This document shows, piece by piece, positions 1 through 64,000 of a stretch of 64,000 nucleotides of DNA. The position numbers were made by a program, and so were the translations under genes. The DNA is from Streptococcus pneumoniae. Its GTDB lineage: Bacteria > Bacillota > Bacilli > Lactobacillales > Streptococcaceae. The notes beneath the pieces were generated by a model. The model searched no databases. It saw only the letters and a list, made by a program, of their open reading frames with translations, and was not told the DNA's origin. The first letter of the stretch is position 1, and every line of letters starts with the position of its first letter. The DNA lies in contig NZ_CRPU01000001.1 of the NCBI RefSeq assembly GCF_001096185.1, positions 434,001 through 498,000 on the forward strand, written 5' to 3'.

Positions 1-1532
<1,532 letters not shown>

Positions 1533-1613
1533 TTATCAACTTTTTTTAATTTTTAAAAAAACGTGAGGAGATTGTGCGAATTTCACAAAAAAGACCTGGA
1601 ACAACCAAGCCTT

Positions 1614-3041
1614 TTAAGTAAATAATAACTGACGAATCGCTGCCAAATCTTCCATATCCAAGTCATTTTTTAAATAATAGACTGGGGTTTGTTCCTTCTT
1701 ATGAATCGGGTTATTGGTAACCAGCAAATCATAATGCAGACTAGGATCATAGGCTTCAATAGTAATAAAACGATTGTATTCCAAATACCGTTTCAAAATG
1801 GCTGCCATCCTTGAAAAGACAAGAAAACCAGATGTCAAATCCAGACCAATCCGCATCTGCTGGCCACCGTTTTCAGCCATATATTCCATCAACTGGAGCC
1901 ATTCCCAGAGAATCTTCTTATCCAAATCCGTCCCCTGCTGAAAGGCAGGCAAGGCATGAAAAATCTCCTCTGCCGTCCCCTTAAAATCATGTTCCATCAG
2001 CAAATAAGGATGACGATTCTCCAACTGGTACTTGTAGCGGTCCTGTAAAATATAGCCCTTATAGAGATAGACTTGAGCACAAAGCTGACTGAGTTCATAG
2101 GTAACATGATCCTCTGTATAATCCCCCAGCAACTCCTCCTTCTTCATTTCTTGAATCAATTGCGTCAGCAAATCTACCAACTGCCCTCCAAAACCAAGAA
2201 TATACTCCATAGTATGAAGGGGAAGAATGCGATGGGATAGGAGGAAAGAGAAGAAAATCATCATCTCGCCATCCTCAGTTCCGAGAGGGATGTGTTGCCC
2301 AGCAAAAAAGGACGGAGCCTTTCTCAGCAAACGAAGGTAGAAAATATTGTCAAAATACCCTCGCATTTTCTCTTCTATGACTTGAAACTGACAGGCATTG
2401 ACCCGAAGACGTTGTTGACTGATATGAGACCAGAGAACCAAGTCCAATTTCTGCCCCGAAGACAAACTCGCACCGCAGATTTCTTCTAAACTCGCAATTT
2501 CCTGCTTTCTCTCTGGTTTCTGCATGTGACCTTCCCATTCTTGACTCGACCAAACCTTGCGGAAAAGACAGAAATAGAAATAGCGAATCTGATGCTCTGG
2601 ACCGCGCCAACGTCCATTTTGGATGGATAAGTCAAATTCTGACAAAATCTGATTTAAGCTAGCTAAGTGACGACCAAGCGTAGCCTCACTAATCATCAAT
2701 TCTTGAGCCAGCTGATGAGCTAAAAACTGTTGGTGGTAGAGAAGATAGACCAAAATCTGGTATTTAACAGCATTCTCCAAAAACAAGCTCCGAATATCTC
2801 TCCCCTTGGTAGCTGCACCGATTGACAGACGCAGATTTTCATCTTCAAAGGAGATATTCAGATCTAAACCACTATCCAAAGCCTTGTCATTGAGCAGGGT
2901 GACATATTTGGTTAGAGTTGCTTTTGAAAATCCTGTTTCCTCCATTACAGCCTTGACGGTCGTCTGAGACTCTTGTAATAGAAAGGAAAGGATTGAAAAT
3001 TGGCCAGATTCAGCCTTTTCCATCAAATCTCCTAAATACAT
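1614..3041 (-). CDS. Mga-family transcriptional regulator
   Basis: A 475-aa DNA-binding regulator of the Mga/PRD type. The N-terminal half holds two helix-turn-helix segments (around residues 28-55, with [13 protein letters not shown], and around 112-135, with [15 protein letters not shown]). The long helical middle and the C-terminal portion resemble the PRD-like and EIIB-like parts of Mga proteins. It stands alone between glpK and the divergent hslO, the position of an Mga-like gene in pneumococcus. Its targets cannot be deduced; the adjacent glycerol genes or surface-protein genes are possible. The ATG at 3041 follows an AAGGGG site. The family call is fairly firm, the function unknown. 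Confidence 0.75.
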
Positions 3042-3205
3042 TTGTTACCCCTTTCATTTTCTACCTTAAGCATAGCATAAATCTTAGAAATGCTGAAATA
3101 ATCTGTTTCTCTTTTTATTTTCATGCTGATTTCCTGGTCCATTATCCTAAAAATCAGCAAACACACGGCTCCCCCTTTGAGCATTTTTATGCTAAAATAG
3201 TAGCT

Positions 3206-4078
3206 ATGGATAAAATTATTAAAACTATATCAGAAAGCGGAGCCTTTCGTGCTTTTGTCCTTGATAGCACAGAAACTGTCCGCACTGCTCAAGAAAAACA
3301 CCAAACCCAAGCTAGCTCAACTGTAGCGCTTGGTCGAACTCTTATCGCTAGCCAGATTCTCGCAGCCAATGAAAAAGGGAATACCAAACTAACAGTTAAG
3401 GTGCTGGGATCTAGCTCTCTAGGAGCCATTATCACCGTTGCTGATACCAAGGGGAACGTCAAAGGCTACGTTCAAAATCCTGGTGTTGACATCAAAAAGA
3501 CTGCAACTGGTGAAGTCCTAGTCGGACCTTTTGTTGGAAATGGTCAATTTCTCGTTATCACAGACTACGGCATTGGAAATCCTTATACTTCCTTGACCCC
3601 ACTCATCTCTGGAGAGATTGGTGAAGACCTTGCCTTTTACCTTACTGAAAGCCAACAGACCCCTTCTGCAGTCGGTCTCAATGTCCTTTTGGACGAGGAA
3701 GACAAGGTCAAGGTTGCTGGTGGTTTCCTAGTTCAAGTCTTGCCGGGAGCCAAGGAAGAAGAGATTGCTCGCTTTGAAAAACGCATCCAAGAAATGCCAG
3801 CTATCTCAACGCTTCTCGAAAGTGAAGACCATATCGAAGCCCTCCTCAAGGCAATCTACGGTGACGAGGCCTACAAGCGTCTTTCTGAAGAAGAAATCCG
3901 TTTCCAATGTGACTGTAGCCATGAGCGCTTTATGAACGCTCTTGCCAGCCTTCCAAGCTCAGACTTGCAGGAAATGAAAGAGGAAGACCACGGGGCAGAA
4001 ATCACTTGTCAATTCTGCCAAACGACTTACAACTTTGATGAAAACGACCTGGAGGAACTCATTCGTGACAAATCTTAA
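3206..4078 (+). CDS. hslO: Hsp33 redox-regulated chaperone
   Basis: A 290-aa cytoplasmic holdase activated by oxidative unfolding. The C-terminal zinc-binding cysteines are visible as CDC (in [10 protein letters not shown]) and CQFC, the CxC/CxxC pattern that senses oxidation. The N-terminal Hsp33 core begins [18 protein letters not shown] chose the ATG at 3206 because it gives the family length and alignment; in-frame codons upstream would add an unrelated extension. There is no Shine-Dalgarno before this ATG, and an extended -10 box (TGCTAAAAT) ends only seven bases upstream, so the mRNA may be leaderless. dus follows with overlap, so the two genes are probably co-transcribed. Confidence 0.93.
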
Positions 4079-5045
4079 TACACCTTTTATGATTGGCAAT
4101 GTTGAGATTCCCAATCGTACCGTTCTAGCGCCCATGGCTGGTGTCACCAACTCAGCCTTTCGTACTATCGCAAAAGAGCTCGGAGCTGGACTTGTTGTCA
4201 TGGAAATGGTCTCTGACAAGGGAATCCAATACAACAACGAAAAAACTCTACATATGCTTCATATCGATGAAGGCGAAAACCCAGTCTCTATCCAACTCTT
4301 TGGTAGCGATGAAGACAGCCTCGCACGCGCAGCAGAATTCATCCAAGAAAACACCAAAACCGATATCGTGGATATCAACATGGGCTGCCCAGTTAACAAA
4401 ATCGTGAAGAACGAAGCTGGTGCTATGTGGCTCAAGGATCCAGATAAGATTTACTCTATCATCAACAAGGTCCAGTCTGTCCTTAATATTCCACTTACTG
4501 TCAAGATGCGTACCGGCTGGGCGGATCCATCTCTGGCAGTAGAAAATGCCCTCGCTGCTGAAGCAGCAGGTGTTTCTGCCCTCGCCATGCATGGCCGCAC
4601 CCGCGAACAAATGTATACAGGTCATGCAGACCTTGAGACCCTTCACAAGGTCGCTCAAGCTTTGACCAAGATTCCATTCATCGCCAACGGTGACATTCGT
4701 ACGGTCCAAGAAGCCAAACAACGCATCGAAGAAGTTGGTGCTGACGCAGTCATGATTGGCCGAGCTGCTATGGGAAATCCTTACCTCTTCAACCAAATCA
4801 ACCACTACTTTGAAACAGGAGAAATCCTCCCTGATTTGACCTTTGAAGATAAGATGAAAATCGCCTACGAACATTTGAAACGCTTGATTAACCTCAAAGG
4901 AGAAAACGTCGCAGTTCGTGAATTCCGTGGCCTCGCTCCTCACTACCTCCGTGGAACATCTGGCGCAGCCAAACTCCGTGGGGCTATTTCACAAGCTAGC
5001 ACCCTAGCAGAGATTGAGGCACTCTTGCAATTGGATAAGGCTTAA
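4065..5045 (+). CDS. dus: tRNA-dihydrouridine synthase (DusB/NifR3 family)
   Basis: An FMN-dependent enzyme that reduces uridine to dihydrouridine in tRNA. The TIM-barrel signature is complete: the start [12 protein letters not shown], the catalytic cysteine in NMGCP, the [10 protein letters not shown] segment, and phosphate-binding ANGDIR and IGRAAMGNP. The GTG at 4065 is the likely start, as it lies nine bases after GGAGG and gives 326 aa. An upstream in-frame ATG at 4035 would extend deep into hslO. The gene overlaps the hslO stop codon by 14 bp, implying translational coupling. A strong terminator follows at 5052. Confidence 0.92.
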
Positions 5046-5051
5046 TAGACC

Positions 5052-5090
5052 AAAACCCGTAACTCTCTTAAAGTTTACGGGTTTTCTTTG
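5052..5090. terminator. Bidirectional intrinsic terminator
   Basis: AAAACCCGTAA pairs with TTACGGGTTTT around a ten-base loop, with T-tracts on either strand. It lies between the convergent dus and the surface-protein gene and can serve both. Confidence 0.85.
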
Positions 5091-5121
5091 ATTTATACAG
5101 GCAAGCAATATCTATATGAAA

Positions 5122-7533
5122 TTAGTCATTCTCCGTCTTTTTTCCTTTTAATAGATAAACACCTACTAGAGATATAAGACCTAAGAATTCCATAAGCAAC
5201 GTTGACATTGTTCCAGTTGACGGGAGTTGCTTACCTTTTTTATCTGAATTTGAACGATTTTCACTCATTTGATTTGCTTTATCAGCAAGAAGAACCATTT
5301 CCTTATCATCAGATTGAGTTTTTCCTTCCCTATTTGCCTCTGGCTCGGTAGCCATTTGTTTTTTAGGAAGCATTTTAATCGCAAATAAGCTGAAATGACT
5401 CGTTTTGAAAACGACTTGCCCATTTTCAACTGTTGATGGGAGCAACTCCAACTCTCCATTTTCCTTCACATGGTAAACTTGAATCTCAGACTCAATATTA
5501 CCAATTGCAAGACGAACTACTCTCTCTCCATTGACATGGGTTTCTTTTCCATCTTTTGAAAGGGAAATATCAAATATGCGCACTGTTCCTTGTCCTGTTT
5601 GACGGGTAACATTATCAATCATTTCTTTTGTTGTTACCTCTTTAAGGTTCACAGAGTCTGCTTCTGTAGCAGTTTCAAACATAACAGTAATCTTGGCATT
5701 TCCATTTTGAGTTGTAAATACCTTTTGAACAGTAGATGTCGGTTGAGATGAGAGAGTAGGAGAAAGACTGTTAGATCTTGTAGGAGATGAAGAATTTGTC
5801 TCGTTTCCTGATGGTTTACTTGGGGTAGGTTCCCCTGGTTTTTCTGGAGATTTTGGTTTAGTGGAAGCACTAGAACTTCCTGAAGAGCTGGTGGAACCGG
5901 AGTGACTTCCTGTGGTTGAATCTGATGGGTTCTGCTCCTTTTCCGCAGGTTTGCTTGGAGCAGGTTCCTCTGGTTTTTCTGGAGTTTCTGGTTTAGTGGA
6001 AGCACTAGAACTTCCTGAAGAGCTGGTAGAACCGGAGTGACTTCCTGCAGTGGATCCTGATGGGTTCTGCTCTTTTTCCGCAGGTTTGCTTGGAGCAGGT
6101 TCCTCTGGTTTTTCTGGAGTTTCTGGTTTAGTGGAAGCACTAGAACTTCCTGAAGAGCTGGTGGAACCGGAGTGACTTCCTGCAGTGCTTCCTGATGGAT
6201 TCTGCTCTTTTTCCGCAGGTTTGCTTGGAGCAGGTTCTTCTGATTTTTCTGGAGTTTCTGGTTTAGTGGAGGATCCTGAATTTGACGAAGAAGATAAACC
6301 TTTTTTAAAGTTAGACAAAGCTTCATCTAGTTTTAATTGACTTTCTGTAACCAGATTCTGTAGTTGGGCTTTTTGGGTTGATTCATCTAATTTATGCAAA
6401 TACGTTTTTTCAATATCTTTTAGATTTTTAATTAGCTCTACAGTATTGATATGTTGCTCTTTTTCTAAATTTTTCTTGATGTCATTCAATAATTTTGCTA
6501 GATGTTTAGTGACCGCTTCCTTTGCCTTATTTCGCTCTAAGCCGATTTCTCGTCCCTTATGTTTAACGACTAGAGCTTCTATCTCCTGTTCAGCTTCTTT
6601 CACCAGGTTTTCCACTTTTTCTTTACTCAAAGCCTCATCAAACATCCTTTTATACTTCTCTACAGATTCTTTGGATTCTCTTAAAAGATCTGTAAACCAA
6701 AAAACTCCTCCATTTTCCTGTTTTAAACGAGTAAGCATATAATTATCCAAAGTTGTTTTAGCTGTTTCTTTAGCTTCTTTAAGCTCTTTCTCCAGGGTGG
6801 TCATTGAATCTGGTTTTGTAGGGGAGTCCGTCTCACCAGATGTTGTTGGTGGTACAGATCCCGGATTTTCTTGATTAGATACTTCTGGCTGTTTTCCTTG
6901 TCCTGCTGAAGGAGCATCTCCCTGTATACCATCATTTCGAGAGGGATCCTTAGGAGTATTTTGCTTAGAGCTGGACAACCCTTTTTTAAACTTGTCTACC
7001 AATTCCTCTAGCTTCGTTTGCCCCTCTTGTTGCAGTTGCTCTATTTCTCTTCTATTGTGATCTTCACCAAATTTACGTTGATACTCTTTTACAATTTCCA
7101 TAGCTTGCTTGAGAACTCCCTCAAATCCAGACGCAGAACTATCTAATTCATTTAGAAGGTTAGTCATATACATAGACAAACTAACGCTAGCTTGGTCAAC
7201 AGCTTGATCATGATCTATCCGACTTTCATTATGAAAATTATTCTCTATTTCCTCCAACTTTTGAGGATTTGTCTCTGTTTCAATTTGTTTTCTATAGTCA
7301 GCTTTTCTATCACTAGATAAATCCGTATCTTCCAACTCTTTTATCAACTGCTGTCTATATTCCTTCAACCTATCTTCCCCACTAGATGTAACCATGGGGT
7401 TATTTCCACCACCAACCACTTCTGCATGGACTACTCCTCCTAAGAACAGACTAGCAACTACTACACTAGCTACTCCAACACTAAATTTACGAATTGAATA
7501 ACGTACTTTTCTTTCACTTTTTGATGCAAACAT
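5122..7533 (-). CDS. LPXTG-anchored PspC/Hic-like surface protein
   Basis: An 803-aa secreted, wall-anchored protein. It has a YSIRKFSVGVASV signal peptide (residues ~12-37), a helical N-terminal half with two related segments each ending in a motif like FKKGLSSS, and a Pro/Ser-rich part. That part has three near-identical 45-residue repeats plus a divergent fourth. A globular ~110-residue domain (ITVMFETATEAD through SHFSLFAIKM) and an LPSTG sortase motif with hydrophobic tail and KGKK end follow. It sits at the pspC/cbpA locus beside two-component system 06, which in pneumococcus controls cbpA. Unlike CbpA it has no choline-binding repeats; this is the architecture of the Hic/PspC-LPXTG class. 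Complement-factor or IgA binding is inferred only from locus. Start 7533 follows GGAGG. Confidence 0.8.
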   Translation of the reverse strand: MFASKSERKVRYSIRKFSVGVASVVVASLFLGGVVHAEVVGGGNNPMVTSSGEDRLKEYRQQLIKELEDTDLSSDRKADYRKQIETETNPQKLEEIENNFHNESRIDHDQAVDQASVSLSMYMTNLLNELDSSASGFEGVLKQAMEIVKEYQRKFGEDHNRREIEQLQQEGQTKLEELVDKFKKGLSSSKQNTPKDPSRNDGIQGDAPSAGQGKQPEVSNQENPGSVPPTTSGETDSPTKPDSMTTLEKELKEAKETAKTTLDNYMLTRLKQENGGVFWFTDLLRESKESVEKYKRMFDEALSKEKVENLVKEAEQEIEALVVKHKGREIGLERNKAKEAVTKHLAKLLNDIKKNLEKEQHINTVELIKNLKDIEKTYLHKLDESTQKAQLQNLVTESQLKLDEALSNFKKGLSSSSNSGSSTKPETPEKSEEPAPSKPAEKEQNPSGSTAGSHSGSTSSSGSSSASTKPETPEKPEEPAPSKPAEKEQNPSGSTAGSHSGSTSSSGSSSASTKPETPEKPEEPAPSKPAEKEQNPSDSTTGSHSGSTSSSGSSSASTKPKSPEKPGEPTPSKPSGNETNSSSPTRSNSLSPTLSSQPTSTVQKVFTTQNGNAKITVMFETATEADSVNLKEVTTKEMIDNVTRQTGQGTVRIFDISLSKDGKETHVNGERVVRLAIGNIESEIQVYHVKENGELELLPSTVENGQVVFKTSHFSLFAIKMLPKKQMATEPEANREGKTQSDDKEMVLLADKANQMSENRSNSDKKGKQLPSTGTMSTLLMEFLGLISLVGVYLLKGKKTEND
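5835..6290 (-). repeat. Tandem 135-bp coding repeats in the surface protein
   Basis: Three near-identical units of 135 bp (45 codons, beginning STKPETPEK and containing PAPSKPAEKEQNPS and SGSTSSSGSSSA) plus a degenerate fourth unit (STKPKSPEKPGEPTPSKP). Differences are mostly single substitutions, so copy number probably varies by recombination or slippage. The segment likely forms an extended wall-spanning stalk. Confidence 0.85.
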
Positions 7534-7609
7534 AATTATTTCCTCCAATATTTTTCTTAACACTACTATATCATTTCAATATGAACTGTATATGAATTGA
7601 ATCTTGTAT

Positions 7610-8137
7610 TTATCTCTTTATGCTTCCATTTGGGATTATAACTTCATGTAATAACTTTTCCTCTTCAGCTATTCGTCGATACAAAATAACTGCATAAGCT
7701 GGAAAAACTAAAACAAAAGTCATATAGGCATGACTCAGCAAGGTCAAGCCAATCAACTCAGGAAGTATATTTAAAAAGTAATTGGGATGTTTTACTGTCC
7801 TAAATAAGACATGATCCACAAACTTATGATTCGGTGCTAACATCAACTTGACTGTCCAAATATCCCCAAGCAGATGAATAACAAGTAGCAACATCAACAT
7901 AGAAAATATCAGGAGCACCAAACCCACAACACTCATCATATTGAAAGACGGTCGATAGACTAGGGCTTCCATAAAACAAGCCAGATAAAAAACAATATGA
8001 ACCAAGGTAAGACGTTTGGTATTTTTAATGCCAAATTCTCGCCCACCATCCCTACGAAGCCGTTTTTCATTTGCAATTGATTTCTTTAGGAACAACAAGC
8101 GAATTAAAAATACACAGATAATGATTATTGCTATCAT
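7610..8137 (-). CDS. Isoprenylcysteine carboxyl methyltransferase-like membrane protein
   Basis: A 175-aa integral membrane protein with about five hydrophobic segments. The C-terminal portion carries the ICMT-family pattern: VKHPNYF after a membrane pair and later an RIAEEEKLL stretch. This is the cofactor-binding RHPNY...EE signature of the ICMT/NnrU-like superfamily. Bacterial members act on unknown substrates. It lies between the surface protein and the histidine kinase, as in pneumococcus, so it may share the regulon. I prefer the ATG at 8137, six bases after GGGG, over the GTG three bases earlier. Fold assignment is reasonable; substrate is unknown. Confidence 0.7.
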   Translation of the reverse strand: MIAIIIICVFLIRLLFLKKSIANEKRLRRDGGREFGIKNTKRLTLVHIVFYLACFMEALVYRPSFNMMSVVGLVLLIFSMLMLLLVIHLLGDIWTVKLMLAPNHKFVDHVLFRTVKHPNYFLNILPELIGLTLLSHAYMTFVLVFPAYAVILYRRIAEEEKLLHEVIIPNGSIKR

Positions 8138-8305
8138 CACGATCCCCTTTCTTTACCACTACTGTAACATCTCTATGTTAACCCAATATGAATTGAAAAG
8201 AAAAAGAACGAAAACTGATTCCGTTCTTTGATTTACTCTATATTACTACTATTCAAGCTATGTTTCTTCAAATCATCCTCAAATAAGAAAAGAGTCTTAC
8301 TAAAG

Positions 8306-9649
8306 CTAACTATCTGGTAACAAGCAGATTTTAAATTCCATCCCTTGTTCATAAGGCAAGAAACTATAGGACATACGATGACTCTCTAAGATATTCTTAA
8401 CAATATAAAGACCCAACCCTGATCCTGTTTCTCTGTCTGTTACAATTTGTGAATGGTAAAAAATATCAAATAAATGTTCTAACTCTTCCTGATTCAACGG
8501 AGCACATGTATTCCTAATAGACAGGTAACCATCTTGCTCAGAAATAGTCACAATGCCAGATTGATCTGAGTACTTGATAGCATTACTGATAAGATTTGTC
8601 AAGACTTTATCCAAAGCCTTCAAGCTCATCCTTACTTTTGTATCAGTAGTCAACTGATTATCAATCACAAGATTTTTAGAAAATGCCAATTCCTGATATC
8701 GAGACAAAACATCTGTCAAAACGGTATTTACCATTAAAATCTCACTGCACTCTGTCCATTCTTGAAATTTAGAAGATTCCAACACTTCCTCTAGCAAGAA
8801 ACTCATCTGATCGATTTTATCAATACTCTTTTCAAGATACTTAGGATGATCTTTATAATCTCCCACATTGTATTGCATATTTTCTAAGATAATCCTGAGA
8901 GTAGCTAGAGGTGTCTTTAATTCATGTGATGCTCCACGGACAAAGGAAACCTTTTGATTTTGCAATTTTACAATTTGCTCATTGCGATTTTCTAACTCAT
9001 GAATAACCTTCAACAAGTGCTCATACACACCATTAATCTGTTTTCCAACTTCACCAACTTCATCTTTTCTGCTTTCATCAAAACGAATATTGTCATCCAA
9101 ATCTTGCATCTTACTAGTCACTTCTGAAATATAAAAAAGAGGATTGAGCAAGCGTTTCGTATAAAAATAAGAAAAAACAAAGGAAAAAGCAATTGTAACC
9201 AAAAATGTATATGGGAGATACAAAAGCAAAATATTCTTTGCTTCTTTGTAAATATCCACTCCCTGCACAAACTGCACCGTTACCTGTTTACCATCTACTG
9301 TACTAACAGGCTTATCTAACATCACGATATAATTTGATAGCTCTCCATCTTTAATATCTAAATCATGCACAAGAGGGAGCCGCTTATCTAAGATATCTCT
9401 TTTAAGGTGAGCAGATATAGTCAAGGACTTTGAATAAGACTGGAGTAAGCTTGGAATTTCATCAGCTGTCTTAGTCTTTAAATACTCCGTAAACACTCTT
9501 GCACTCTCATTAAACTTTTCCCCCTCCAATTGAATATAATAAAAAGGAAAGGTCAAATAAATAGCTATATGAATGACTAGACCAACACCACCTAGAATTG
9601 CAAAACTTCTTAAAAAAGACTTGGTTAATAATTTAGGATTTTTTATCAT
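8306..9649 (-). CDS. hk06: Sensor histidine kinase of two-component system 06
   Basis: A 447-aa membrane sensor kinase. Two transmembrane segments (about residues 15-35 and 140-162) flank an extracellular sensor domain. A HAMP linker, a HisKA box with the phosphoacceptor in [17 protein letters not shown], and the HATPase boxes NLISNAIKY, and [12 protein letters not shown] follow. It overlaps the upstream response regulator by four bases, so the pair is one operon. In pneumococcus the orthologous pair (CbpRS) regulates the adjacent choline-binding protein gene. Here the adjacent gene is an LPXTG variant, and whether control is kept is unknown. Confidence 0.92.
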
Positions 9650-10299
9650 AAGCTAATCTTATACCCAACATTTTTCACAGTCACAATGCAATCTAAAGCC
9701 AATTTTTTGCGAAGAGTACGAATATAGACATCAACGACCCTATCACAAGGTAAATCAGCTACATCTTTTGAAATTTCTTCCAATATCTGCTCTCTACTTA
9801 AAACTTGATTTTTATGCTGAATCAAACACTTTAGTACCAGTAATTCCTTTGGTTTGAGATCAATTTCTTCATTTTTATAATGTGCTTTGTAAGAGGTAAA
9901 ATCCACTGTCACATCCTGATATTGCCAAAGATCCTCTATGACGTAGTAACGTCTGATAAGCGCTTTAATACGCTTGGCAAGCAGTACCAAAGAAAAAGGT
10001 TTTGTCACATGATCATCAGCATAGAGATCAAATACCTGTGACTGAGTAGTTTCATCTCCCAGAGCACTCAAGACGATGACAGGAATATCGTGCTCTTGAT
10101 TGATTTCTTTTAACACTTCAAAACCACTCTTCCTAGGCATCATTAAATCCAGTACCATGAGATGGATAGGGAGATCTTGAAATTTTTCCAAGGCCTCTTG
10201 TCCATCCTTAGCCATAATGACATGATAACCCTCTTCTGTCAGAAATGCTGCAATTCCTTCTCTAATCATTTCCTCGTCATCTGCAACTAAAATGTTCAT
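9646..10299 (-). CDS. rr06: OmpR-type response regulator of two-component system 06
   Basis: A 217-aa transcription factor with an N-terminal receiver domain (acidic pocket DDEE, phosphoacceptor Asp in VLDLMMPR, conserved Lys in DDHVTKPF). The C-terminal winged helix is of OmpR type ([29 protein letters not shown]). It is phosphorylated by the kinase encoded immediately downstream with ATGA overlap. The start at 10299 follows a purine-rich AGAAAGGGAGAAAG site. Confidence 0.93.
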
Positions 10300-10823
10300 C
10301 TTTCTCCCTTTCTACTACCGAAATTTCACACATCTATTTCCTGTATGCTATTTAAAAATTTCCTACCAGCCTATCATCTATGATAATGGAATGGATTTCA
10401 TTTATCCTCTACTTTTTTGTCAACAACAACGTCAATACAAGAAAATCATTCATCTTGCAGCTTAGTTTGATTTTTCAAATACAAGCTAGAGCGGGTTTGA
10501 TAGGCAAAAAAGAAACAGGTCTCTTTTGAAAGGATAAAAATTTCAGATAAGACTGCTCTTTTTCTACTACACACGCTCTAAGACAAATACGATAGATGGT
10601 AATAAACATATGAATTTTGGGTTGAATAGTGAAAACCACGGATCCTTTAGAAGCTATAGGTTTTAGTTTCATACTCTTCGAAAATCTCTTCAAACCACGT
10701 CAGCCCTATCTGCAACCTCAAAACAGTGTTTTGAGCAACCTGCGGCTAGCTTCCTAGTTTGCTCTTTGATTTTCATTGAGTATCACTCCACTGTAAGTTA
10801 TGGTCGCTGATACTTTTATTCTT
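10300..10823. other. Intergenic region between clpC and rr06
   Basis: A 524-bp gap with no convincing gene. The half nearest clpC is occupied by a BOX-type repeat (10671-10783). The remainder should contain the rr06 promoter, but I could not pick a convincing -35/-10 pair. A 72-codon reading frame on the minus strand (10475-10693) overlaps the repeat edge, has no ribosome binding site and is not believed. Confidence 0.6.
10671..10783. repeat. BOX element (boxA-boxC, boxB absent)
   Basis: One end reads ATACTCTTCGAAAATCTC and the other end TTTGATTTTCATTGAGTAT, the two conserved ends of the pneumococcal BOX repeat. Inside are the CAAAACAGTGTTTTG palindrome and the GCGGCTAGC segment of boxC. The boxA side is shortened to about 40 bp and no boxB is present. 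BOX elements are dispersed non-coding repeats of the pneumoniae/mitis group that form stable RNA structures and can influence neighbouring genes. Confidence 0.85.
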
Positions 10824-13256
10824 TTATGCAATATCAAATTTTAACTGGCCTGCTTTGACACCAATCTTAAGTGTGCTGCCTGCCTCTAATTCTCCCTTGA
10901 GAAGAAGTTCTGCTAACTTGTCTTCCACTTCTGTTTGCAGGGTTCTGCGAAGTGGGCGAGCTCCCATCTCTGGGTCATATCCTTGATTTGCCAACAATTT
11001 CAGTGCGGAAGCTTGTAATTTCAAGTCAATACCTTTTTCAGCCAAACTTGCCACTAAAGGTTTGACCATAATTTTCACTACTTCCTGCATATGGTCGCTA
11101 GACAGGCTATGGAAGACCACCTTTTCATCAATACGGTTGATGAACTCAGGTCTATAAGCTTTTTTCAGCTCTTCAAACATGCGTTTTTCCATATTCTCCT
11201 GGTCAAAACGAATATCCTTTGCCCCAAAACCAACTGTCTTGTCATCACGAAGAGCTGTCGCACCGAGGTTTGACGTCATGATGATAATGGTATTTGAAAA
11301 ATCGACCTTGCGTCCCTTGCTATCGGTCAAGACACCATCATCCAAGACCTGCAAGAGGACATTAAAGATGTCTGGATGAGCCTTTTCTACCTCGTCAAAG
11401 AGGAGAACGGAATAGGGTTTGTTGCGAACCTTCTCGGTCAACTCCCCACCTTCTTCATAACCCACATAACCCGGAGGAGCTCCATTGAGACGGCTGGCTG
11501 CGAATTTCTCCATATACTCACTCATATCAAAGCGGATAAGAGCTGATTCGTCGTCAAAAAGAACTTCTGCCAGAGCCTTAGCCAATTCGGTCTTCCCAAC
11601 ACCTGTGGGTCCTAGGAACATAAAGGAACCAATCGGGCGCTTGTGACTGCGAATCCCTGACTGGTTGCGGCGAATGGCACGGCTAATGCTTGAAACAGCT
11701 TGATCTTGACCGATGACACGTTTGTGCAGTTCAGCTTCCAAGTTTAAGTATTTCTTGGCATCAGTCTGAGTCAGTTTTTGGACTGGAATACCTGACAAGC
11801 GACTCAAGGTGGTCAAAATATCAGACTCTGTCACCAAGTCTTTATAGACAGGCACTTTCTCTTCTTTTGCAATTAGTTGAGCAGCCTGTTTCCACTTACC
11901 ATCCATCAAGGCCTTGTCAGCTGGACTCAAACCTGAATCGTCTGCTTTTACATGCTTTGCCTTATTTTGCACTGTTGCTGCTGCTTCATCTAAGAGATCG
12001 ATAGCAGAGTCTGGCAAATGGCGACTGGTCAAGTAACGATGCGCCATCTTGACAGCTGTTTCAACCGCTTCATCTGTGATTTGCACACGGTGATGTTTCT
12101 CATAAGTCGCCTTCAACCCCTGCAAAATGGTCATGCTGTCTGCAACACTTGGCTCTTCAATCGTCACTTTGGCGAAACGACGAGAAAGAGCAGCATCTTT
12201 TTCGATATGTTTTTGATATTCTTCCTGAGTGGTCGCACCAACCGTTCTCAAAGTTCCACGCGCCAAGGCTGGCTTCAAGATATTGGCCGCATCCAGAGTT
12301 GAGTCAATTCCACTACCAGAACCCATGATGGTATGGAGTTCATCGATAAAGAGGATTACTTGACCATCTTCTTCAATATCCTTGATGATATTGTTCATGC
12401 GTTCTTCAAAGTCACCACGGAAGCGTGTCCCTGCAACAACGTTCATCAAATCAAGCTCCAACACGCGCATCTTAGACATTTCCGTAGGCACATCCCCACT
12501 AGCAATACGCTGGGCAAGACCAAGCGCCAGAGCAGTTTTACCGACACCAGCATCCCCAACCAAGACCGGATTATTCTTGGTCTTCCTACTCAAGATTTGA
12601 ATCATACGCGAGATTTCCTTGTCCCGACCGATAACTGGTTCTAACTTGCCAGAACGCGCTTGCTCTGTCAAATCATGCGTATAATCCTCGAGACCACCAC
12701 TCGGAGTCTGGGGCATACCCATCATATTAGCCATAGAATTTTGCTTGTCAGCTACTGTACGATGGCGTTGGCGTAGTGCCTTGAGGTCTTCACGAGTCCA
12801 GCCTGCCCGTTCTTCTAGATTTCGACGAAGAGCAGCAATCTTAACCTGATCTTTCTTGTCTTCATAAGAAAAGCCAGCCCTCTCCAAGATACGAGTCGCC
12901 AAGGCATTGCCATCATGCAAAATCGCATAGAGGACATGCTCTGTCCCCAGCACCTTAGCATGAACCACTGACGCTACATACTCTGCTTCATCAAAAAGAA
13001 CCTGCAAACGATGAGAAAACGGCAATTCCGTAAAGGTTTCATCCTGGCTATAGTCCGTTTCAGTCAGTTCCAAAGCGACTTCTTCTAAACGGTCCATCTC
13101 ATATGGATAATCATTTAAAGTCGCCCCTGCCACACTATAACTGTGATTGGACATGGCAATCAACAAGTGCCAAGACTCTAGATAACGAGCTCCAAAATGA
13201 CCAGCAACCATGTAGGCACTTTCGATACATTCATTCAATGCTTTTGAATAGTTCAT
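10824..13256 (-). CDS. clpC: ClpC ATP-dependent unfoldase
   Basis: An 810-aa HSP100 ATPase that unfolds substrates for ClpP. It has the N-terminal Clp repeat domain (about residues 1-145), a first AAA+ module with Walker A GDAGVGKT and Walker [10 protein letters not shown], a middle region, and a second AAA+ module with Walker A GPTGVGKT and Walker [15 protein letters not shown]-terminal ClpB-D2-small domain ([12 protein letters not shown]) follows. Length and order match ClpC. It follows ctsR directly (two-base gap) and shares its promoter and CtsR repression. Confidence 0.97.
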
Positions 13257-13257
13257 C

Positions 13258-13716
13258 TTACTTCCCTTTTCTATCTACCTCTTGTATGACCTGTCGTAGC
13301 ATGTTTGCACGAACAACTGGAGCTTCTTCTCCTAGAACGCGATCCAAAGCTACTGATACTAGCAAATTCATCTCTTGCTTGGTCATCAATTCCTGCTCAA
13401 CCAAAAGCTGTAGAATATCCTCATAAATTTCTTGACTGACCCGCTCGCCAATCGAATAAAGCAGCTCTCGGAGCATTTCATGATGACTAGAAAACTCAAT
13501 CCGTCCTATACGAATATAGCCTCCGCCACCACGCTTACTTTCAACCAAGTAGCCTCTACTTTCCGTAAAGCGTGTCTTGATCACATAGTTAATCTGACTG
13601 GGAACAACCTGAAAAGTATCTGCCAACTGACTCCGTTGCAACTCCACAATACCAGATTGATCTAAAATCGCCTTGATGTAGGCCTCAATATGATCCGATG
13701 TATTTTTAAATCTCAT
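13258..13716 (-). CDS. ctsR: CtsR heat-shock repressor
   Basis: A 152-aa class III stress repressor. The winged HTH is visible with the conserved SQINYVIKTRF recognition segment and the glycine-rich wing ESKRGGGGYIRI. The C-terminal dimerization domain follows. It autoregulates the ctsR-clpC operon through the heptad operator immediately upstream. The start at 13716 follows GAGAGAGGTGG. The phage island inserts just upstream of its promoter. Confidence 0.96.
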   Translation of the reverse strand: MRFKNTSDHIEAYIKAILDQSGIVELQRSQLADTFQVVPSQINYVIKTRFTESRGYLVESKRGGGGYIRIGRIEFSSHHEMLRELLYSIGERVSQEIYEDILQLLVEQELMTKQEMNLLVSVALDRVLGEEAPVVRANMLRQVIQEVDRKGK

Positions 13717-13740
13717 TACAAACCCACCTCTCTCTTTAAA

Positions 13741-13787
13741 CCTTGACTATCTTTGACTATACTATCATTTAACACTCTATAAGTCAA
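13741..13787 (-). promoter_or_regulatory. ctsR-clpC promoter with CtsR operator
   Basis: On the minus strand, TTGACT (13782-13787), a 17-bp spacer and TAGTAT (13759-13764) form a sigma-A promoter. Directly after the -10 box lies AGTCAAA-GAT-AGTCAAG (13741-13758), the tandem heptad recognized by CtsR. The operator therefore covers the transcription start. Confidence 0.9.
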
Positions 13788-13864
13788 ATTTTTAAGGCTC
13801 AACCATTGGAAATACTGACTTTTTTAAAAAATACTTTGGCATTAATTCGCCTTAGTTTTTCTTG

Positions 13865-13889
13865 AAAGTTCCTAAAAAAGTCCACAAAA
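13865..13889. other. Left attachment site of the island
   Basis: A 25-bp sequence containing TAAAAAAGTCCACAAAA is repeated at 26008-26032 with a single mismatch (C versus T at the ninth position). The two copies bracket the island, and the right copy overlaps the integrase stop codon. The left copy lies about 80 bp upstream of the ctsR -35 box. Confidence 0.85.
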
Positions 13890-13908
13890 AAGAGCCCTAA
13901 AAAGGGCG
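13886..13908 (-). terminator. Intrinsic terminator at the island's left end
   Basis: On the minus strand GCCCT-TTTT-AGGGC is followed directly by a T-tract that runs into the att sequence. It would stop island transcription before it enters ctsR. Confidence 0.7.
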
Positions 13909-14108
13909 TAATATTGACGAGTTCAGCAGGCAAGAAACTAGCACAGTCAAACGTGCTTTTTTTATTACCTGATAATATTATAGCATATCCTCTCAAACTT
14001 ATATATAACCAGAATCCCGCAAAAGAAAAAGATAAAAGCATAGAGGATAGGGAAAAAGCTGTTCTTACTTTTATTTTATCAAATAGCAATATGAGAAGCA
14101 AGGATAAA

Positions 14109-14136
14109 AAGCCCTCAGAAATAAATCTAAGGACTT
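14109..14136 (-). terminator. Terminator after the gp10-like gene
   Basis: Minus-strand AAGTCCT pairs with AGGGCTT (one G-T pair) and is followed by TTTTA. It lies 60 bp past the stop of the last island gene. Confidence 0.6.
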
Positions 14137-14196
14137 AAATAACGATGTGTTGGTTTGCTCACTTAATTAGTCTACTTAATACTATTCAATTATAGT

Positions 14197-14541
14197 TTAC
14201 TTTGAAATGTTCTTAATCCTTTCTGTAAATTTTTGAATCGCATTCAGTTCTGCAGGTCTTAAATGAGGGTACGCCTTAGTCCTCCCCCCATTTCGTTTAA
14301 TATGTCCAAATTCAAGTAAATGAGTAAGAGAGCCGTATTTAAAACTATATACGACCCAAACTCCATTTCTCACTCTTTTCTTACGCCATCCTTTTGAATA
14401 TTTACCTGTTCTTTTAGGGCTAGTTTCCTTTAATTCTTTAACTGTTTCTTTAGCGACTTGCTCCGCAATTTTATCAACTTCTTCATTAACCTCTTCGCAA
14501 TATTCTGCTAAAATATTTGCTAATTGTGCTGCTAAATCCAT
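14197..14541 (-). CDS. HK97 gp10-like head-tail protein
   Basis: A 114-aa protein resembling the HK97-gp10 family of phage head-tail connection proteins. The family pattern is visible: an N-terminal helical part with VAKETVKELKETSPKRTGKY, a strand with VVYSFKYGSLTHLLEFGHIKRNGG, and a C-terminal HLRPAE helix. In satellites such a protein may adapt helper heads or reflect capture of a phage morphogenesis gene. It is the last gene of the leftward late segment, preceded by AAGGAG. The fold call is fairly firm; the satellite role is inferred. Confidence 0.75.
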   Translation of the reverse strand: MDLAAQLANILAEYCEEVNEEVDKIAEQVAKETVKELKETSPKRTGKYSKGWRKKRVRNGVWVVYSFKYGSLTHLLEFGHIKRNGGRTKAYPHLRPAELNAIQKFTERIKNISK

Positions 14542-14677
14542 TTTCTAAAAACTCCTTCTATTTTTTTAAAATATCAACTTTTTACCCCCTTTTTGGTTGA
14601 CAGCTTCCGACTTGGAAAAAGTTACCGCTCCCGGTACCTAAAATCAACGAAAATGCTTTACAAAGTGGGGGGGAGTG
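14542..14677. other. Non-coding segment with G-run, possible packaging site
   Basis: The 136 bp between the gp10-like and RinA-like genes contain a GCTCCCGGTACC segment (14627-14638) and a run of seven G (14667-14673). Cos regions of Gram-positive phages often combine a C/G run with short inverted repeats near morphogenesis genes. This is a resemblance only; a mere intergenic spacer is equally possible. Confidence 0.25.
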
Positions 14678-15088
14678 TCAATATCCTTTCAGTTCTATAA
14701 ATCTTTTAGCGATTACCTTTCTACGGCTATTTATATAACGGTTAGTTTTATTTAGTTTCTCTGCCACGTCTTCCCAAGTCGCACCAGCTTCTAAATATCT
14801 CATTTTAAAAATTACTAGATCACTTTCAATTAAGTTTTCCATCAAGGTATCTACAACTAGTTTGAAGCCTTCTAAATATCTTAGTGTTTGGTCTTCTTCA
14901 ATTCTAATGATTGTCGCTTCAGTAGGACTATATACTGTCTTGCCTTTCCCACCAGTACAATCTTCAGCGCTATGTTTCTTATTATGTATTAGTTCCTGTC
15001 TTCTCAAATAAATTTTATTAGCAAGCGTTCTATATCGTCCTAACTCAATATCTATCCCGTCCAGATCTCTGTTACTCAACTCGTACAT
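14678..15088 (-). CDS. RinA-like phage late transcriptional activator
   Basis: A 136-aa putative late-gene activator. The C-terminal part carries a sigma-like HTH (FKMRYLEAGATWEDVAEKLN, then RYINSRRKVIAKRF). The N-terminal part has the GGKGK...SPTEATIIRIEED pattern of the RinA/DUF722 group. RinA proteins switch on packaging genes of phages and satellites. I start at the ATG at 15088, ten bases after GGAGG; the longer in-frame start at 15133 lacks a site. It is separated from upstream island genes by a terminator-like hairpin, so it probably has its own promoter. Confidence 0.7.
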   Translation of the reverse strand: MYELSNRDLDGIDIELGRYRTLANKIYLRRQELIHNKKHSAEDCTGGKGKTVYSPTEATIIRIEEDQTLRYLEGFKLVVDTLMENLIESDLVIFKMRYLEAGATWEDVAEKLNKTNRYINSRRKVIAKRFIELKGY

Positions 15089-15470
15089 AGGCAAGTACCT
15101 CCACTTAAATTTAAAAATTTCTTTATCTTTCAATTTGTCAAATTGTAAATTCTGTCAAACTGACAAAAAGCGCTAAAAGCCTTCCAACACTCCACTTACC
15201 AGGTATCATTGTTTTAAGTTTGACAACTCTTCAGTATGACAAGTTCAAGGGAAATTTCTTTAATTTATCCCCTCAGTTTCTCATATCTTACATTCTGTGA
15301 AACTCACCCCATTCTATAACTTACTGATATACATGGCTTCCAAGCCTATACTCTGTTTTAGTTTATGCTTTCTTCATTTTGTGAAACTAATTTACTGAAC
15401 TTAAAAACAAGGCCATTTTTGATATAGCTATCAATTTCTTGATATTCAAATCAGCCTTGTTTCTAATGAA
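15089..15470. other. Leader region upstream of the RinA-like gene
   Basis: 382 bp without a gene. It contains a perfect TGTCA-AAC-TGACA inverted repeat (15153-15165) and further TTGACA/TTGTCA-like elements (around 15133 and 15217-15240). These could be regulator sites or promoter parts. At its far end is the terminator-like inverted repeat of the preceding gene (15405-15462). Confidence 0.5.
15405..15462 (-). terminator. Terminator-like inverted repeat after the coiled-coil gene
   Basis: AAACAAGGC (15405-15413) pairs perfectly with GCCTTGTTT (15454-15462). On the minus strand the stem is followed by TTTTTAAG. The 40-base loop is long for an intrinsic terminator, so a structured leader is an alternative. 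Confidence 0.5.
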
Positions 15471-16022
15471 TTACTCTTTACCTAAATACTCTTTAATCTC
15501 ACGATATTCCTTAGAAAAATTCATATGCCCACTGACATCAGGATTTAAGAACGGAAGGATGCTTGTTGGATTTACTTCTGTCCGATATACTGCAAGAGAA
15601 TGCTCCTGAGTTATTTCTCCAACTACGCCTTTATGTATTTCTTCTACATCTTTCTTTAGTGCTTGAATTTCATCGTAGGCATCTAAAATTATCCTAAGTT
15701 TCTTCTGGTAACGTTTATAGATTTTCTTTTCTTCAGCTCTTCGCTTAGTCTCTTTAAAGATATATTCAAATATCGCTGCCTTTGCCTCCCAGAAATAAGT
15801 ATCATACTCTTTCTCTAAAAGATTGATTGATTCACTCATGTTAGTAATTTTTTCTAAGGAAGTAGCATTATCCTCAAAAAAAGAATCCATATTATCAAAT
15901 GAAACCTTCTTCTCTCCAGTAATTGTTTTTCTTTTTTCTTCCAACTTTGTTCTTGCTTTTGCAATCTTATCTTTTTTATCATCAAGATTTTCTAATATTG
16001 ATAATACTTCTCTAATATCCAT
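15471..16022 (-). CDS. Island coiled-coil protein, unknown function
   Basis: A 183-aa, highly charged, Lys/Glu-rich protein with predicted long coiled coils (residues ~10-50 and ~65-140). A short C-terminal tail has NPTSILPFLNPDVSG. No enzymatic motif is visible. It lies ten bases downstream of the capsid-like gene and in the same direction. A scaffold or head-size-determination role would fit the position, but this is inference only. I do not recognise a family. Confidence 0.5.
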   Translation of the reverse strand: MDIREVLSILENLDDKKDKIAKARTKLEEKRKTITGEKKVSFDNMDSFFEDNATSLEKITNMSESINLLEKEYDTYFWEAKAAIFEYIFKETKRRAEEKKIYKRYQKKLRIILDAYDEIQALKKDVEEIHKGVVGEITQEHSLAVYRTEVNPTSILPFLNPDVSGHMNFSKEYREIKEYLGKE

Positions 16023-16032
16023 CCCCTATCTC

Positions 16033-16410
16033 CTAATTCCATTTTATAAAGAAAGCGCAATCCGTTTCAATTTTCTTCACAACGAAACGAGTATAAAGCA
16101 TTAAACTCATTCCATAAATAACGGATTCACTTACCCAACGTAAGCTATTTTTATTTCTTTCAAATAAAGTAGCGAAATTGTACAAATCCCCAACGAAAGC
16201 AACTTTATCGCCTTTTACTCCTAGTACTTCATCAGACACAACAATAACATCATCAACGTATAAGTTTTCTGAGTATCGTTCCTTCTTGTTAATTTTTAAA
16301 ATATAATTTCCATCACTAGATTTCTCTTTATCTAAAAACTTAAATAGCGACTGACTTAATACAAGAGTATTATGACGTTCAGGATTCAAATCGTTTATGG
16401 TGTCTTTCAA
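16033..16410 (-). pseudogene. Capsid-like protein, C-terminal part (out of frame)
   Basis: About 125 residues resembling the C-terminal half of HK97-fold major capsid proteins. Features are HNTLVLSQSLFKFLDKEKSSDGN, then VIVVSDEVLG, then VAFVGDLYNFATLFERN, then a final strand VVKKIETDCAFFIKW. The only in-frame start is a TTG at 16410, without a ribosome binding site, inside the upstream gene's end. The frame stays open upstream of that TTG for about eight more sensible codons (KNVSNFDE). This indicates continuity with the preceding reading frame via a one-base shift at the A-run (16430-16435). Either a frameshift mutation, slippage expression or an error in the read is possible. Confidence 0.5.
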
Positions 16411-16883
16411 TTCGTCAAAATTAGAAACATTTTTTCAGGTGCTTCTTTTAGAATTTTTCCAATTTCAATATTACGTGTTTTACGACAAAGACGGGTAATT
16501 TTGTTACTTAAGAAGTCTAATATATTATATTCTCCATCATCAACTTGTTCAGACGATAAGGGGATACGGCCTGAAAATGTCTTGTGTTCGAACTTAGTTC
16601 TAATCTGTTTTTTTCTAAGTTCTACAATTTCACTTTCTCTAAACTCTTCCAATTCAAGTTCTGATAGATGTTCATCGTCAAAACCTACAGTTTCATATGT
16701 TCCACCAGTACCCGTATGCTCAATCACATTAACAAGATCCACTAATTCTTTCCCTTCTTCAGGAACGTCATAGATACTTGTTATATCTTGTGATAATATT
16801 AAACCTGTTTTTGATTTTTCATCATCAATACTCATTCCTCTACTTCTTACATACTTTTCTACCAAACTAAATTTTTTAGCCAT
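16407..16883 (-). pseudogene. Capsid-like protein, N-terminal part
   Basis: 158 residues that look like the N-terminal half of an HK97-like capsid protein. A helical start is followed by acidic residues, then KTFSGRIPLSSEQVDDGEYNI, the typical peptide around the capsid 'IPLS.ELVDD' motif. The frame leaves family-like sequence after KEAPEK and ends a few codons later in MFLILTN. With one extra A in the run of six at 16430-16435, the frame would continue into the downstream part, giving a single protein of about 280 residues. The gene has an AAAGGAG site before 16883. The assignment rests on motif memory, not on a search. Confidence 0.5.
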
Positions 16884-16894
16884 TTTATACTCCT

Positions 16895-16987
16895 TTATCT
16901 CTTTATTGCTCCTCGTTGTTTATAATTTTTTCTAAAATTCTTAGCTCTTAGCTTTTCTTTTAGAACTCTACGAGCTTTTAAAATCAT
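16895..16987 (-). CDS. Possible tiny basic peptide
   Basis: A 30-codon frame (MILKARRVLKEK..., eleven Lys/Arg in 30) fills the gap between the 64-aa gene and the capsid-like gene. It overlaps the end of the former. No clear ribosome binding site is present, though coupling is possible. Composition suggests nucleic-acid binding, but it may be chance. Confidence 0.25.
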   Translation of the reverse strand: MILKARRVLKEKLRAKNFRKNYKQRGAIKR

Positions 16988-17162
16988 TTTTTCTAACTGT
17001 TGATTTTTTGTTTTCGTCAGCATATTTTTCTAGTATTTCATGGTTCCCACTTTCTAAACTGCTATCTTCATTTTTACATTTTGAAAATATTTTCTGTCTT
17101 TTTTCCGGATCAATAGAAAACTTACTAGCTACCACATACCCTAATGAAGTATCTACCGTCAT
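16968..17162 (-). CDS. Hypothetical island protein
   Basis: A 64-aa polar protein (MTVDTSLGYVVASKFSIDPE...), preceded by AAGGAGGTGAAG, which makes the ATG at 17162 a much better start than an upstream in-frame codon at 17186. It follows a strong terminator and precedes the capsid-like gene, so it opens the late segment. No family recognised. Confidence 0.5.
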   Translation of the reverse strand: MTVDTSLGYVVASKFSIDPEKRQKIFSKCKNEDSSLESGNHEILEKYADENKKSTVRKNDFKSS

Positions 17163-17187
17163 CTTCTTCACCTCCTTTCTTCTCAAG

Positions 17188-17231
17188 CAAAAAAGGGCAT
17201 ACCACTAGCATCATATGCTTACGGTATGCCC
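17188..17231 (-). terminator. Terminator after the replication genes
   Basis: GGGCATACC (17195-17203) pairs with GGTATGCCC (17223-17231). On the minus strand the stem is followed by a T-tract. It separates the early replication module from the late segment. Confidence 0.8.
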
Positions 17232-17251
17232 CTGAGTTGTTCTCAATAGAC

Positions 17252-17407
17252 TTATTTTTTAGTTTCTTTTTTGACTAGATGAGTAAATTTTCCATCTGAG
17301 TAGACTAAAGTTATCTCTCCAAATCTTGGAACTTTTTCTATCTCTATTAGACCACATTTTTCGTAGACAATAAAGCCTTTTTCTGTTGAAAATTTCATTT
17401 CATCCAT
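17252..17407 (-). CDS. XtrA/YqaO-like small phage protein
   Basis: A 51-aa protein (MDEMKFSTEKGFIVYEKCGL...) with a GLIEIEKVPRFGEITLVYSDGK core. This resembles the XtrA/YqaO (DUF3954) group of small phage proteins that follow DnaC-like loaders. The pattern is a variable start, V-x-x-PxFGE-x-x-x-x-x-x-G, and a Lys-rich tail. Its start lies five bases downstream of the loader gene's stop, with AAAGG before the ATG. Function unknown. Confidence 0.6.
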   Translation of the reverse strand: MDEMKFSTEKGFIVYEKCGLIEIEKVPRFGEITLVYSDGKFTHLVKKETKK

Positions 17408-17412
17408 ATCTA

Positions 17413-18258
17413 TTAACCTTTCTCTCCTCTCACTGTGTTAATCGTATATCGCTTATCTTTGATTGTGAAAGCCTTAAAAGTGTTCCCCTCTAAACCTTTC
17501 AAAATTCTACTTGAGTTTCTAGCATTATAAACAGTTCGCAGTTCACTACTATCTAGGTTCGTGTTGAAAATCGTAGTTTCTCGATTATTGATAATATCAA
17601 ACAAGAAATCCTGTTCCCAATCGCTCTTAGGAGTGATTGTTCCATTTTTTGCCCCCAGGTCATCTATGATTAGAAAATCAACATCAACTAGCTTTTTAAC
17701 TGCCTCATACTCTGTTAAGTTTGCATTTCTTCCATAAGCCCATCCTTCTTTTATCTGCTTGATAATCTCGGTTAAACTGACAAATAAGACACTCTTAGGA
17801 TCGTTCTTCTCTCTGAAACTCTCATTGATTTCTTTGGCCAGGGCAAGCGATAAATGACTTTTTCCTATTCCTGTGCTACCGCTGATTAAAGTATTTCCCG
17901 TCATACCTGCAAGGTATTTCTGGGCTTGACCCTTTACAAACTCTAACATCTGACCTTCCTCTGTAGTCTTAACAAAGAAATTATCAAATGTCGCTCCCTT
18001 TAACTCTTTAGGAATTGTACTATCACGCATTAATACATCATAAGTTTTAAAATATGTTTGTCTATCATCAAACCGCTGTAATAGGTCTTTCTCTTTTTGT
18101 TTAATATCCCCCTTCACACACTCCGGGCAAAATGGTTGTATTTTTCTTTCTGAACCCCCTACTACAGGTATAGAAATTTCCCAGTAATTTACCTGATGAA
18201 TATCACAAACTTTATCTGATATTTTTCTGTTATTAAATTCTTTAAATTGTTCCTTCAT
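17413..18258 (-). CDS. DnaC/DnaI-like helicase loader ATPase
   Basis: A 281-aa AAA+ ATPase that likely loads the host DnaB helicase on the island origin. The N-terminal region carries a putative zinc-binding set (CDIHQ and FCPEC). The ATPase core shows Walker A GSTGIGKS, Walker B FLIIDDLG and a sensor-2 arginine region (NSSRIL). It is adjacent to the replisome organizer, a standard phage replication pair. The start follows AGGAGTTGCAAGG. Confidence 0.85.
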   Translation of the reverse strand: MKEQFKEFNNRKISDKVCDIHQVNYWEISIPVVGGSERKIQPFCPECVKGDIKQKEKDLLQRFDDRQTYFKTYDVLMRDSTIPKELKGATFDNFFVKTTEEGQMLEFVKGQAQKYLAGMTGNTLISGSTGIGKSHLSLALAKEINESFREKNDPKSVLFVSLTEIIKQIKEGWAYGRNANLTEYEAVKKLVDVDFLIIDDLGAKNGTITPKSDWEQDFLFDIINNRETTIFNTNLDSSELRTVYNARNSSRILKGLEGNTFKAFTIKDKRYTINTVRGEKG

Positions 18259-18269
18259 CCTTGCAACTC

Positions 18270-19163
18270 CTAAAATGGTAGGTCTGGGAAGTTATCTCTA
18301 GACTCCCCTTTTATGGTTTTAGGCTTTTGATTCAAATAACCGTCAAACTTAGATCCGAAAAGTGTTTCAGGTCTCAGATATTTAGAAAATTCAGGACTAT
18401 CCTTCCATTCTGCCGTTTTAATATCTATCACCTGTTTAAAATCTTCAAGTGTATAGCCTTCTTTGAATCGTGCTAGCAAAAGCCTTTTAGTCTTATCAAC
18501 AAACTTATACCGCTTATTAGCTACTTGATTCAGATAAGCAATAGGAATCCAAAGTTCTTTATGTTTTGTTTTCTCTAAATCTTTTATAGCTGTTTCTTCA
18601 AGCCCAGTAGGAAAAGTGAAAGATGAGCTTTGCTCATTAGGCGAGGTTCCCTCGACTATATATTCTTTATTTATATCTAACTTTAAATCTTGCTCTAACT
18701 CTTTCTCTTTATCTATCTCTTTCTCTGTCTTACATGTAGATAACGTTGTAAAATTATTAGATAACAATGTAAGATTATTTTCTTTCTCTTGTTGCTCTTT
18801 GCGGTAGCTTCTCATATATGCAGCGTGGTTTGTTTCTTGTTGTACCAAAGCTTTTGCTTGTGTTAACTCGGCATTTTTATCTTCATCAATCTGAATCAGG
18901 CCACATTGCGTAAAATAAGCTATAGTCATAGATATATCATCTTCAGAAACATCTAATTTCAAGGCCAGTTCTTCTTTTAAGGTTTCAAAGTACCCTTCGT
19001 AATACAGAATACAATCACTTTCAAGACTTTCTAACATCATACGCATATAGATCACTATCATGGTATAGCCACCAGGCATACTTTTTAGTCGCTTAATAAA
19101 TAGGTTGTCAAAAAATTTCTTATCAATTTTCAACCAAAAATATACTTTAGTCTTTGCCATCAT
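18270..19163 (-). CDS. Phage replisome organizer (DnaD-like)
   Basis: A 297-aa initiator-like protein. Its N-terminal winged-helix domain begins KVYFWLKIDKKFFDNLFIKRL, the phage replisome organizer N-terminal pattern. A low-complexity linker (residues ~125-190) follows. The C-terminal domain, with TLEDFKQVIDIKTAEW, resembles DnaD/DnaB_2. It probably binds the island origin and recruits the loader encoded just downstream. It overlaps the upstream 160-aa gene by 17 bp. M2 at 19160 is an alternative start. Confidence 0.85.
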   Translation of the reverse strand: MMAKTKVYFWLKIDKKFFDNLFIKRLKSMPGGYTMIVIYMRMMLESLESDCILYYEGYFETLKEELALKLDVSEDDISMTIAYFTQCGLIQIDEDKNAELTQAKALVQQETNHAAYMRSYRKEQQEKENNLTLLSNNFTTLSTCKTEKEIDKEKELEQDLKLDINKEYIVEGTSPNEQSSSFTFPTGLEETAIKDLEKTKHKELWIPIAYLNQVANKRYKFVDKTKRLLLARFKEGYTLEDFKQVIDIKTAEWKDSPEFSKYLRPETLFGSKFDGYLNQKPKTIKGESRDNFPDLPF

Positions 19164-19629
19164 CTACCCCCAGGAACTTTAAAACGTCTGAGATTTTATA
19201 ATACGCTTTTCTAGTATCTTCAATAGGCGGTATATACTGCGGTAGTCCTGCACCTTCCCATTTTATCAAGGTTTTATCTCCTATGCCCAGTTCTTCCTTT
19301 AGTTCCACCTTACTGATCAAATCTAATCTTTTTTGAGGTACTTTCTCATGGCTTTTTAAATACCGTTCCACCGCTTCCAAAATCTTAGACTTTAAATCTT
19401 CAATCATTTTTTCAAACATCTTAGTACCCCATGGTTTAACCCCTGCAAGCTGAATATATCGCCCATAATCAGGGCTTAAATCCTTGATAGGTGTTTCTAT
19501 TGTCTGTGTACTTTCTCGCTCAATTTGGGCGCTTTTTTGACGGTCTCGGTGGTTTAGATACATGAGAAAGCCAACCAATATCACGGTAAAAATAAGCGCC
19601 TGCGTATTGCTTAAATCTAGTTCATTCAT
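19147..19629 (-). CDS. Membrane-anchored HTH-like island protein
   Basis: A 160-aa protein with an N-terminal hydrophobic helix (about residues 11-24, AQLIFTVILVGF-like) and a helical middle. The C-terminal segment resembles an excisionase/MerR-type DNA-binding fold (KVELKEELGIGDKTLIKWEGAGLPQYIPP...KISDVLKFLG). Similar proteins occur in streptococcal satellites. The combination of membrane anchor and DNA-binding-like end is unusual; a role in replication or excision is possible but unproven. Confidence 0.5.
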   Translation of the reverse strand: MNELDLSNTQALIFTVILVGFLMYLNHRDRQKSAQIERESTQTIETPIKDLSPDYGRYIQLAGVKPWGTKMFEKMIEDLKSKILEAVERYLKSHEKVPQKRLDLISKVELKEELGIGDKTLIKWEGAGLPQYIPPIEDTRKAYYKISDVLKFLGVDDGKD

Positions 19630-19630
19630 G

Positions 19631-19843
19631 CTATGCCCTCGCTTGGTAATTCTTGATATAATTCACTTGATAGCTGTGCTCCATCTTCAGAAAGTCGTAC
19701 ACCTCTTCTGGAGTTACTTTATCATCTAAAAAGTCAATGATGAACTGAAAGAGGTTCGGATTTCTATCCTTGATTTCAGTAATTCGGTTGTCAAATTCTG
19801 ATTGTGTCATGTTATCTAGATCTAGAGTCATATTTTTCTCCAT
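19631..19843 (-). CDS. Hypothetical island protein
   Basis: A 70-aa acidic protein (MEKNMTLDLDNMTQSEFDNR...). It could start at 19843 (after AGGAAAGG) or at the ATG four codons later (19831, after GGAG). It ends one base before the next gene, indicating an operon. No family recognised. Confidence 0.5.
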   Translation of the reverse strand: MEKNMTLDLDNMTQSEFDNRITEIKDRNPNLFQFIIDFLDDKVTPEEVYDFLKMEHSYQVNYIKNYQARA

Positions 19844-20147
19844 TAGCCTTTCCTTGTCCTTTTTCTTGCCTGTTTTCTATATGGTATGCTTCACCACTCC
19901 AAACGCTGGGCGATTGCCCCAAGTTGGCGAACGCTTGTAGCGGTGTTTCGTGAGTAATTACCCATCTTTCAGCTAAACAAGGTCTTAGAATCACCCTGTC
20001 AGCGCTTGATTTCAAAACCTTTTCTAATTGCTTGCCTGCTCTTCGGTTTTTCTTTAGGTATTTGATAGAATAGATATTTTTTGCTATAATCAAAGCATAG
20101 AAAAAATTTCTATACTCTGAATTGTGTCGCTTGCTCTCCTCGGTCAA
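19812..20147 (-). CDS. Doubtful 111-codon frame spanning a putative RNA region
   Basis: The frame runs MTEESKRHNSEYRNFF... through VWSGEAYHIENRQ. It overlaps the next gene, has a poor start and a compositionally odd protein. The DNA also contains one copy of a 29-bp exact repeat found before the integrase (20012-20040), a -10-like TATAAT on the plus strand near 20089, and hairpin-forming stretches. A structured RNA leader or regulatory RNA is as likely as a protein. Confidence 0.25.
   Translation of the reverse strand: MTEESKRHNSEYRNFFYALIIAKNIYSIKYLKKNRRAGKQLEKVLKSSADRVILRPCLAERWVITHETPLQAFANLGQSPSVWSGEAYHIENRQEKGQGKANGEKYDSRSR
20012..20040. repeat. 29-bp exact repeat, copy 1 (early operon)
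   Basis: Identical over 29 bp to 24801-24829 in the same DNA orientation; it ends CTTGCCTGCT. Because the early operon is transcribed leftward, its RNA carries the exact complement of the integrase leader. A third, imperfect copy (two mismatches over 26 bp) is at 24505-24530. Confidence 0.9.
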
Positions 20148-20167
20148 AATTTGAGCAAGTGATTTTT

Positions 20168-20428
20168 TTATTTTCTTTTTGCATGATTACTACCTGACTT
20201 TGGTTTATAAAGCAAGTCTTTACTTTCGATAAGATCCAGAATCCAGCTGAATCCTTGCTCCACCGTTTCAAGAAATGCGCCCAGGTCTTCACTGTCCAAG
20301 TTCTCGTAGTTCATACAAAGATATTCGGCTAGTTGTCTGTCTTTCTCAACTAGCTTTTTAAAATCCTTGGGATACTTAGGAATTTCTACTCCCTTGGCAT
20401 TTGTAACTGTCTTAAAATCATTTTCCAT
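20168..20428 (-). CDS. Hypothetical island protein
   Basis: An 86-aa charged protein (MENDFKTVTNAKGVEIPKYP...) with a WILDLIESKDLLYKPK segment near the end, preceded by AGGAG. It lies 11 bp after the Rha gene. It resembles small early proteins of streptococcal prophages and satellites; no function is assignable. Confidence 0.55.
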   Translation of the reverse strand: MENDFKTVTNAKGVEIPKYPKDFKKLVEKDRQLAEYLCMNYENLDSEDLGAFLETVEQGFSWILDLIESKDLLYKPKSGSNHAKRK

Positions 20429-20439
20429 TTTCTATACTC

Positions 20440-21045
20440 CTATGCTTTAAAAATTAGTTCTTTAATTTCTGAATATCTCATATTCAAGTTGATCATAGCT
20501 ATTGCCATATCTTCCAAACGCTGATAGCTTGTCAGTTCATCACTGGTTAAACTATCAATACCGTTTTCACTTTCTCGCTCTTGCATGAGTTGGGACTTGT
20601 TTTTCCCAGTCGCTCCCTTTAGTAGTAAGTTTGTAAGTGTACTATAGGCATGCTGAGGTGCTTTCTCCCATGATTTGATAGCTTCGGTTAAGGTCTTGCG
20701 CTTTGGCTTTTCCAGTTCCCGTTGAAGATAGCGTTTAGAAAGTTCATCACGCATTTCAAAGAATGCTTTGACTAGGTTCTTTTTGAATTGCCGTACTGGT
20801 TCGGTATTCTTTAGATAAGTGATCAGCAAGGTAGCTTGTTGCTCATTCAGAAGATAAATTTTTTTCGGTTGCCCTCTCTTATCTAATTTATGGATTTTAA
20901 ATCCAAGTATTCCCAACGCTTCAAAATCAGCTTTATTGTCTCTGACTAAGCGTGTAATAGTATGGTGCTGTACTTCAGCACATTCAGCGATAATCTCGCT
21001 CGTAGTATACGGCTCTTTCTTGCCGTCCATATAAACCAGTTCCAT
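20440..21045 (-). CDS. Rha-family phage regulator/antirepressor
   Basis: A 201-aa protein with the Rha N-terminal domain. The pattern is YTTSEIIAECAEVQHHTITRLV, then the ILGFKIHKLDKRGQPKKIYLLNEQQATLLITYLKNTEPVRQFKKNLVKAFFEM core typical of Rha and KilA/antirepressor proteins. Such proteins modulate lysogeny and helper interactions. I start at ATG 21045, after GAAAGGAGCG; the longer start at 21072 has no site. It is the second gene of the leftward early operon. Confidence 0.85.
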   Translation of the reverse strand: MELVYMDGKKEPYTTSEIIAECAEVQHHTITRLVRDNKADFEALGILGFKIHKLDKRGQPKKIYLLNEQQATLLITYLKNTEPVRQFKKNLVKAFFEMRDELSKRYLQRELEKPKRKTLTEAIKSWEKAPQHAYSTLTNLLLKGATGKNKSQLMQERESENGIDSLTSDELTSYQRLEDMAIAMINLNMRYSEIKELIFKA

Positions 21046-21207
21046 TGGTTCGCTCCTTTCTTCTTTTGTCAATGCTTGCCACCTAAAACAGTACCAAAGT
21101 AAATCATTGAGGTAGGGAAAATTTAGGAGAGAATAAACCCCTACAAACCCTTGATACTGCCATAGGTAGCAAGCAAAATATTTCTAGATTCTGTCTTATG
21201 TCCCTTT

Positions 21208-21393
21208 CTAGTAATCTTCAGCTAGCCATTCCATGGCTTTTTGGTAAATGCTCGGCTTGACTTCGCCACCGTCTCGAATTTTTCGATAGGTAACTTGTGT
21301 AACTCCGATTTCTTCGCCTGCTTGCTTAGCAGTCAATTTCTTATCAGCTTGCTTTCGGCGAATCGCTTTTGCTTGTGTTGAGGTAATAAGCAA
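21208..21393 (-). CDS. Small Cro/AlpA-like HTH protein
   Basis: A 61-aa HTH protein (KLTAKQAGEEIGVTQVTYRKIRDG), the first gene of the leftward early operon and divergent from the CI-like repressor. This places it in the Cro position; an excisionase-like role is an alternative. The ribosome binding site AAGGAGG precedes it. Its promoter (21439-21467, minus strand) lies between two copies of a palindromic operator. Confidence 0.75.
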   Translation of the reverse strand: MLITSTQAKAIRRKQADKKLTAKQAGEEIGVTQVTYRKIRDGGEVKPSIYQKAMEWLAEDY

Positions 21394-21414
21394 TGTAAGT
21401 TCCTCCTTTCTTTA

Positions 21415-21513
21415 TAACATTTTTGTTAGTTCTCTTGTATTTTACTAAATAAAATGTTAGTTGTCAACAATTTCTAACATTTTTGTTAAAAAATTATTTT
21501 TTTATGTTATAAT
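21415..21513. promoter_or_regulatory. Divergent lysogeny control region with twin operators
   Basis: Two identical 14-bp palindromic elements TAACATTTTTGTTA lie exactly 60 bp apart (21415-21428 and 21475-21488), with half-site-like TGTTAG and CAACA between them. The leftward promoter is TTGACA (21462-21467), 17 bp, TAAAAT (21439-21444). The rightward promoter has TATAAT at 21508-21513 and its -35 region overlaps the second operator. The repressor encoded to the right probably binds both palindromes, blocking the early operon and tuning itself. Confidence 0.8.
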
Positions 21514-21532
21514 TATCCTGAGGTAATATATA

Positions 21533-22153
21533 ATGAACAGATTACAAGAGTTACGAAAAAACAAAGGGGATACCCAGAAAACACTTGCTGAACTTCTTGG
21601 TGTGTCAGAAATGACTATATCACGTTGGGAAAAAGAACCAGAATTAAAAATTAAATATGAATATATACAAAAACTAGCGGAGTATTTTAAAGTTAACATT
21701 GGTTATCTGCTGGGATATGATAAAACTATCCAAAATGAAGCATTAGGTAGCTATCAAAATATGGCAAGATTATTACGCACTAACCCAGATTTAAAAAATA
21801 TAATTTCAGAATACGATGAAACTAATCGAAAAAACGGGAAGTGGGATTTATCTCTTTTAGTAGAAACTGATAAGCTCCCTATAATCGAACAAGATATTAA
21901 GAATCTTATTCTTGAAGAGTGGAAAAAAACTCAAGCTGAAGATTATGATGAGGAAATATATGGTACTCTTTCTGATAATATTTCAAGAATCTATATAGCT
22001 CTTGGACAACTGCCAATAGTTTTTAAAGATTTTTTCGGTTCTTTTCTAACCCTTCCAACATCTGATAAAAAAATCGTTATGCAACTAGTAAATAGTCTAT
22101 ACGAAAAAAATAAAGGAATCGGTGTCATAGAAGAGCATCCTGATAAACAATAA
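21533..22153 (+). CDS. CI-like XRE repressor of the island
   Basis: A 206-aa repressor with an N-terminal XRE helix-turn-helix (QKTLAELLGVSEMTISRWEKE, residues ~15-36). The C-terminal domain is without an obvious LexA-type Ser/Lys protease motif, as is usual for satellite master repressors that are relieved by a helper protein rather than RecA cleavage. It faces the early operon across the twin operator region. The start follows CTGAGG at a short distance. Confidence 0.85.
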   Translation: MNRLQELRKNKGDTQKTLAELLGVSEMTISRWEKEPELKIKYEYIQKLAEYFKVNIGYLLGYDKTIQNEALGSYQNMARLLRTNPDLKNIISEYDETNRKNGKWDLSLLVETDKLPIIEQDIKNLILEEWKKTQAEDYDEEIYGTLSDNISRIYIALGQLPIVFKDFFGSFLTLPTSDKKIVMQLVNSLYEKNKGIGVIEEHPDKQ

Positions 22154-22205
22154 TTTGGAATTTACATAAAATTATCTGATAAAAAACTAAAAAGGAGTAA
22201 CACCC

Positions 22206-22475
22206 ATGGGATTTTTTGACACTGTAAAACAAGAAGGTAGTTTTTCTACTGCATCTGGAGTAAATGGACTACACTACGTTGTCCTCCAGGTAACGTTGAA
22301 AGAAAAGTTTTTCGGCACTGGATCAGGAAACCTTACAGAATTAGAAGATGTTATCAATAAACAAGCTTCAAAAGGTTATCGCCTACATACCATCACAACC
22401 GCCAATGGTGGAAGCAAAGGACTGGGTGGTGGTGACCGTATCCAGGCTACAATGGTTTTTGAGAAAATTCTATAA
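22206..22475 (+). CDS. DUF4177-type small protein
   Basis: An 89-aa protein with the DUF4177 pattern: a YVVLQVTLKEKFF strand, then LEDVINKQASKGYRLHTITTANGG. It ends in a strand VFEKIL. It follows the repressor at 52 bp and is preceded by AAAGGAG. Function is unknown; genes like it occur beside repressors in streptococcal satellites and phages, where they may be expressed in the integrated state. Confidence 0.7.
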   Translation: MGFFDTVKQEGSFSTASGVNGLHYVVLQVTLKEKFFGTGSGNLTELEDVINKQASKGYRLHTITTANGGSKGLGGGDRIQATMVFEKIL

Positions 22476-22524
22476 AAATTCCCCATCTTTTATTAGAAAA
22501 CAATCAGCATATAGGAGGCTACTT

Positions 22525-23064
22525 ATGAAAAAATTACTAAGCACGTCAACTATTTTACTTTCTGCTACCATTCTAGTAGCTTGCTCTAACAATCAATCAA
22601 CTACCAAAGATAGCTCGGAGCAACCAAAAACGGAGCAAAAAAATACTACTTCAACAAACACAAAAGCCAAAGTAGATAACAGTAAATACGATGATTTAAT
22701 TTCTGAAATCAAATCAAAATTAGATCCTGAATCAACTGGCGCAATAAGCGTTAAAATTCAAAATAACGTAATCGATTCAGATTCATCCGAACCGCATGAT
22801 ACAATCATGATTTTGCTAACTGGAACGGCTAAAGATAACGCAAAAGAGACCATGGCCGCAATCAATTCAAATTCTGCTACAACTAATCAGCAAAATGCAA
22901 TTACCGTATTTCGGATGTCTATATCTGAGTTTGCTAAAAAATTACCAGACGACAATACTACTCTTTCCCTTGGGTATGAAAAATCTGCTGATCAATACGA
23001 CTTAATCGCAAAATCTTCAAAACAAAAAGATTTTATCCCTGTTGGAGAAATCATCGTAAATTAA
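22525..23064 (+). CDS. Island-encoded lipoprotein
   Basis: A 179-aa secreted lipoprotein. The signal peptide MKKLLSTSTILLSATILVAC ends in a lipobox (LVAC) with lipidation at Cys20. A Ser/Thr/Lys-rich linker then leads to a folded domain. I use the ATG at 22525 behind AGGAGG; the reading frame extends upstream through the DUF4177 gene but is not coding there. Expressed beside the repressor, it could be a lysogenic conversion or superinfection-exclusion protein. That is inference; no known family was recognised. Confidence 0.75.
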   Translation: MKKLLSTSTILLSATILVACSNNQSTTKDSSEQPKTEQKNTTSTNTKAKVDNSKYDDLISEIKSKLDPESTGAISVKIQNNVIDSDSSEPHDTIMILLTGTAKDNAKETMAAINSNSATTNQQNAITVFRMSISEFAKKLPDDNTTLSLGYEKSADQYDLIAKSSKQKDFIPVGEIIVN

Positions 23065-23193
23065 AAAACTCCCCCATATTCTCCAATAGCGCCCCTATTT
23101 CTAAGGTCTATTGTGCAAAAACAAGGGAAAATGAAAAATAGAAAGCCAATTTTACAGACTAAAGTGTAAAAAACGGCAAATTTGACAAATAGA
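23063..23193. repeat. 131-bp direct repeat, copy 1
   Basis: It starts AAAAAACTCCCCCATATT and ends TTGACAAATAGA. Copy 2 (24172-24302) has the same length, with scattered substitutions and no net indel. The copies bracket the MazF-like gene and the first small RNA. Both contain CTATTGTGCAAAAA and a later ACTAAAGTG[TC]AAAAAACGG, suggestive of protein-binding sites. A degenerate third trace may exist around 24700-24740 (CCCCATATTCGCC). Confidence 0.9.
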
Positions 23194-23252
23194 GATGACT
23201 AATATCTTCTAAACCATCGGCGAAATCGTGGACATATATAGAGAGAATTAAA

Positions 23253-24017
23253 ATGAACAAAGAAAATCCATATTTTGAACAAACCAAACAAAACTACATA
23301 GAAGTTGAAAAACTCTATAAAATTGGTAAAGCAAAGCATACATCTTCTAAATACAGATTTCTTGCACCAGCAGTTAAAAGACAATCTGAACAATTCTTAT
23401 TTGAAGCCAAGACTCAAAAAAGAAAATATTGGAAATTCAGTCGTGGTTCTCTGGTATTCGTAGAGTTCGGTGTAAATATAGGCGGAGAATTATCAAATAA
23501 TCATTGGGCTATTGTCTTAGACAAAGTAGATAGTCCCTATAAAAAAACACTTACAGTAATTCCCCTAACATCTAAAAATCAAATAGATACTGTACTCATA
23601 GACGAAGTCATTGCAGAATATCCTTCTATTTTGCTTGATGAATATATTGAAAAATTACACAAAGAATTATTTGCCTACCTAAAATATTTAGATTCCAATA
23701 ATGCAATTACTGAAGCTGCCTTATCGGATGTCTACCAAGCTTATACAGAACAATTTTCAAACGAAATAATTCAACCTAAGATAATAGACGATGATAACCT
23801 TAAACGGACACAATCAGAAATAAATGACGTTATTGAATTAACTCAATACTACAAAAAATACATTAAGCGTTCTTATGCCAAGTGTAATAACCTTCAAACA
23901 ATCAGCAAAGATAGAATTTTAAAGAAAAATAGATTAGATCCAATCGGAAAAATGAAAGTATCTGATAACACATTGGACAAAATTAACGAAAAGTTAAAAG
24001 AATTATACCTTTTCTAA
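23253..24017 (+). CDS. MazF/PemK-like toxin-domain protein
   Basis: A 254-aa protein. Residues ~62-110 (KFSRGSLVFVEFG, then GGELSNNHWAIVLDK, then TLTVIPLTSK) follow the MazF/PemK core of endoribonuclease toxins: the RG-x-x-x-x-V-x-FG start, the paired strands with WAIVL, and the V-x-PLTSK strand. The flanking N-terminal helix (1-60) and the long C-terminal half (110-254, helical, Lys-rich) are extra; classic MazF is ~110 aa. No antitoxin protein gene adjoins it. Immediately downstream is a predicted structured small RNA. It occupies the accessory slot between repressor and integrase, where satellites often carry anti-phage genes. Toxicity and target are inferred. The ribosome binding site (GAGAG) is weak. 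Confidence 0.7.
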   Translation: MNKENPYFEQTKQNYIEVEKLYKIGKAKHTSSKYRFLAPAVKRQSEQFLFEAKTQKRKYWKFSRGSLVFVEFGVNIGGELSNNHWAIVLDKVDSPYKKTLTVIPLTSKNQIDTVLIDEVIAEYPSILLDEYIEKLHKELFAYLKYLDSNNAITEAALSDVYQAYTEQFSNEIIQPKIIDDDNLKRTQSEINDVIELTQYYKKYIKRSYAKCNNLQTISKDRILKKNRLDPIGKMKVSDNTLDKINEKLKELYLF

Positions 24018-24021
24018 TCTC

Positions 24022-24050
24022 TTGACATTTTTTAATAATTATATTACAAT
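24022..24050 (+). promoter_or_regulatory. Promoter of small RNA 1
   Basis: TTGACA (24022-24027), a 17-bp AT-rich spacer and TACAAT (24045-24050), starting five bases after the MazF-like stop codon. This is one of the best promoter matches in the island and would start RNA near 24057. Confidence 0.75.
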
Positions 24051-24056
24051 ACAGCT

Positions 24057-24147
24057 ATTAGGAGTTTAGCTCCATAAAGTTTACATTTGGATTTTAGATC
24101 CATAACGTGATAGTAGCCGTATTTGATACGGCTACTTTTCTTTTTAT
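24057..24147 (+). ncRNA. Predicted small RNA 1 with two tandem hairpins
   Basis: A predicted ~90-nt transcript. It contains GGAG-TTTAG-CTCC-ATAA (from 24061) and, 28 bases on, GGAT-TTTAG-ATCC-ATAA (from 24089). These are two tandem hairpins with the same loop and a compensatory change in the stem (G-C to T-A). The transcript ends in a ten-base-pair stem GTAGCCGTAT/ATACGGCTAC (24113-24135) and a T-rich tract. No open reading frame of note. It lies directly behind the MazF-like gene, inside the 131-bp repeat cassette. Confidence 0.6.
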
Positions 24148-24171
24148 ATTCTAGTAAACATAACTTAAAAT

Positions 24172-24302
24172 AAAAAACTCCCCCATATTCACCAATAGCA
24201 ACCCTATTTCTACGGTCTATTGTGCAAAAATGGAGGAAATTGAAGAATAGAAAACCAATTTTACAGACTAAAGTGCAAAAAACGGCAAAATTGACAAATA
24301 GA
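24172..24302. repeat. 131-bp direct repeat, copy 2
   Basis: Second copy of the repeat at 23063-23193, same orientation and length, about 1.1 kb away. Homologous recombination between them would delete the MazF-like gene with small RNA 1. Confidence 0.9.
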
Positions 24303-24381
24303 AAGGAGAATCACTAGACTACGAAACAACACGGAAGGGACAGTTTTAGGACGAAAAAAGGCGAACTTATTCGCTAATTTG

Positions 24382-24480
24382 TTTACATATATCTCCAAAT
24401 GGATTATAATTTATTTAATCTTAATGAATGGTTGCAGTAGTGACCTACCAAAAGGGGCTTTTAACGAAGCTCCTTTTGTG
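24382..24480 (+). ncRNA. Predicted small RNA 2
   Basis: Promoter TTTACA (24382-24387), 17 bp, TATAAT (24405-24410), giving a start near 24417. The ~65-nt product has a small hairpin GTAG-TGAC-CTAC (24437-24448) and an eleven-pair terminator stem AAAAGGGGCTT/AAGCTCCTTTT (24450-24477). No ORF. Layout matches the neighbours: one short hairpin, then a terminator. Confidence 0.5.
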
Positions 24481-24532
24481 CATTATTTTGAGGTTTAATC
24501 AATGAAACCATTTCTAATTGCTTACCTGCTGA

Positions 24533-24653
24533 TTAACATCTATTAGACTTTAATCTATAATTAAGTTACTTAGAGGTTTACCCTCATGTTTTTTAAACTT
24601 TGAGCCTCAGCGCTCCAGGGAAGTAGCTTAGTTGTTACTTCCTTTTTATTTTC
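24533..24653 (+). ncRNA. Predicted small RNA 3
   Basis: Promoter TTAACA (24533-24538), 17 bp, TATAAT (24556-24561), giving a start near 24568. The ~85-nt product has GAGG-TTTAC-CCTC-AT (24573-24587), resembling the GGAN-TTTAG-NTCC-AT hairpins of RNA 1. It ends in a GGAAGTA/TACTTCC stem (24619-24642) followed by a T-rich tract. No ORF. The imperfect third copy of the 29-bp repeat (24505-24530) lies just upstream of the -35 box. Confidence 0.5.
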
Positions 24654-24851
24654 TAAATAAAACTCTTGCAATATAGGGACTTTCTTAAAATCTCATATAA
24701 GCCCCATATTCGCCTTGTTTTCTATTCTGGTACAATTTACCGTCTGACTGCTTAAAATCGAAAATAGGGGCATTCTCGTAGCTCCTCGCATGGTATAAAC
24801 TCAAAACCTTTTCTAATTGCTTGCCTGCTGATGGAAAAAGGAGTTAAAACC
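24654..24851. other. Integrase leader region
   Basis: About 200 bp before the integrase start. It holds a possible -10 (TACAAT at 24731), a CCCCATATTCGCC stretch related to the 131-bp repeats, and copy 2 of the 29-bp repeat (24801-24829), immediately followed by the integrase ribosome binding site. I could not pair the -10 with a good -35. Confidence 0.5.
24801..24829. repeat. 29-bp exact repeat, copy 2 (integrase leader)
   Basis: Identical to 20012-20040. It ends six bases before the AAAAAGGAG ribosome binding site of the integrase, so any RNA pairing here could affect integrase translation. Confidence 0.9.
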
Positions 24852-26018
24852 ATGAAAATTACACAACATACGAAAAAAGACGGATCAGCAGTCTACCGCT
24901 CCAGTATCTATCTTGGCATTGATTCTGTGACTGGTAAGAAGGTCAAGACTACCATATCAGCACGAACAAAGAAAGAACTCAAAAACAAGGTCACCCAGGC
25001 TAAGGTAGCATTTGAGAAAAACGGCTCTACACGGAAACAACGCTCACATATAACAACCTATAGCGAACTTGTGGACTTATTTTGGCAAACCTACCAGCAT
25101 ACCATAAAGACTAATACGCAGATAAAGATAAGAGGTTGCTTAAATAATTACCTCTTACCCTCATTTGGTACTTACAAACTAGATAAACTTACACCTGTCA
25201 TTATCCAAACTCAGGTAAATAAGTGGGCTGATGAGTACAATCAGGACGGAACGGGGTATAAAGAATACAATCATCTTCATGCCTTAAATAAACGTATTCT
25301 ACAGTACGGAGTTTCTATCCAGGCATTAGATAATAACCCTGCTCGTGATGTTGTCATTCCCAGAAAGATAACCAGAGATAAACAAGAAATTAAATACTTT
25401 CAAGATCAGGAACTTAAAAACTTCCTCTCCTATCTCGATAATCTGGAGAATACCTTTATCAATTTCTATGATACTGTGCTTTATAAAACGCTCCTAGCTA
25501 CTGGACTTCGCATCCGTGAATGTCTTGCCCTGGAATGGTCTGATATTGACCTGCAGAACGGAACAATCGATATTAACAAAACACTCAACATTTTAAACCA
25601 GGTAAACACTCCTAAGACAAAATCAAGTTATAGAGTTCTAGATATCGATCATAAAACAGTGCTCATGCTTCGTCTCTACCGAGCAAGACAAGCAGAAAAC
25701 GGTAGAAATATTGGCCTAACCTATGAGAAAGTATTCTCTGATAGCTTTGACAACTATGTCAATACTCGAAAGGTTGATTATCGCCTACATAAGCACTTAA
25801 AAAACGCTAACTGTACTGACTTAGGCTTTCATGCTTTCCGACACACTCACGCTAGTATCTTGCTTAATGCTGGTCTACCTTACAAGGAGATACAGACACG
25901 GCTTGGCCATGCAAAAATATCTGTAACTATGGACACTTACAGCCATTTATCAAAAGAAAACCAAAAAAGAGCAGTCTCATTCTTTGAAACTGCCCTCGAA
26001 AAAATAAAAAGTTCTTAA
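24852..26018 (+). CDS. int: Tyrosine recombinase (island integrase)
   Basis: A 388-aa site-specific integrase. An N-terminal AP2-like arm-binding domain (KITQHTKKDGSAVYRSS...) is followed by a SAM-like core-binding domain (residues ~55-150). The catalytic domain has the first Arg in ATGLRIRECLALEW (about residue 210), HAFRH (327-331), LGHA and the nucleophile Tyr in MDTYSHL (363). I start at ATG 24852 behind AAAAGGAG rather than the in-frame ATG at 24831, which lacks spacing. The stop codon lies inside the right att repeat, as usual for this family. Leader pairing with the early transcript is discussed as a finding. Confidence 0.95.
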   Translation: MKITQHTKKDGSAVYRSSIYLGIDSVTGKKVKTTISARTKKELKNKVTQAKVAFEKNGSTRKQRSHITTYSELVDLFWQTYQHTIKTNTQIKIRGCLNNYLLPSFGTYKLDKLTPVIIQTQVNKWADEYNQDGTGYKEYNHLHALNKRILQYGVSIQALDNNPARDVVIPRKITRDKQEIKYFQDQELKNFLSYLDNLENTFINFYDTVLYKTLLATGLRIRECLALEWSDIDLQNGTIDINKTLNILNQVNTPKTKSSYRVLDIDHKTVLMLRLYRARQAENGRNIGLTYEKVFSDSFDNYVNTRKVDYRLHKHLKNANCTDLGFHAFRHTHASILLNAGLPYKEIQTRLGHAKISVTMDTYSHLSKENQKRAVSFFETALEKIKSS

Positions 26019-26032
26019 AAAAGTCCACAAAA
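26008..26032. other. Right attachment site of the island
   Basis: 25-bp copy of the left att sequence with one mismatch; it overlaps the last codons of the integrase. Confidence 0.85.
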
Positions 26033-26080
26033 TTAAAACAGCGATACATAAAACCCTTATGTATCAACGATTATAGAATG

Positions 26081-26111
26081 ATTTCGGTATAATTGACTAT
26101 TATACCGAAAT
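26081..26111. terminator. Strong bidirectional terminator
   Basis: A perfect 13-bp stem (ATTTCGGTATAAT/ATTATACCGAAAT) with a five-base loop, followed by TTTTCTCATTTTT on the plus strand. It lies between the convergent integrase and the thiamine-precursor transporter genes. A second small stem (GATACATAA/TTATGTATC) precedes it at about 26043. Confidence 0.8.
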
Positions 26112-26174
26112 TTTCTCATTTTTAAAAGAAAAAGGGCGCCGGTAAAGGATAATCTTCACCAACTCCCTATTTTT

Positions 26175-26903
26175 CTACTTATCTAAGCCCAATTCTGCCA
26201 AGATTTGACGTTTGTAGGCAATCTTTTGGACTTCCTTGTCCTCATCTTCAGACCAATCTAGTTTAATTTCTGAAATAATCTGCCCAGGGCGATTTTTCAA
26301 GATATAGATGCGGTCGCTAAGATTGAGGGCCTCTTCGATACTATGCGTGATAATCAGGGTCGTCAGCTGCAACTGCTTGTGAATCTCAAGGTACCAAGCG
26401 TGAAGTTCCATCTTGGTCATTTCATCCAAGGCGCTAAAGGCTTCATCTAAGAGAAAGAGCTTGTGACCGAAAAGGTAGGTTCGGAGCAAGGCTACACGCT
26501 GGCGCATCCCACCACTGAGTTCATGAGGGTATTTATCTCTTACAGCTGTCAACTGGAAGGTCGCAAGAATTTCATCTGCGCGAGCAATAGCTTCCGCCTT
26601 ATCCACCTTTTGAATCAAGAGGGGCAGAATGATATTACCAAGCACCGTCTTGTGCTCCAAGAGCAGATCCTTTTGCAACATATAACTCACGCGCCCCTTA
26701 GGATTTTCCTCGCCATCAAGGACAATTCTCCCTGACTGAACTTCTAAAATCCCAGCGATTAGATTAAAGAGGGTGGTCTTTCCTACACCACTTGGGCCTA
26801 AGATAGAGACCACTTCACCTGAAGTCACTTTCAGATTGATGTCCTCTAAAATCCTCTCTGGACCATAGGCATAACTGACGTGTTCTAGTCTAATTTCTGT
26901 CAT
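26175..26903 (-). CDS. ABC transporter ATPase for thiamine precursor uptake
   Basis: A 242-aa NitT/TauT-type ATP-binding subunit. Walker A GPSGVGKTT, Q-loop MLQKDLLL, signature LSGGMRQR, Walker B LFLLDEAFSALD and H-loop THSIEEA are intact. It is the last gene of a four-gene operon under a TPP riboswitch, overlapping the substrate-binding gene by one base. It therefore energises import of a pyrimidine (HMP-like) or related thiamine precursor, as in ThiXYZ systems. Confidence 0.9.
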   Translation of the reverse strand: MTEIRLEHVSYAYGPERILEDINLKVTSGEVVSILGPSGVGKTTLFNLIAGILEVQSGRIVLDGEENPKGRVSYMLQKDLLLEHKTVLGNIILPLLIQKVDKAEAIARADEILATFQLTAVRDKYPHELSGGMRQRVALLRTYLFGHKLFLLDEAFSALDEMTKMELHAWYLEIHKQLQLTTLIITHSIEEALNLSDRIYILKNRPGQIISEIKLDWSEDEDKEVQKIAYKRQILAELGLDK

Positions 26904-27910
26904 TATTTCACAAATTCATTGGTAAAGCCTTTGTCTGTCAAGTCTTCTTTAAGGATACCATTTTCTTTATCCCATTTGTAGAAGGCATTCCAGCGAGCTG
27001 CGTCAAATTGACCCCATTTTTCCTTGTCGCTTGCGTATTCTTTTGACAAGTATTTTTGAGATTCGATGACAAAGTCACGTTTTTCCTTTAGTTCAGGTGC
27101 ATTCTTGATGAGAATATCCGCAGCTTCTTCTGGATGCTCCATAGCATATTGGTATCCTTTTTTGATAGCTTGGATAACTTTGCGAGCTTCTTCTTTGTTG
27201 TCTTTCAAATAGTCGTTGTTTGCGATGATTACTGGTGAATAGTAGTCAAATTCTTTAACGTAGTCTTTCAAGTACATGAAATTAGCATCTACACCTTGAG
27301 ATTTGGCAAGGATACCATCCCAACCGTAGTAGATCCAAGCAGTATCAAAGACGCCATTGGCAATCGGTGTGATTGAGTTTGAGTCGTTATTTGGTACTTT
27401 TTCAACCTTCTCAAAGTCTCCACCTTGAGATTCTACTAAGGTTTTCAACATAGCAAGTTCAGTTGGGTCATTCCAAGTTCCGTATTTCTTACCAACCAAG
27501 TCCTTCGGACTGCTTACATTGTCAGATTTACGAGAGATGATTCCTGATGTATTGTGTTCAACAATAGCTGCAACGGCAGTGATTCCTGCTCCTTTTTCCA
27601 ATTTCTTAGCCATGTAGTCTTGGAAATACACTGCAAATGGTGCCTTTCCGTTGATAACCAAGTCAGAAGAACTTTCTTCTGGTGGCAATTTCAAGTCAAC
27701 ATCCACTCCAGCTTCTTTGAAATAACCTTTTTCCTTGGCAACATAAAGCCCTGTGTGGTTGGTATTTGGTGTCCAGTCTAGGATAAAGTCGATTTTCTTG
27801 AGTTCTGCCTCTTTGTTGTCTTTAGAAGCAGTTCCTTGACCACAGGCCACAAGCACAACAGCTACAAGAGCTGTCACAAGCGTTAAAAACACTTTCCATG
27901 TTTTCTTCAT
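26903..27910 (-). CDS. Thiamine-precursor substrate-binding lipoprotein (ThiY-like)
   Basis: A 335-aa extracellular lipoprotein. The signal peptide ends in a VLVAC lipobox. The mature protein has the NMT1/THI5-like fold start KIDFILDWTPNTNHTGLYVAKEKGYF and the typical YYGWDGI region. This family binds formylaminopyrimidine/HMP-type thiamine precursors; the riboswitch context supports this ligand class. The exact ligand is inferred. Confidence 0.88.
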   Translation of the reverse strand: MKKTWKVFLTLVTALVAVVLVACGQGTASKDNKEAELKKIDFILDWTPNTNHTGLYVAKEKGYFKEAGVDVDLKLPPEESSSDLVINGKAPFAVYFQDYMAKKLEKGAGITAVAAIVEHNTSGIISRKSDNVSSPKDLVGKKYGTWNDPTELAMLKTLVESQGGDFEKVEKVPNNDSNSITPIANGVFDTAWIYYGWDGILAKSQGVDANFMYLKDYVKEFDYYSPVIIANNDYLKDNKEEARKVIQAIKKGYQYAMEHPEEAADILIKNAPELKEKRDFVIESQKYLSKEYASDKEKWGQFDAARWNAFYKWDKENGILKEDLTDKGFTNEFVK

Positions 27911-27948
27911 TTTGATTTCCTCTTTTCTTTTTCAGAAACATTCTTATT

Positions 27949-28707
27949 CTACGAACGTTTCCATTTAATAACATATTTTTCACTAATATCGACCAGCTTC
28001 ATACCCAGAAGACTGATAATCGATACCAGAATAATAATAGCGAACATGGTATCATACTGAAACAGTTTTTTGGACTGAATCATATAAACACCAAGACCCT
28101 CAAAGCCTCCCAACCACTCAGATACCACTGTTGTGATAAAGGCGTAGGAGACGCTAACCCTTAGCCCTGCATAAAAGTAAGGCAGGCTGACCGGGATTTT
28201 AAAATGCCACAGGATTTGCCAAGGATTGGCTCGCATCAGACTAAACAAGGTCAGCATATCCTTGTCACAATGCCTAAAACCGTCCAAAATACTGACGATG
28301 ATAGGAAAAGTTGTCGTCAAAATAATCAAGACAATCTTGGGCAGAATCCCATAACCTAGCCACAAGACCAAGATAGGAGCTATGGCAATGGTCGGAATGG
28401 TCTGAACAACCACCATCATAGGGTAAATCAGGTCATTGAGCCAAGTTAAACTATCCATAAGTACAGCCATGAGACAGGCAATCAAGACTCCCAAAATCAG
28501 TCCCAATAAAGCCACTCTCAAGGTCGCCCAGCTATGGTGCCAGAGAAATTCTCTGTCACGAACAAAGGACTGGAGAATTTCAAGAGGTGTCGGCAGGATA
28601 AACTTGGGGAGAAGTTTAAGAAAACCTGCTAACTGCCAGATTGACAAGACTCCCAGAAAGCCCAATAGACTAATGTGTCGTCTCAGTATACTTTTCAAGT
28701 TTCTCAT
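27949..28707 (-). CDS. ABC permease for thiamine precursor uptake
   Basis: A 252-aa inner-membrane permease with six or so hydrophobic segments and the EAA-type loop (around LFSLMRANPWQILWHFKIPVSLPYFYAGLRV). It pairs with the neighbouring binding protein and ATPase. It overlaps the upstream MTH1187-family gene. I prefer the ATG at 28707; a TTG three bases earlier is possible. Confidence 0.9.
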   Translation of the reverse strand: MRNLKSILRRHISLLGFLGVLSIWQLAGFLKLLPKFILPTPLEILQSFVRDREFLWHHSWATLRVALLGLILGVLIACLMAVLMDSLTWLNDLIYPMMVVVQTIPTIAIAPILVLWLGYGILPKIVLIILTTTFPIIVSILDGFRHCDKDMLTLFSLMRANPWQILWHFKIPVSLPYFYAGLRVSVSYAFITTVVSEWLGGFEGLGVYMIQSKKLFQYDTMFAIIILVSIISLLGMKLVDISEKYVIKWKRS

Positions 28708-28960
28708 CAATACTTAAAATCTCTCCTACATTTATTTTGACATTGGCAAAGACATTATCTGCCTCCTGCCCTGCCACTTCCAGCGCTTCTTTTAGAATGC
28801 GCATAAGCTCATCAAACTCCCCTTCCAAGACCGTTTCAAATGGTGTCACCACCATCGTCACTTCTTGAACTTGCAGATAAGCAATGACCTGATCGATAAC
28901 AGCTATCCGATCAATCCCCTGCGCTAGGGGTAAAACTTGCAAGGCAATGCTTGCTTTCAT
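28670..28960 (-). CDS. MTH1187/YkoF-like thiamine-binding protein
   Basis: A 96-aa ferredoxin-like-fold protein of the MTH1187 (UPF0045) family (KASIALQVLPLAQG, then VTPFETVLEGEFDELM). Members bind thiamine or related molecules in the cytoplasm. It is the first gene after the TPP riboswitch. Start 28960 follows GAGGAGG; the longer frame to 29011 runs into the riboswitch terminator and is rejected. Confidence 0.85.
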   Translation of the reverse strand: MKASIALQVLPLAQGIDRIAVIDQVIAYLQVQEVTMVVTPFETVLEGEFDELMRILKEALEVAGQEADNVFANVKINVGEILSIDEKLEKYTETTH

Positions 28961-28990
28961 AAAAACCTCCTCTTCTCGTTTTCCTTTGAC

Positions 28991-29119
<129 letters not shown>

Positions 29120-29180
29120 ATATATTATATGGATATATGATAGCGCAAAATAAGAAAAATGTCAAGGAAACTGCTTACAG

Positions 29181-29205
29181 AAAAGAGCAGGAAAAATTTC
29201 CTACT
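29181..29205 (-). terminator. cbpD terminator
   Basis: Minus-strand GTAGGAAA/TTTCCTGC (one mismatch) followed by TCTTTTC, just past the cbpD stop. Confidence 0.6.
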
Positions 29206-29213
29206 CCAATTTT

Positions 29214-30332
29214 CTATACTCGTTCTCCATTACTGTTTACTCTGTAGCCATCCACCGTCGTATTGACAGCTAAGGCGCCTGAAGAGTAAGAATAATACCA
29301 CTTACCAGAGACCTGATACCAGCCTGTTTTCATTGCCCCTGAACTATCCAGATAGTACCACGAGCCATTTTCCTTTAACCAGCCTGTCTGCATTTCACCA
29401 GATGATTTCAAATAATACCAGCTAGAACCATCTTTCAACCATCCCGTTGATTTAGAACCATTTGATTTGAAATGATACCAACTACCATTTGTTTTCTTCC
29501 AACCAACAGTCAATCCAGTATTTGAGCTATAATTAGAACTATTTCCTGATTGGTTCTGATAATTCTGTGAAGAAGTCATCCCCTCTAGCTGGATATAGCG
29601 ACGACTTCCGTTATAAGCTGTATAACTCAACCACTTGTACCCATCTTTTTCGAGAATTTGATCATAATGAACCTTCTCTCCAGGATAATAGTAATCAATC
29701 ACAGTTGCACTAGCTAGGGGTTCAGTTTTGATAGCAGACTTGGTCTTAAAATAATGTATTCCTCCTGTTGAAGCTGAGGATTGACTATTCCCAACACTGC
29801 CACTATCCAAATCTTTAAAATGAATAAATCCTGTCATCGTATTTGCTTTTATACTTCGTTTATTATAGGCTTCTGTATAACCATAGTTATATTCCTCGAT
29901 CTCAATCTGATCTCCCATTACATTTGACACCCAGGCAACATGCCCATAAGTTCCTGCAGTAGACCAAGCAATGGAGCCAATCGTCGGTGTATTATCTACA
30001 CGATAGCCTTCACGACGAGCACGATGCCCCCATTCATTCGCATTTCCATAAGCCCTTGGAATCTCAAAACCATTGACACTACTCAAGCGAAAGGCTGCAA
30101 AAGAAGTACACTGACGAGAATACATGCGCCACTGATCAATCTCCTGGCTCCCATTTTTATAATAAACAGGATAATCATCCCCTCGCGCAATCGATCCATT
30201 CGCTCCAGAATAGGCATAGACACTATCACCCGCTGCTAGCATCAATCCTACTACTAAAAAAGGAACAACCTTTTTAACTGACATCTTCAAACAATAACTT
30301 GTCCCTCTTGCTATACACGGTAAAATTTTCAT
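29214..30332 (-). CDS. cbpD: Choline-binding murein hydrolase CbpD-like
   Basis: A 372-aa secreted competence-associated lysin. After the signal peptide comes a CHAP amidase/endopeptidase domain with catalytic Cys in WRMYSRQCTSFAAFR and His in TYGHVAWV. One SH3b-like region follows (around residues 190-255, PGEKVHYDQILEKDGYKWLSY). Four to five choline-binding repeats (GWKKTNGSWYHFKSNGS, TGWLKDGSSWYY...) make the C-terminus. CbpD lyses non-competent siblings during fratricide. The R6 protein is longer (about 448 aa), so a part of the SH3 region appears shortened here. Start 30332 follows AAGGAGG. A ComX-type box lies upstream. Confidence 0.9.
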   Translation of the reverse strand: MKILPCIARGTSYCLKMSVKKVVPFLVVGLMLAAGDSVYAYSGANGSIARGDDYPVYYKNGSQEIDQWRMYSRQCTSFAAFRLSSVNGFEIPRAYGNANEWGHRARREGYRVDNTPTIGSIAWSTAGTYGHVAWVSNVMGDQIEIEEYNYGYTEAYNKRSIKANTMTGFIHFKDLDSGSVGNSQSSASTGGIHYFKTKSAIKTEPLASATVIDYYYPGEKVHYDQILEKDGYKWLSYTAYNGSRRYIQLEGMTSSQNYQNQSGNSSNYSSNTGLTVGWKKTNGSWYHFKSNGSKSTGWLKDGSSWYYLKSSGEMQTGWLKENGSWYYLDSSGAMKTGWYQVSGKWYYSYSSGALAVNTTVDGYRVNSNGERV

Positions 30333-30380
30333 TCTTCCTCCTTGAAAATAATATAAATCGAAGATTGCCTTCACTTAAAC

Positions 30381-30388
30381 TATTCGGA
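30381..30388 (-). promoter_or_regulatory. ComX (cin) box upstream of cbpD
   Basis: Minus-strand TCCGAATA, one mismatch from the TACGAATA sequence recognised by SigX/ComX holoenzyme. It lies about 50 bp upstream of the cbpD start, fitting late-competence expression. Confidence 0.75.
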
Positions 30389-30400
30389 GAAAAAAGAAAA

Positions 30401-30419
30401 AGTGAGAAAATTTCTCACT
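30401..30419 (-). terminator. veg terminator
   Basis: AGTGAGAA/TTCTCACT with a three-base loop, followed on the minus strand by a long T-rich tract. It directly abuts the veg stop and lies upstream of the cbpD promoter. Confidence 0.75.
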
Positions 30420-30686
30420 TTAGTCCAGATAATGAATCAAATTCTTTTCAGTAAGAATATCTGAGTAAGTAAAGGATTCAACGTAAACATTAGCTTGTTT
30501 ATCTCCTTCCACATTCCCAAATTCCACAATAAATAGGGATGGATAAACTTCAATTAACTTACCCAATCTATTTTTTTGGCGCTTACGACCATTTTCCAAA
30601 GTCATTTCAATTACATGACCCTCATGCGCCTTAATTTCCTCTTTGATTTTTTTCATCTTAGCTACATCTGTAAATGCATCTGTCAT
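30420..30686 (-). CDS. veg: Veg family protein
   Basis: An 88-aa protein with the Veg pattern (IKEEIKAHEGHVIEMTLENGRKRQKNRLGKLIEVYPSLF-type core). Veg in Bacillus stimulates biofilm genes; the streptococcal role is unclear. It follows dnaB at one base, so the two are cotranscribed. Confidence 0.88.
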   Translation of the reverse strand: MTDAFTDVAKMKKIKEEIKAHEGHVIEMTLENGRKRQKNRLGKLIEVYPSLFIVEFGNVEGDKQANVYVESFTYSDILTEKNLIHYLD

Positions 30687-30687
30687 T

Positions 30688-32040
30688 TTATGCCTCCCTT
30701 TTTGAGATACTTGAAAATTTATTGTATTCTTTTTGGAAAATCAATTCCACTGTTCCACGAGCTCCACTACGGTTTTTCTCGATAATAACTTCCACCTTAT
30801 TATTTGGGATACCGTCCTCTTCTTCACCACCACGTTCATAGTAGTCATCGCGATAGAGAAAAGCTACGATATCAGCGTCCTGCTCAATAGACCCAGATTC
30901 ACGAATATCAGACAAGACCGGTCTCTTGTCCTGACGTTGTTCTACACCACGAGACAACTGACTCAGAGCGATTACTGGAACCTTCAGTTCCTTAGCTAAA
31001 ATTTTCAACTGACGTGAAATTTCTGAAACCTCTTGTTGACGATTTTCCCGACCAGTTCCCGTGATAAGCTGCAAATAGTCTATCAAAATCAAACCAAGAT
31101 TCCCAGTTTCTTGAGCCAGTTTACGAGAACGAGAACGAATCTCTGTAATCCGAATACCTGGCGTATCATCGATATAGATACTTGCGTTGGCTAGGTTCCC
31201 TTGAGCAATGGTATACTTTTGCCACTCCTCATCGGTCAATTGACCCGTACGGATAGAATGGGATTCCACCAAACCTTCTGCCGCCAACATACGATCCACT
31301 AGACTTTCCGCACCCATTTCCAGTGAGAAAATAGCTACTGTCTTGTCCAACTTAGTCCCAATATTCTGAGCAATATTCAAAGCAAAGGCTGTCTTACCAA
31401 CCGCTGGACGAGCTGCTAGGATGATCAACTCCTCCTCATGCAAACCAGTCGTCATATGATCCAAATCACGATAACCTGTCGCAATACCTGTAATATCGGT
31501 CGTTTGTTGCGAGCGAGCTTCCAGATTTCCAAAGTTGACATTCAACACATCTCGAATGTTCTTAAATCCACTTCGATTAGCATTTTCGCTGACATCAATC
31601 AGGCCTTTTTCTGCCTGAGCAATGATTTCATCAGCTGGTTGCGAAGCCTCGTAAGCTTGGTTGACAGACTCTGTCAACTTGGCGATTAAACGCCGTAGCA
31701 TAGCCTTTTCTGCAACGATTTTAGCATAATACTCCGCATTAGCAGAAGTTGGCACAGAATTGACAATCTCAACCAAGTAAGACAAGCCACCAATATTCTG
31801 TAAATCACCTTGATTATCAAGGATAGTACGAACCGTTGTTGCATCTATAGCATCACCACGATCGGATAAATCAACCATAGCTTGGAAAATCAAACGATGG
31901 GCATACTTAAAAAAGTCCTGAGACTCAATATATTCTCGCACAAAAACAAGCTTACTCTCGTCAATAAAGATAGCCCCTAAAACGGATTGCTCAGCTAAGA
32001 TATCTTGAGGTTTTACTCGTAACTCTTCTACTTCTGCCAT
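30688..32040 (-). CDS. dnaB: Replicative DNA helicase DnaB
   Basis: A 450-aa hexameric helicase of the replication fork (called DnaC in Bacillus). It has an N-terminal primase-interacting domain (QSVLGAIFIDESKL...) and a RecA-like core with Walker A ARPAVGKTAFAL and Walker B LILIDYLQL, plus the SRGVEQRQDKRP arginine-finger region. It is adjacent to rplI and gdpP, the conserved order. The start at 32040 is consistent with the family. Confidence 0.96.
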   Translation of the reverse strand: MAEVEELRVKPQDILAEQSVLGAIFIDESKLVFVREYIESQDFFKYAHRLIFQAMVDLSDRGDAIDATTVRTILDNQGDLQNIGGLSYLVEIVNSVPTSANAEYYAKIVAEKAMLRRLIAKLTESVNQAYEASQPADEIIAQAEKGLIDVSENANRSGFKNIRDVLNVNFGNLEARSQQTTDITGIATGYRDLDHMTTGLHEEELIILAARPAVGKTAFALNIAQNIGTKLDKTVAIFSLEMGAESLVDRMLAAEGLVESHSIRTGQLTDEEWQKYTIAQGNLANASIYIDDTPGIRITEIRSRSRKLAQETGNLGLILIDYLQLITGTGRENRQQEVSEISRQLKILAKELKVPVIALSQLSRGVEQRQDKRPVLSDIRESGSIEQDADIVAFLYRDDYYERGGEEEDGIPNNKVEVIIEKNRSGARGTVELIFQKEYNKFSSISKREA

Positions 32041-32083
32041 CAGACTTCCCTTCCTTTTACAATCTTGTCAAGAAGGTGTAAAC

Positions 32084-32536
32084 TTATCCTTCTTTCACAC
32101 GAAGATTGATTACACTTGTGATATCTTGATAGATTTTCACTGGCACATCAATCAAACCAACCGCTCGAATCGGAGCTTGTACTTGAATATGACGTTTATC
32201 AATCTTAATTCCAAATTGCTTTTGCAATTCTTCTGCAATCTTCTTATTGGTAATAGAGCCAAAGGTACGACCATCTGGACCAACTTTTTCAACAAATTCT
32301 ACAACAGTTTCTTCTGCTTCAAGTTGGGCTTTAATTGCTTTTGCTTCTGCAATCATCTCAGCGTGAGCTTTCTCTTCGGATTTTTGTTTACCACGAAGTT
32401 CACCTACTGCTTGAGCAGTTGCTTCTTTGGCTAGATTCTTTTTGATAAGAAAGTTTTGCGCATACCCTGTTGGTACTTCCTTAATTTCGCCTTTTTTACC
32501 TTTTCCTTTAACATCTGCTAAAAAGATCACTTTCAT
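32084..32536 (-). CDS. rplI: Ribosomal protein L9
   Basis: A 150-aa large-subunit protein. The N-terminal [20 protein letters not shown] and the [13 protein letters not shown] segment are diagnostic, followed by the long connecting helix and the C-terminal domain. It overlaps the gdpP stop by four bases (ATGA), implying coupling. Confidence 0.97.
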
Positions 32537-34506
32537 TCTTCTTTCTCCTTTTCCTTTATTTCATTTAATACAATTTCTGTCAGTTTTTCACCTGCTTCTG
32601 ACAAGGTTAAATCTTTAATTTGAGCTGCTGCCAAATTAAAGTGGCCTCCACCGCCTAACTCTTCCATAATCCTTTGTACATTCAGCTTACTACGACTGCG
32701 AGCTGAGATGGAGATAAAGCCTTGTGTATTCTTCGCAAGAACAAAACTCGCTTCAATACCTGACATAGCTAACATGGCATCTGCTGCCTTACTAATAACA
32801 ACTGTATCATAGCATTTCGAGTCCGTAGCCTCTGCTATCAATACATCTGAACCTAATTTACGTCCCTGTAAAATCAGTTCATTGACCTCACGATATTCTT
32901 CAAAATCTGTCGCAGCGATTTCTTGGATAGCAATACTATCACTTCCTCTCGTTCTGAGATAGCTAGCAACATCAAATGTCCGACTAGTCACTCGTGAGGT
33001 GAAATTTTTAGTATCCAGCATCATACCAGCCATCAAAACACTTGCTTGCATACGACTCAAACGATTTTTCTTAGAATTCTGGAACTGAATCAACTCTGTT
33101 ACCAACTCACTGGCACTGCTTGCACCACTTTCGATATAAGTAATAACTGCATTATCTGGGAAATCCTGATCCCTTCTATGGTGGTCAATAACAATAGTTT
33201 GGGTAAACAAATCATAAAAATCTTTTGATAAAGTTAAAGCTGTCTTTGAATGGTCTACAAGAATCAACAAAGAACGAGTGGTCACCATCCCCATTGCATC
33301 CTTAACAGACAACAACTTCGTAACTCCTTCTTTTTCTAAAAATGAAACAGCTCGTTCAATATCTGGAGACATTTGTTCTTCATCATAAAGAGCATAGCTA
33401 TTTTCAATCACATTGCTGGCGAACAACTGCATACCTACAGCAGAGCCCAAGGCATCCATATCTAAATTTCTATGTCCAACTACAAACACTTGATCCACAC
33501 TACGAATCTTATCAGATATAGCTGTCATCATTGATCGAGTACGGGTACGAGTGCGCTTGATAGACGCAGCCGACCCACCGCCAAAGTAGACTGGATTTTT
33601 CGTTTCATCATTCTCCTTGACAACCACCTGGTCGCCACCACGTACTTCAGCCAAATTCAAGTTGAGCAAAGCAACTTTCCCTATTTCATCATGATTTCCA
33701 TCGCCATAAGAAAATCCCATACTTAAGGTCAAGGGCAACTGTCTCTGTTTCGACTCTTCTCTGAAAGCATCAATAACAGAAAATTTATCATTCATCAAGC
33801 CCTCAAGCACCGTATAGTCAGTAAATAGATAAAATCGATCCATACTTACCCGACGAGAAAACATCATGTATTTTTCTGAAAACTCTGATATAAAATTAGC
33901 TACAAAACTATTGATTTGACTAATATCTGACTCAGAAGTTGCATCCTCCAAATCATCATAATTATCCACAGATACAATTCCAATCACTGGTCGACTTGTT
34001 ACTAATTCATCTGTTATGGCTTGCTCCCTGGATACATCTACAAAATACAAAACACCGGAAGAAGCATCCATATGAACAGCATAACGCTTCTCACCCAGCT
34101 TGGCATAAGTAGACGGATTTCCTACTGAAGCCTTGATAATCGTTTGAACAGCTTCCAAATCAAAATCGCCATCTTCCTTGGTCAAAATCAATTCAGCATA
34201 GGGATTAAACCACTCAACCTCTCCAGAAGATAAATTCAATTTCATAACACCTACAGGCATCTGTTCCAATAGAGCTGTCAAACTTTCTTCCGCTTGGTGG
34301 TTTACATACTGTATCTGTTCTACATCACTCCTTGTATAATGCACTCTCAGTTTCTTAAATAAAAAAACATAGCCTCCTACAAAAAGAAACAAAATGAAAA
34401 CCGTCAACAGATTATTATTAACAAAAATAATGAAAGTGGATAAGACTCCAAACGCAACCAATCCTACTAGAATAGGAAAAATTGGACTTACATAAAATTT
34501 TTTCAT
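32533..34506 (-). CDS. gdpP: Cyclic-di-AMP phosphodiesterase GdpP/Pde1
   Basis: A 657-aa membrane enzyme that degrades c-di-AMP. It has two N-terminal transmembrane helices, a PAS-like domain, a degenerate GGDEF domain and a DHH/DHHA1 domain ([28 protein letters not shown], then the [12 protein letters not shown] end). The ATG at 34506 follows AAGAGG; an in-frame ATG seven codons earlier overlaps the -10 box TATAAT and is less likely. Confidence 0.95.
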
Positions 34507-34709
34507 TCCAAACCTCTTGGCACCCATTATACCATAATACCCCTCAAAAAGCGACTTTTAAAGAAGTTTATGGCTATTAGCATTAACAGTTTAGCTGTGA
34601 GTTTATACATTTAGTCTCTATTTCTTCTTGATTTGAACATAAAAAATAGAGGAAGATGTAGTCATCCTCTATTTTCTTCATTAACGATAGTTTCTTTAAC
34701 TAAAAGAGA

Positions 34710-35648
34710 CTATTCTCCAACTTCTATCTGAAGACCTTTCAATCTTTCTTGTGCTTGGCTTACAATAGACTCTATAATAAACTTACAAGGTTTGATTTCT
34801 TTGACTAACCCCGCAATCTGACCACTCATCATTGAACCATTTTCTGTATCTCCTTCATAAACCGCTTTAGAAAGAGATCCGATAGTAATTTCCTCTAATT
34901 CCTCACGGTTAGTTCCTTTTTGCTCTAATTCAATATAATGATCAGTCATGGCATTTCGGATGCAACGAACTGGTGCCCCAGCAATCCGTCCAGTAACAGC
35001 AGTTGCCGTGTCATTTGCCTCCAAAACTGCTTCTTTGTACTCTGTAGCAATCGGACACTCATCTGAAGCTAGAAAAACAGTTCCCATCTGCACACCTGCT
35101 GCTCCTAAAGCAATGGCTGCAGCTAGTCCTCTACCATCCGCAATTCCTCCTGCTGCGATAACAGGAATCGTAACAGCATCTACAATTTGCGGGATAAGAG
35201 CCATAGTATTACTTTCTCCGATGTGACCACCTGCTTCTGAACCTTCTGCAATAACAGCATCAACTCCGAGTTCTTGCATTTTTTGAGCATGTTTCACACT
35301 AGCAATAACTGGAATAACCTTAATTCCAGCTTCCTTCAAATAAGGCATGACATGTTTTGGTGTTCCCGCCCCAGTTGTAACAACAGGCACTTTTTCTTCG
35401 ATAATAACTGTAACAATATCTTTGATATTCTTCATCATCAACATAATATTGACACCAAAAGGCTTATCTGTCAACTTTCTTAACTCACGAATTTCTTCAC
35501 GTAACTGTTCTCCAGTCATCCCACCAGAGGCAATAATTCCCAATCCCCCAGCTTCTGATACAGCTGCAGCTAATTGATAATGAGAAATTTGAGCCATAGC
35601 TCCTTGAAAAATTGGATATTTAATTTGTAAAAGTTTTGTAATAGACAT
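34710..35648 (-). CDS. FabK-like FMN enoyl reductase/nitronate monooxygenase
   Basis: A 312-aa TIM-barrel flavoprotein close to FabK (enoyl-ACP reductase II). It shows PIFQGAMAQISHYQLAAAVSEAGGLGII, KPFGVNIMLM, VTTGAGTP, the catalytic-His region EGSEAGGHIG, AAGGIADG and MMSGQIAGLVKEI. It is not the fab-cluster copy by context: it ends a catabolic acyl-CoA gene cluster. It could reduce enoyl-CoA or act as a nitronate monooxygenase; the substrate is unknown. It lies 105 bp after the hydrolase gene and has its own AAGGAG site. Confidence 0.75.
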   Translation of the reverse strand: MSITKLLQIKYPIFQGAMAQISHYQLAAAVSEAGGLGIIASGGMTGEQLREEIRELRKLTDKPFGVNIMLMMKNIKDIVTVIIEEKVPVVTTGAGTPKHVMPYLKEAGIKVIPVIASVKHAQKMQELGVDAVIAEGSEAGGHIGESNTMALIPQIVDAVTIPVIAAGGIADGRGLAAAIALGAAGVQMGTVFLASDECPIATEYKEAVLEANDTATAVTGRIAGAPVRCIRNAMTDHYIELEQKGTNREELEEITIGSLSKAVYEGDTENGSMMSGQIAGLVKEIKPCKFIIESIVSQAQERLKGLQIEVGE

Positions 35649-35753
35649 GTGAATACTCCTTTATTTTCTGTTGCTTCTTGTTGGCGTATGGGTAGTCATC
35701 CCACCTGATCCAAGTCAACAAGAAAATGAAATCATTTGTCTCCTTATATACGA

Positions 35754-36671
35754 CTATCCTAAAAAAATTGGTTTGCGATCTTGTCTATCTGTAAAAGGAA
35801 TGATTGGAGGTCGAGAGCGTGGCACATAATCTACAAATTCTTTACCTTCTTTATCAAACTGGGCGACTGCTAAAAATTGATCATGATAAAAGAAAAATTT
35901 ATAGTCATTTTCAAAAGCTTGACGGAGCCACTTCTCTTTTGCCAAGATTGATTTCATAGGGTAATCATCCACTGCAGGAACCCACAGAGAATTCCGATGA
36001 ACATGTGTCAACATCAAATCTCCCATATGAATCATCGTATCCTTTCCTTGTTTCAATAGAATAATACTATGACCATTACTATGACCACTCGTACGAATCA
36101 TTTGAATTTCTGGAATCACATTAATGTATTCTGAAAAAGTTGTTACTTGCTTTTCAATTGGTTCCCAGTTTTCTCTAAGATAAGTGCCTTTTGTCCGATT
36201 ATTAGGATTTCGCATTTCATACCATTCGACATCGTTTACAATGATTTTTGCTTTGGGATACTTGGATACCAAGTCTCCAGAGACATCTCTATAGGTTAAA
36301 CCACCTGAATGATCATGATGCATATGAGTCATGAGAACAACATCAATCTGACTAGTAGTCAATCCTAAGAGTTCCAAACTCTCCTCAACCCTGCTCTCTG
36401 ATAAAATACCTAAATTTCGTCTTTGTTTTTCTGATAATTTAGCTGTATCAAAACTAGTATCAATAAGGTAATTTTTCTCCTTATATTGAATCAAAATTGG
36501 ATCTGTTAGCTCAGCCATCATATTATCCTCATTGGTTGGATAATAGCGCGACCATACAACTTTAGGAACAGGGCCAAAAAGTGTTCCTGCATCAGTTAAT
36601 TTATCTGCACCACGTAGCCAAGTCAACTTCATATCATGGAACTGGTATTCCTGTAGTGTGAGATTTGTCAT
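35754..36671 (-). CDS. Metallo-beta-lactamase fold hydrolase
   Basis: A 305-aa enzyme with the zinc motif LMTHMHHDHSGGL, a later RTSGHSNGHS histidine and HMGDLMLTH. The order resembles lactonase-type members (AttM/AiiA group) and other MBL hydrolases. It starts three bases after the acyl-CoA dehydrogenase stop, so it belongs to the same transcript. Its job may be hydrolysis of a lactone or a thioester related to the pathway; this is inferred from position. Confidence 0.75.
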   Translation of the reverse strand: MTNLTLQEYQFHDMKLTWLRGADKLTDAGTLFGPVPKVVWSRYYPTNEDNMMAELTDPILIQYKEKNYLIDTSFDTAKLSEKQRRNLGILSESRVEESLELLGLTTSQIDVVLMTHMHHDHSGGLTYRDVSGDLVSKYPKAKIIVNDVEWYEMRNPNNRTKGTYLRENWEPIEKQVTTFSEYINVIPEIQMIRTSGHSNGHSIILLKQGKDTMIHMGDLMLTHVHRNSLWVPAVDDYPMKSILAKEKWLRQAFENDYKFFFYHDQFLAVAQFDKEGKEFVDYVPRSRPPIIPFTDRQDRKPIFLG

Positions 36672-36674
36672 TCT

Positions 36675-37790
36675 TTACTCCTTTAGCCACTGACAGGCAA
36701 TTCGCTTGCGAATCGAATCTCCTGATTTACCATACATTTCAAGCGTTTTAGCATCTTTTAAATACCGGTCAATGGGAATATCTTCCACAGTATGCAGAGG
36801 GCTCATCAACCGAATAATATCCTCAGAAATCTCCAAGGCAACTTTTGTTGTATAAAGTTTAATCTGACATACAAACAAAAGTGCATCTCCCATGTTATCT
36901 TGATACGAATTAAAATACGCTTTTGCTGAACACAATTTTGTATACAAGTCTGCAAACTGATACTGATAAACAGTTGCATCTAGTAAACGCTTGCCAAACC
37001 CACGTTTAACTTTCACAAAAGACAATCCTTTTTCAAATGCACCTTCAGCAACTCCGAGGGAGACTGCACTAAGACCAAGCTGTAATTTTTGAAGAATATC
37101 ATTCAATTGTTCAGCACCTGATAAGCTCAAACCCAATAATCTGTCTTGCGTCAGAAGCACATTGTCAAAGGCAACAGAACTGATGGGTAACCCCTTTAGA
37201 CCTGGTTTGCTAATGTCATCACCAATAACAACACCTGGGTCTCTTGTATCGACTATGAAAAAACCAAAAGAATCTTTTCCCCCATCTGCTTCTATCTTCG
37301 CAAGTATCAATAAAATATCAGCAAATCGACAATTAGACACAATTGATTTTTCACCTGATAAACGCCAACCAGTAGCTGTTTTCGCAGCAATAGTTTCAAT
37401 TACTGACAAACTTTCCATGGATTTTCCTTCAGAGAATCCCAAGCCTACTAATCTCTCACCTTTTACTAATGATTCAAGATAGTGAGACTGCTGGTCTATG
37501 GTTCCAAAGCGCATAAAAGGGTAGATTCCATAGTAAGCTTGAGTCAATAAAATTGTAGAAAATGCTGGAAAATACTTTGCAATCAGACGAATAAGAGTTA
37601 GAAAAGGTACAGTCGACCCATCAAGCTGACTATCTACACAAGAGGAAAAAATATTATATTTATCAATAAATTTAGAGAGCAATTCTTTCGGAAATTGATT
37701 TTCATCCTCCCTGTTCCTCAAATAGGGTAAAAGTAAATTCCGTAACTCTGCATCCAGTTTATGCTCCAAGGCATTATTATCAATCATCAT
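36675..37790 (-). CDS. Acyl-CoA dehydrogenase family protein (divergent)
   Basis: A 371-aa protein of the acyl-CoA dehydrogenase fold: GLGFSEGKSMESLSVIETIAAKT, GWRLSGEKSIVSNCRFADILLI, GFGKRLLDATVYQYQFADLYTK. The substrate-base region near the C-terminus lacks the clear YEG motif of its paralogue at 43909. It may act on an unusual substrate or as a flavin monooxygenase-like member. The codons at 37796 (GTG), 37790 and 37787 (ATG) are all possible starts behind GAGGTGA; I use 37790. It follows the LysR gene closely. Confidence 0.7.
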   Translation of the reverse strand: MMIDNNALEHKLDAELRNLLLPYLRNREDENQFPKELLSKFIDKYNIFSSCVDSQLDGSTVPFLTLIRLIAKYFPAFSTILLTQAYYGIYPFMRFGTIDQQSHYLESLVKGERLVGLGFSEGKSMESLSVIETIAAKTATGWRLSGEKSIVSNCRFADILLILAKIEADGGKDSFGFFIVDTRDPGVVIGDDISKPGLKGLPISSVAFDNVLLTQDRLLGLSLSGAEQLNDILQKLQLGLSAVSLGVAEGAFEKGLSFVKVKRGFGKRLLDATVYQYQFADLYTKLCSAKAYFNSYQDNMGDALLFVCQIKLYTTKVALEISEDIIRLMSPLHTVEDIPIDRYLKDAKTLEMYGKSGDSIRKRIACQWLKE

Positions 37791-37802
37791 CTTCACCTCA
37801 AT

Positions 37803-38711
37803 TTAATTATCAGCAACAGGTTGGTAATAATCCCTCAATAGCTCTTCGTAAACATATGATTCAACCTCACTATAGGAAGGTTTATATGGTCTACAAAACC
37901 AAATATTAAATGGAATCGAATCTTTAAAAGTCACTGCTTTAAAGCGACTACTATCTACTAGATGGCTAATCGGTTTAGGTAAAATCGCGATTAAGTCCGT
38001 TTGGTAAGTTGACTCAACCAAAAAGTCCCATGTAGAGGAAAGATAAGCAAATTTAGGAGAAATTCCCTGTGAAGCGAATTTTTCAGTAACCAAATCATAA
38101 GTAGTAAAGGACTTATTAAAGGTTGCTATCTCATAGTCAGATATATCTGACCATTCCAGCAATCCTTTATCTGAAAGTGGATGATTTTTATCCATATAAG
38201 CAACATACTCATCCAGTTGGATAACATGCTGATCAAACTTCTTTGTATCCAACAAGGTAGGCTCAATCAAAAATGCTAGGCTCAAATCTCCTTCCGTCAT
38301 TTTTTGACGAATTTCTTTTCCCCCTCCTTCTGTTACTTGTATATGGATATGAGGGTTATTTTTGAAAAATTGTGGAAGCAAACTAGCAAAATACACACGT
38401 AAAATCAAGGATGGAATTCCAAGGTTTATTGTCCCTTTTTGTTTTTGCGCTTCACTATGAATCATGGAAAGCATTTCTTCATGACGATTCACAATCTCAG
38501 TAGCAAACCGATAAATCTTTCTTCCAGCTCCAGTGAGACTTTCTAATCTCCCATTTTTTCTATGAAATAGCTGAACCCCTTCAGTCGCTTCAAAATTTGT
38601 TACAAACTGACTTAAGGCAGACTGACTGATGTGGATTTTTTTCGCAGCAATGGAAAGATTACATCCACATTCTATAATATTGATAAAATAATTCATTTGA
38701 ATAATATCCAC
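37803..38711 (-). CDS. LysR-family transcriptional regulator
   Basis: A 302-aa LysR regulator. The N-terminal winged HTH (LSIAAKKIHISQSALSQFVTNFEATEGVQLFHR) is complete and a periplasmic-binding-like effector domain follows (residues ~90-295). It starts with GTG at 38711 behind AGAGGTGA. Placed between the two halves of the acyl-CoA cluster and in the same direction, it probably controls them in response to a pathway acid or CoA ester. Confidence 0.88.
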   Translation of the reverse strand: MDIIQMNYFINIIECGCNLSIAAKKIHISQSALSQFVTNFEATEGVQLFHRKNGRLESLTGAGRKIYRFATEIVNRHEEMLSMIHSEAQKQKGTINLGIPSLILRVYFASLLPQFFKNNPHIHIQVTEGGGKEIRQKMTEGDLSLAFLIEPTLLDTKKFDQHVIQLDEYVAYMDKNHPLSDKGLLEWSDISDYEIATFNKSFTTYDLVTEKFASQGISPKFAYLSSTWDFLVESTYQTDLIAILPKPISHLVDSSRFKAVTFKDSIPFNIWFCRPYKPSYSEVESYVYEELLRDYYQPVADN

Positions 38712-39007
38712 TGGCCAATCACCTCTCTTTCCTTCACTACTATATATACTATCTTTTTTACCAAACTTATACGCAAACAGGAAACTCTAAACTAACACAA
38801 GCTCAGTTCTATCTCCGTTATTTATACAAGCTACCCAATAATTAAATCTTATAGCAAATCATATAATTCAGAAATCTTTCAACCTCTTTTCATTAGGTAT
38901 AGTCTGTTAGATAACTATTGCACTCCATTTATAAATCGCTTACAAAAGTTATCAATATATATCATACCACACTATGAAAAAAATAGCTTCCTGACGATTG
39001 CTCATTA
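38712..39007. other. Spacer between CoA-transferase operon and LysR operon
   Basis: A 296-bp AT-rich gap with no gene. A cre-like site (TGTAAGCGATTTAT on the minus strand, 38931-38944) lies in it, and the LysR operon promoter must be here; no unique -35/-10 pair stands out. Confidence 0.5.
38931..38944 (-). promoter_or_regulatory. cre-like site upstream of the LysR operon
   Basis: TGTAAGCGATTTAT on the minus strand matches the cre consensus except the last two positions. It shares the TGTAAGCG core with the site before the acyl-CoA dehydrogenase at 43909. Confidence 0.4.
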
Positions 39008-39661
39008 TCAAATAGGCATGATTTTCAAATCATCTGAAACAATAACATCTCCGTCTGTCTTTTCAAGGACTTCCTCTAAAGTCACACCAGGAGCTAATTC
39101 CTTCAATAAGAATTTACCATCTTGGATTCCAAAAACAGCTAAATCAGTAATAATCAAATCCAATACTCCTTTAGCTGATAAAGGAAGGGTACACTCTTTC
39201 AACAATTTTGATTGACCATCCCCTGTCGTATGTTGAATCGCACCAATAACACGTTTTGCTCCAACCAGTAAGTCCATAGCACCACCCATACCTGGGGCAA
39301 ACTTACCTGGAATAATCCAGTTTGCGATACTACCGTCTTGGCTCACTTCAAGTGCACCTAATACTGTAGCATCCACATGACCTCCACGAATAATCGCAAA
39401 AGATGTTTGCAAATCAAACAAGGCGGCTCCTGGCAACAAGGTGATTGGGGCACCTCCCGAATTTGCCAAGTTTGCATTATATCCATCTTTGGTAGGGGTT
39501 TCCCCAAAACGAAGAGCTCCATTTTCTGCTTGAAGAATGACATTAACTCCCTCAGGGATATAATCGGCAGATGCGTTTGGAATACCAAAGCCCAGATTCA
39601 CAACATCCCCATCTTTAAACTCAAGCGCCACACGTCTTGCAATAATTTCTTTTGCCTTCAT
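39008..39661 (-). CDS. atoA: 3-oxoacid CoA-transferase subunit B
   Basis: A 217-aa subunit of a class I CoA transferase. NLGFGIPNASADYIPEG and QAENGALRFG (containing the catalytic-Glu ENG motif), and PGKFAPGMGGAMDLLVGAKRVI are typical of the AtoA/ScoB subunit. It starts one base after the alpha-subunit gene. The complex transfers CoA from a donor such as acetyl-CoA to a short-chain acid or 3-oxoacid. Confidence 0.92.
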   Translation of the reverse strand: MKAKEIIARRVALEFKDGDVVNLGFGIPNASADYIPEGVNVILQAENGALRFGETPTKDGYNANLANSGGAPITLLPGAALFDLQTSFAIIRGGHVDATVLGALEVSQDGSIANWIIPGKFAPGMGGAMDLLVGAKRVIGAIQHTTGDGQSKLLKECTLPLSAKGVLDLIITDLAVFGIQDGKFLLKELAPGVTLEEVLEKTDGDVIVSDDLKIMPI

Positions 39662-39662
39662 T

Positions 39663-40385
39663 TTAGTTTACCCCCGCAAGTTTCTTAGTCTCTGTCCACA
39701 AATCACCCATCATTTTATGATGCTCTTCTGGAGACAATCCCTGAACAACATAATCGACAAGGATACCTGGGATGTAAATATCATTAGGATCAATTTCTCC
39801 CACTTCTAACAACTCATTAGTTTCTACAATGACTGTATTAGCTGCCAAAGCTAGCTGAAGTGAAATATTTTTTGTCGTACCGTCCAAGTATAAGTTCCCA
39901 TACTTGTCTGCCTTCGTAGCCTTAATCAAAGCTACATCAATCTTCAATGGATCATAAATTAAATATTCTTTTCCATTGCGAGTAACCTTCTCCTGATCTT
40001 TTTCCAAAATAGTACCTACACCTGTTGGTGTCAATACTGCTCCTAGACCAGCTCCAGCTGCATGTAATCGTTCAACAACAGTTCCCATTGGAGTAAATTC
40101 AACTTCCATATTTCCACTGAAATACTCGTGTTGAGCTGCTGCAGACGTTCCTACGTGAGCTGCAATGTATTTTTTAACTTGGTGATTTTCACAAAGACGC
40201 CCCACACCGACTTCCTTACCAGGTTGAGATGTTACGACTGATACCAATGTCAAATCTTGCTGGTTTTGAGAAACCAATTCTTCAATCAATTCAAGTGGTT
40301 CCCCTACTCCAAGAAAACCTGAAATTCCTACTTTATCTCCTGAGTGAATCAAGGAAATTGCATCCGATAATGTTACAACTTGCAT
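39663..40385 (-). CDS. atoD: 3-oxoacid CoA-transferase subunit A
   Basis: A 240-aa AtoD/ScoA subunit. Features are SGDKVGISGFLGVGEPLELIEEL (glycine-rich CoA loop), FTPMGTVVERLHAAGAGLGAVLTPTGVGT, DVALIKATKADKYGNLYL, and a C-terminal segment with IYIPGILVDYVVQ. It sits between the hydratase and the beta subunit with short gaps, so it is part of one operon. Some homologues are annotated as acetate or butyrate CoA-transferases. Confidence 0.92.
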   Translation of the reverse strand: MQVVTLSDAISLIHSGDKVGISGFLGVGEPLELIEELVSQNQQDLTLVSVVTSQPGKEVGVGRLCENHQVKKYIAAHVGTSAAAQHEYFSGNMEVEFTPMGTVVERLHAAGAGLGAVLTPTGVGTILEKDQEKVTRNGKEYLIYDPLKIDVALIKATKADKYGNLYLDGTTKNISLQLALAANTVIVETNELLEVGEIDPNDIYIPGILVDYVVQGLSPEEHHKMMGDLWTETKKLAGVN

Positions 40386-40401
40386 CTTCTATCTCCTCTT
40401 T

Positions 40402-41181
40402 CTATTTACGCTGAAACTCAGCTTTGCGTTTCTCAACAAAAGCGCGCATTCCTTCTACCTTATCTTCTGTTGAGAAGAGGAGAGCTTCAGCTTCTGTTTC
40501 TAATCGAATCGCATTTTTAAGTGGGAGTTCTGATCCAACTTGAATAATATGCTTGGCTTTTTCAACTGCCAAAGGAGCGTTTTTCATAATAGAGACTGCC
40601 AATTCCTCAGCTGCTGTCAACAATTCCTCGGCTGCCACCAATCTATTCAAGATGCCTAATTCATAGGCTTCTTGACCTTTAACCATTCTAGCAGTAAAAA
40701 TTAGTTCTTTTGTCTTGCTGGTACCAATTAAGCGAGACATTCTTTGTGTTCCAGCAAATCCTGGAATAATACCTAGGCCTACCTCTGGAAATCCTACAGT
40801 GGTCTTTTCGTAACCAATACGAATATCTGTTGATAGAGCTAATTCCAAACCACCTCCTAAAGCATAACCGTTTAGAACTGCAATAGTTGGTTGCGTTAGT
40901 TCAGATAGACGGGTAAACGTATCATTAGCATAGGTCATATAATCATGTGCTTGGATAGGAGACATTTGATCCATCTCTTTGATATCCGCTCCTGCAACAA
41001 ATGCTTTTTCACCTTGTCCAGTCACAATCACAACACGAATATCATCACTTGCTTCAATTTTGTCTAAAACATGATTTAAGTCAGTCAAAACTTCTGAACT
41101 TAAAGCATTCAAAGCTGCTGGACGATTTATTGTAAGGTAACCAATCCCATTCTTCTGCTCTAATAAAACTGTTTTACTCAT
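40402..41181 (-). CDS. Enoyl-CoA hydratase (crotonase)
   Basis: A 259-aa crotonase. The oxyanion-hole segments AFVAGADIKEM and GYALGGGLELALSTDIRIG (with catalytic Glu) and the second Glu region (PEVGLGIIPGFAGTQRMSRLIG) are complete. It hydrates 2-enoyl-CoA to 3-hydroxyacyl-CoA. Start 41181 follows TAGGAG; the longer frame to 41244 is not used. It heads the hydratase-CoA transferase operon. Confidence 0.93.
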   Translation of the reverse strand: MSKTVLLEQKNGIGYLTINRPAALNALSSEVLTDLNHVLDKIEASDDIRVVIVTGQGEKAFVAGADIKEMDQMSPIQAHDYMTYANDTFTRLSELTQPTIAVLNGYALGGGLELALSTDIRIGYEKTTVGFPEVGLGIIPGFAGTQRMSRLIGTSKTKELIFTARMVKGQEAYELGILNRLVAAEELLTAAEELAVSIMKNAPLAVEKAKHIIQVGSELPLKNAIRLETEAEALLFSTEDKVEGMRAFVEKRKAEFQRK

Positions 41182-41785
41182 TATTCTGCTCCTACTTAAT
41201 TTTTTTTGAGTACAGAGTACAGTGTCAACAAATACCGATACCAAATGTAAGAGCTTACATTTTTATGATAACTCATTTAAATCAATCCGTCTACTTAATC
41301 TTAGTTTATAATCCTATAAGTACAGCTTATAGTTTAATTTTGCTTCAAATAATCCCCATCAAATGAACGATAGCAATCACATAAATACATATATGAGCAT
41401 TAAAAAATAGTTCATTTCAACAATATCAACTACCTTAAGTCTAGAAAAATATATAGCGAAGTGAATATGGACTAGTGCAATATCGTTTCTAAACTAATTG
41501 ATTTGAATTCAAAAATTAAATTGTTAAATTCTTGTTTCACTTTAATATAGAAGTTACTTTTTAAACGCCTTTTCCTAACAGCTCTACTACAATTCTTATC
41601 CAGCAGACTTAGATCTTAATTTAATCTATGTTCCATGACTGCTACTAACTTACACTATCAAAAATACCTTATCACGCAGCATCATGAAGAGCATGCATGA
41701 TAAGGTATAAGAATTATCAGTTTTCAAATAAAACTCTATTTAATAATAGTATATTCAAAGAAATACACACGACATAAATAGTTCA
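41182..41785. other. 604-bp AT-rich spacer in the acyl-CoA cluster
   Basis: No coding sequence seen on either strand. It contains the palindromic cre-like site at 41246-41259, a minus-strand TTGACA (41223-41228), and near the thiolase end a hairpin-capable CTTATCACGCAGCATC / GCATGATAAGG segment (about 41668-41705) that may terminate the upstream transcript. Confidence 0.5.
41246..41259. promoter_or_regulatory. Palindromic cre-like site before the hydratase operon
   Basis: TGTAAGAGCTTACA, embedded in AAATGTAAG-AG-CTTACATTT, a perfect 20-bp palindrome. It fits the cre consensus at all but one central base. It lies 65 bp upstream of the hydratase start. A binding site for the LysR protein is an alternative. 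Confidence 0.5.
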
Positions 41786-42964
41786 TTAGCGTTCAACGAT
41801 AAGAGCTGTGCCCATACCGCCTCCAATACATAGAGTCGCTAATCCAGTTTTGGCATCGCGCTTCATCATCTCATGTACAAGAGTCACTAGGATACGACAA
41901 CCTGAGGCTCCGATTGGATGACCAAGAGCAATAGCACCACCGTTAACATTGACAATATCTGTATTGAAACCAAGCGTTTTACCAACCGCACAAGCCTGGG
42001 CGGCAAAAGCTTCATTTGACTCAATCAAGTCAAGATCATCAACTGTCAAATTGCCTTTTTCAAGAGCCTTGCGTGTCGCATAAATCGGTCCACATCCCAT
42101 AATCTTAGGATCCAAACCTGCGCTTGCATAAGAACGAATGCGAGCAATCACTGGAAGTCCTAATTCTTCAGCTTTGTCAGCACTCATGACCAAGACAGCT
42201 GCTGCTCCATCATTGATACCAGAAGCATTCCCCGCCGTAACAGAACCGTCTTTTTTGAAAACAGGACGTAACTTAGACAAGCTTTCCAAGCTGGCATCTT
42301 TTCTAGGAAATTCGTCTGTATCAAAGACAACCGGATCTCCTTTACGTTGCGGAATGACCACTGGAACAATTTCTTCTTTAAAGCGTCCAGATTCTATAGC
42401 TGCAACTGCTCTTTTTTGTGATTCTAAAGCAAGAGCATCTTGATCATCTCTGCTAATACCATATTCTTCAGCCACATTCTCAGCTGTAATCCCCATATGA
42501 TATTCGTTGAAGGCATCAGACAACCCATCTTTAATCATGGTATCAACAACGTTAGAGTCTCCCATGCGTCCTCCCCAGCGGAAGTTTGGCAATACGTATG
42601 GAGCTTGACTCATATTTTCTGCCCCACCAGCTACGATGATATCAGCATCCCCACACTGAATAGCTTGAGCAGCCAATTGTACTGCCTTCAAACCTGAACC
42701 ACAAACCTTATTGATAGTAAAAGCTGGTGTAAATTCAGGGAGTCCTGCATGAATACTCATTTGGCGAGCCACATTTTGACCTAAACCTGCACCTAGGACA
42801 TTCCCCATGATCACTTCATCTACCTGCTCTGGTTTAATATTCGCTTTTTCCAAAACACTCTTAATTACCAAAGAGCCCAATTCGACAGCTGAAATATTCT
42901 TCAAGCTTCCTCCAAAGGAACCTAAAGGAGTACGTACCGCCGATACAATAACTACATCTTTCAT
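41786..42964 (-). CDS. Acetyl-CoA acetyltransferase (thiolase)
   Basis: A 392-aa thiolase. The acyl-binding Cys is in [11 protein letters not shown], the His in [15 protein letters not shown] and the second Cys in [11 protein letters not shown]. It cleaves acetoacetyl- or 3-oxoacyl-CoA to acetyl-CoA, or works in reverse. Start 42964 follows GGAGG. It is 17 bp after the 3-hydroxyacyl-CoA dehydrogenase and is the third gene of that operon. Confidence 0.94.
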
Positions 42965-42981
42965 GACTACCTCCATTCTTT

Positions 42982-43827
42982 CTAGTAAGTAAAGAATCCT
43001 TCTTTTGACTTACGTCCCAATTTTCCAGCCTCTACCATTTTCTTCAAAAGAGGAGCAGGACGGTATTTCTGATCACCAAATCCTTGGTTCAGAACACCCA
43101 TAATTGCAAGGCAAACATCCAATCCAATCAAATCGGCCAAAGCTAAGGGACCAATAGGATGATTAGCACCTAGTTTCATTGCCTCATCTATTTCTTCAGC
43201 ACTAGCAACTCCTTCTCCTAAGATATAAATAGCTTCATTAATCATAGGAATCAATACACGGTTTACTACAAATCCATAAGAATCTTTAACATCAACAGGA
43301 GTTTTTCCAATTTTCTTTGTAAGTTCACGGATTTCTGCCACTACTTCATCCGAAGTCTGCAAAGCTTTAATCACTTCAACTAATTTCATCACTGGAGCAG
43401 GATTAAAAAAGTGCATTCCAATCACACGTTCTTGGTTCTTAGTTGCGGCTGCAATATCTGTGATAGATAGAGAGGAAGTATTTGATGCTAGAATTGTTTT
43501 AGAATCTGTGATTTCGTCCAATTGTTTAAATATACTGAGTTTAATATCACGATTTTCAGTCGCAGCTTCAATAACCAATTGTACATTTTTCGCGTCTTCG
43601 TATGAAGTAGAAGGAATTAAATTGGCAACCACTTTGTCTTTCTCATCTGCAGATAGACGTCCTTTTTCAACCGAACGTTCCAACTGTTTTGTTATGTTAT
43701 TCAATCCTCGTTGAACAAATTCTTCTTTGATATCATTCAAATAAACCGTAAATCCAGCTTGAGCAAATACTTGAGCAATACCACTTCCCATCTGACCAGA
43801 GCCAATTATCATTACATTTGAGATCAT
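42982..43827 (-). CDS. 3-hydroxybutyryl-CoA dehydrogenase
   Basis: A 281-aa NAD-dependent dehydrogenase. Rossmann motif [17 protein letters not shown]; catalytic His in [17 protein letters not shown]; conserved [12 protein letters not shown] and [18 protein letters not shown]. It oxidises 3-hydroxyacyl-CoA to 3-oxoacyl-CoA. Middle gene between the acyl-CoA dehydrogenase and thiolase. Confidence 0.94.
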
Positions 43828-43908
43828 TTTTTCTCCTTTTTATTCTAAGTAAATCACATTATGAAGCAAGGACGATTGAAAACAAACCCTTCAATCGTCC
43901 TAGTTCTA

Positions 43909-45117
43909 TTAAACAAATGCACCCAATCCAGTAATTTCACGACCGACAATCAAAGCATTGACTTCGTGCGAACCTTCATAAGTATAGATTGATTCCGCAT
44001 CTGCAAAGAATCGTGCCACATCTGTTTCCAAAGTAATACCATTACCACCACATGTTTCACGCGCAAGAGCTACTGTTTCACGCATTACTAGGGAGTTATG
44101 CATTTTCGCTAGAGCAGAATTGAGCATCAACTCATTACCCTCTTCCTGCATTTCAGCAATACGAGTTGAGTAAGCAAGAGCTGCTACAGCATTAGCTTGC
44201 ATTCTAGCTAATTTTTCTTGAACAATTTGGAATTTGGCAATCGGACGCTTAAACTGTTGACGATCTTTTGCATATTTAAGAGCTGCCACATATGAACCAC
44301 ATGTTACTCCCATAGCAATGTGCGCTACATCGGCACGAGTAAATGTTAAAATACGTGCTACATCTCCAAATCCATTGATGTTAACCAAACGATCTGAGTC
44401 TGGAACTTCTACATTCTTCATTGTAATATGACCATTGCGGATACAACGCAGTGCAATCTTATGTGGAATAGGCTCTGCATGGTAGCCAGGGGCACCTTTA
44501 CGGACAATAAAACATTTCACCTTACCATCTGCCATATCACGAGCAAATACAGGGACAACATCTGCTGTATCTGAACCACCAACCCAACGCTTTTCTCCGT
44601 TCAAAATCCACTTATCTCCAACACGCTCAGCAGTTGTTGATAGACCACCAGCGATATCAGATCCAGAAAGCGGTTCTGTTAAGGCAAAACATCCTTGCCA
44701 GTCAAATGAAGCCAACTTAGGAAGAAATTCTTTCTGTTGTCTTTCATCCCCACCCAATAAAATAGTGTTATAGCAAAGTCCCCCATGAACTGTATAGAAC
44801 GTTGCGATTGAAGCATCGAAGCGAGCTAGTTCCAAATATAAAAATGTGATGTACAATTCAGATGGTTTATAGCTTCCTTCACGACCTTCAAACAATTTTG
44901 GATTGTTCATGATTTGAGCACCCTTAGCGACAGCATAAAATTCTTCAAATGGGAAATCAGGTTTTTCCCAGTATTCGTTGATAACTGGACGTAGATGTTT
45001 TTCAATCAAACGACGAGTTTCTTGTAGTACTTCAGCTTCCCCTAATGTTAAACCATCAGCGTAATGAAAGAGATCCTCAGGATATAGTTCACGTAAAATT
45101 TCTTGTTTTGTTGCCAT
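43909..45117 (-). CDS. Acyl-CoA dehydrogenase (glutaryl-CoA dehydrogenase-like)
   Basis: A 402-aa flavoprotein. It shows CFALTEPLSGSDIAGGLSTTAER, WILNGEKRWVGG, the ETCGGNGITLETDVARF region and the catalytic base in IYTYEGSHEVNALIVGREITG, all closest to the glutaryl-CoA dehydrogenase branch. It would oxidise an acyl-CoA to enoyl-CoA and normally needs an electron-transfer flavoprotein, whose genes are not in this window. It is the promoter-proximal gene of the dehydrogenase-HBDH-thiolase operon, with a cre-like site at its promoter. Confidence 0.9.
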   Translation of the reverse strand: MATKQEILRELYPEDLFHYADGLTLGEAEVLQETRRLIEKHLRPVINEYWEKPDFPFEEFYAVAKGAQIMNNPKLFEGREGSYKPSELYITFLYLELARFDASIATFYTVHGGLCYNTILLGGDERQQKEFLPKLASFDWQGCFALTEPLSGSDIAGGLSTTAERVGDKWILNGEKRWVGGSDTADVVPVFARDMADGKVKCFIVRKGAPGYHAEPIPHKIALRCIRNGHITMKNVEVPDSDRLVNINGFGDVARILTFTRADVAHIAMGVTCGSYVAALKYAKDRQQFKRPIAKFQIVQEKLARMQANAVAALAYSTRIAEMQEEGNELMLNSALAKMHNSLVMRETVALARETCGGNGITLETDVARFFADAESIYTYEGSHEVNALIVGREITGLGAFV

Positions 45118-45140
45118 AGTTATGACTCCTTCTTTTATTT

Positions 45141-45154
45141 TAAGAACGCTTACA
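45141..45154 (-). promoter_or_regulatory. cre-like site at the acyl-CoA dehydrogenase promoter
   Basis: Minus-strand TGTAAGCGTTCTTA matches the cre consensus at all but one position. A TAAAAT -10-like box overlaps its upstream side, so CcpA binding would block initiation. Confidence 0.55.
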
Positions 45155-45595
45155 TTTTATTGCTCGCTATTTGTTGACAAGTCCATTCTATCTCTTCAAC
45201 TAGTATTTTGTCTACTTAATAAAAATGAATAGAGCTATAAGTTAGATTTATAGATAGTTCTTCCACTTACTTTTTGAGAATTTATCCATAGCAACAAATC
45301 AGCTCTATCTTATATAATCAATAACCATTTTCTTCCAAACTTCCATTCTACAATCTACACACCCTCTAAAGTCTCAGTAATTATTTAGATATCTATTATT
45401 CCTCATAGCTACTAGTATTACAAAAGACAAAAAAAAACTACTTAAGCTAAACACAGTCGCTTTATATAGAGAAATAAAATCTAAACAAACTGATTAGCAA
45501 ATCTGAGTCAATTTCTAGCAATGTTTTAGCAATTAGAGTGTACTATTTCTATCTCATTTAGTTGTACAAACTCACTCTTCCTTGAAATATAAAAA

Positions 45596-45623
45596 GTGAT
45601 TTACCCGAAAGTAAACCACTTAT
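45596..45623. terminator. hpf terminator
   Basis: AAGTGATTTAC and GTAAACCACTT pair with one mismatch around a CCGAAA loop, with T-rich flanks on both strands. Confidence 0.75.
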
Positions 45624-45628
45624 TTTTC

Positions 45629-46177
45629 TTAAGATTCTTTAACTTCTAACAAACCAATTTCGCCATCCTCACGACGATAAATCACATTAGTTGTTTGATC
45701 TTCAACATCCACATAGATAAAGAAATCATGCCCCAATAAATCCATTTGTAGAATTGCTTCTTCCAAATCCATTGGTTTTAAATCAATTTGTTTTGAACGA
45801 ACAACTTTAGACTGGATAACATTTGAATCTTCCACCAAAGCATCTGTAAATAATTGACTAGTTGCTACCTTATTTTTATTTTTACGCTCGATTTTTGTTT
45901 TATTTTTACGAATCTGACGTTCAATTTTATCAGTTACAAGGTCAATTGAACCATACATATCTTGAGATACATCTTCTGCGCGGAGAGTAATAGATCCAAG
46001 CGGAATCGTTACTTCCACTTTAGCCGTTTTTTCACGATAAACTTTTAAGTTAATTCGGGCATCCAACTCTTGTTCTGGCTGGAAGTACTTTTCGATCTTT
46101 TCGAGTTTAGAAACTACATAATCACGAATTGCTTCTGTTACTTCTAGGTTTTCACCACGGATACTATATTTAATCAT
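45629..46177 (-). CDS. hpf: Ribosome hibernation promoting factor (long form)
   Basis: A 182-aa long HPF. The N-terminal YfiA-like domain (IKYSIRGENLEVTEAIRDYVVSKLEKIEKYF) binds the 30S subunit. The C-terminal domain (DLEEAILQMDLLGHDFFIYVDVED...VIYRREDGEIGLLE) mediates dimerisation of 70S into 100S ribosomes. Monocistronic, following comFC. Confidence 0.95.
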   Translation of the reverse strand: MIKYSIRGENLEVTEAIRDYVVSKLEKIEKYFQPEQELDARINLKVYREKTAKVEVTIPLGSITLRAEDVSQDMYGSIDLVTDKIERQIRKNKTKIERKNKNKVATSQLFTDALVEDSNVIQSKVVRSKQIDLKPMDLEEAILQMDLLGHDFFIYVDVEDQTTNVIYRREDGEIGLLEVKES

Positions 46178-46256
46178 ATGAGTACCTTCTTTCTAAACAT
46201 TTTTGTTTTTATGATTTTATTATAACGCTTTCATTCTATTTTTGCAAATTTTTTCC

Positions 46257-46919
46257 TCATCTTACAAGGGAAAATGTTTTTACATCCTCAGCACCAGCTT
46301 CTTCCAGCAGTTTCTTCACACGATTTATAGTTGTTCCTGTAGTATAAATATCATCTATAAGTAGGATTTTTTTAGGAATAGTGATTCCACTTTTAATAAA
46401 GAAAGGAAGTTCTGTCCCCAAGCGCTCTGAACGATTTTTAGAAGAACTTGCTCTCTCTTCTCTTTTCTCTAATAAATCCAGATACTCAAAGCCTGCTGCC
46501 TCTACCAAGCCCTCAACCTGATTAAATCCTCTGTTAGCATATCTCTCCTTACTTAATGGAATAACTACAAATTGATACTCTTTGTACTTTTTTAACTCCT
46601 CACTTAAAAATGAAGCGAAAACTTTTCTTAACAGGAAGTCTCCATCAAACTTATACCGACTGAAAAAATCCTTCATAGCTTGATTGTAAGTAAAAATCGC
46701 TCTATGACCGACTTCAACTCCTTCTTTACACCAAAATTGACAATCTTGACACTTTGTTGACAATCCTGTTTTCATACAGTTTGGGCAGTACTCTTCTCCA
46801 ATTCTCTCAAAAGTAGAATCACAATCTAAACAAAGGCAGGAGTCATCATTCCTCAGAAGCAAGAGACTACTGAAAGTTAAAACAGCCTTCATAGTCTGCC
46901 CACATAACAAACACTTCAT
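46257..46919 (-). CDS. comFC: Competence protein ComFC
   Basis: A 220-aa protein with an N-terminal zinc finger (CLLCGQ, CLCLDC, CPNC, CQDC) and a C-terminal phosphoribosyltransferase-like domain (KILLIDDIYTTGTTINRVKKLLEEAGA). It acts in the cytoplasm in DNA uptake with ComFA. Its ATG overlaps the comFA stop (ATGA), so the two are translationally coupled. A GTG two codons upstream (46925) is less likely. Confidence 0.93.
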   Translation of the reverse strand: MKCLLCGQTMKAVLTFSSLLLLRNDDSCLCLDCDSTFERIGEEYCPNCMKTGLSTKCQDCQFWCKEGVEVGHRAIFTYNQAMKDFFSRYKFDGDFLLRKVFASFLSEELKKYKEYQFVVIPLSKERYANRGFNQVEGLVEAAGFEYLDLLEKREERASSSKNRSERLGTELPFFIKSGITIPKKILLIDDIYTTGTTINRVKKLLEEAGAEDVKTFSLVR

Positions 46920-48214
46920 AGACACGCCTCCTTATTCATCTGTTGAATTTCCTTAATCGCCTTCTTGATTGAATCATTTAACCCATCATGGAAGAAAAGC
47001 AAATCTCCTGTCGGTCTATCCATGCTTCGTCCAACTCGTCCACCAATCTGAATCAAACTAGACTTGGTAAACAAACGATGATTGGCCTCTACTACGAAAA
47101 CATCCACACAAGGAAAGGTAACTCCACGCTCCAAGATTGTCGTACTGATAAGTATTGTCAGTTCTCCATCTCGAAAAGCTTGCACCTGCTCTAATCGATC
47201 CTCTGTTACAGAAGATACAAAGCCAATTTTCTCATTTGGAAATTGCTCCTGTAAGATTTCTTTTAACTGCTCCCCTTTCTTAATTTCTGAAGCAAAAATG
47301 AGTAACGGATAAGCTGTCTTTCTCTGCTTCTCAATATAGGACTTTAACTTTGGTGACAAACGATTCTTATCCAAATAGCGATTAAAATCCGATAACCAAA
47401 CTGGCTTAGGAATAATCAACGGATTTCCATGAAATCGTCTAGGCAAACTCAATCGTTTCAATTCTCCTAAACGAACCTTTTTATCTAACTCATCGGTCGA
47501 AGTCGCTGTTAAAAAGATTCTCAATCCATTCTCCTTTACACTATTCTTGACAGCGTGGTAAAGAGTGGGATTGTCAACATAAGGAAAAGCATCTACTTCA
47601 TCCACTATCAGCAAATCAAAAGCTTGATAAAATTTCAATAACTGATGGGTCGTCGCAACAACTAGTGGTGTTCGAAAATACGGCTTTGATTCTCCATGTA
47701 GGAGGGCTATCTCGCAAGAAAAATCATTTTGCAGGCGCTTATACAGCTCCAAACAAACATCTATGCGAGGACTGGCCAAACACACTGCACCACCTGCATT
47801 GATCACTTTAGCCACTACTTGATAAATCATTTCTGTCTTTCCTGCTCCTGTTACCGCATGAACTAAGGTTGGCTCCTGCTTGTCTACTGCTTGAATCAAT
47901 CCCTCTGACACTTTTTCTTGAAAGGGAGTTAATTGACCACGCCATTTAAGAACATCTTGCTTCGGAAAATCCTCCTGCGGAAAATAGTATAAAGCTTGAT
48001 CACTTCTAACTCTCTTCATAATTAAGCACTCCCGACAATAGTAAGCACCGATGGGCAAATACCATTCTTCTAGAATAGTACTATTACAACGTTGACAGAA
48101 AAATTTCCCCTTCTCCTTTCTCATTGCTGGAAATTTCTCCGCCAACTGACGCTCCTCTTCTGTTAATTCATTCTCAGTAAATAAACGACCGAGATAATCT
48201 AAATTTACTTTCAT
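46916..48214 (-). CDS. comFA: Competence helicase ComFA
   Basis: A 432-aa DEAD-like ATPase that powers ssDNA uptake. A four-cysteine zinc site (CQRC, YYCREC) precedes the helicase core with Walker A VTGAGKTEM, the DEVD box in LIVDEVDAF, TATSTDE and a GGRVGR motif VI. A perfect ComX box ends only eight bases before the ATG, so the mRNA leader is extremely short and no proper ribosome binding site fits. Confidence 0.94.
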   Translation of the reverse strand: MKVNLDYLGRLFTENELTEEERQLAEKFPAMRKEKGKFFCQRCNSTILEEWYLPIGAYYCRECLIMKRVRSDQALYYFPQEDFPKQDVLKWRGQLTPFQEKVSEGLIQAVDKQEPTLVHAVTGAGKTEMIYQVVAKVINAGGAVCLASPRIDVCLELYKRLQNDFSCEIALLHGESKPYFRTPLVVATTHQLLKFYQAFDLLIVDEVDAFPYVDNPTLYHAVKNSVKENGLRIFLTATSTDELDKKVRLGELKRLSLPRRFHGNPLIIPKPVWLSDFNRYLDKNRLSPKLKSYIEKQRKTAYPLLIFASEIKKGEQLKEILQEQFPNEKIGFVSSVTEDRLEQVQAFRDGELTILISTTILERGVTFPCVDVFVVEANHRLFTKSSLIQIGGRVGRSMDRPTGDLLFFHDGLNDSIKKAIKEIQQMNKEACL

Positions 48215-48221
48215 ACTTCTT

Positions 48222-48229
48222 TATTCGTA
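48222..48229 (-). promoter_or_regulatory. ComX (cin) box of comFA-comFC
   Basis: Perfect TACGAATA on the minus strand, eight bases upstream of the comFA ATG. It identifies comFA-comFC as a late-competence operon. Confidence 0.88.
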
Positions 48230-48269
48230 AAAACTAGCACTTTAGATGATTTTTTAGTACAATTAAATC

Positions 48270-48905
48270 ATGGAATTTAGAACAATTAAAGAGGACGGTC
48301 AAGTCCAAGAAGAAATCAAAAAATCCCGCTTTATCTGTCATGCCAAGCGTATTTATAGCGAAGAAGAGGCTCGTGACTTCATTACTACCATCAAGAAAGA
48401 GCACTACAAAGCTACGCATAACTGCTCTGCCTTTATTATTGGAGAACGTAGTGAAATCAAACGTACAAGTGATGATGGTGAGCCCAGTGGTACTGCTGGA
48501 GTTCCCATGCTAGGGGTACTAGAAAATCATAACCTCACCAATGTCTGTGTGGTCGTGACACGCTACTTTGGTGGCATTAAACTAGGCGCTGGAGGACTCA
48601 TTCGTGCTTACGCCGGCAGTGTCGCCTTAGCTGTCAAAGAAATTGGTATTATTGAAATAAAAGAACAGGCTGGTATTGCTATTCAAATGTCTTATGCTCA
48701 ATACCAAGAGTATAGTAACTTTCTTAAAGAACATAATCTCATGGAACTGGATACAAACTTTACAGATCAAGTCGATACGATGATTTATGTTGATAAAGAA
48801 GAAAAAGAAACTATTAAAGCTGCACTTGTAGAGTTTTTTAATGGAAAAGTCACTTTAACTGACCAAGGTTTACGAGAAGTTGAAGTTCCTGTAAACTTAG
48901 TGTAA
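48270..48905 (+). CDS. YigZ/IMPACT family protein
   Basis: A 211-aa protein of the IMPACT/YigZ family (SRFICHAKRIYSEEEARDFI, the DDGEPSGTAGVPML and TRYFGGIKLGAGGLIRAY signatures). The C-terminal domain is DUF1949. Its cellular role in bacteria is unclear. It is divergent from comFA. TACAAT at 48258-48263 lies seven bases upstream of the ATG and there is no ribosome binding site, so the transcript may be leaderless. Confidence 0.92.
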   Translation: MEFRTIKEDGQVQEEIKKSRFICHAKRIYSEEEARDFITTIKKEHYKATHNCSAFIIGERSEIKRTSDDGEPSGTAGVPMLGVLENHNLTNVCVVVTRYFGGIKLGAGGLIRAYAGSVALAVKEIGIIEIKEQAGIAIQMSYAQYQEYSNFLKEHNLMELDTNFTDQVDTMIYVDKEEKETIKAALVEFFNGKVTLTDQGLREVEVPVNLV

Positions 48906-49102
48906 ATAATGGATAATACAGCGTTTCGTTGACATTCTCACAACTACTTTAGCGAGTAAAATAAAAAGATGCGTACCAAAATATACTAGAAAATGAAGCA
49001 ATTCAAAAAGAAAACGGATAGCGTTCTCCTTTACACCTATTTACTAGAATTAGCCTATCACAATCGCTTAAAAATTAATGGCTTAGACCTGTGATATAAA
49101 AA

Positions 49103-49125
49103 AATCCTATCGCTCCGATAGGATT
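49103..49125 (+). terminator. Terminator upstream of cysK
   Basis: Perfect AATCCTATCG/CGATAGGATT stem with a CTC loop and T-rich tail. An A-tract on its other side suggests use by both strands. Confidence 0.8.
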
Positions 49126-49132
49126 TCTATAT

Positions 49133-49161
49133 TTTACAAATGATATAGATAGCGTTATACT
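49133..49161 (+). promoter_or_regulatory. cysK promoter
   Basis: TTTACA (49133-49138), a 17-bp spacer and TATACT (49156-49161), about 30 bp before the cysK start. Confidence 0.75.
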
Positions 49162-49190
49162 AGAAATATCTTATACAAAGAGGTATTCAT

Positions 49191-50117
49191 ATGTCTATTT
49201 ATAACAACATTACTGAACTAATCGGTCAAACTCCGATTGTTAAACTCAACAACATTGTGCCAGAAGGTGCTGCAGATGTCTATGTAAAACTTGAAGCATT
49301 TAACCCTGGTTCTTCTGTAAAAGACCGTATTGCTCTTAGCATGATCGAAAAAGCTGAACAAGACGGTATTCTAAAACCTGGTTCTACTATTGTTGAAGCA
49401 ACAAGTGGAAACACTGGTATTGGACTTTCATGGGTAGGTGCTGCTAAAGGGTATAAAGTCGTCATCGTTATGCCTGAAACTATGAGTGTAGAACGACGTA
49501 AAATTATCCAAGCCTATGGTGCTGAACTCGTCCTTACTCCTGGTAGCGAGGGAATGAAAGGTGCTATTGCTAAGGCTCAAGAAATCGCTGCTGAACGTGA
49601 TGGTTTCCTTCCTCTTCAATTTGACAATCCAGCTAATCCAGAAGTACACGAAAGAACAACAGGAGCTGAAATACTAGCTGCTTTCGGTAAAGATGGACTA
49701 GATGCCTTTGTTGCTGGAGTGGGTACCGGTGGAACGATTTCTGGTGTTTCTCATGCACTCAAATCAGCAAATTCAAACATTCAAGTTTATGCAGTGGAAG
49801 CTGATGAATCCGCCATTCTATCTGGTGAAAAACCTGGTCCTCACAAAATTCAAGGTATCTCAGCTGGATTTATTCCTGATACACTTGATACTAAAGCCTA
49901 TGATGGTATCGTTCGTGTAACATCAGATGATGCTCTTGCACTCGGACGTGAAATTGGTGGAAAAGAAGGTTTCCTTGTAGGGATTTCTTCAGCTGCAGCT
50001 ATCTACGGAGCCATCGAGATTGCCAAAAAATTAGGTACAGGTAAAAAAGTCCTTGCTCTAGCACCAGATAACGGTGAACGTTATCTCTCTACAGCACTCT
50101 ATGAATTTGAAGTTTAG
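49191..50117 (+). CDS. cysK: Cysteine synthase
   Basis: A 308-aa PLP enzyme (O-acetylserine sulfhydrylase). The PLP lysine is in [12 protein letters not shown], the substrate loop is [12 protein letters not shown] and the phosphate-binding [15 protein letters not shown] is intact. GISSAAAI ends the active site. It stands alone with its own promoter and terminator. The alternative name cysM is used in some genomes. Confidence 0.94.
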
Positions 50118-50134
50118 TCTCCTAAATACAATTG

Positions 50135-50160
50135 GCCCTTATTATAGGGCTTTTTATTTT
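50135..50160 (+). terminator. cysK terminator
   Basis: GCCCT/AGGGC stem with AT-rich loop followed by TTTTTATTTT. Confidence 0.75.
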
Positions 50161-50204
50161 TACCTTGAAAATAGGAACCTCTCCCTATAAGGATCGACTG
50201 CATA

Positions 50205-50229
50205 GAAAAAAGGAAGCAAATTTACTTCC
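50205..50229 (-). terminator. tsf terminator
   Basis: Minus-strand GGAAG/CTTCC stem with an eight-base loop, followed by TTTTTTCTATG, ten bases beyond the tsf stop. Confidence 0.75.
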
Positions 50230-50238
50230 TTTCTATAA

Positions 50239-51279
50239 TTAGTTATTCAAGGCTGCTGCCATTGTAGCTGCAACTTCAGCTTCAAAGTCGTTTGCAGCTT
50301 TCTCAATACCTTCACCAACTTCAAAGCGAGCGAACTCAACTACTGAAGCGTTAACTGATTCAAGGTATGCTTCAACTGTCTTGCTGTCATCCATGATGTA
50401 AACTTGTGCAAGAAGTGTGTAAGCTTGGTCAACTTTAGTATTGTCAAGCATGAAGCGATCCATTTTACCTGGGATGATTTTGTCCCAGATTTTTTCTGGT
50501 TTGCCTTCTGCAGCCAATTCAGCTTTGATGTCAGCTTCAGCTTGAGCAATAACATCATCAGTCAATTGAGCTTTTGATCCATATTTCAAGTGTGGAAGAG
50601 CTGGTTTGTTAACCATTGCACGGCTTTCGTTATCTTGGTCGATAACGTGGTTCAATTGTGCCAACTCATCTTTAACAAATTGCTCATCCAATTCTTTGTA
50701 TGAAAGAACTGTTGGTTTCATAGCAGCGATGTGCATTGAAATTTGTTTAGCAAGTGCTTCGTCTCCACCTTCGATTACAGAGATAACACCGATACGTCCA
50801 CCGTTGTGTTGGTATGCTCCAAAGTGTTGTGCGTCTGTTTTTTCAATCAATGCAAAGCGACGGAATGAGATTTTTTCTCCGATAGTCGCTGTTGCAGATA
50901 CGTATGCAGCTTCAAGAGTTTCACCTGAAGGCATTGTCAAAGCAAGTGCTTCTTCATTATTAGCAGGTTTTCCTTCAGCAATAACTTTAGCTGTAGTATT
51001 TACCAATTCAACGAATTGAGCATTTTTCGCAACGAAGTCAGTTTCAGCGTTTACTTCAATAACTGCTGCAACATTACCGTTAACATAAACACCAGTCAAA
51101 CCTTCTGCAGCAACACGGTCAGCTTTCTTAGCTGCCTTAGCCATACCTTTTTCACGAAGCAATTCAATCGCTTTTTCGATGTCACCGTCTGTTTCTACAA
51201 GCGCTTTTTTAGCGTCCATAACACCGGCACCAGATTTTTCACGCAACTCTTTTACAAGTTTAGCTGTAATTTCTGCCAT
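50239..51279 (-). CDS. tsf: Elongation factor Ts
   Basis: A 346-aa guanine nucleotide exchange factor for EF-Tu. The N-terminal [28 protein letters not shown] (UBA-like) and the [10 protein letters not shown] motif are diagnostic. The second gene of the rpsB-tsf operon; its start follows AGGAG. A hairpin in the 78-bp gap to rpsB (GGGGCTTAGCCC) may tune expression. Confidence 0.97.
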
Positions 51280-51357
51280 TTTGATTCTCCTATATTTTTT
51301 AAAAATAGGAGAGCCGGGCTAAGCCCCGCCCTCCTAGGTAATTACTATTTGTATAAA

Positions 51358-52137
51358 TTAAGCGTTGTCGCCTTCTACAACTTCAACGATTTCTTCAATT
51401 GAATCTGCTTGAGTTTCTGAAGCTGCAAATTCTGCTTCAACTGCTACTGCATCCTCACCTTGACGTCCTTCGATGATAGCGTCAGCCAATTTAGCTGTAA
51501 TCAATTTAACAGCTCGGATAGCGTCATCGTTAGCTGGGATGATTACATCGATATCATCTGGATCAGTGTTTGTGTCAACCATCGCTACAACTGGGATTCC
51601 CAATTTTTTAGCTTCTTTAACAGCGATTTGCTCTTTATGTGGGTCAACTACGTACATCACATCTGGAATACGAGGCATATCTTCGATACCACCTAAGAAT
51701 TTTTCAAGACGCGCACGTTGTTTGTTAAGAAGTGCAACTTCTTTCTTAGGAAGAACTTCGAAAGTTCCATCTTCTTCCATACGTTTGATTTCTTTCAAAC
51801 GAGCGATACGTTTTTGGATTGTTCCCCAGTTTGTAAGAGTTCCACCCAACCAACGGTGGTTGATGAAGTATTGACCTGAACGTACTGCTTCTTCAGCAAC
51901 TGCATCAGCCGCTTGTTTCTTAGTACCAACGAACAATACAACTGCATCGTTAGCTGCTGCATCACGCATGAAGTCGTATGCTTGGTCAGCGTATTTTACA
52001 GTTTGTTGCAAGTCGATAACGTGGATTCCGTTACGCTCAGTAAAGATGTACTTAGCCATCTTAGGGTTCCAGCGACGAGTTTGGTGACCAAAGTGTACAC
52101 CAGCCTCAAGAAGTTGTTTCATTGAAATTACTGCCAT
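51358..52137 (-). CDS. rpsB: Ribosomal protein S2
   Basis: A 259-aa small-subunit protein. It begins [20 protein letters not shown] and contains [18 protein letters not shown] and [19 protein letters not shown]. Start 52137 follows AAAGGAG; the frame extends upstream to 52221 without a site and is rejected. Confidence 0.97.
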
Positions 52138-52253
52138 GAGTATTTCTCCTTTTTGTTTTTTTCCTCTTCTTGACTTCAACTTGCAAAACGACCCAAGGGC
52201 AACTGCTTCACAATTCATCAAGAATGAGTATTATCGTTCACACGACAATTTTC

Positions 52254-52282
52254 ATTTTACCATACTTTTCCAACATTTTCAA
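52254..52282 (-). promoter_or_regulatory. rpsB-tsf promoter
   Basis: Minus-strand TTGAAA (52277-52282), a 17-bp spacer and TAAAAT (52254-52259). It gives a leader of about 110 nt before rpsB. Confidence 0.75.
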
Positions 52283-52326
52283 GCTATTTTGATATAATTT
52301 TTAATAGGGATTGTCCCTGGTAAAAT

Positions 52327-52358
52327 CTGAAAAAGAGGGCTCTATTCGAGTCCCTCTC
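52327..52358 (-). terminator. pcsB terminator
   Basis: AGAGGG/CCCTCT stem extended by a GAG/CTC pairing, followed on the minus strand by TTTTTC. It abuts the pcsB stop. Confidence 0.75.
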
Positions 52359-52363
52359 TCTAA

Positions 52364-53542
52364 TTAGTCTGCATAAATATATGTCACAAAACCTTCAGAA
52401 GTCGTTGTTGGATTGAACCATCCACGGTGATTTCCAATTGTACGATTCCCAGCATAATTTGATTCAGATACTTGGATACGTGTTGTTGATTCAACAGCTG
52501 TAACAACCGCTACGTGACCATATCCACCATCATTCCAACATGCAATTGCTCCGACTTGAGGTGTTGAACCTGTACGGAAGCCTGCTGCTGCTGCACTTGT
52601 AGCCCACTGTGCTCCATTACCCCAGTAGTCTCCAGCCCAAGGTGCCAAGGTTTTTACTCCCCATGTACATTCACCAATTGGATAAGTTGAGGCATTTGTG
52701 TTATATGTTGGACGTACTTTAGCCTGAACAGGTGCTACTGCAGATTCAGATACTGCTTGTACCTGTGCTGCTAGGTTTGTATTACCTGAAGCAAGTACTG
52801 ATTGTTGTTGGCTAGCTTGTTTTTCTTTATAAGCCGCTTCTGCTGCTGCTGCTGCACGAGCCTCTGCCTCAGCAGCTGCCTTTTGTTCTAATAGACTTGC
52901 TTTTTCCCCTTCAGCTGTCGCTTTCTCAGCAGCAAGACTCAATTCAGCAGCCTTTAGTTCTGCCTGTTTCGTAGTCAATGCTTGAGCATCATCAGCTAAT
53001 TTTTGTTGATTAGCAATTACAGTATTGATAGCATCATTATTTGCTACTTGTTTTTCAGAAATAGCTTTTTTATCTGCCTTTTGTTGTTCTAACATTTTGT
53101 TGTTTGCAGATACGATTTCACTCATTGCAGCAACACGTGAAATAGCTTCTGTAATTGATTTTGAGTTTACGATTGTATTGATGTAGCTAGTTGCGGCTCC
53201 ATTTGTTTGAGCACTACGAGCTTGTTTTTCCAAAGATTGGTTACGAGAAACAATGTTTTTAGAAAGTTCTGTAATCTCACCCTCGAGTTTCTTAGATTCT
53301 GCTTGTAATCTATCATTTTCAGCTTGCAAGTTAGATTGCTCAGCTTGAATAGCTGATACTTGCTCCTGAATTTGGTCAACTTGTTTTTGGGCTTCTTGTT
53401 GTTGTGCTGTTAAGTTACTAATTTTATTATCTTGAGCAGCAATTTTGTCATCAGTCGTTTCTGCATGGGCAGTCGTCAATACTGCTGCCTGGGAAACCAT
53501 TACTGTACTTAATAAAAGCGAGGCTAAGATTTTTTTCTTCAT
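52364..53542 (-). CDS. pcsB: PcsB peptidoglycan hydrolase
   Basis: A 392-aa secreted cell-division hydrolase. It has a signal peptide (residues 1-27, ending AHA), a long coiled-coil domain (about 30-265, with an Ala-rich [12 protein letters not shown] stretch) that contacts FtsEX, and a C-terminal CHAP domain. The catalytic Cys is in [11 protein letters not shown] and the His in GGYGHVAVV. The upstream region carries a WalR-like box. Confidence 0.95.
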
Positions 53543-53577
53543 GGTTAATAAATACTCCTTCTGTTTAAGACAATACT

Positions 53578-53621
53578 AGTATACCAAAAAAAACTCCAAT
53601 AAATATTACGCCTTTGTTACA
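53578..53621 (-). promoter_or_regulatory. pcsB promoter with WalR-like box
   Basis: Minus-strand TGTAAC-AAAGG-CGTAAT (53605-53621) resembles the WalR (VicR) direct repeat TGTNAN-N5-TGTNAN with one mismatch. TATACT (53578-53583) lies 21 bp downstream. WalRK control of pcsB is known in pneumococcus. Confidence 0.7.
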
Positions 53622-53635
53622 TTTATATGTCGTTC

Positions 53636-54130
53636 TTATAGATAATATTTTTCAAAAATAAATTGAAAAATAGTAATCCATAAAAAATTTAAAATCATCG
53701 TCGGTACCAAGCTATAGACTATAAAAATCGACATGTTATCCACTGTCAGCCCTACCATAAAAGCCAAAAGATAACTACCCATTTCAAACAGGAATGTCAG
53801 TACAATCATGGCTAGCATTCTTGTCCAACGATTCAACAAAATAACACTATTCAATTTATGAAGAAGGGCTCCCAATAAGATAAATAAGAGAGTTGCAATC
53901 CCTATTAGATGGAAAAAGTAAATATCGTAAACCAAGCCTATCACAAAACAATAGACTAGGTAGAGATACTCTGATACTTCTATCGTCTCAAATAAGAGAA
54001 ATAGAAAAAGAAAATGACTAGCCAAATGTACATGGGGGAAAAATGAGCCCAGAAGCTGGCTAATATGGGCGTCAATTAGAACCAAGAAAGGTAGCAATAA
54101 AAACACTCCAACCCGCTTTAACTGTCTCAT
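53636..54130 (-). CDS. mreD: Rod-shape determining protein MreD
   Basis: A 164-aa membrane protein with about five hydrophobic helices, in the conserved position after mreC (one-base overlap). It works in peripheral peptidoglycan synthesis. Weak sequence conservation is usual for MreD; context makes the call. Confidence 0.88.
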   Translation of the reverse strand: MRQLKRVGVFLLLPFLVLIDAHISQLLGSFFPHVHLASHFLFLFLLFETIEVSEYLYLVYCFVIGLVYDIYFFHLIGIATLLFILLGALLHKLNSVILLNRWTRMLAMIVLTFLFEMGSYLLAFMVGLTVDNMSIFIVYSLVPTMILNFLWITIFQFIFEKYYL

Positions 54131-54948
54131 TATGAATTCCCCACTAATTCTATCACATCCACATTATGAGTATCTGCACTCAACTTAACAGTTACTTCTC
54201 GTGTCAAATAATCCGTACTATGCGTTGTGGCAACCACTTCACCAACAGGAATATCCGCAACGTTAAAGTTTCCTAATCCCCCCGTTGTCACCTTATCGCC
54301 TGCACTAATATCGCTATTACTATTTAATTGACTAATTTTAAGAACTTCATTTTCCTTGTCGTAGCCAACAATAATTCCATAAATTGTGGTAGTGCCGTGT
54401 TGAATTTTAACAGAAATCTTATCAGCATTTTCCGTATTTGTCAGAAGGTTGACCATAGTAGAGTTCTCCTCTACTTTTGAAACACTCCCAATCAAGCCAC
54501 CATTTGCAATAGCTAACATGTTCTCAGAAGCCCCTTTTGATTTGCCTACATCTAAGGTCAATTCCTGTTTCCAAGATACCGGAGAACGCATAATAACATC
54601 TGCTGCCAAAGTCTTCGTAGCTTGCAACTTGGACTTCATATCAAGCAATTGGCGCAATTGTTCATTTTCTGTCTTTAAACTTTCCGCCTCATTTGATTTA
54701 ACTTCTAACTGGTAAATCTGTTTCTTCAAACTTTCATTTTCATTATATGTTCGTGTCAAATGAGCCAAATCTGATTTAACAGAATCAAACCACTGAAAAG
54801 GTTTTTGCACAACCCTATCAACCAATGAAATTCCATCTCCTAATTTTGTCACAATTGTACTTGAATAAGTCGTCGCTAAGAGAGCTGAGACAAGCAGAAC
54901 AGTGACAAAAACAATAATGACATATTTTGATTTTTTAAAACGGTTCAT
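54130..54948 (-). CDS. mreC: Rod-shape determining protein MreC
   Basis: A 272-aa protein: one N-terminal membrane helix (about residues 9-29), a coiled coil (70-105) and the beta-barrel MreC domain (RSPVSWKQELTLDVGKSKGAS, GLIGSVSKVEENSTMV, GDKVTTGGLGNF). It organises peripheral wall synthesis with MreD and penicillin-binding proteins. Confidence 0.93.
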   Translation of the reverse strand: MNRFKKSKYVIIVFVTVLLVSALLATTYSSTIVTKLGDGISLVDRVVQKPFQWFDSVKSDLAHLTRTYNENESLKKQIYQLEVKSNEAESLKTENEQLRQLLDMKSKLQATKTLAADVIMRSPVSWKQELTLDVGKSKGASENMLAIANGGLIGSVSKVEENSTMVNLLTNTENADKISVKIQHGTTTIYGIIVGYDKENEVLKISQLNSNSDISAGDKVTTGGLGNFNVADIPVGEVVATTHSTDYLTREVTVKLSADTHNVDVIELVGNS

Positions 54949-55006
54949 ATCCCTACCTTTATATCAAAAACTGTTACAGTAACTTTTTATCAATTCCTGA
55001 AAGCTA

Positions 55007-55801
55007 CTAAGATTTTAAGAAAAATAAGCAACAACCAAGTACGATAATAACAAGAATAGTCAGCGTATCCTTTCGAGTCCATTCCAATTGTCGGTATTGA
55101 CTTCTGCCTTTTCCACCCTGATAACCACGCGCTTCCATGGCGATAGCCAAGGAATCTGCACGTTTTAAACTTGTCGCAAAAAGAGGAATCAAAATAGGAA
55201 TCATCGCCTTTACTTTTTGAACAATGCTTCCTTCACCAAAATCAACTCCACGAGCTTTCTGTGCATTCATAATCCGCGTCGTATCATCCATCAAGGTTGG
55301 GACAAAACGCAAACTCATAGACAGCATCAAACCAATTTCATGAACTGGAACTTTCACACGCTTTAAAGGCGCTAACAAAGCTTCGACAGCTGAGGCCAAA
55401 CTTAAGGGCATGGTCGTTAAGGTTAACAAAGTTGAAAAGAAAATAATCAATACAAAGCGACAAAAAATAATCCCAGCTTGTTGCAAAGCATAATCCGTGA
55501 TTCTCACAAACGAAAACTCAATTAAAACATTCCCATTAGAAATGAAAAACAGTTGAAAAATAGTTGTGAAGGCAATCAAGAAAAACATAGACTTCAAGCC
55601 CTGAATAAAGAATGAAAGAGATACTCCGGACAAGGCAATAAAGATCCCTGTCGCTATAAAAAGAATTAAATTCGTCAAGGGATTATTAGCCCAAAAAACG
55701 ATTAAAATCAGTAGCATCATAGCCAGTAATTTGCTACGTGGATCCAATCGGTGAACAATCGAATCCCCTGGGATATAACGCCCCAAAATCATACTATCCA
55801 T
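55007..55801 (-). CDS. ecfT: ECF transporter transmembrane subunit EcfT
   Basis: A 264-aa membrane subunit of the energy-coupling factor module. About five membrane helices and the cytoplasmic coupling motifs (RARGVDFG-like ARG, and MEARGYQG) are visible. It follows ecfA2 with an eight-base overlap. It combines with different S-components to import vitamins. Confidence 0.94.
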
Positions 55802-56633
55802 TTAGCGACTCCTTGAACTCATCTATCTTAATCGGTAATCGTTTAAATGACACGCCTCTATCAGCCAATCGTTTACAAAAGGCTGTAATTTTAGGTACTC
55901 CCAACTGCACTTTTTCCATAAAGACAACATCTTGAAAAACATCACTTGGTTTACCCCCCTTAACTAAACGTCCCTTTTCCATTACATATACCTGATTCGC
56001 ATATTCAGCAACATCATCCATCAAATGCGTTACCAAGACAATGGTCATCCCTGACTGGTGGAGTTTTTTGAACAAATTCATCAGCTCTTTTCTTCCCAGG
56101 GGATCTAGGCCTGCTGTGGGCTCATCTAAGACTAATATGGCTGGTTCCATGGCAAGTATGCCTGCAATGGCCACACGTCTCATCTGTCCCCCTGACAGCT
56201 CAAACGGGCTGCGATTAAAAAGTGATTCATCAATTCCAACCAGAGCCAGTTTCTCACGCGCAATCTGCTCCGCATCTTCTTCAGAAACTCCAAAATTTTG
56301 CGGTCCAAAAGCAACGTCTTTCAAAACCGTTTCTTCAAAGATCTGATTTTCAGCAAACTGAAATACCAAGCCGACTTGTTTTCTAATTTGACGAATATCT
56401 TTATTTTTAGAAGTCGAGGTGATTAAGGTATCAAAAACCCGCACACTTCCTTGACTTGGCACCAATAAACCATTTAAAAGTTGTAAAATAGTTGATTTGC
56501 CACTACCTGTATGGCCAATTAAAGCCGTATAAGAACCATCTTCAATCGTCAAAGAAACATCCGACAAAGCTGCTGAAGCTAAGGGAGTCCCTTCTTGATA
56601 TGTAAAACTCACATTTTCTAGAGCAATTCCCAT
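55794..56633 (-). CDS. ecfA2: ECF transporter ATPase EcfA2
   Basis: A 279-aa ABC ATPase: Walker [11 protein letters not shown]-loop [11 protein letters not shown], signature LSGGQMRR, Walker [13 protein letters not shown], His switch THLMDD. It forms a heterodimer with EcfA1, whose gene overlaps its start by 16 bp. Confidence 0.95.
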
Positions 56634-57445
56634 AGCTTATCCTCTAGTTCACTTTCTGTCAAATAATTTTCAGGTAAATCATAGCCATTTTGGCTCAAAG
56701 AATGTTTTAATTGATTGGCAAAAGGATCGTCTAATCCAATTTGATCTAAATCATTTCGAGAGAAAAGTTCTCTCGGGCTACTGGTTGATTCAATTTCCCC
56801 TTTTTTCATGACCAATACGCGATCACTCATGGCAACTTCTTCCAAATCATGTGTAATGGAAATGACCGTCATATCATAGTCTTTTCGAATTCCTTGTACC
56901 GTCTCAATCAGTTCTCTACGCCCCTCAGGATCCAACATACTCGTTGCCTCATCTAGGATCAAAATAGCTGGCCTTAGGGCTACAACGCCTGCAATGGCCA
57001 CACGTTGCTTTTGGCCACCTGACAGACGTGCTGGCTCTCTCTTTTTAAAGTCCAACATGCCAACCAAAGCCAGAGCTTCTTCCACTCTCTTTTTCATTTC
57101 TTGACGAGAAAGTCCCTGATTTTCCAAACCAAAGGCAACATCATCTTCAACAGTCGCTCCAACAAATTGATTGTCTGGATTTTGAAAAACCATACCGATT
57201 TGACGACGTATATTCCAAACATTTTCCTCAGTCAACCGTTGGCCATCTATTACAATCTCGCCAGATTCTGCTTCCAGTAAGCCATCAATCAATCGAACCG
57301 TCGTTGATTTACCACTACCATTATGCCCTACAATCGAAAGCCATTCTCCACGTTTCACATGAAACGTAATATCTTTCACATCATAGTATTCTTGACTTTC
57401 CTTATAACGAAAAGAAAGATTTTTTACATCAATTATTGATTTCAT
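56618..57445 (-). CDS. ecfA1: ECF transporter ATPase EcfA1
   Basis: A 275-aa ABC ATPase: Walker [11 protein letters not shown]-loop [18 protein letters not shown], signature LSGGQKQR, Walker [13 protein letters not shown], His switch THDLEEV. First ECF gene, overlapping the pgsA stop by four bases. Confidence 0.95.
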
Positions 57446-57987
57446 TTCGAACCAAATGTCCCTTTAAATACATAAGCACTACCCTTGAAATAATCATAGC
57501 CAGAGTAGATAGTGAAAAACAAGGCTACATAAAGTAGAACTTGACCAAGCAAAGTCCAGTGTAATAGCAAGAAAATAATTGCAAACATCTGACTGAAAGT
57601 TTTAATTTTTCCAGGCATTGCCGCCGCTAAAACCGTTCCACCAGTTTCAACCAATAAAAGCCTTAAACCTGTCACAGCCAACTCACGACAGATGATCACT
57701 GCAACAATCCAAGCCGGAGCCATACCTAACTCAATCAGCATAATAAAAGCCGACATAACTAGTAGCTTATCCGCCATAGGATCTGCAAATTTACCGAAAT
57801 TACTGACCACATTCCATTTACGAGCTAAATATCCGTCTAAATAATCTGTAATACTGGCAATAGCAAAGATAATAGCTGCCACTATATGACTCTCTATCGA
57901 ATTTCCTACTGTTAAAATAAAGATAAAAATAGGTATAAAGAGAATTCGACCTATTGTTAAGAGATTGGGAATTTGTTCTTTTTTCAT
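57442..57987 (-). CDS. pgsA: CDP-diacylglycerol-glycerol-3-phosphate phosphatidyltransferase
   Basis: A 181-aa membrane enzyme that makes phosphatidylglycerophosphate. The CDP-alcohol phosphotransferase motif D-G-x2-A-R-x8-G-x3-D-x3-D is complete (DYLDGYLARKWNVVSNFGKFADPMADK). It is flanked by rodZ and ecfA1 with close spacing, as in pneumococcus. Confidence 0.95.
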   Translation of the reverse strand: MKKEQIPNLLTIGRILFIPIFIFILTVGNSIESHIVAAIIFAIASITDYLDGYLARKWNVVSNFGKFADPMADKLLVMSAFIMLIELGMAPAWIVAVIICRELAVTGLRLLLVETGGTVLAAAMPGKIKTFSQMFAIIFLLLHWTLLGQVLLYVALFFTIYSGYDYFKGSAYVFKGTFGSK

Positions 57988-57997
57988 TTGTTTTTCC

Positions 57998-58840
57998 TTA
58001 ATTTTTAGTAAAGGTTACAGTGATTTGTCCAGTCTGCGCTGTTAATTTCGATAAATCAACAGTCTGATTATCTACTGTCAAAGTAACACCTTTTACAACA
58101 CCTAACGTAATGGTTACAGGACTTTTAGTTGCAACTGTTGTTTCCGCACTTTTATTATCCGGTGATAAGGTTACACCGCCCTCAAGTTCGCTTTCTGAAA
58201 CGCTGACCCAACTTGTAACATCTGAAACTGCCAATTGCAATTTAACTGTTTCCTTACTCGTCTTATAAGCGATTTCTACATGATTTCCTTCGCCTGATAC
58301 ACTTATAGTTGATTCTATACTAGAAGAACTGCTAGATGAACTACTACTTGAGGAGTGGGGAACAGAGCTAGTTGAACTTATCGAACTTGTTGATTGAACC
58401 ACACTGTAATTAGAAAGAGAAGACCCCTCTGGTTGAGTTTGAATATAGTTCCAAACATAATAGGTCACAAAAATTAAAATCGATAAAGCAAAAAGGATAA
58501 AATAGAATAAAGGTAAAAAGGATGTTTTTTTCTTCTTTTTCTTACTTGAACGTCTACGACCTGTCAACTCGTCTTCATCAACATCTACTTCCTCATAAGT
58601 AATCATACTCCCAGAATCATAAGCATCCAAAACAATTTGGTCATCTAACTCAACAGCCCATGCATATTTTCTCAAGAAAGAACGTGTGTAAAAAGGACTT
58701 GGAAGTTGATCGAAATCGTCTGCTTCCATTGCTTCCAACATATCTAACTGGATTTCTGTCTTTTTCTGCAATTCATCTAAACTCAATCCCTGATTGATTC
58801 TAGCTAATCGTAAAACCTCACCAATTGTTTTTTTCCTCAT
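57998..58840 (-). CDS. rodZ: RodZ-like helix-turn-helix membrane protein
   Basis: A 280-aa bitopic protein. An N-terminal HTH (IGEVLRLARINQGLSLDELQKKTEI...) precedes a basic stretch and one transmembrane helix (about residues 108-130). An extracellular Ser-rich linker (SSSSSSSSS) and a C-terminal DUF4115-like domain follow. RodZ works in cell-shape control. Start 58840 is nine bases after AAGGG; an ATG three codons earlier overlaps the site. Confidence 0.85.
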   Translation of the reverse strand: MRKKTIGEVLRLARINQGLSLDELQKKTEIQLDMLEAMEADDFDQLPSPFYTRSFLRKYAWAVELDDQIVLDAYDSGSMITYEEVDVDEDELTGRRRSSKKKKKKTSFLPLFYFILFALSILIFVTYYVWNYIQTQPEGSSLSNYSVVQSTSSISSTSSVPHSSSSSSSSSSSSIESTISVSGEGNHVEIAYKTSKETVKLQLAVSDVTSWVSVSESELEGGVTLSPDNKSAETTVATKSPVTITLGVVKGVTLTVDNQTVDLSKLTAQTGQITVTFTKN

Positions 58841-58881
58841 ACTTGTCATCCCTTCTTTCTAGTATCTATTATGATAGGTTA

Positions 58882-60165
58882 CTACGATGGGAATATTGTA
58901 AAATCAACTATATCCCCTTCATCTATTAAGTGATGCCCTGCTTCAAGGACATCCTCTAAAGTAATTTCCTGTAAAATCTTTGGTAAATCAAAAATTGTCT
59001 CACCATGTTCAAAAGCATCATATTGCGTTGCAATAAATTCAAGAGAGTTCATGCTACTGAAAAATTCTCCAAACATCTCTCTTTTGATAATATCTAAATG
59101 ATCCTCTGTAATATCTAAATCCTTTGTAAAATTACGAATGGCCTTCCTAAATTGATGAGATAAAGCAACTGGCTCTTTCGTATCCATTGTCAACATAACA
59201 AAATGAAAACGACTTGTTACTTCAATTTCAAGAGATAAGGAAGCATCTATTTTACCTGATTCATATAACTTTTGAAAACGATCCGAAGTCCAACCAAACA
59301 TCATTGCAAACAATAATTTTAATAAAATATGATGTCGATAGCAATCCGCCTCAGAAACTTCTCGCTTACCTCTAACTCCAATCGCTAGTTTGGGAGAAGA
59401 TACTTCCATTCTCATACTATCTGTTGGCTTTACAGGCTGTAAAAGCAACTTTTCTCTTGCTACTTCCTGAACATCTAAATCTTTCCGTTCTTTTCTTTCA
59501 AAGTATCCCTGTACTAACTCCACATCAAAATTACCAACTAACAACAGAGACATGTTTACAGGTTTGTAAAACCTTGTAAAATTTTCTTGCAAATTAGTTA
59601 GATTGATTTGGGAAATGGACTCCTCACTTCCAACTATATCCGTCGCTAAAGGTGTACCAGGATACAAATTCGCTAAAGTTGAAAAGAATAAACACGAATC
59701 TGGATCATCTTGGTACATTTCTCGTTCTTGCTGGATAATATCCTGCTCTCTTAAAATGGAATCTTCAGTAAAATGTGCTGATGTTACCAATTCATCAAGT
59801 AACTCTAAATTTTCTAAAAAATGATCCGTTGCTGAAAAAAGATAACTTGTTTTTGTAAAGCTTGTAAAGGCATTACTATCTGCACCTAGACTCGTAAAAG
59901 CCGACATCAAGTCGCTAGAATCTTCTCTCTCAAATAATTTATGTTCAAGAAAATGAGCAATTCCTGCAGGATATTGTTTTACACCTACGTCAACTTCTGT
60001 GACAAGCGTATCTACCGAACCAAACTGGACAGTGACACTCCCGTAAACCTCTTTAAATTCCTTTTTAGGCAAAAGAGCAACTGTCAAGCCATTTGACAAA
60101 CGAGTTCGATAAACCATTTCTTTTACAGCTGGATAGTATTTTTCTTCAAAAACAATCTTTGTCAT
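58882..60165 (-). CDS. M16-family peptidase with active-site motif
   Basis: A 427-aa insulinase-like zinc protease. The inverted zinc motif HFLEH (in GIAHFLEHKLFE) and a downstream Glu region (ILREQDIIQQEREMYQDD) are present, so this is the catalytic partner of the pair. It overlaps the next M16 gene by four bases. In other firmicutes similar pairs (YmfH/YmfF) are linked to peptide processing and to rodZ/pgsA. Confidence 0.9.
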   Translation of the reverse strand: MTKIVFEEKYYPAVKEMVYRTRLSNGLTVALLPKKEFKEVYGSVTVQFGSVDTLVTEVDVGVKQYPAGIAHFLEHKLFEREDSSDLMSAFTSLGADSNAFTSFTKTSYLFSATDHFLENLELLDELVTSAHFTEDSILREQDIIQQEREMYQDDPDSCLFFSTLANLYPGTPLATDIVGSEESISQINLTNLQENFTRFYKPVNMSLLLVGNFDVELVQGYFERKERKDLDVQEVAREKLLLQPVKPTDSMRMEVSSPKLAIGVRGKREVSEADCYRHHILLKLLFAMMFGWTSDRFQKLYESGKIDASLSLEIEVTSRFHFVMLTMDTKEPVALSHQFRKAIRNFTKDLDITEDHLDIIKREMFGEFFSSMNSLEFIATQYDAFEHGETIFDLPKILQEITLEDVLEAGHHLIDEGDIVDFTIFPS

Positions 60166-61412
60166 TCTATTCCTTCCATAAAGTAAATCGCCTGTAGTTT
60201 CACATTATTAGCTGCTCTACAAATATCATCTTTGTCAACTTGCTCGAGTTTTGCAATCCAACTTTTAAAGTCTGCCGAAGATTTTCCAAGTAAGGCATTT
60301 TGATAAGCACGTTCAATCAATGAAGATTGATTATCTTGAGAAAGTAACAAAGACCGACGAATCATTTCCTTGGTCTGCTCTAACTCAAGCTCTGTAAAAT
60401 ATCCTTTTTTTAAATCAATCAGTTGATTATTCATCATTTTACGAGCCTGATTCCGATTTTCTCGATTGATACCAGCATACATCCTCAAGAATCCACTAAA
60501 CAAATCAAGCTGACTTGAAATAGTATAAGCCAATCCAGCATTTTCACGGACGTTTGTAAATAGTTTAGAGTGAGCAAATCCACCAAGTAAACCATTCATT
60601 ACAATTATGGGTAAATGTTGCTCATCACCATATTCAGAAGGGCAATGATAACCTAATTCCAAAATGGATTGTCCCACATTTTTCCGAACCATACCTTCTT
60701 GTAGTATATTGGAATAAGGTTGACAATACTGAACCTTCACATCTCCTTCTCGACCTTTAAAGCCAAATGATTCTAATACATTTTGAATTTCAACCTCATT
60801 AAAATCACCCAGGAAAAAGAAATCTATTCGATCATTGGCCAAAAATTCTTGGAAACAAGAATAAGAACTTTGTGGAGTTTCAGCTAAAATACGATTTCGT
60901 AAATCACTGTATTCCAATTTGAGACGTTCATCATGAAAAAATAACTTGTCTAATTCTTTATGTGAAAAATAAAAAGAATCATCCATATCAGCTGCTAAAC
61001 TTGCTAGCAATTGTTTTTTCTCAACTTCAAATAAGGGCGGATCAAACCCATTATCAACTACTACGGGTGAGAAAAGAGTTTCTTTTACTAGTTCCAAAAC
61101 CTGTGAAGTTAACACATTTTTCCTACTTAAAAACTCATCACGAACATAGGTAAATGTCAATTCTACAATGTGACTTTGCCCTCTTCTGAAACAATTGGTT
61201 GACATATCTGTACCGTATAGACTGGCCAAATGTCTTCTTAAATCTTGAGAAGTGGGGTACATCTGATTAGCAGTCTCTAGCATACTCGCACTCAACATGC
61301 GACCTGCAATCGTATCAAGAGATAATGGAGCTGTAAAACGCACGGTAATTTTGTTCGTTTTAAACTTCTTTGATTGGATAAAATGTGTTGAAATTCCATG
61401 CACTAACTCCAT
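60162..61412 (-). CDS. M16-family peptidase-like partner without zinc motif
   Basis: A 416-aa M16 homologue. The HxxEH motif is missing where expected (SLDTIAGRMLSASMLETANQ). The C-terminal domain is kept (HSKLFTNVRENAGLAYTISSQ). It is probably the non-catalytic subunit of a heterodimer with the downstream protein. The ATG at 61412 follows TAAGGAGG. Confidence 0.9.
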   Translation of the reverse strand: MELVHGISTHFIQSKKFKTNKITVRFTAPLSLDTIAGRMLSASMLETANQMYPTSQDLRRHLASLYGTDMSTNCFRRGQSHIVELTFTYVRDEFLSRKNVLTSQVLELVKETLFSPVVVDNGFDPPLFEVEKKQLLASLAADMDDSFYFSHKELDKLFFHDERLKLEYSDLRNRILAETPQSSYSCFQEFLANDRIDFFFLGDFNEVEIQNVLESFGFKGREGDVKVQYCQPYSNILQEGMVRKNVGQSILELGYHCPSEYGDEQHLPIIVMNGLLGGFAHSKLFTNVRENAGLAYTISSQLDLFSGFLRMYAGINRENRNQARKMMNNQLIDLKKGYFTELELEQTKEMIRRSLLLSQDNQSSLIERAYQNALLGKSSADFKSWIAKLEQVDKDDICRAANNVKLQAIYFMEGIE

Positions 61413-61570
61413 GATTTACCTCCTTATATACAGACTTCTATTATATCACGAAAACCTGAAATTTTCTTGTTCTCTGTAACACTTTTGAAATAAAAATCGC
61501 TTACATTTCTCCCTATTTCTCTCACTATTTTTAGGAAAATATGGTATAATACCAAAGATTGAGGTGAATT

Positions 61571-61939
61571 ATGGAATACAAATTATTTGAAGAATTTATT
61601 ACCCTCCAAGCACTACTCAAAGAACTTGGAATTACACATAGCGGAGGAGCTATCAAATCCTTTCTCTCTGAACATTCTGTTTACTTTAATGGGGAATTAG
61701 AGAGTCGTCGTGGTAAAAAACTTCGTATTGGTGATAAAGTTGACATTCCTGACATGAATATTGACATCTTGTTGACACAACCTACTTCTGAAGAACAAGA
61801 TGAATACCAAGCTGATAAAGTTGAAAAAGAACGAATCGCTAAACTTGTTAAGGAGATGAATAAAGGAGTAAAAAAAGACAAATCGAAACCTGCTTCATCA
61901 CCCAAAAGCAGACAAGCTCCGCGATTCCCTGGTAGATAA
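61571..61939 (+). CDS. yaaA: S4-domain RNA-binding protein YaaA
   Basis: A 122-aa small protein with an S4-like RNA-binding core ([48 protein letters not shown]) and a Lys-rich tail. It lies directly before recF, the conserved replication-origin neighbourhood. TATAAT and GAGGTGAAT precede it. Confidence 0.9.
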
Positions 61940-61941
61940 TC

Positions 61942-63033
61942 ATGTGGCTACAACACCTATCTCTCAAAACTTTTCGTAACTATAAAGAGACGAAAATAGA
62001 CTTTAATCCTAAATTAAATGTCTTTTTAGGACGCAATGCACAAGGAAAAACAAATATGTTAGAGGCTATCTATTTTTTAGCCTTAACACGTAGCCATCGA
62101 ACTCGAACAGATAAAAATCTCATTCATTTTGATGAGGAACAACTTCATCTTTCAGGTCTTGTTCAGAAAAAAACGGGATCCATTCCTCTCGAAATCGAAC
62201 TCACACAAAAAGGACGTGTGACAAAAGTTAATCATTTAAAACAGGCACGACTTTCAGATTATGTAGGAAACATGAATGTTGTCTTATTTGCTCCTGAAGA
62301 TTTACAACTAATTAAAGGAGCACCTTCAGTTCGACGAAAATTCATTGATATGGAACTTGGACAAATCAAGCCAATCTATTTATCTGACTTAACCAATTAT
62401 AACCATATCCTAAAGCAAAGAAACACTTACCTAAAATCAGCTCAAAAAATAGATGAAACCTTCCTTTCAGTCTTAGATGATCAGCTAGTTGATTATGGAT
62501 GTCGTGTAATGAATCACCGCTTAGATTTCATAAAAAAACTAGAATATTTTGGTCGTAAGAAACATTTTGAACTTTCTAATCAGATTGAAGAGCTGTCAAT
62601 ATACTATCAATCTTCTGTAAAGATAACTGACAAAGAAGACTTATCAGAATCTTTCAAAATTGCTTTAGAGAAAAGTAGGTCCAGAGATTTATTTAAGAAG
62701 AATACTGGTGTTGGTCCTCATCGAGATGATATTTCTTTTTATATAAATGGGATGGATGCTAGTTTTGGAAGTCAAGGTCAACATCGTAGTCTCGTCCTCT
62801 CTATAAAATTAGCAGAAATCGAGTTAATGGAAAGTATTACTACAGAATCTCCAATATTACTACTTGACGATGTTATGAGTGAACTTGACAACACTAGACA
62901 ACTAAAATTATTAGAAACGATTTCTCATTCAATCCAAACCTTTATCACAACAACAAGCTTAGATCATCTTCAAAATCTGCCAGAAAATCTAAGTATCTTT
63001 ACTATTCAGGATGGTAAAGTTAGTGTAAATTAA
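61942..63033 (+). CDS. recF: DNA repair protein RecF
   Basis: A 363-aa SMC-like ATPase of recombination repair. Walker [25 protein letters not shown], signature [16 protein letters not shown] and Walker [13 protein letters not shown] are complete. It starts two bases after yaaA, so they are one operon. Confidence 0.96.
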
Positions 63034-63049
63034 AATTGACAACATCGTA

Positions 63050-63080
63050 AAAGAACTCCTGTTTTCACGGGAGTTCTTTT
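63050..63080. terminator. Bidirectional terminator between recF and guaB
   Basis: AAGAACTCC/GGGAGTTCTT stem with T-tracts on either side, between convergent genes. Confidence 0.85.
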
Positions 63081-63089
63081 CATTGTTTT

Positions 63090-64000
<911 letters not shown>

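What the first reader, a model, noticed from the sequence alone, without database searches (positions are those of the whole stretch)
23253..24147. MazF-like toxin gene with a downstream structured RNA that has compensatory tandem hairpins
The accessory slot of the island holds a 254-aa protein with a MazF/PemK-like core but no antitoxin protein gene. Starting right after its stop codon is a consensus-like promoter. It drives a ~90-nt RNA with two tandem 28-nt units, GGAG-TTTAG-CTCC-ATAA and GGAT-TTTAG-ATCC-ATAA. The stem change is compensatory (G-C to T-A), good evidence of selection for the fold. Type III toxin-antitoxin systems pair a MazF-fold toxin with a repeat RNA antitoxin. Here the gene order is reversed and the RNA has its own promoter. 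If the RNA inhibits the protein, this would be a new layout for such a system; if not, a structured RNA of unknown role remains.
Basis: partly seen in the sequence, partly recalled or inferred. Interest (0 to 1): 0.75.

Follow-up and report, generated by a model that had tools for sequence, protein, structure and literature searches.

The report
MazF-like toxin with downstream partner RNA
A phage-satellite gene for a MazF-like protein, related to a staphylococcal anti-phage protein thought to act alone, is followed by its own small two-hairpin RNA, and this gene-RNA pair recurs in many phages of Gram-positive bacteria, which suggests an overlooked RNA antidote.

Summary
The 254-aa ORF is MazF/PemK-like with an insertion between the MazF halves. 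Behind its stop lie a promoter (11/12), two 4-bp hairpins 28 nt apart and a terminator; the hairpins covary in 13 RNAs. Toxin-profile searches, made without the RNA, find this unit behind 34 of 34 (promoter) and 29 of 34 (promoter plus terminator) toxin clusters; hold-out viral clusters 20 and 19 of 25; controls 2 of 28 other MazF clusters (3 if any member counts) and 1 of 218 other ORFs. RNA similarity tracks toxin similarity. Among loci of the window's integrase, the RNA is in 4 of 4 with the toxin and 0 of 31 without. RNAs also occur without the toxin; the window holds two such, one of AbiF type by position. The family includes the MazF-like gene of SaPIpT1028, an island whose MazF-like anti-phage system Sma is called single-protein in print; I found no mention of an RNA. 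Best reading: an RNA antitoxin that binds the toxin, type III-like, but downstream on its own promoter. Antisense control of the toxin mRNA is not supported. Transcription, toxicity and inhibition are untested, and I could not read the original Sma paper.

The parts
23253..24017 (+). 254-aa MazF/PemK-like toxin with an N-terminal extension and an insertion between the two MazF halves
24022..24050 (+). sigma-70 promoter of RNA-A (TTGACA-17-TACAAT)
24057..24147 (+). RNA-A, the partner RNA (start inferred from promoter spacing)
24061..24073 (+). hairpin 1: GGAG-TTTAG-CTCC
24089..24101 (+). hairpin 2: GGAT-TTTAG-ATCC
24112..24136 (+). intrinsic terminator of RNA-A
24382..24478 (+). RNA-2: promoter 24382-24410 (11/12), hairpin, terminator 24449-24478; homologue of the stretch directly upstream of an Abi_2 gene in satellite Javan329; here no Abi_2 gene follows
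24533..24654 (+). RNA-B without its toxin: promoter 24533-24561 (11/12), hairpins, terminator 24617-24644; homologue of the RNA behind the PemK gene of satellite Javan378
23062..23193 (+). left copy of a 132-bp direct repeat (90% identical) flanking toxin + RNA-A
24171..24302 (+). right copy of the 132-bp direct repeat
24831..26018 (+). tyrosine integrase of the satellite, next to the cargo slot

Best explanation
The pair is a toxin-antitoxin or abortive-infection module of a phage satellite. The protein is a MazF-type endoribonuclease (inferred from homology). The RNA of about 90 nt, made from its own promoter just behind the toxin gene, acts in trans and binds the toxin through its two stem-loop units, so that the toxin stays inactive (inferred). 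Loss of RNA supply, for example when an incoming phage shuts down or degrades host RNA, would free the toxin and stop the infection (inferred). On this reading the staphylococcal Sma system would not be single-protein but RNA-controlled. Shown: gene-RNA layout, hairpin conservation with covariation, linkage of RNA to toxin and not to integrase, co-inheritance of RNA and toxin types, no special match of the RNA to its own toxin mRNA, no conserved protein antitoxin. Not shown: transcription, toxicity, binding, neutralisation.
For: (1) Promoter 34/34 and promoter+terminator 29/34 toxin clusters, against 2/28 other MazF clusters and 1/218 other ORFs (counting every row, 52 of 57 scorable long-toxin rows pass, and 3/28 of the other MazF clusters have a passing member); hold-out 20/25 and 19/25 with unchanged thresholds. 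(2) At least two hairpins in the RNA body: 32/34 (10.0 expected from shuffles) and 23/24 (8.3 expected); fold z without terminator, Stouffer -10.6, 33/34 negative. (3) Compensatory changes, 0/500 shuffles. (4) RNA similarity follows toxin similarity: Mantel rho 0.40, 0/2000 permutations; the nearest RNA belongs to one of the 3 nearest toxins in 41/54 (3.1 expected). (5) Integrase loci: element in 4/4 with the toxin, 0/31 without. (6) Asymmetry expected of an antidote: long toxins seldom lack the unit, RNAs do occur alone. (7) No small ORF family shared by more than 5 of 34 loci up- or downstream. (8) A two-motif RNA neutralises the phage AbiF toxin by direct binding (PMC12373285, abstract and passages). 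(9) Sma of SaPIpT1028 (AY954948) is reported to be expressed in the lysogen and to protect against non-helper phages (PMC12409344, passages); the only match of the window toxin in that record is ORF005, which belongs to the family and has the unit behind it.
Against: No transcript, toxicity or binding data. Sma is called a single-protein system, so the protein may work without an RNA; the original paper is not held and I do not know whether its test constructs held the RNA. In 6 of 39 RNA-A loci the nearest upstream gene is not MazF (Bro-N/DinD-like 5, DUF1828 1), and in 4 it is a short MazF, which in another copy has no RNA (L200). A type-B relative lies behind a 148-aa gene without Pfam match in phage EJ-1, and RNA-B behind a Fic gene in Javan337. 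The layout is not that of classical type III. The position of the MazF catalytic Arg (recalled) is His in 29 of 31 aligned members. Five of 34 discovery clusters miss the terminator threshold and 5 of 25 hold-out clusters the promoter threshold.
Confidence: 0.56

Rival explanations
1. The RNA is a functional partner of the protein but not its inhibitor: a substrate, sensor or activator, for example an RNA whose cleavage or loss switches the enzyme or reports phage infection.
For: The linkage and co-inheritance data show partnership, not its sign. Sma is described as acting as a single protein, which would fit an RNA that is not needed to tame it.
Against: RNAs persist without the toxin while the long toxin seldom occurs without the RNA, the asymmetry expected of an antidote.
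Confidence: 0.2
2. Type I-like control: the RNA represses the toxin mRNA by base pairing.
For: Small RNA with own promoter next to a toxin gene, as in type I systems (recalled).
Against: Complementarity to the own toxin start region is no better than to those of other clusters: mean rank of the cognate 15.9 among 34, about what chance gives; coding regions 16.6. RNA and toxin gene are on the same strand and do not overlap.
Confidence: 0.07
3. The RNA is an independent element of the lysogeny/integration slot (insulator, integrase regulator, attachment-region RNA) and the toxin is merely one of several cargoes.
For: RNA-A, RNA-B or relatives also stand behind Bro-N/DinD-like, DUF1828, Fic and unknown genes near the integrase.
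Against: 0 of 31 loci of the same integrase family without the toxin have the element as defined there, 4 of 4 with it do; in PT1028 no integrase is annotated in the 2.5 kb behind the unit; two Lachnospiraceae contigs have the unit as well; RNA type follows toxin type.
Confidence: 0.09
4. Chance or ordinary gene end: a terminator with incidental hairpins and promoter-like AT-rich sequence.
For: Promoter-like sites are common in AT-rich DNA (12 found, 8.0 expected in this stretch).
Against: 1 of 218 control ORFs from the same loci meets the criteria; covariation and hold-out test.
Confidence: 0.02

Closest known systems
[quoted passage not shown] aureus pathogenicity island SaPIpT1028
   Same: Carried by a phage satellite; ORF005 of the same record (AY954948) is the only match of the window toxin there (31.8% identity over 87%), belongs to the family (A1) and has promoter, hairpins and terminator behind it. 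Reported to be expressed in the lysogen and to protect against non-helper phages (PMC12409344 passages; also named in PMC12829572 and PMC12948488, passages)
   Different: That ORF005 is Sma is inferred, not read. Described as one protein; the passages I saw name no RNA (no occurrence of 'small RNA' or 'antitoxin' in PMC12409344). The window protein's own activity is unknown. The primary paper (Cell 2022, doi 10.1016/j.cell.2022.07.014) is not held.
Type III toxin-antitoxin systems (ToxIN, CptIN, TenpIN, AbiQ)
   Same: Toxins reported to share the MazF/Kid/CcdB-type fold; RNA made of short repeated units; no protein antitoxin (PMC5086642 abstract and passages)
   Different: There the RNA array lies upstream of the toxin, shares one promoter and is separated by a terminator; units of 34-50 nt, pseudoknots in all crystallised cases. 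Here the RNA is downstream with its own promoter, has two simple hairpins about 28 nt apart, and the toxin matches Pfam PemK/MazF; no ToxN-type PDB chain at E<=0.01.
AbiF-RCd22 of a Clostridioides difficile prophage
   Same: Phage-borne toxin with a SigA-promoter RNA of about 100-130 nt holding two stem-loop motifs and a terminator; the RNA binds and neutralises the protein (PMC12373285 passages)
   Different: The toxin is an Abi_2/AbiD/F protein, not MazF; the RNA lies upstream and reads through into the gene.
Type II MazEF / PemIK
   Same: Toxin domain PF02452; both MazF halves align to PDB chains such as 7bxy and 4hke
   Different: No conserved small antitoxin gene next to it; insertion between the halves; N-terminal extension.
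Rfam RF02913 'pemK' RNA
   Same: The name; association with pemK genes is recalled only
   Different: A different RNA: the 21 copies examined (of 30 fetched) have another sequence and none has a PemK of this family in the fetched 3 kb; RNA-A has no Rfam match.

Membership tests
[quoted passage not shown]
   AY954948 ORF005 is in the family alignment and is the one match in that record; that ORF005 is Sma is inferred
[quoted passage not shown]
   reported for Sma, unknown for the window protein
[quoted passage not shown]
   an RNA unit stands behind PT1028 ORF005 and nearly all relatives, but need for it is untested
Type III toxin-antitoxin | Toxin with MazF/ToxN-type fold | tested here: inconclusive
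   MazF sequence homology by Pfam and PDB profile search; no ToxN/AbiQ/CptN chain at E<=0.01; structure prediction off
Type III toxin-antitoxin | RNA made of tandem repeated units | tested here: met
   Two or more hairpins in 32/34 and 23/24 RNAs; direct repeats with compensatory stems seen by eye in the window RNA, L054, L324 and L349
Type III toxin-antitoxin | RNA upstream of toxin, one promoter, terminator between | tested here: not met
   RNA is downstream with its own promoter
Type III toxin-antitoxin | RNA units fold as pseudoknots | tested here: inconclusive
   Only hairpins predicted; the methods used cannot predict pseudoknots
Type III toxin-antitoxin | RNA binds and neutralises the protein; toxin processes the RNA | not testable with these tools
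   needs the bench
Type II MazEF | MazF toxin domain | tested here: met
   PF02452 E 7.9e-8
Type II MazEF | Adjacent protein antitoxin gene | tested here: not met
   No conserved ORF of 30-140 aa up- or downstream; largest group 5 of 34 loci
Type I toxin-antitoxin | RNA complementary to toxin mRNA | tested here: not met
   Cognate pairing no better than non-cognate
AbiF-type RNA-toxin system | Abi_2 toxin | tested here: not met
   No Abi_2 match for the window toxin
Rfam RF02913 pemK RNA | Match to the covariance model | tested here: not met
   No match in 23950-24830 at E<=10

The most novel reading that the evidence does not exclude
A widespread class of RNA-neutralised MazF toxins, of which staphylococcal Sma would be one, lives in the integrase-side slot of Firmicutes phages and satellites, with the antidote RNA gene behind the toxin. 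The RNAs outlive their toxins and pile up as an array of orphan antidotes (here RNA-A, AbiF-type RNA-2 and RNA-B in about 630 bp), which protects the island from toxins of rival phages and satellites.
Probability: 0.32. Interest if true: 0.85.

Novelty: new variant of a known kind. Interest (0 to 1): 0.75.

Why it matters
If true, RNA-protein toxin-antitoxin systems are not tied to the ToxN family or to an RNA-first operon: MazF proteins, usually filed as type II toxins or as 'mazE-like' phage genes, would have RNA antidotes with independent promoters. A defence system reported as a single protein (Sma) would turn out to have a second, RNA component, which makes its control and trigger directly testable. 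The many cognate RNA-toxin pairs allow specificity studies, and the orphan RNAs make it testable whether satellites keep antidotes against rivals.

Tried and rejected
Rfam pemK RNA (RF02913) as the identity: rejected, a namesake. Antisense (type I) control: no cognate signal. RNA as an integrase or slot element: disfavoured by the 35 integrase loci. A small peptide in the RNA: no ORF of 20 aa. A conserved protein antitoxin: none found. A kissing-loop pairing between the two loops: seen by eye in some types (type C, S. suis type A), not in the window RNA; not tested. An ACA/AGG difference in the linker between toxin-linked and other mitis-group RNA-A copies: a lead only, may be lineage. A type-A model hit at window 62998-63088 (E 0.015) is the end and terminator of a recF-like gene (the name from its sequence is recalled): chance. 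Structure prediction could not be run, so no fold search was made. PADLOC and NCBIfam gave no family for the window toxin; PADLOC gave only weak coiled-coil-like matches for PT1028 ORF005 and none fitting the others tried.

Full report
Observation. ORF 23253-24017 codes for 254 aa, matches PF02452 PemK_toxin at E 7.9e-8 and phrog_1412 ('antitoxin mazE-like') over residues 1-253 at E 6.9e-74. NCBIfam and PADLOC have no match. Four bases after the stop codon begins TTGACA-17-TACAAT, then two hairpins 28 nt apart (GGAG-TTTAG-CTCC, GGAT-TTTAG-ATCC), then an 11-pair terminator. Near-identical copies sit in satellites Javan295 and Javan359 and in pneumococcal phages, so the island is a Streptococcus phage satellite.

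The RNA fold is under selection. Thirteen distinct RNA-A relatives (mitis group and S. suis-type phages and prophages) align with few gaps. In the two hairpins, 4 of 8 pairs change on both sides in at least three sequences each, and 98-100% of cells pair. For the whole structure, terminator included, the covariation score is 0.436 against 0.222 in shuffles, 0 of 500 as high, and sliding the partners destroys it. GGAG/CTCC becomes GAGG/CCTC, and GGAT/ATCC becomes GGGA/TCCC or GGGG/CCCC.

The layout belongs to the toxin family. I built toxin profiles (A1, A2) and searched genomes of the family (335), order (395) and phylum (398), without using the RNA. Rows at E<=1e-11, fragments apart, number 58, of which 57 have enough downstream sequence; together with L187 pieces left out, this is the set. 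They form 34 scorable clusters at 85% identity. 34 of 34 have a promoter of at least 9/12 with its -35 box at -25..+20 of the toxin stop, and 29 of 34 also a strong terminator; at 45% clustering 20/20 and 16/20. Of the five misses, L181 and L006 have terminators by eye; L243, L262 and L263 are open. Controls: 2 of 28 clusters of other MazF genes by their representatives and 1 of 218 other ORFs of the same loci. The first control hides one case: the short phage MazF is represented by L200, without the unit, while five other loci of that cluster (L041, L042, L052, L198, L199; L256 repeats L198) have it, so 3 of 28 clusters have a passing member; one of the three, L247, scores just outside the family limit. 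Thresholds were set after seeing the first set, so I tested them unchanged on viral contigs fetched later. 85 ORF rows: 51 repeat earlier clusters; 27 new clusters, 2 too short. Of 25, 20 have the promoter, 22 the terminator, 19 both. One miss, L312, is a short MazF; the other four below 9 have 8 or 8.5, and L365 and L368 miss the terminator threshold.

RNA anatomy. Between promoter and terminator, at least two hairpins of 4 bp or more occur in 32 of 34 RNAs (10.0 expected from dinucleotide shuffles) and in 23 of 24 hold-out RNAs (8.3 expected); the first starts within 12 nt of the inferred start in 31 of 34 (11.5) and 22 of 24 (8.6). Folding without the terminator: mean z -1.82, 33 of 34 negative, Stouffer -10.6. 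These clusters are related, so combined values overstate independence. Many loops are 5 nt, often with a pyrimidine first and a purine fourth (UUUAG, CUUGA, CUAGA, UUUAC, CAAGC; read by eye). A covariance model built only from RNA-A finds, at E below 0.05, stretches in or overlapping the RNAs of other types on the toxin's strand: L238 (E 2e-4), L322, L239, L045, L236, L319, L046, L048, L350 and RNA-B of the window. It also gives reverse-strand and chance hits at similar scores, such as a gene end at window 62998, and most other types are not found.

RNA goes with the toxin. RNA similarity tracks toxin similarity over 54 pairs (Mantel rho 0.40, 0 of 2000 permutations), and the nearest RNA belongs to one of the three nearest toxins in 41 of 54 (3.1 expected) (L261-L263, L368 and L312 left out). 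To see whether the RNA belongs to the slot instead, I fetched loci of the window's integrase (37 loci, 35 distinct and usable, the window included). With the element defined as promoter of at least 10/12, two hairpins and terminator, it occurs in 4 of 4 loci with the toxin and 0 of 31 without. One-hairpin RNAs such as RNA-2 do not count there. Cargo genes checked by Pfam in such slots are Abi_2 (L375, L372), Fic (L379, L371, L372) and DUF1828/1829 (L373).

RNA without the toxin. In 39 distinct RNA-A loci, the long toxin is directly upstream in 24; another long toxin with its own RNA comes first in 4; a short MazF stands upstream in 4; the nearest gene is not MazF in 6 (DUF1828 1, Bro-N/DinD-like 5; in one of these, L055, another long toxin lies further upstream); 1 is a contig edge (loci mainly from the 116 stretches). 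The window carries RNA-B at 24533-24654, 92% identical to the RNA behind the Javan378 toxin, with no such toxin. It also carries RNA-2 at 24382-24478, 92.5% identical over 161 nt to a stretch of satellite Javan329 that ends in front of an Abi_2 gene. The promoters at 24022, 24382 and 24533 are the three best in 23050-24850. RNA-2 and its Javan329 relative are not matched by the Rfam abiF family, so 'AbiF type' rests on position and architecture.

What is known of the protein. [quoted passage not shown] citing Fillol-Salom et al. 2022, not held). The only match of the window toxin in that record is ORF005, which has the unit behind its stop codon. So the window gene is a distant relative (about 30% identical) of what is most likely sma, and the protein family has reported anti-phage activity. 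The passages I read mention no RNA.

Mechanism. MazF homology suggests an endoribonuclease. The PDB profile search aligns both MazF halves, with the family's His84 opposite the Arg and its Thr106 opposite the Thr of B. subtilis EndoA (that these are catalytic is recalled). No conserved protein antitoxin was found. The RNA does not match its own toxin mRNA better than those of others. With co-inheritance and the asymmetry (long toxin seldom without RNA, RNA sometimes without toxin), direct neutralisation by the RNA is the most economical reading, and AbiF-RCd22 is a worked precedent: two stem-loop motifs, own promoter, direct binding, activity in trans (PMC12373285, abstract and passages). The name 'single-protein' for Sma speaks against a strict need for the RNA. 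A phage that escapes ToxIN by RNA mimicry (PMC3475682, seen only as a listing with the start of its abstract; details recalled) is a precedent for orphan antidotes.

Novelty. Type III systems are described as RNA-first operons with pseudoknot repeats (PMC5086642, abstract and passages). Searches for a MazF/PemK toxin with a downstream or partner RNA gave no paper that reports one, judged from listings and the passages named above (open-licence papers only). The namesake Rfam family RF02913 is a different RNA. I therefore call the RNA-protein pair a new variant of a known kind. Function remains unproved.

Noticed in passing
window 24382-24478: Small RNA gene homologous to the stretch directly upstream of an Abi_2 gene in satellite Javan329; here only an ATG AAA CCA TTT like the Abi_2 start remains (by eye).
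   Followed up: partly
window 24533-24654: RNA-B, the partner RNA type of the Javan378 toxin, without that toxin.
   Followed up: yes
window 23062-23193 and 24171-24302: 132-bp direct repeats, 90% identical, flank toxin + RNA-A and may be how the cassette moved.
   Followed up: partly
L375, L379, L371, L372, L373, upstream of the integrase: The satellite slot alternates between Abi_2, Fic, DUF1828/1829 and MazF-like genes, like a defence hotspot; in front of the Abi_2 gene of L375 there is also a promoter-hairpin-terminator stretch (by eye).
   Followed up: partly
L044, L048, L050, L051 near 3275-3640, minus strand: Rfam Spy779816 sRNA (RF02589) matches near the integrase, two of them above the gathering score.
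   Followed up: no
G000:C7:80422-80522: The genome carries an RF02913 'pemK' RNA in what looks by eye like another mobile element; 144 of 328 genomes of the family have this RNA, and the 21 copies checked have no PemK of this family nearby.
   Followed up: partly
window 29029-29131 (-): TPP riboswitch upstream of ABC transporter genes; ordinary.
   Followed up: no
window 50111-50155: SpF51 sRNA; ordinary.
   Followed up: no
L041, L042, L052, L092, L105, L198, L199, L200: A short 144-aa phage MazF is followed by type-A RNA in some loci, type-C RNA in others and none in L200; whether it uses them is open.
   Followed up: no
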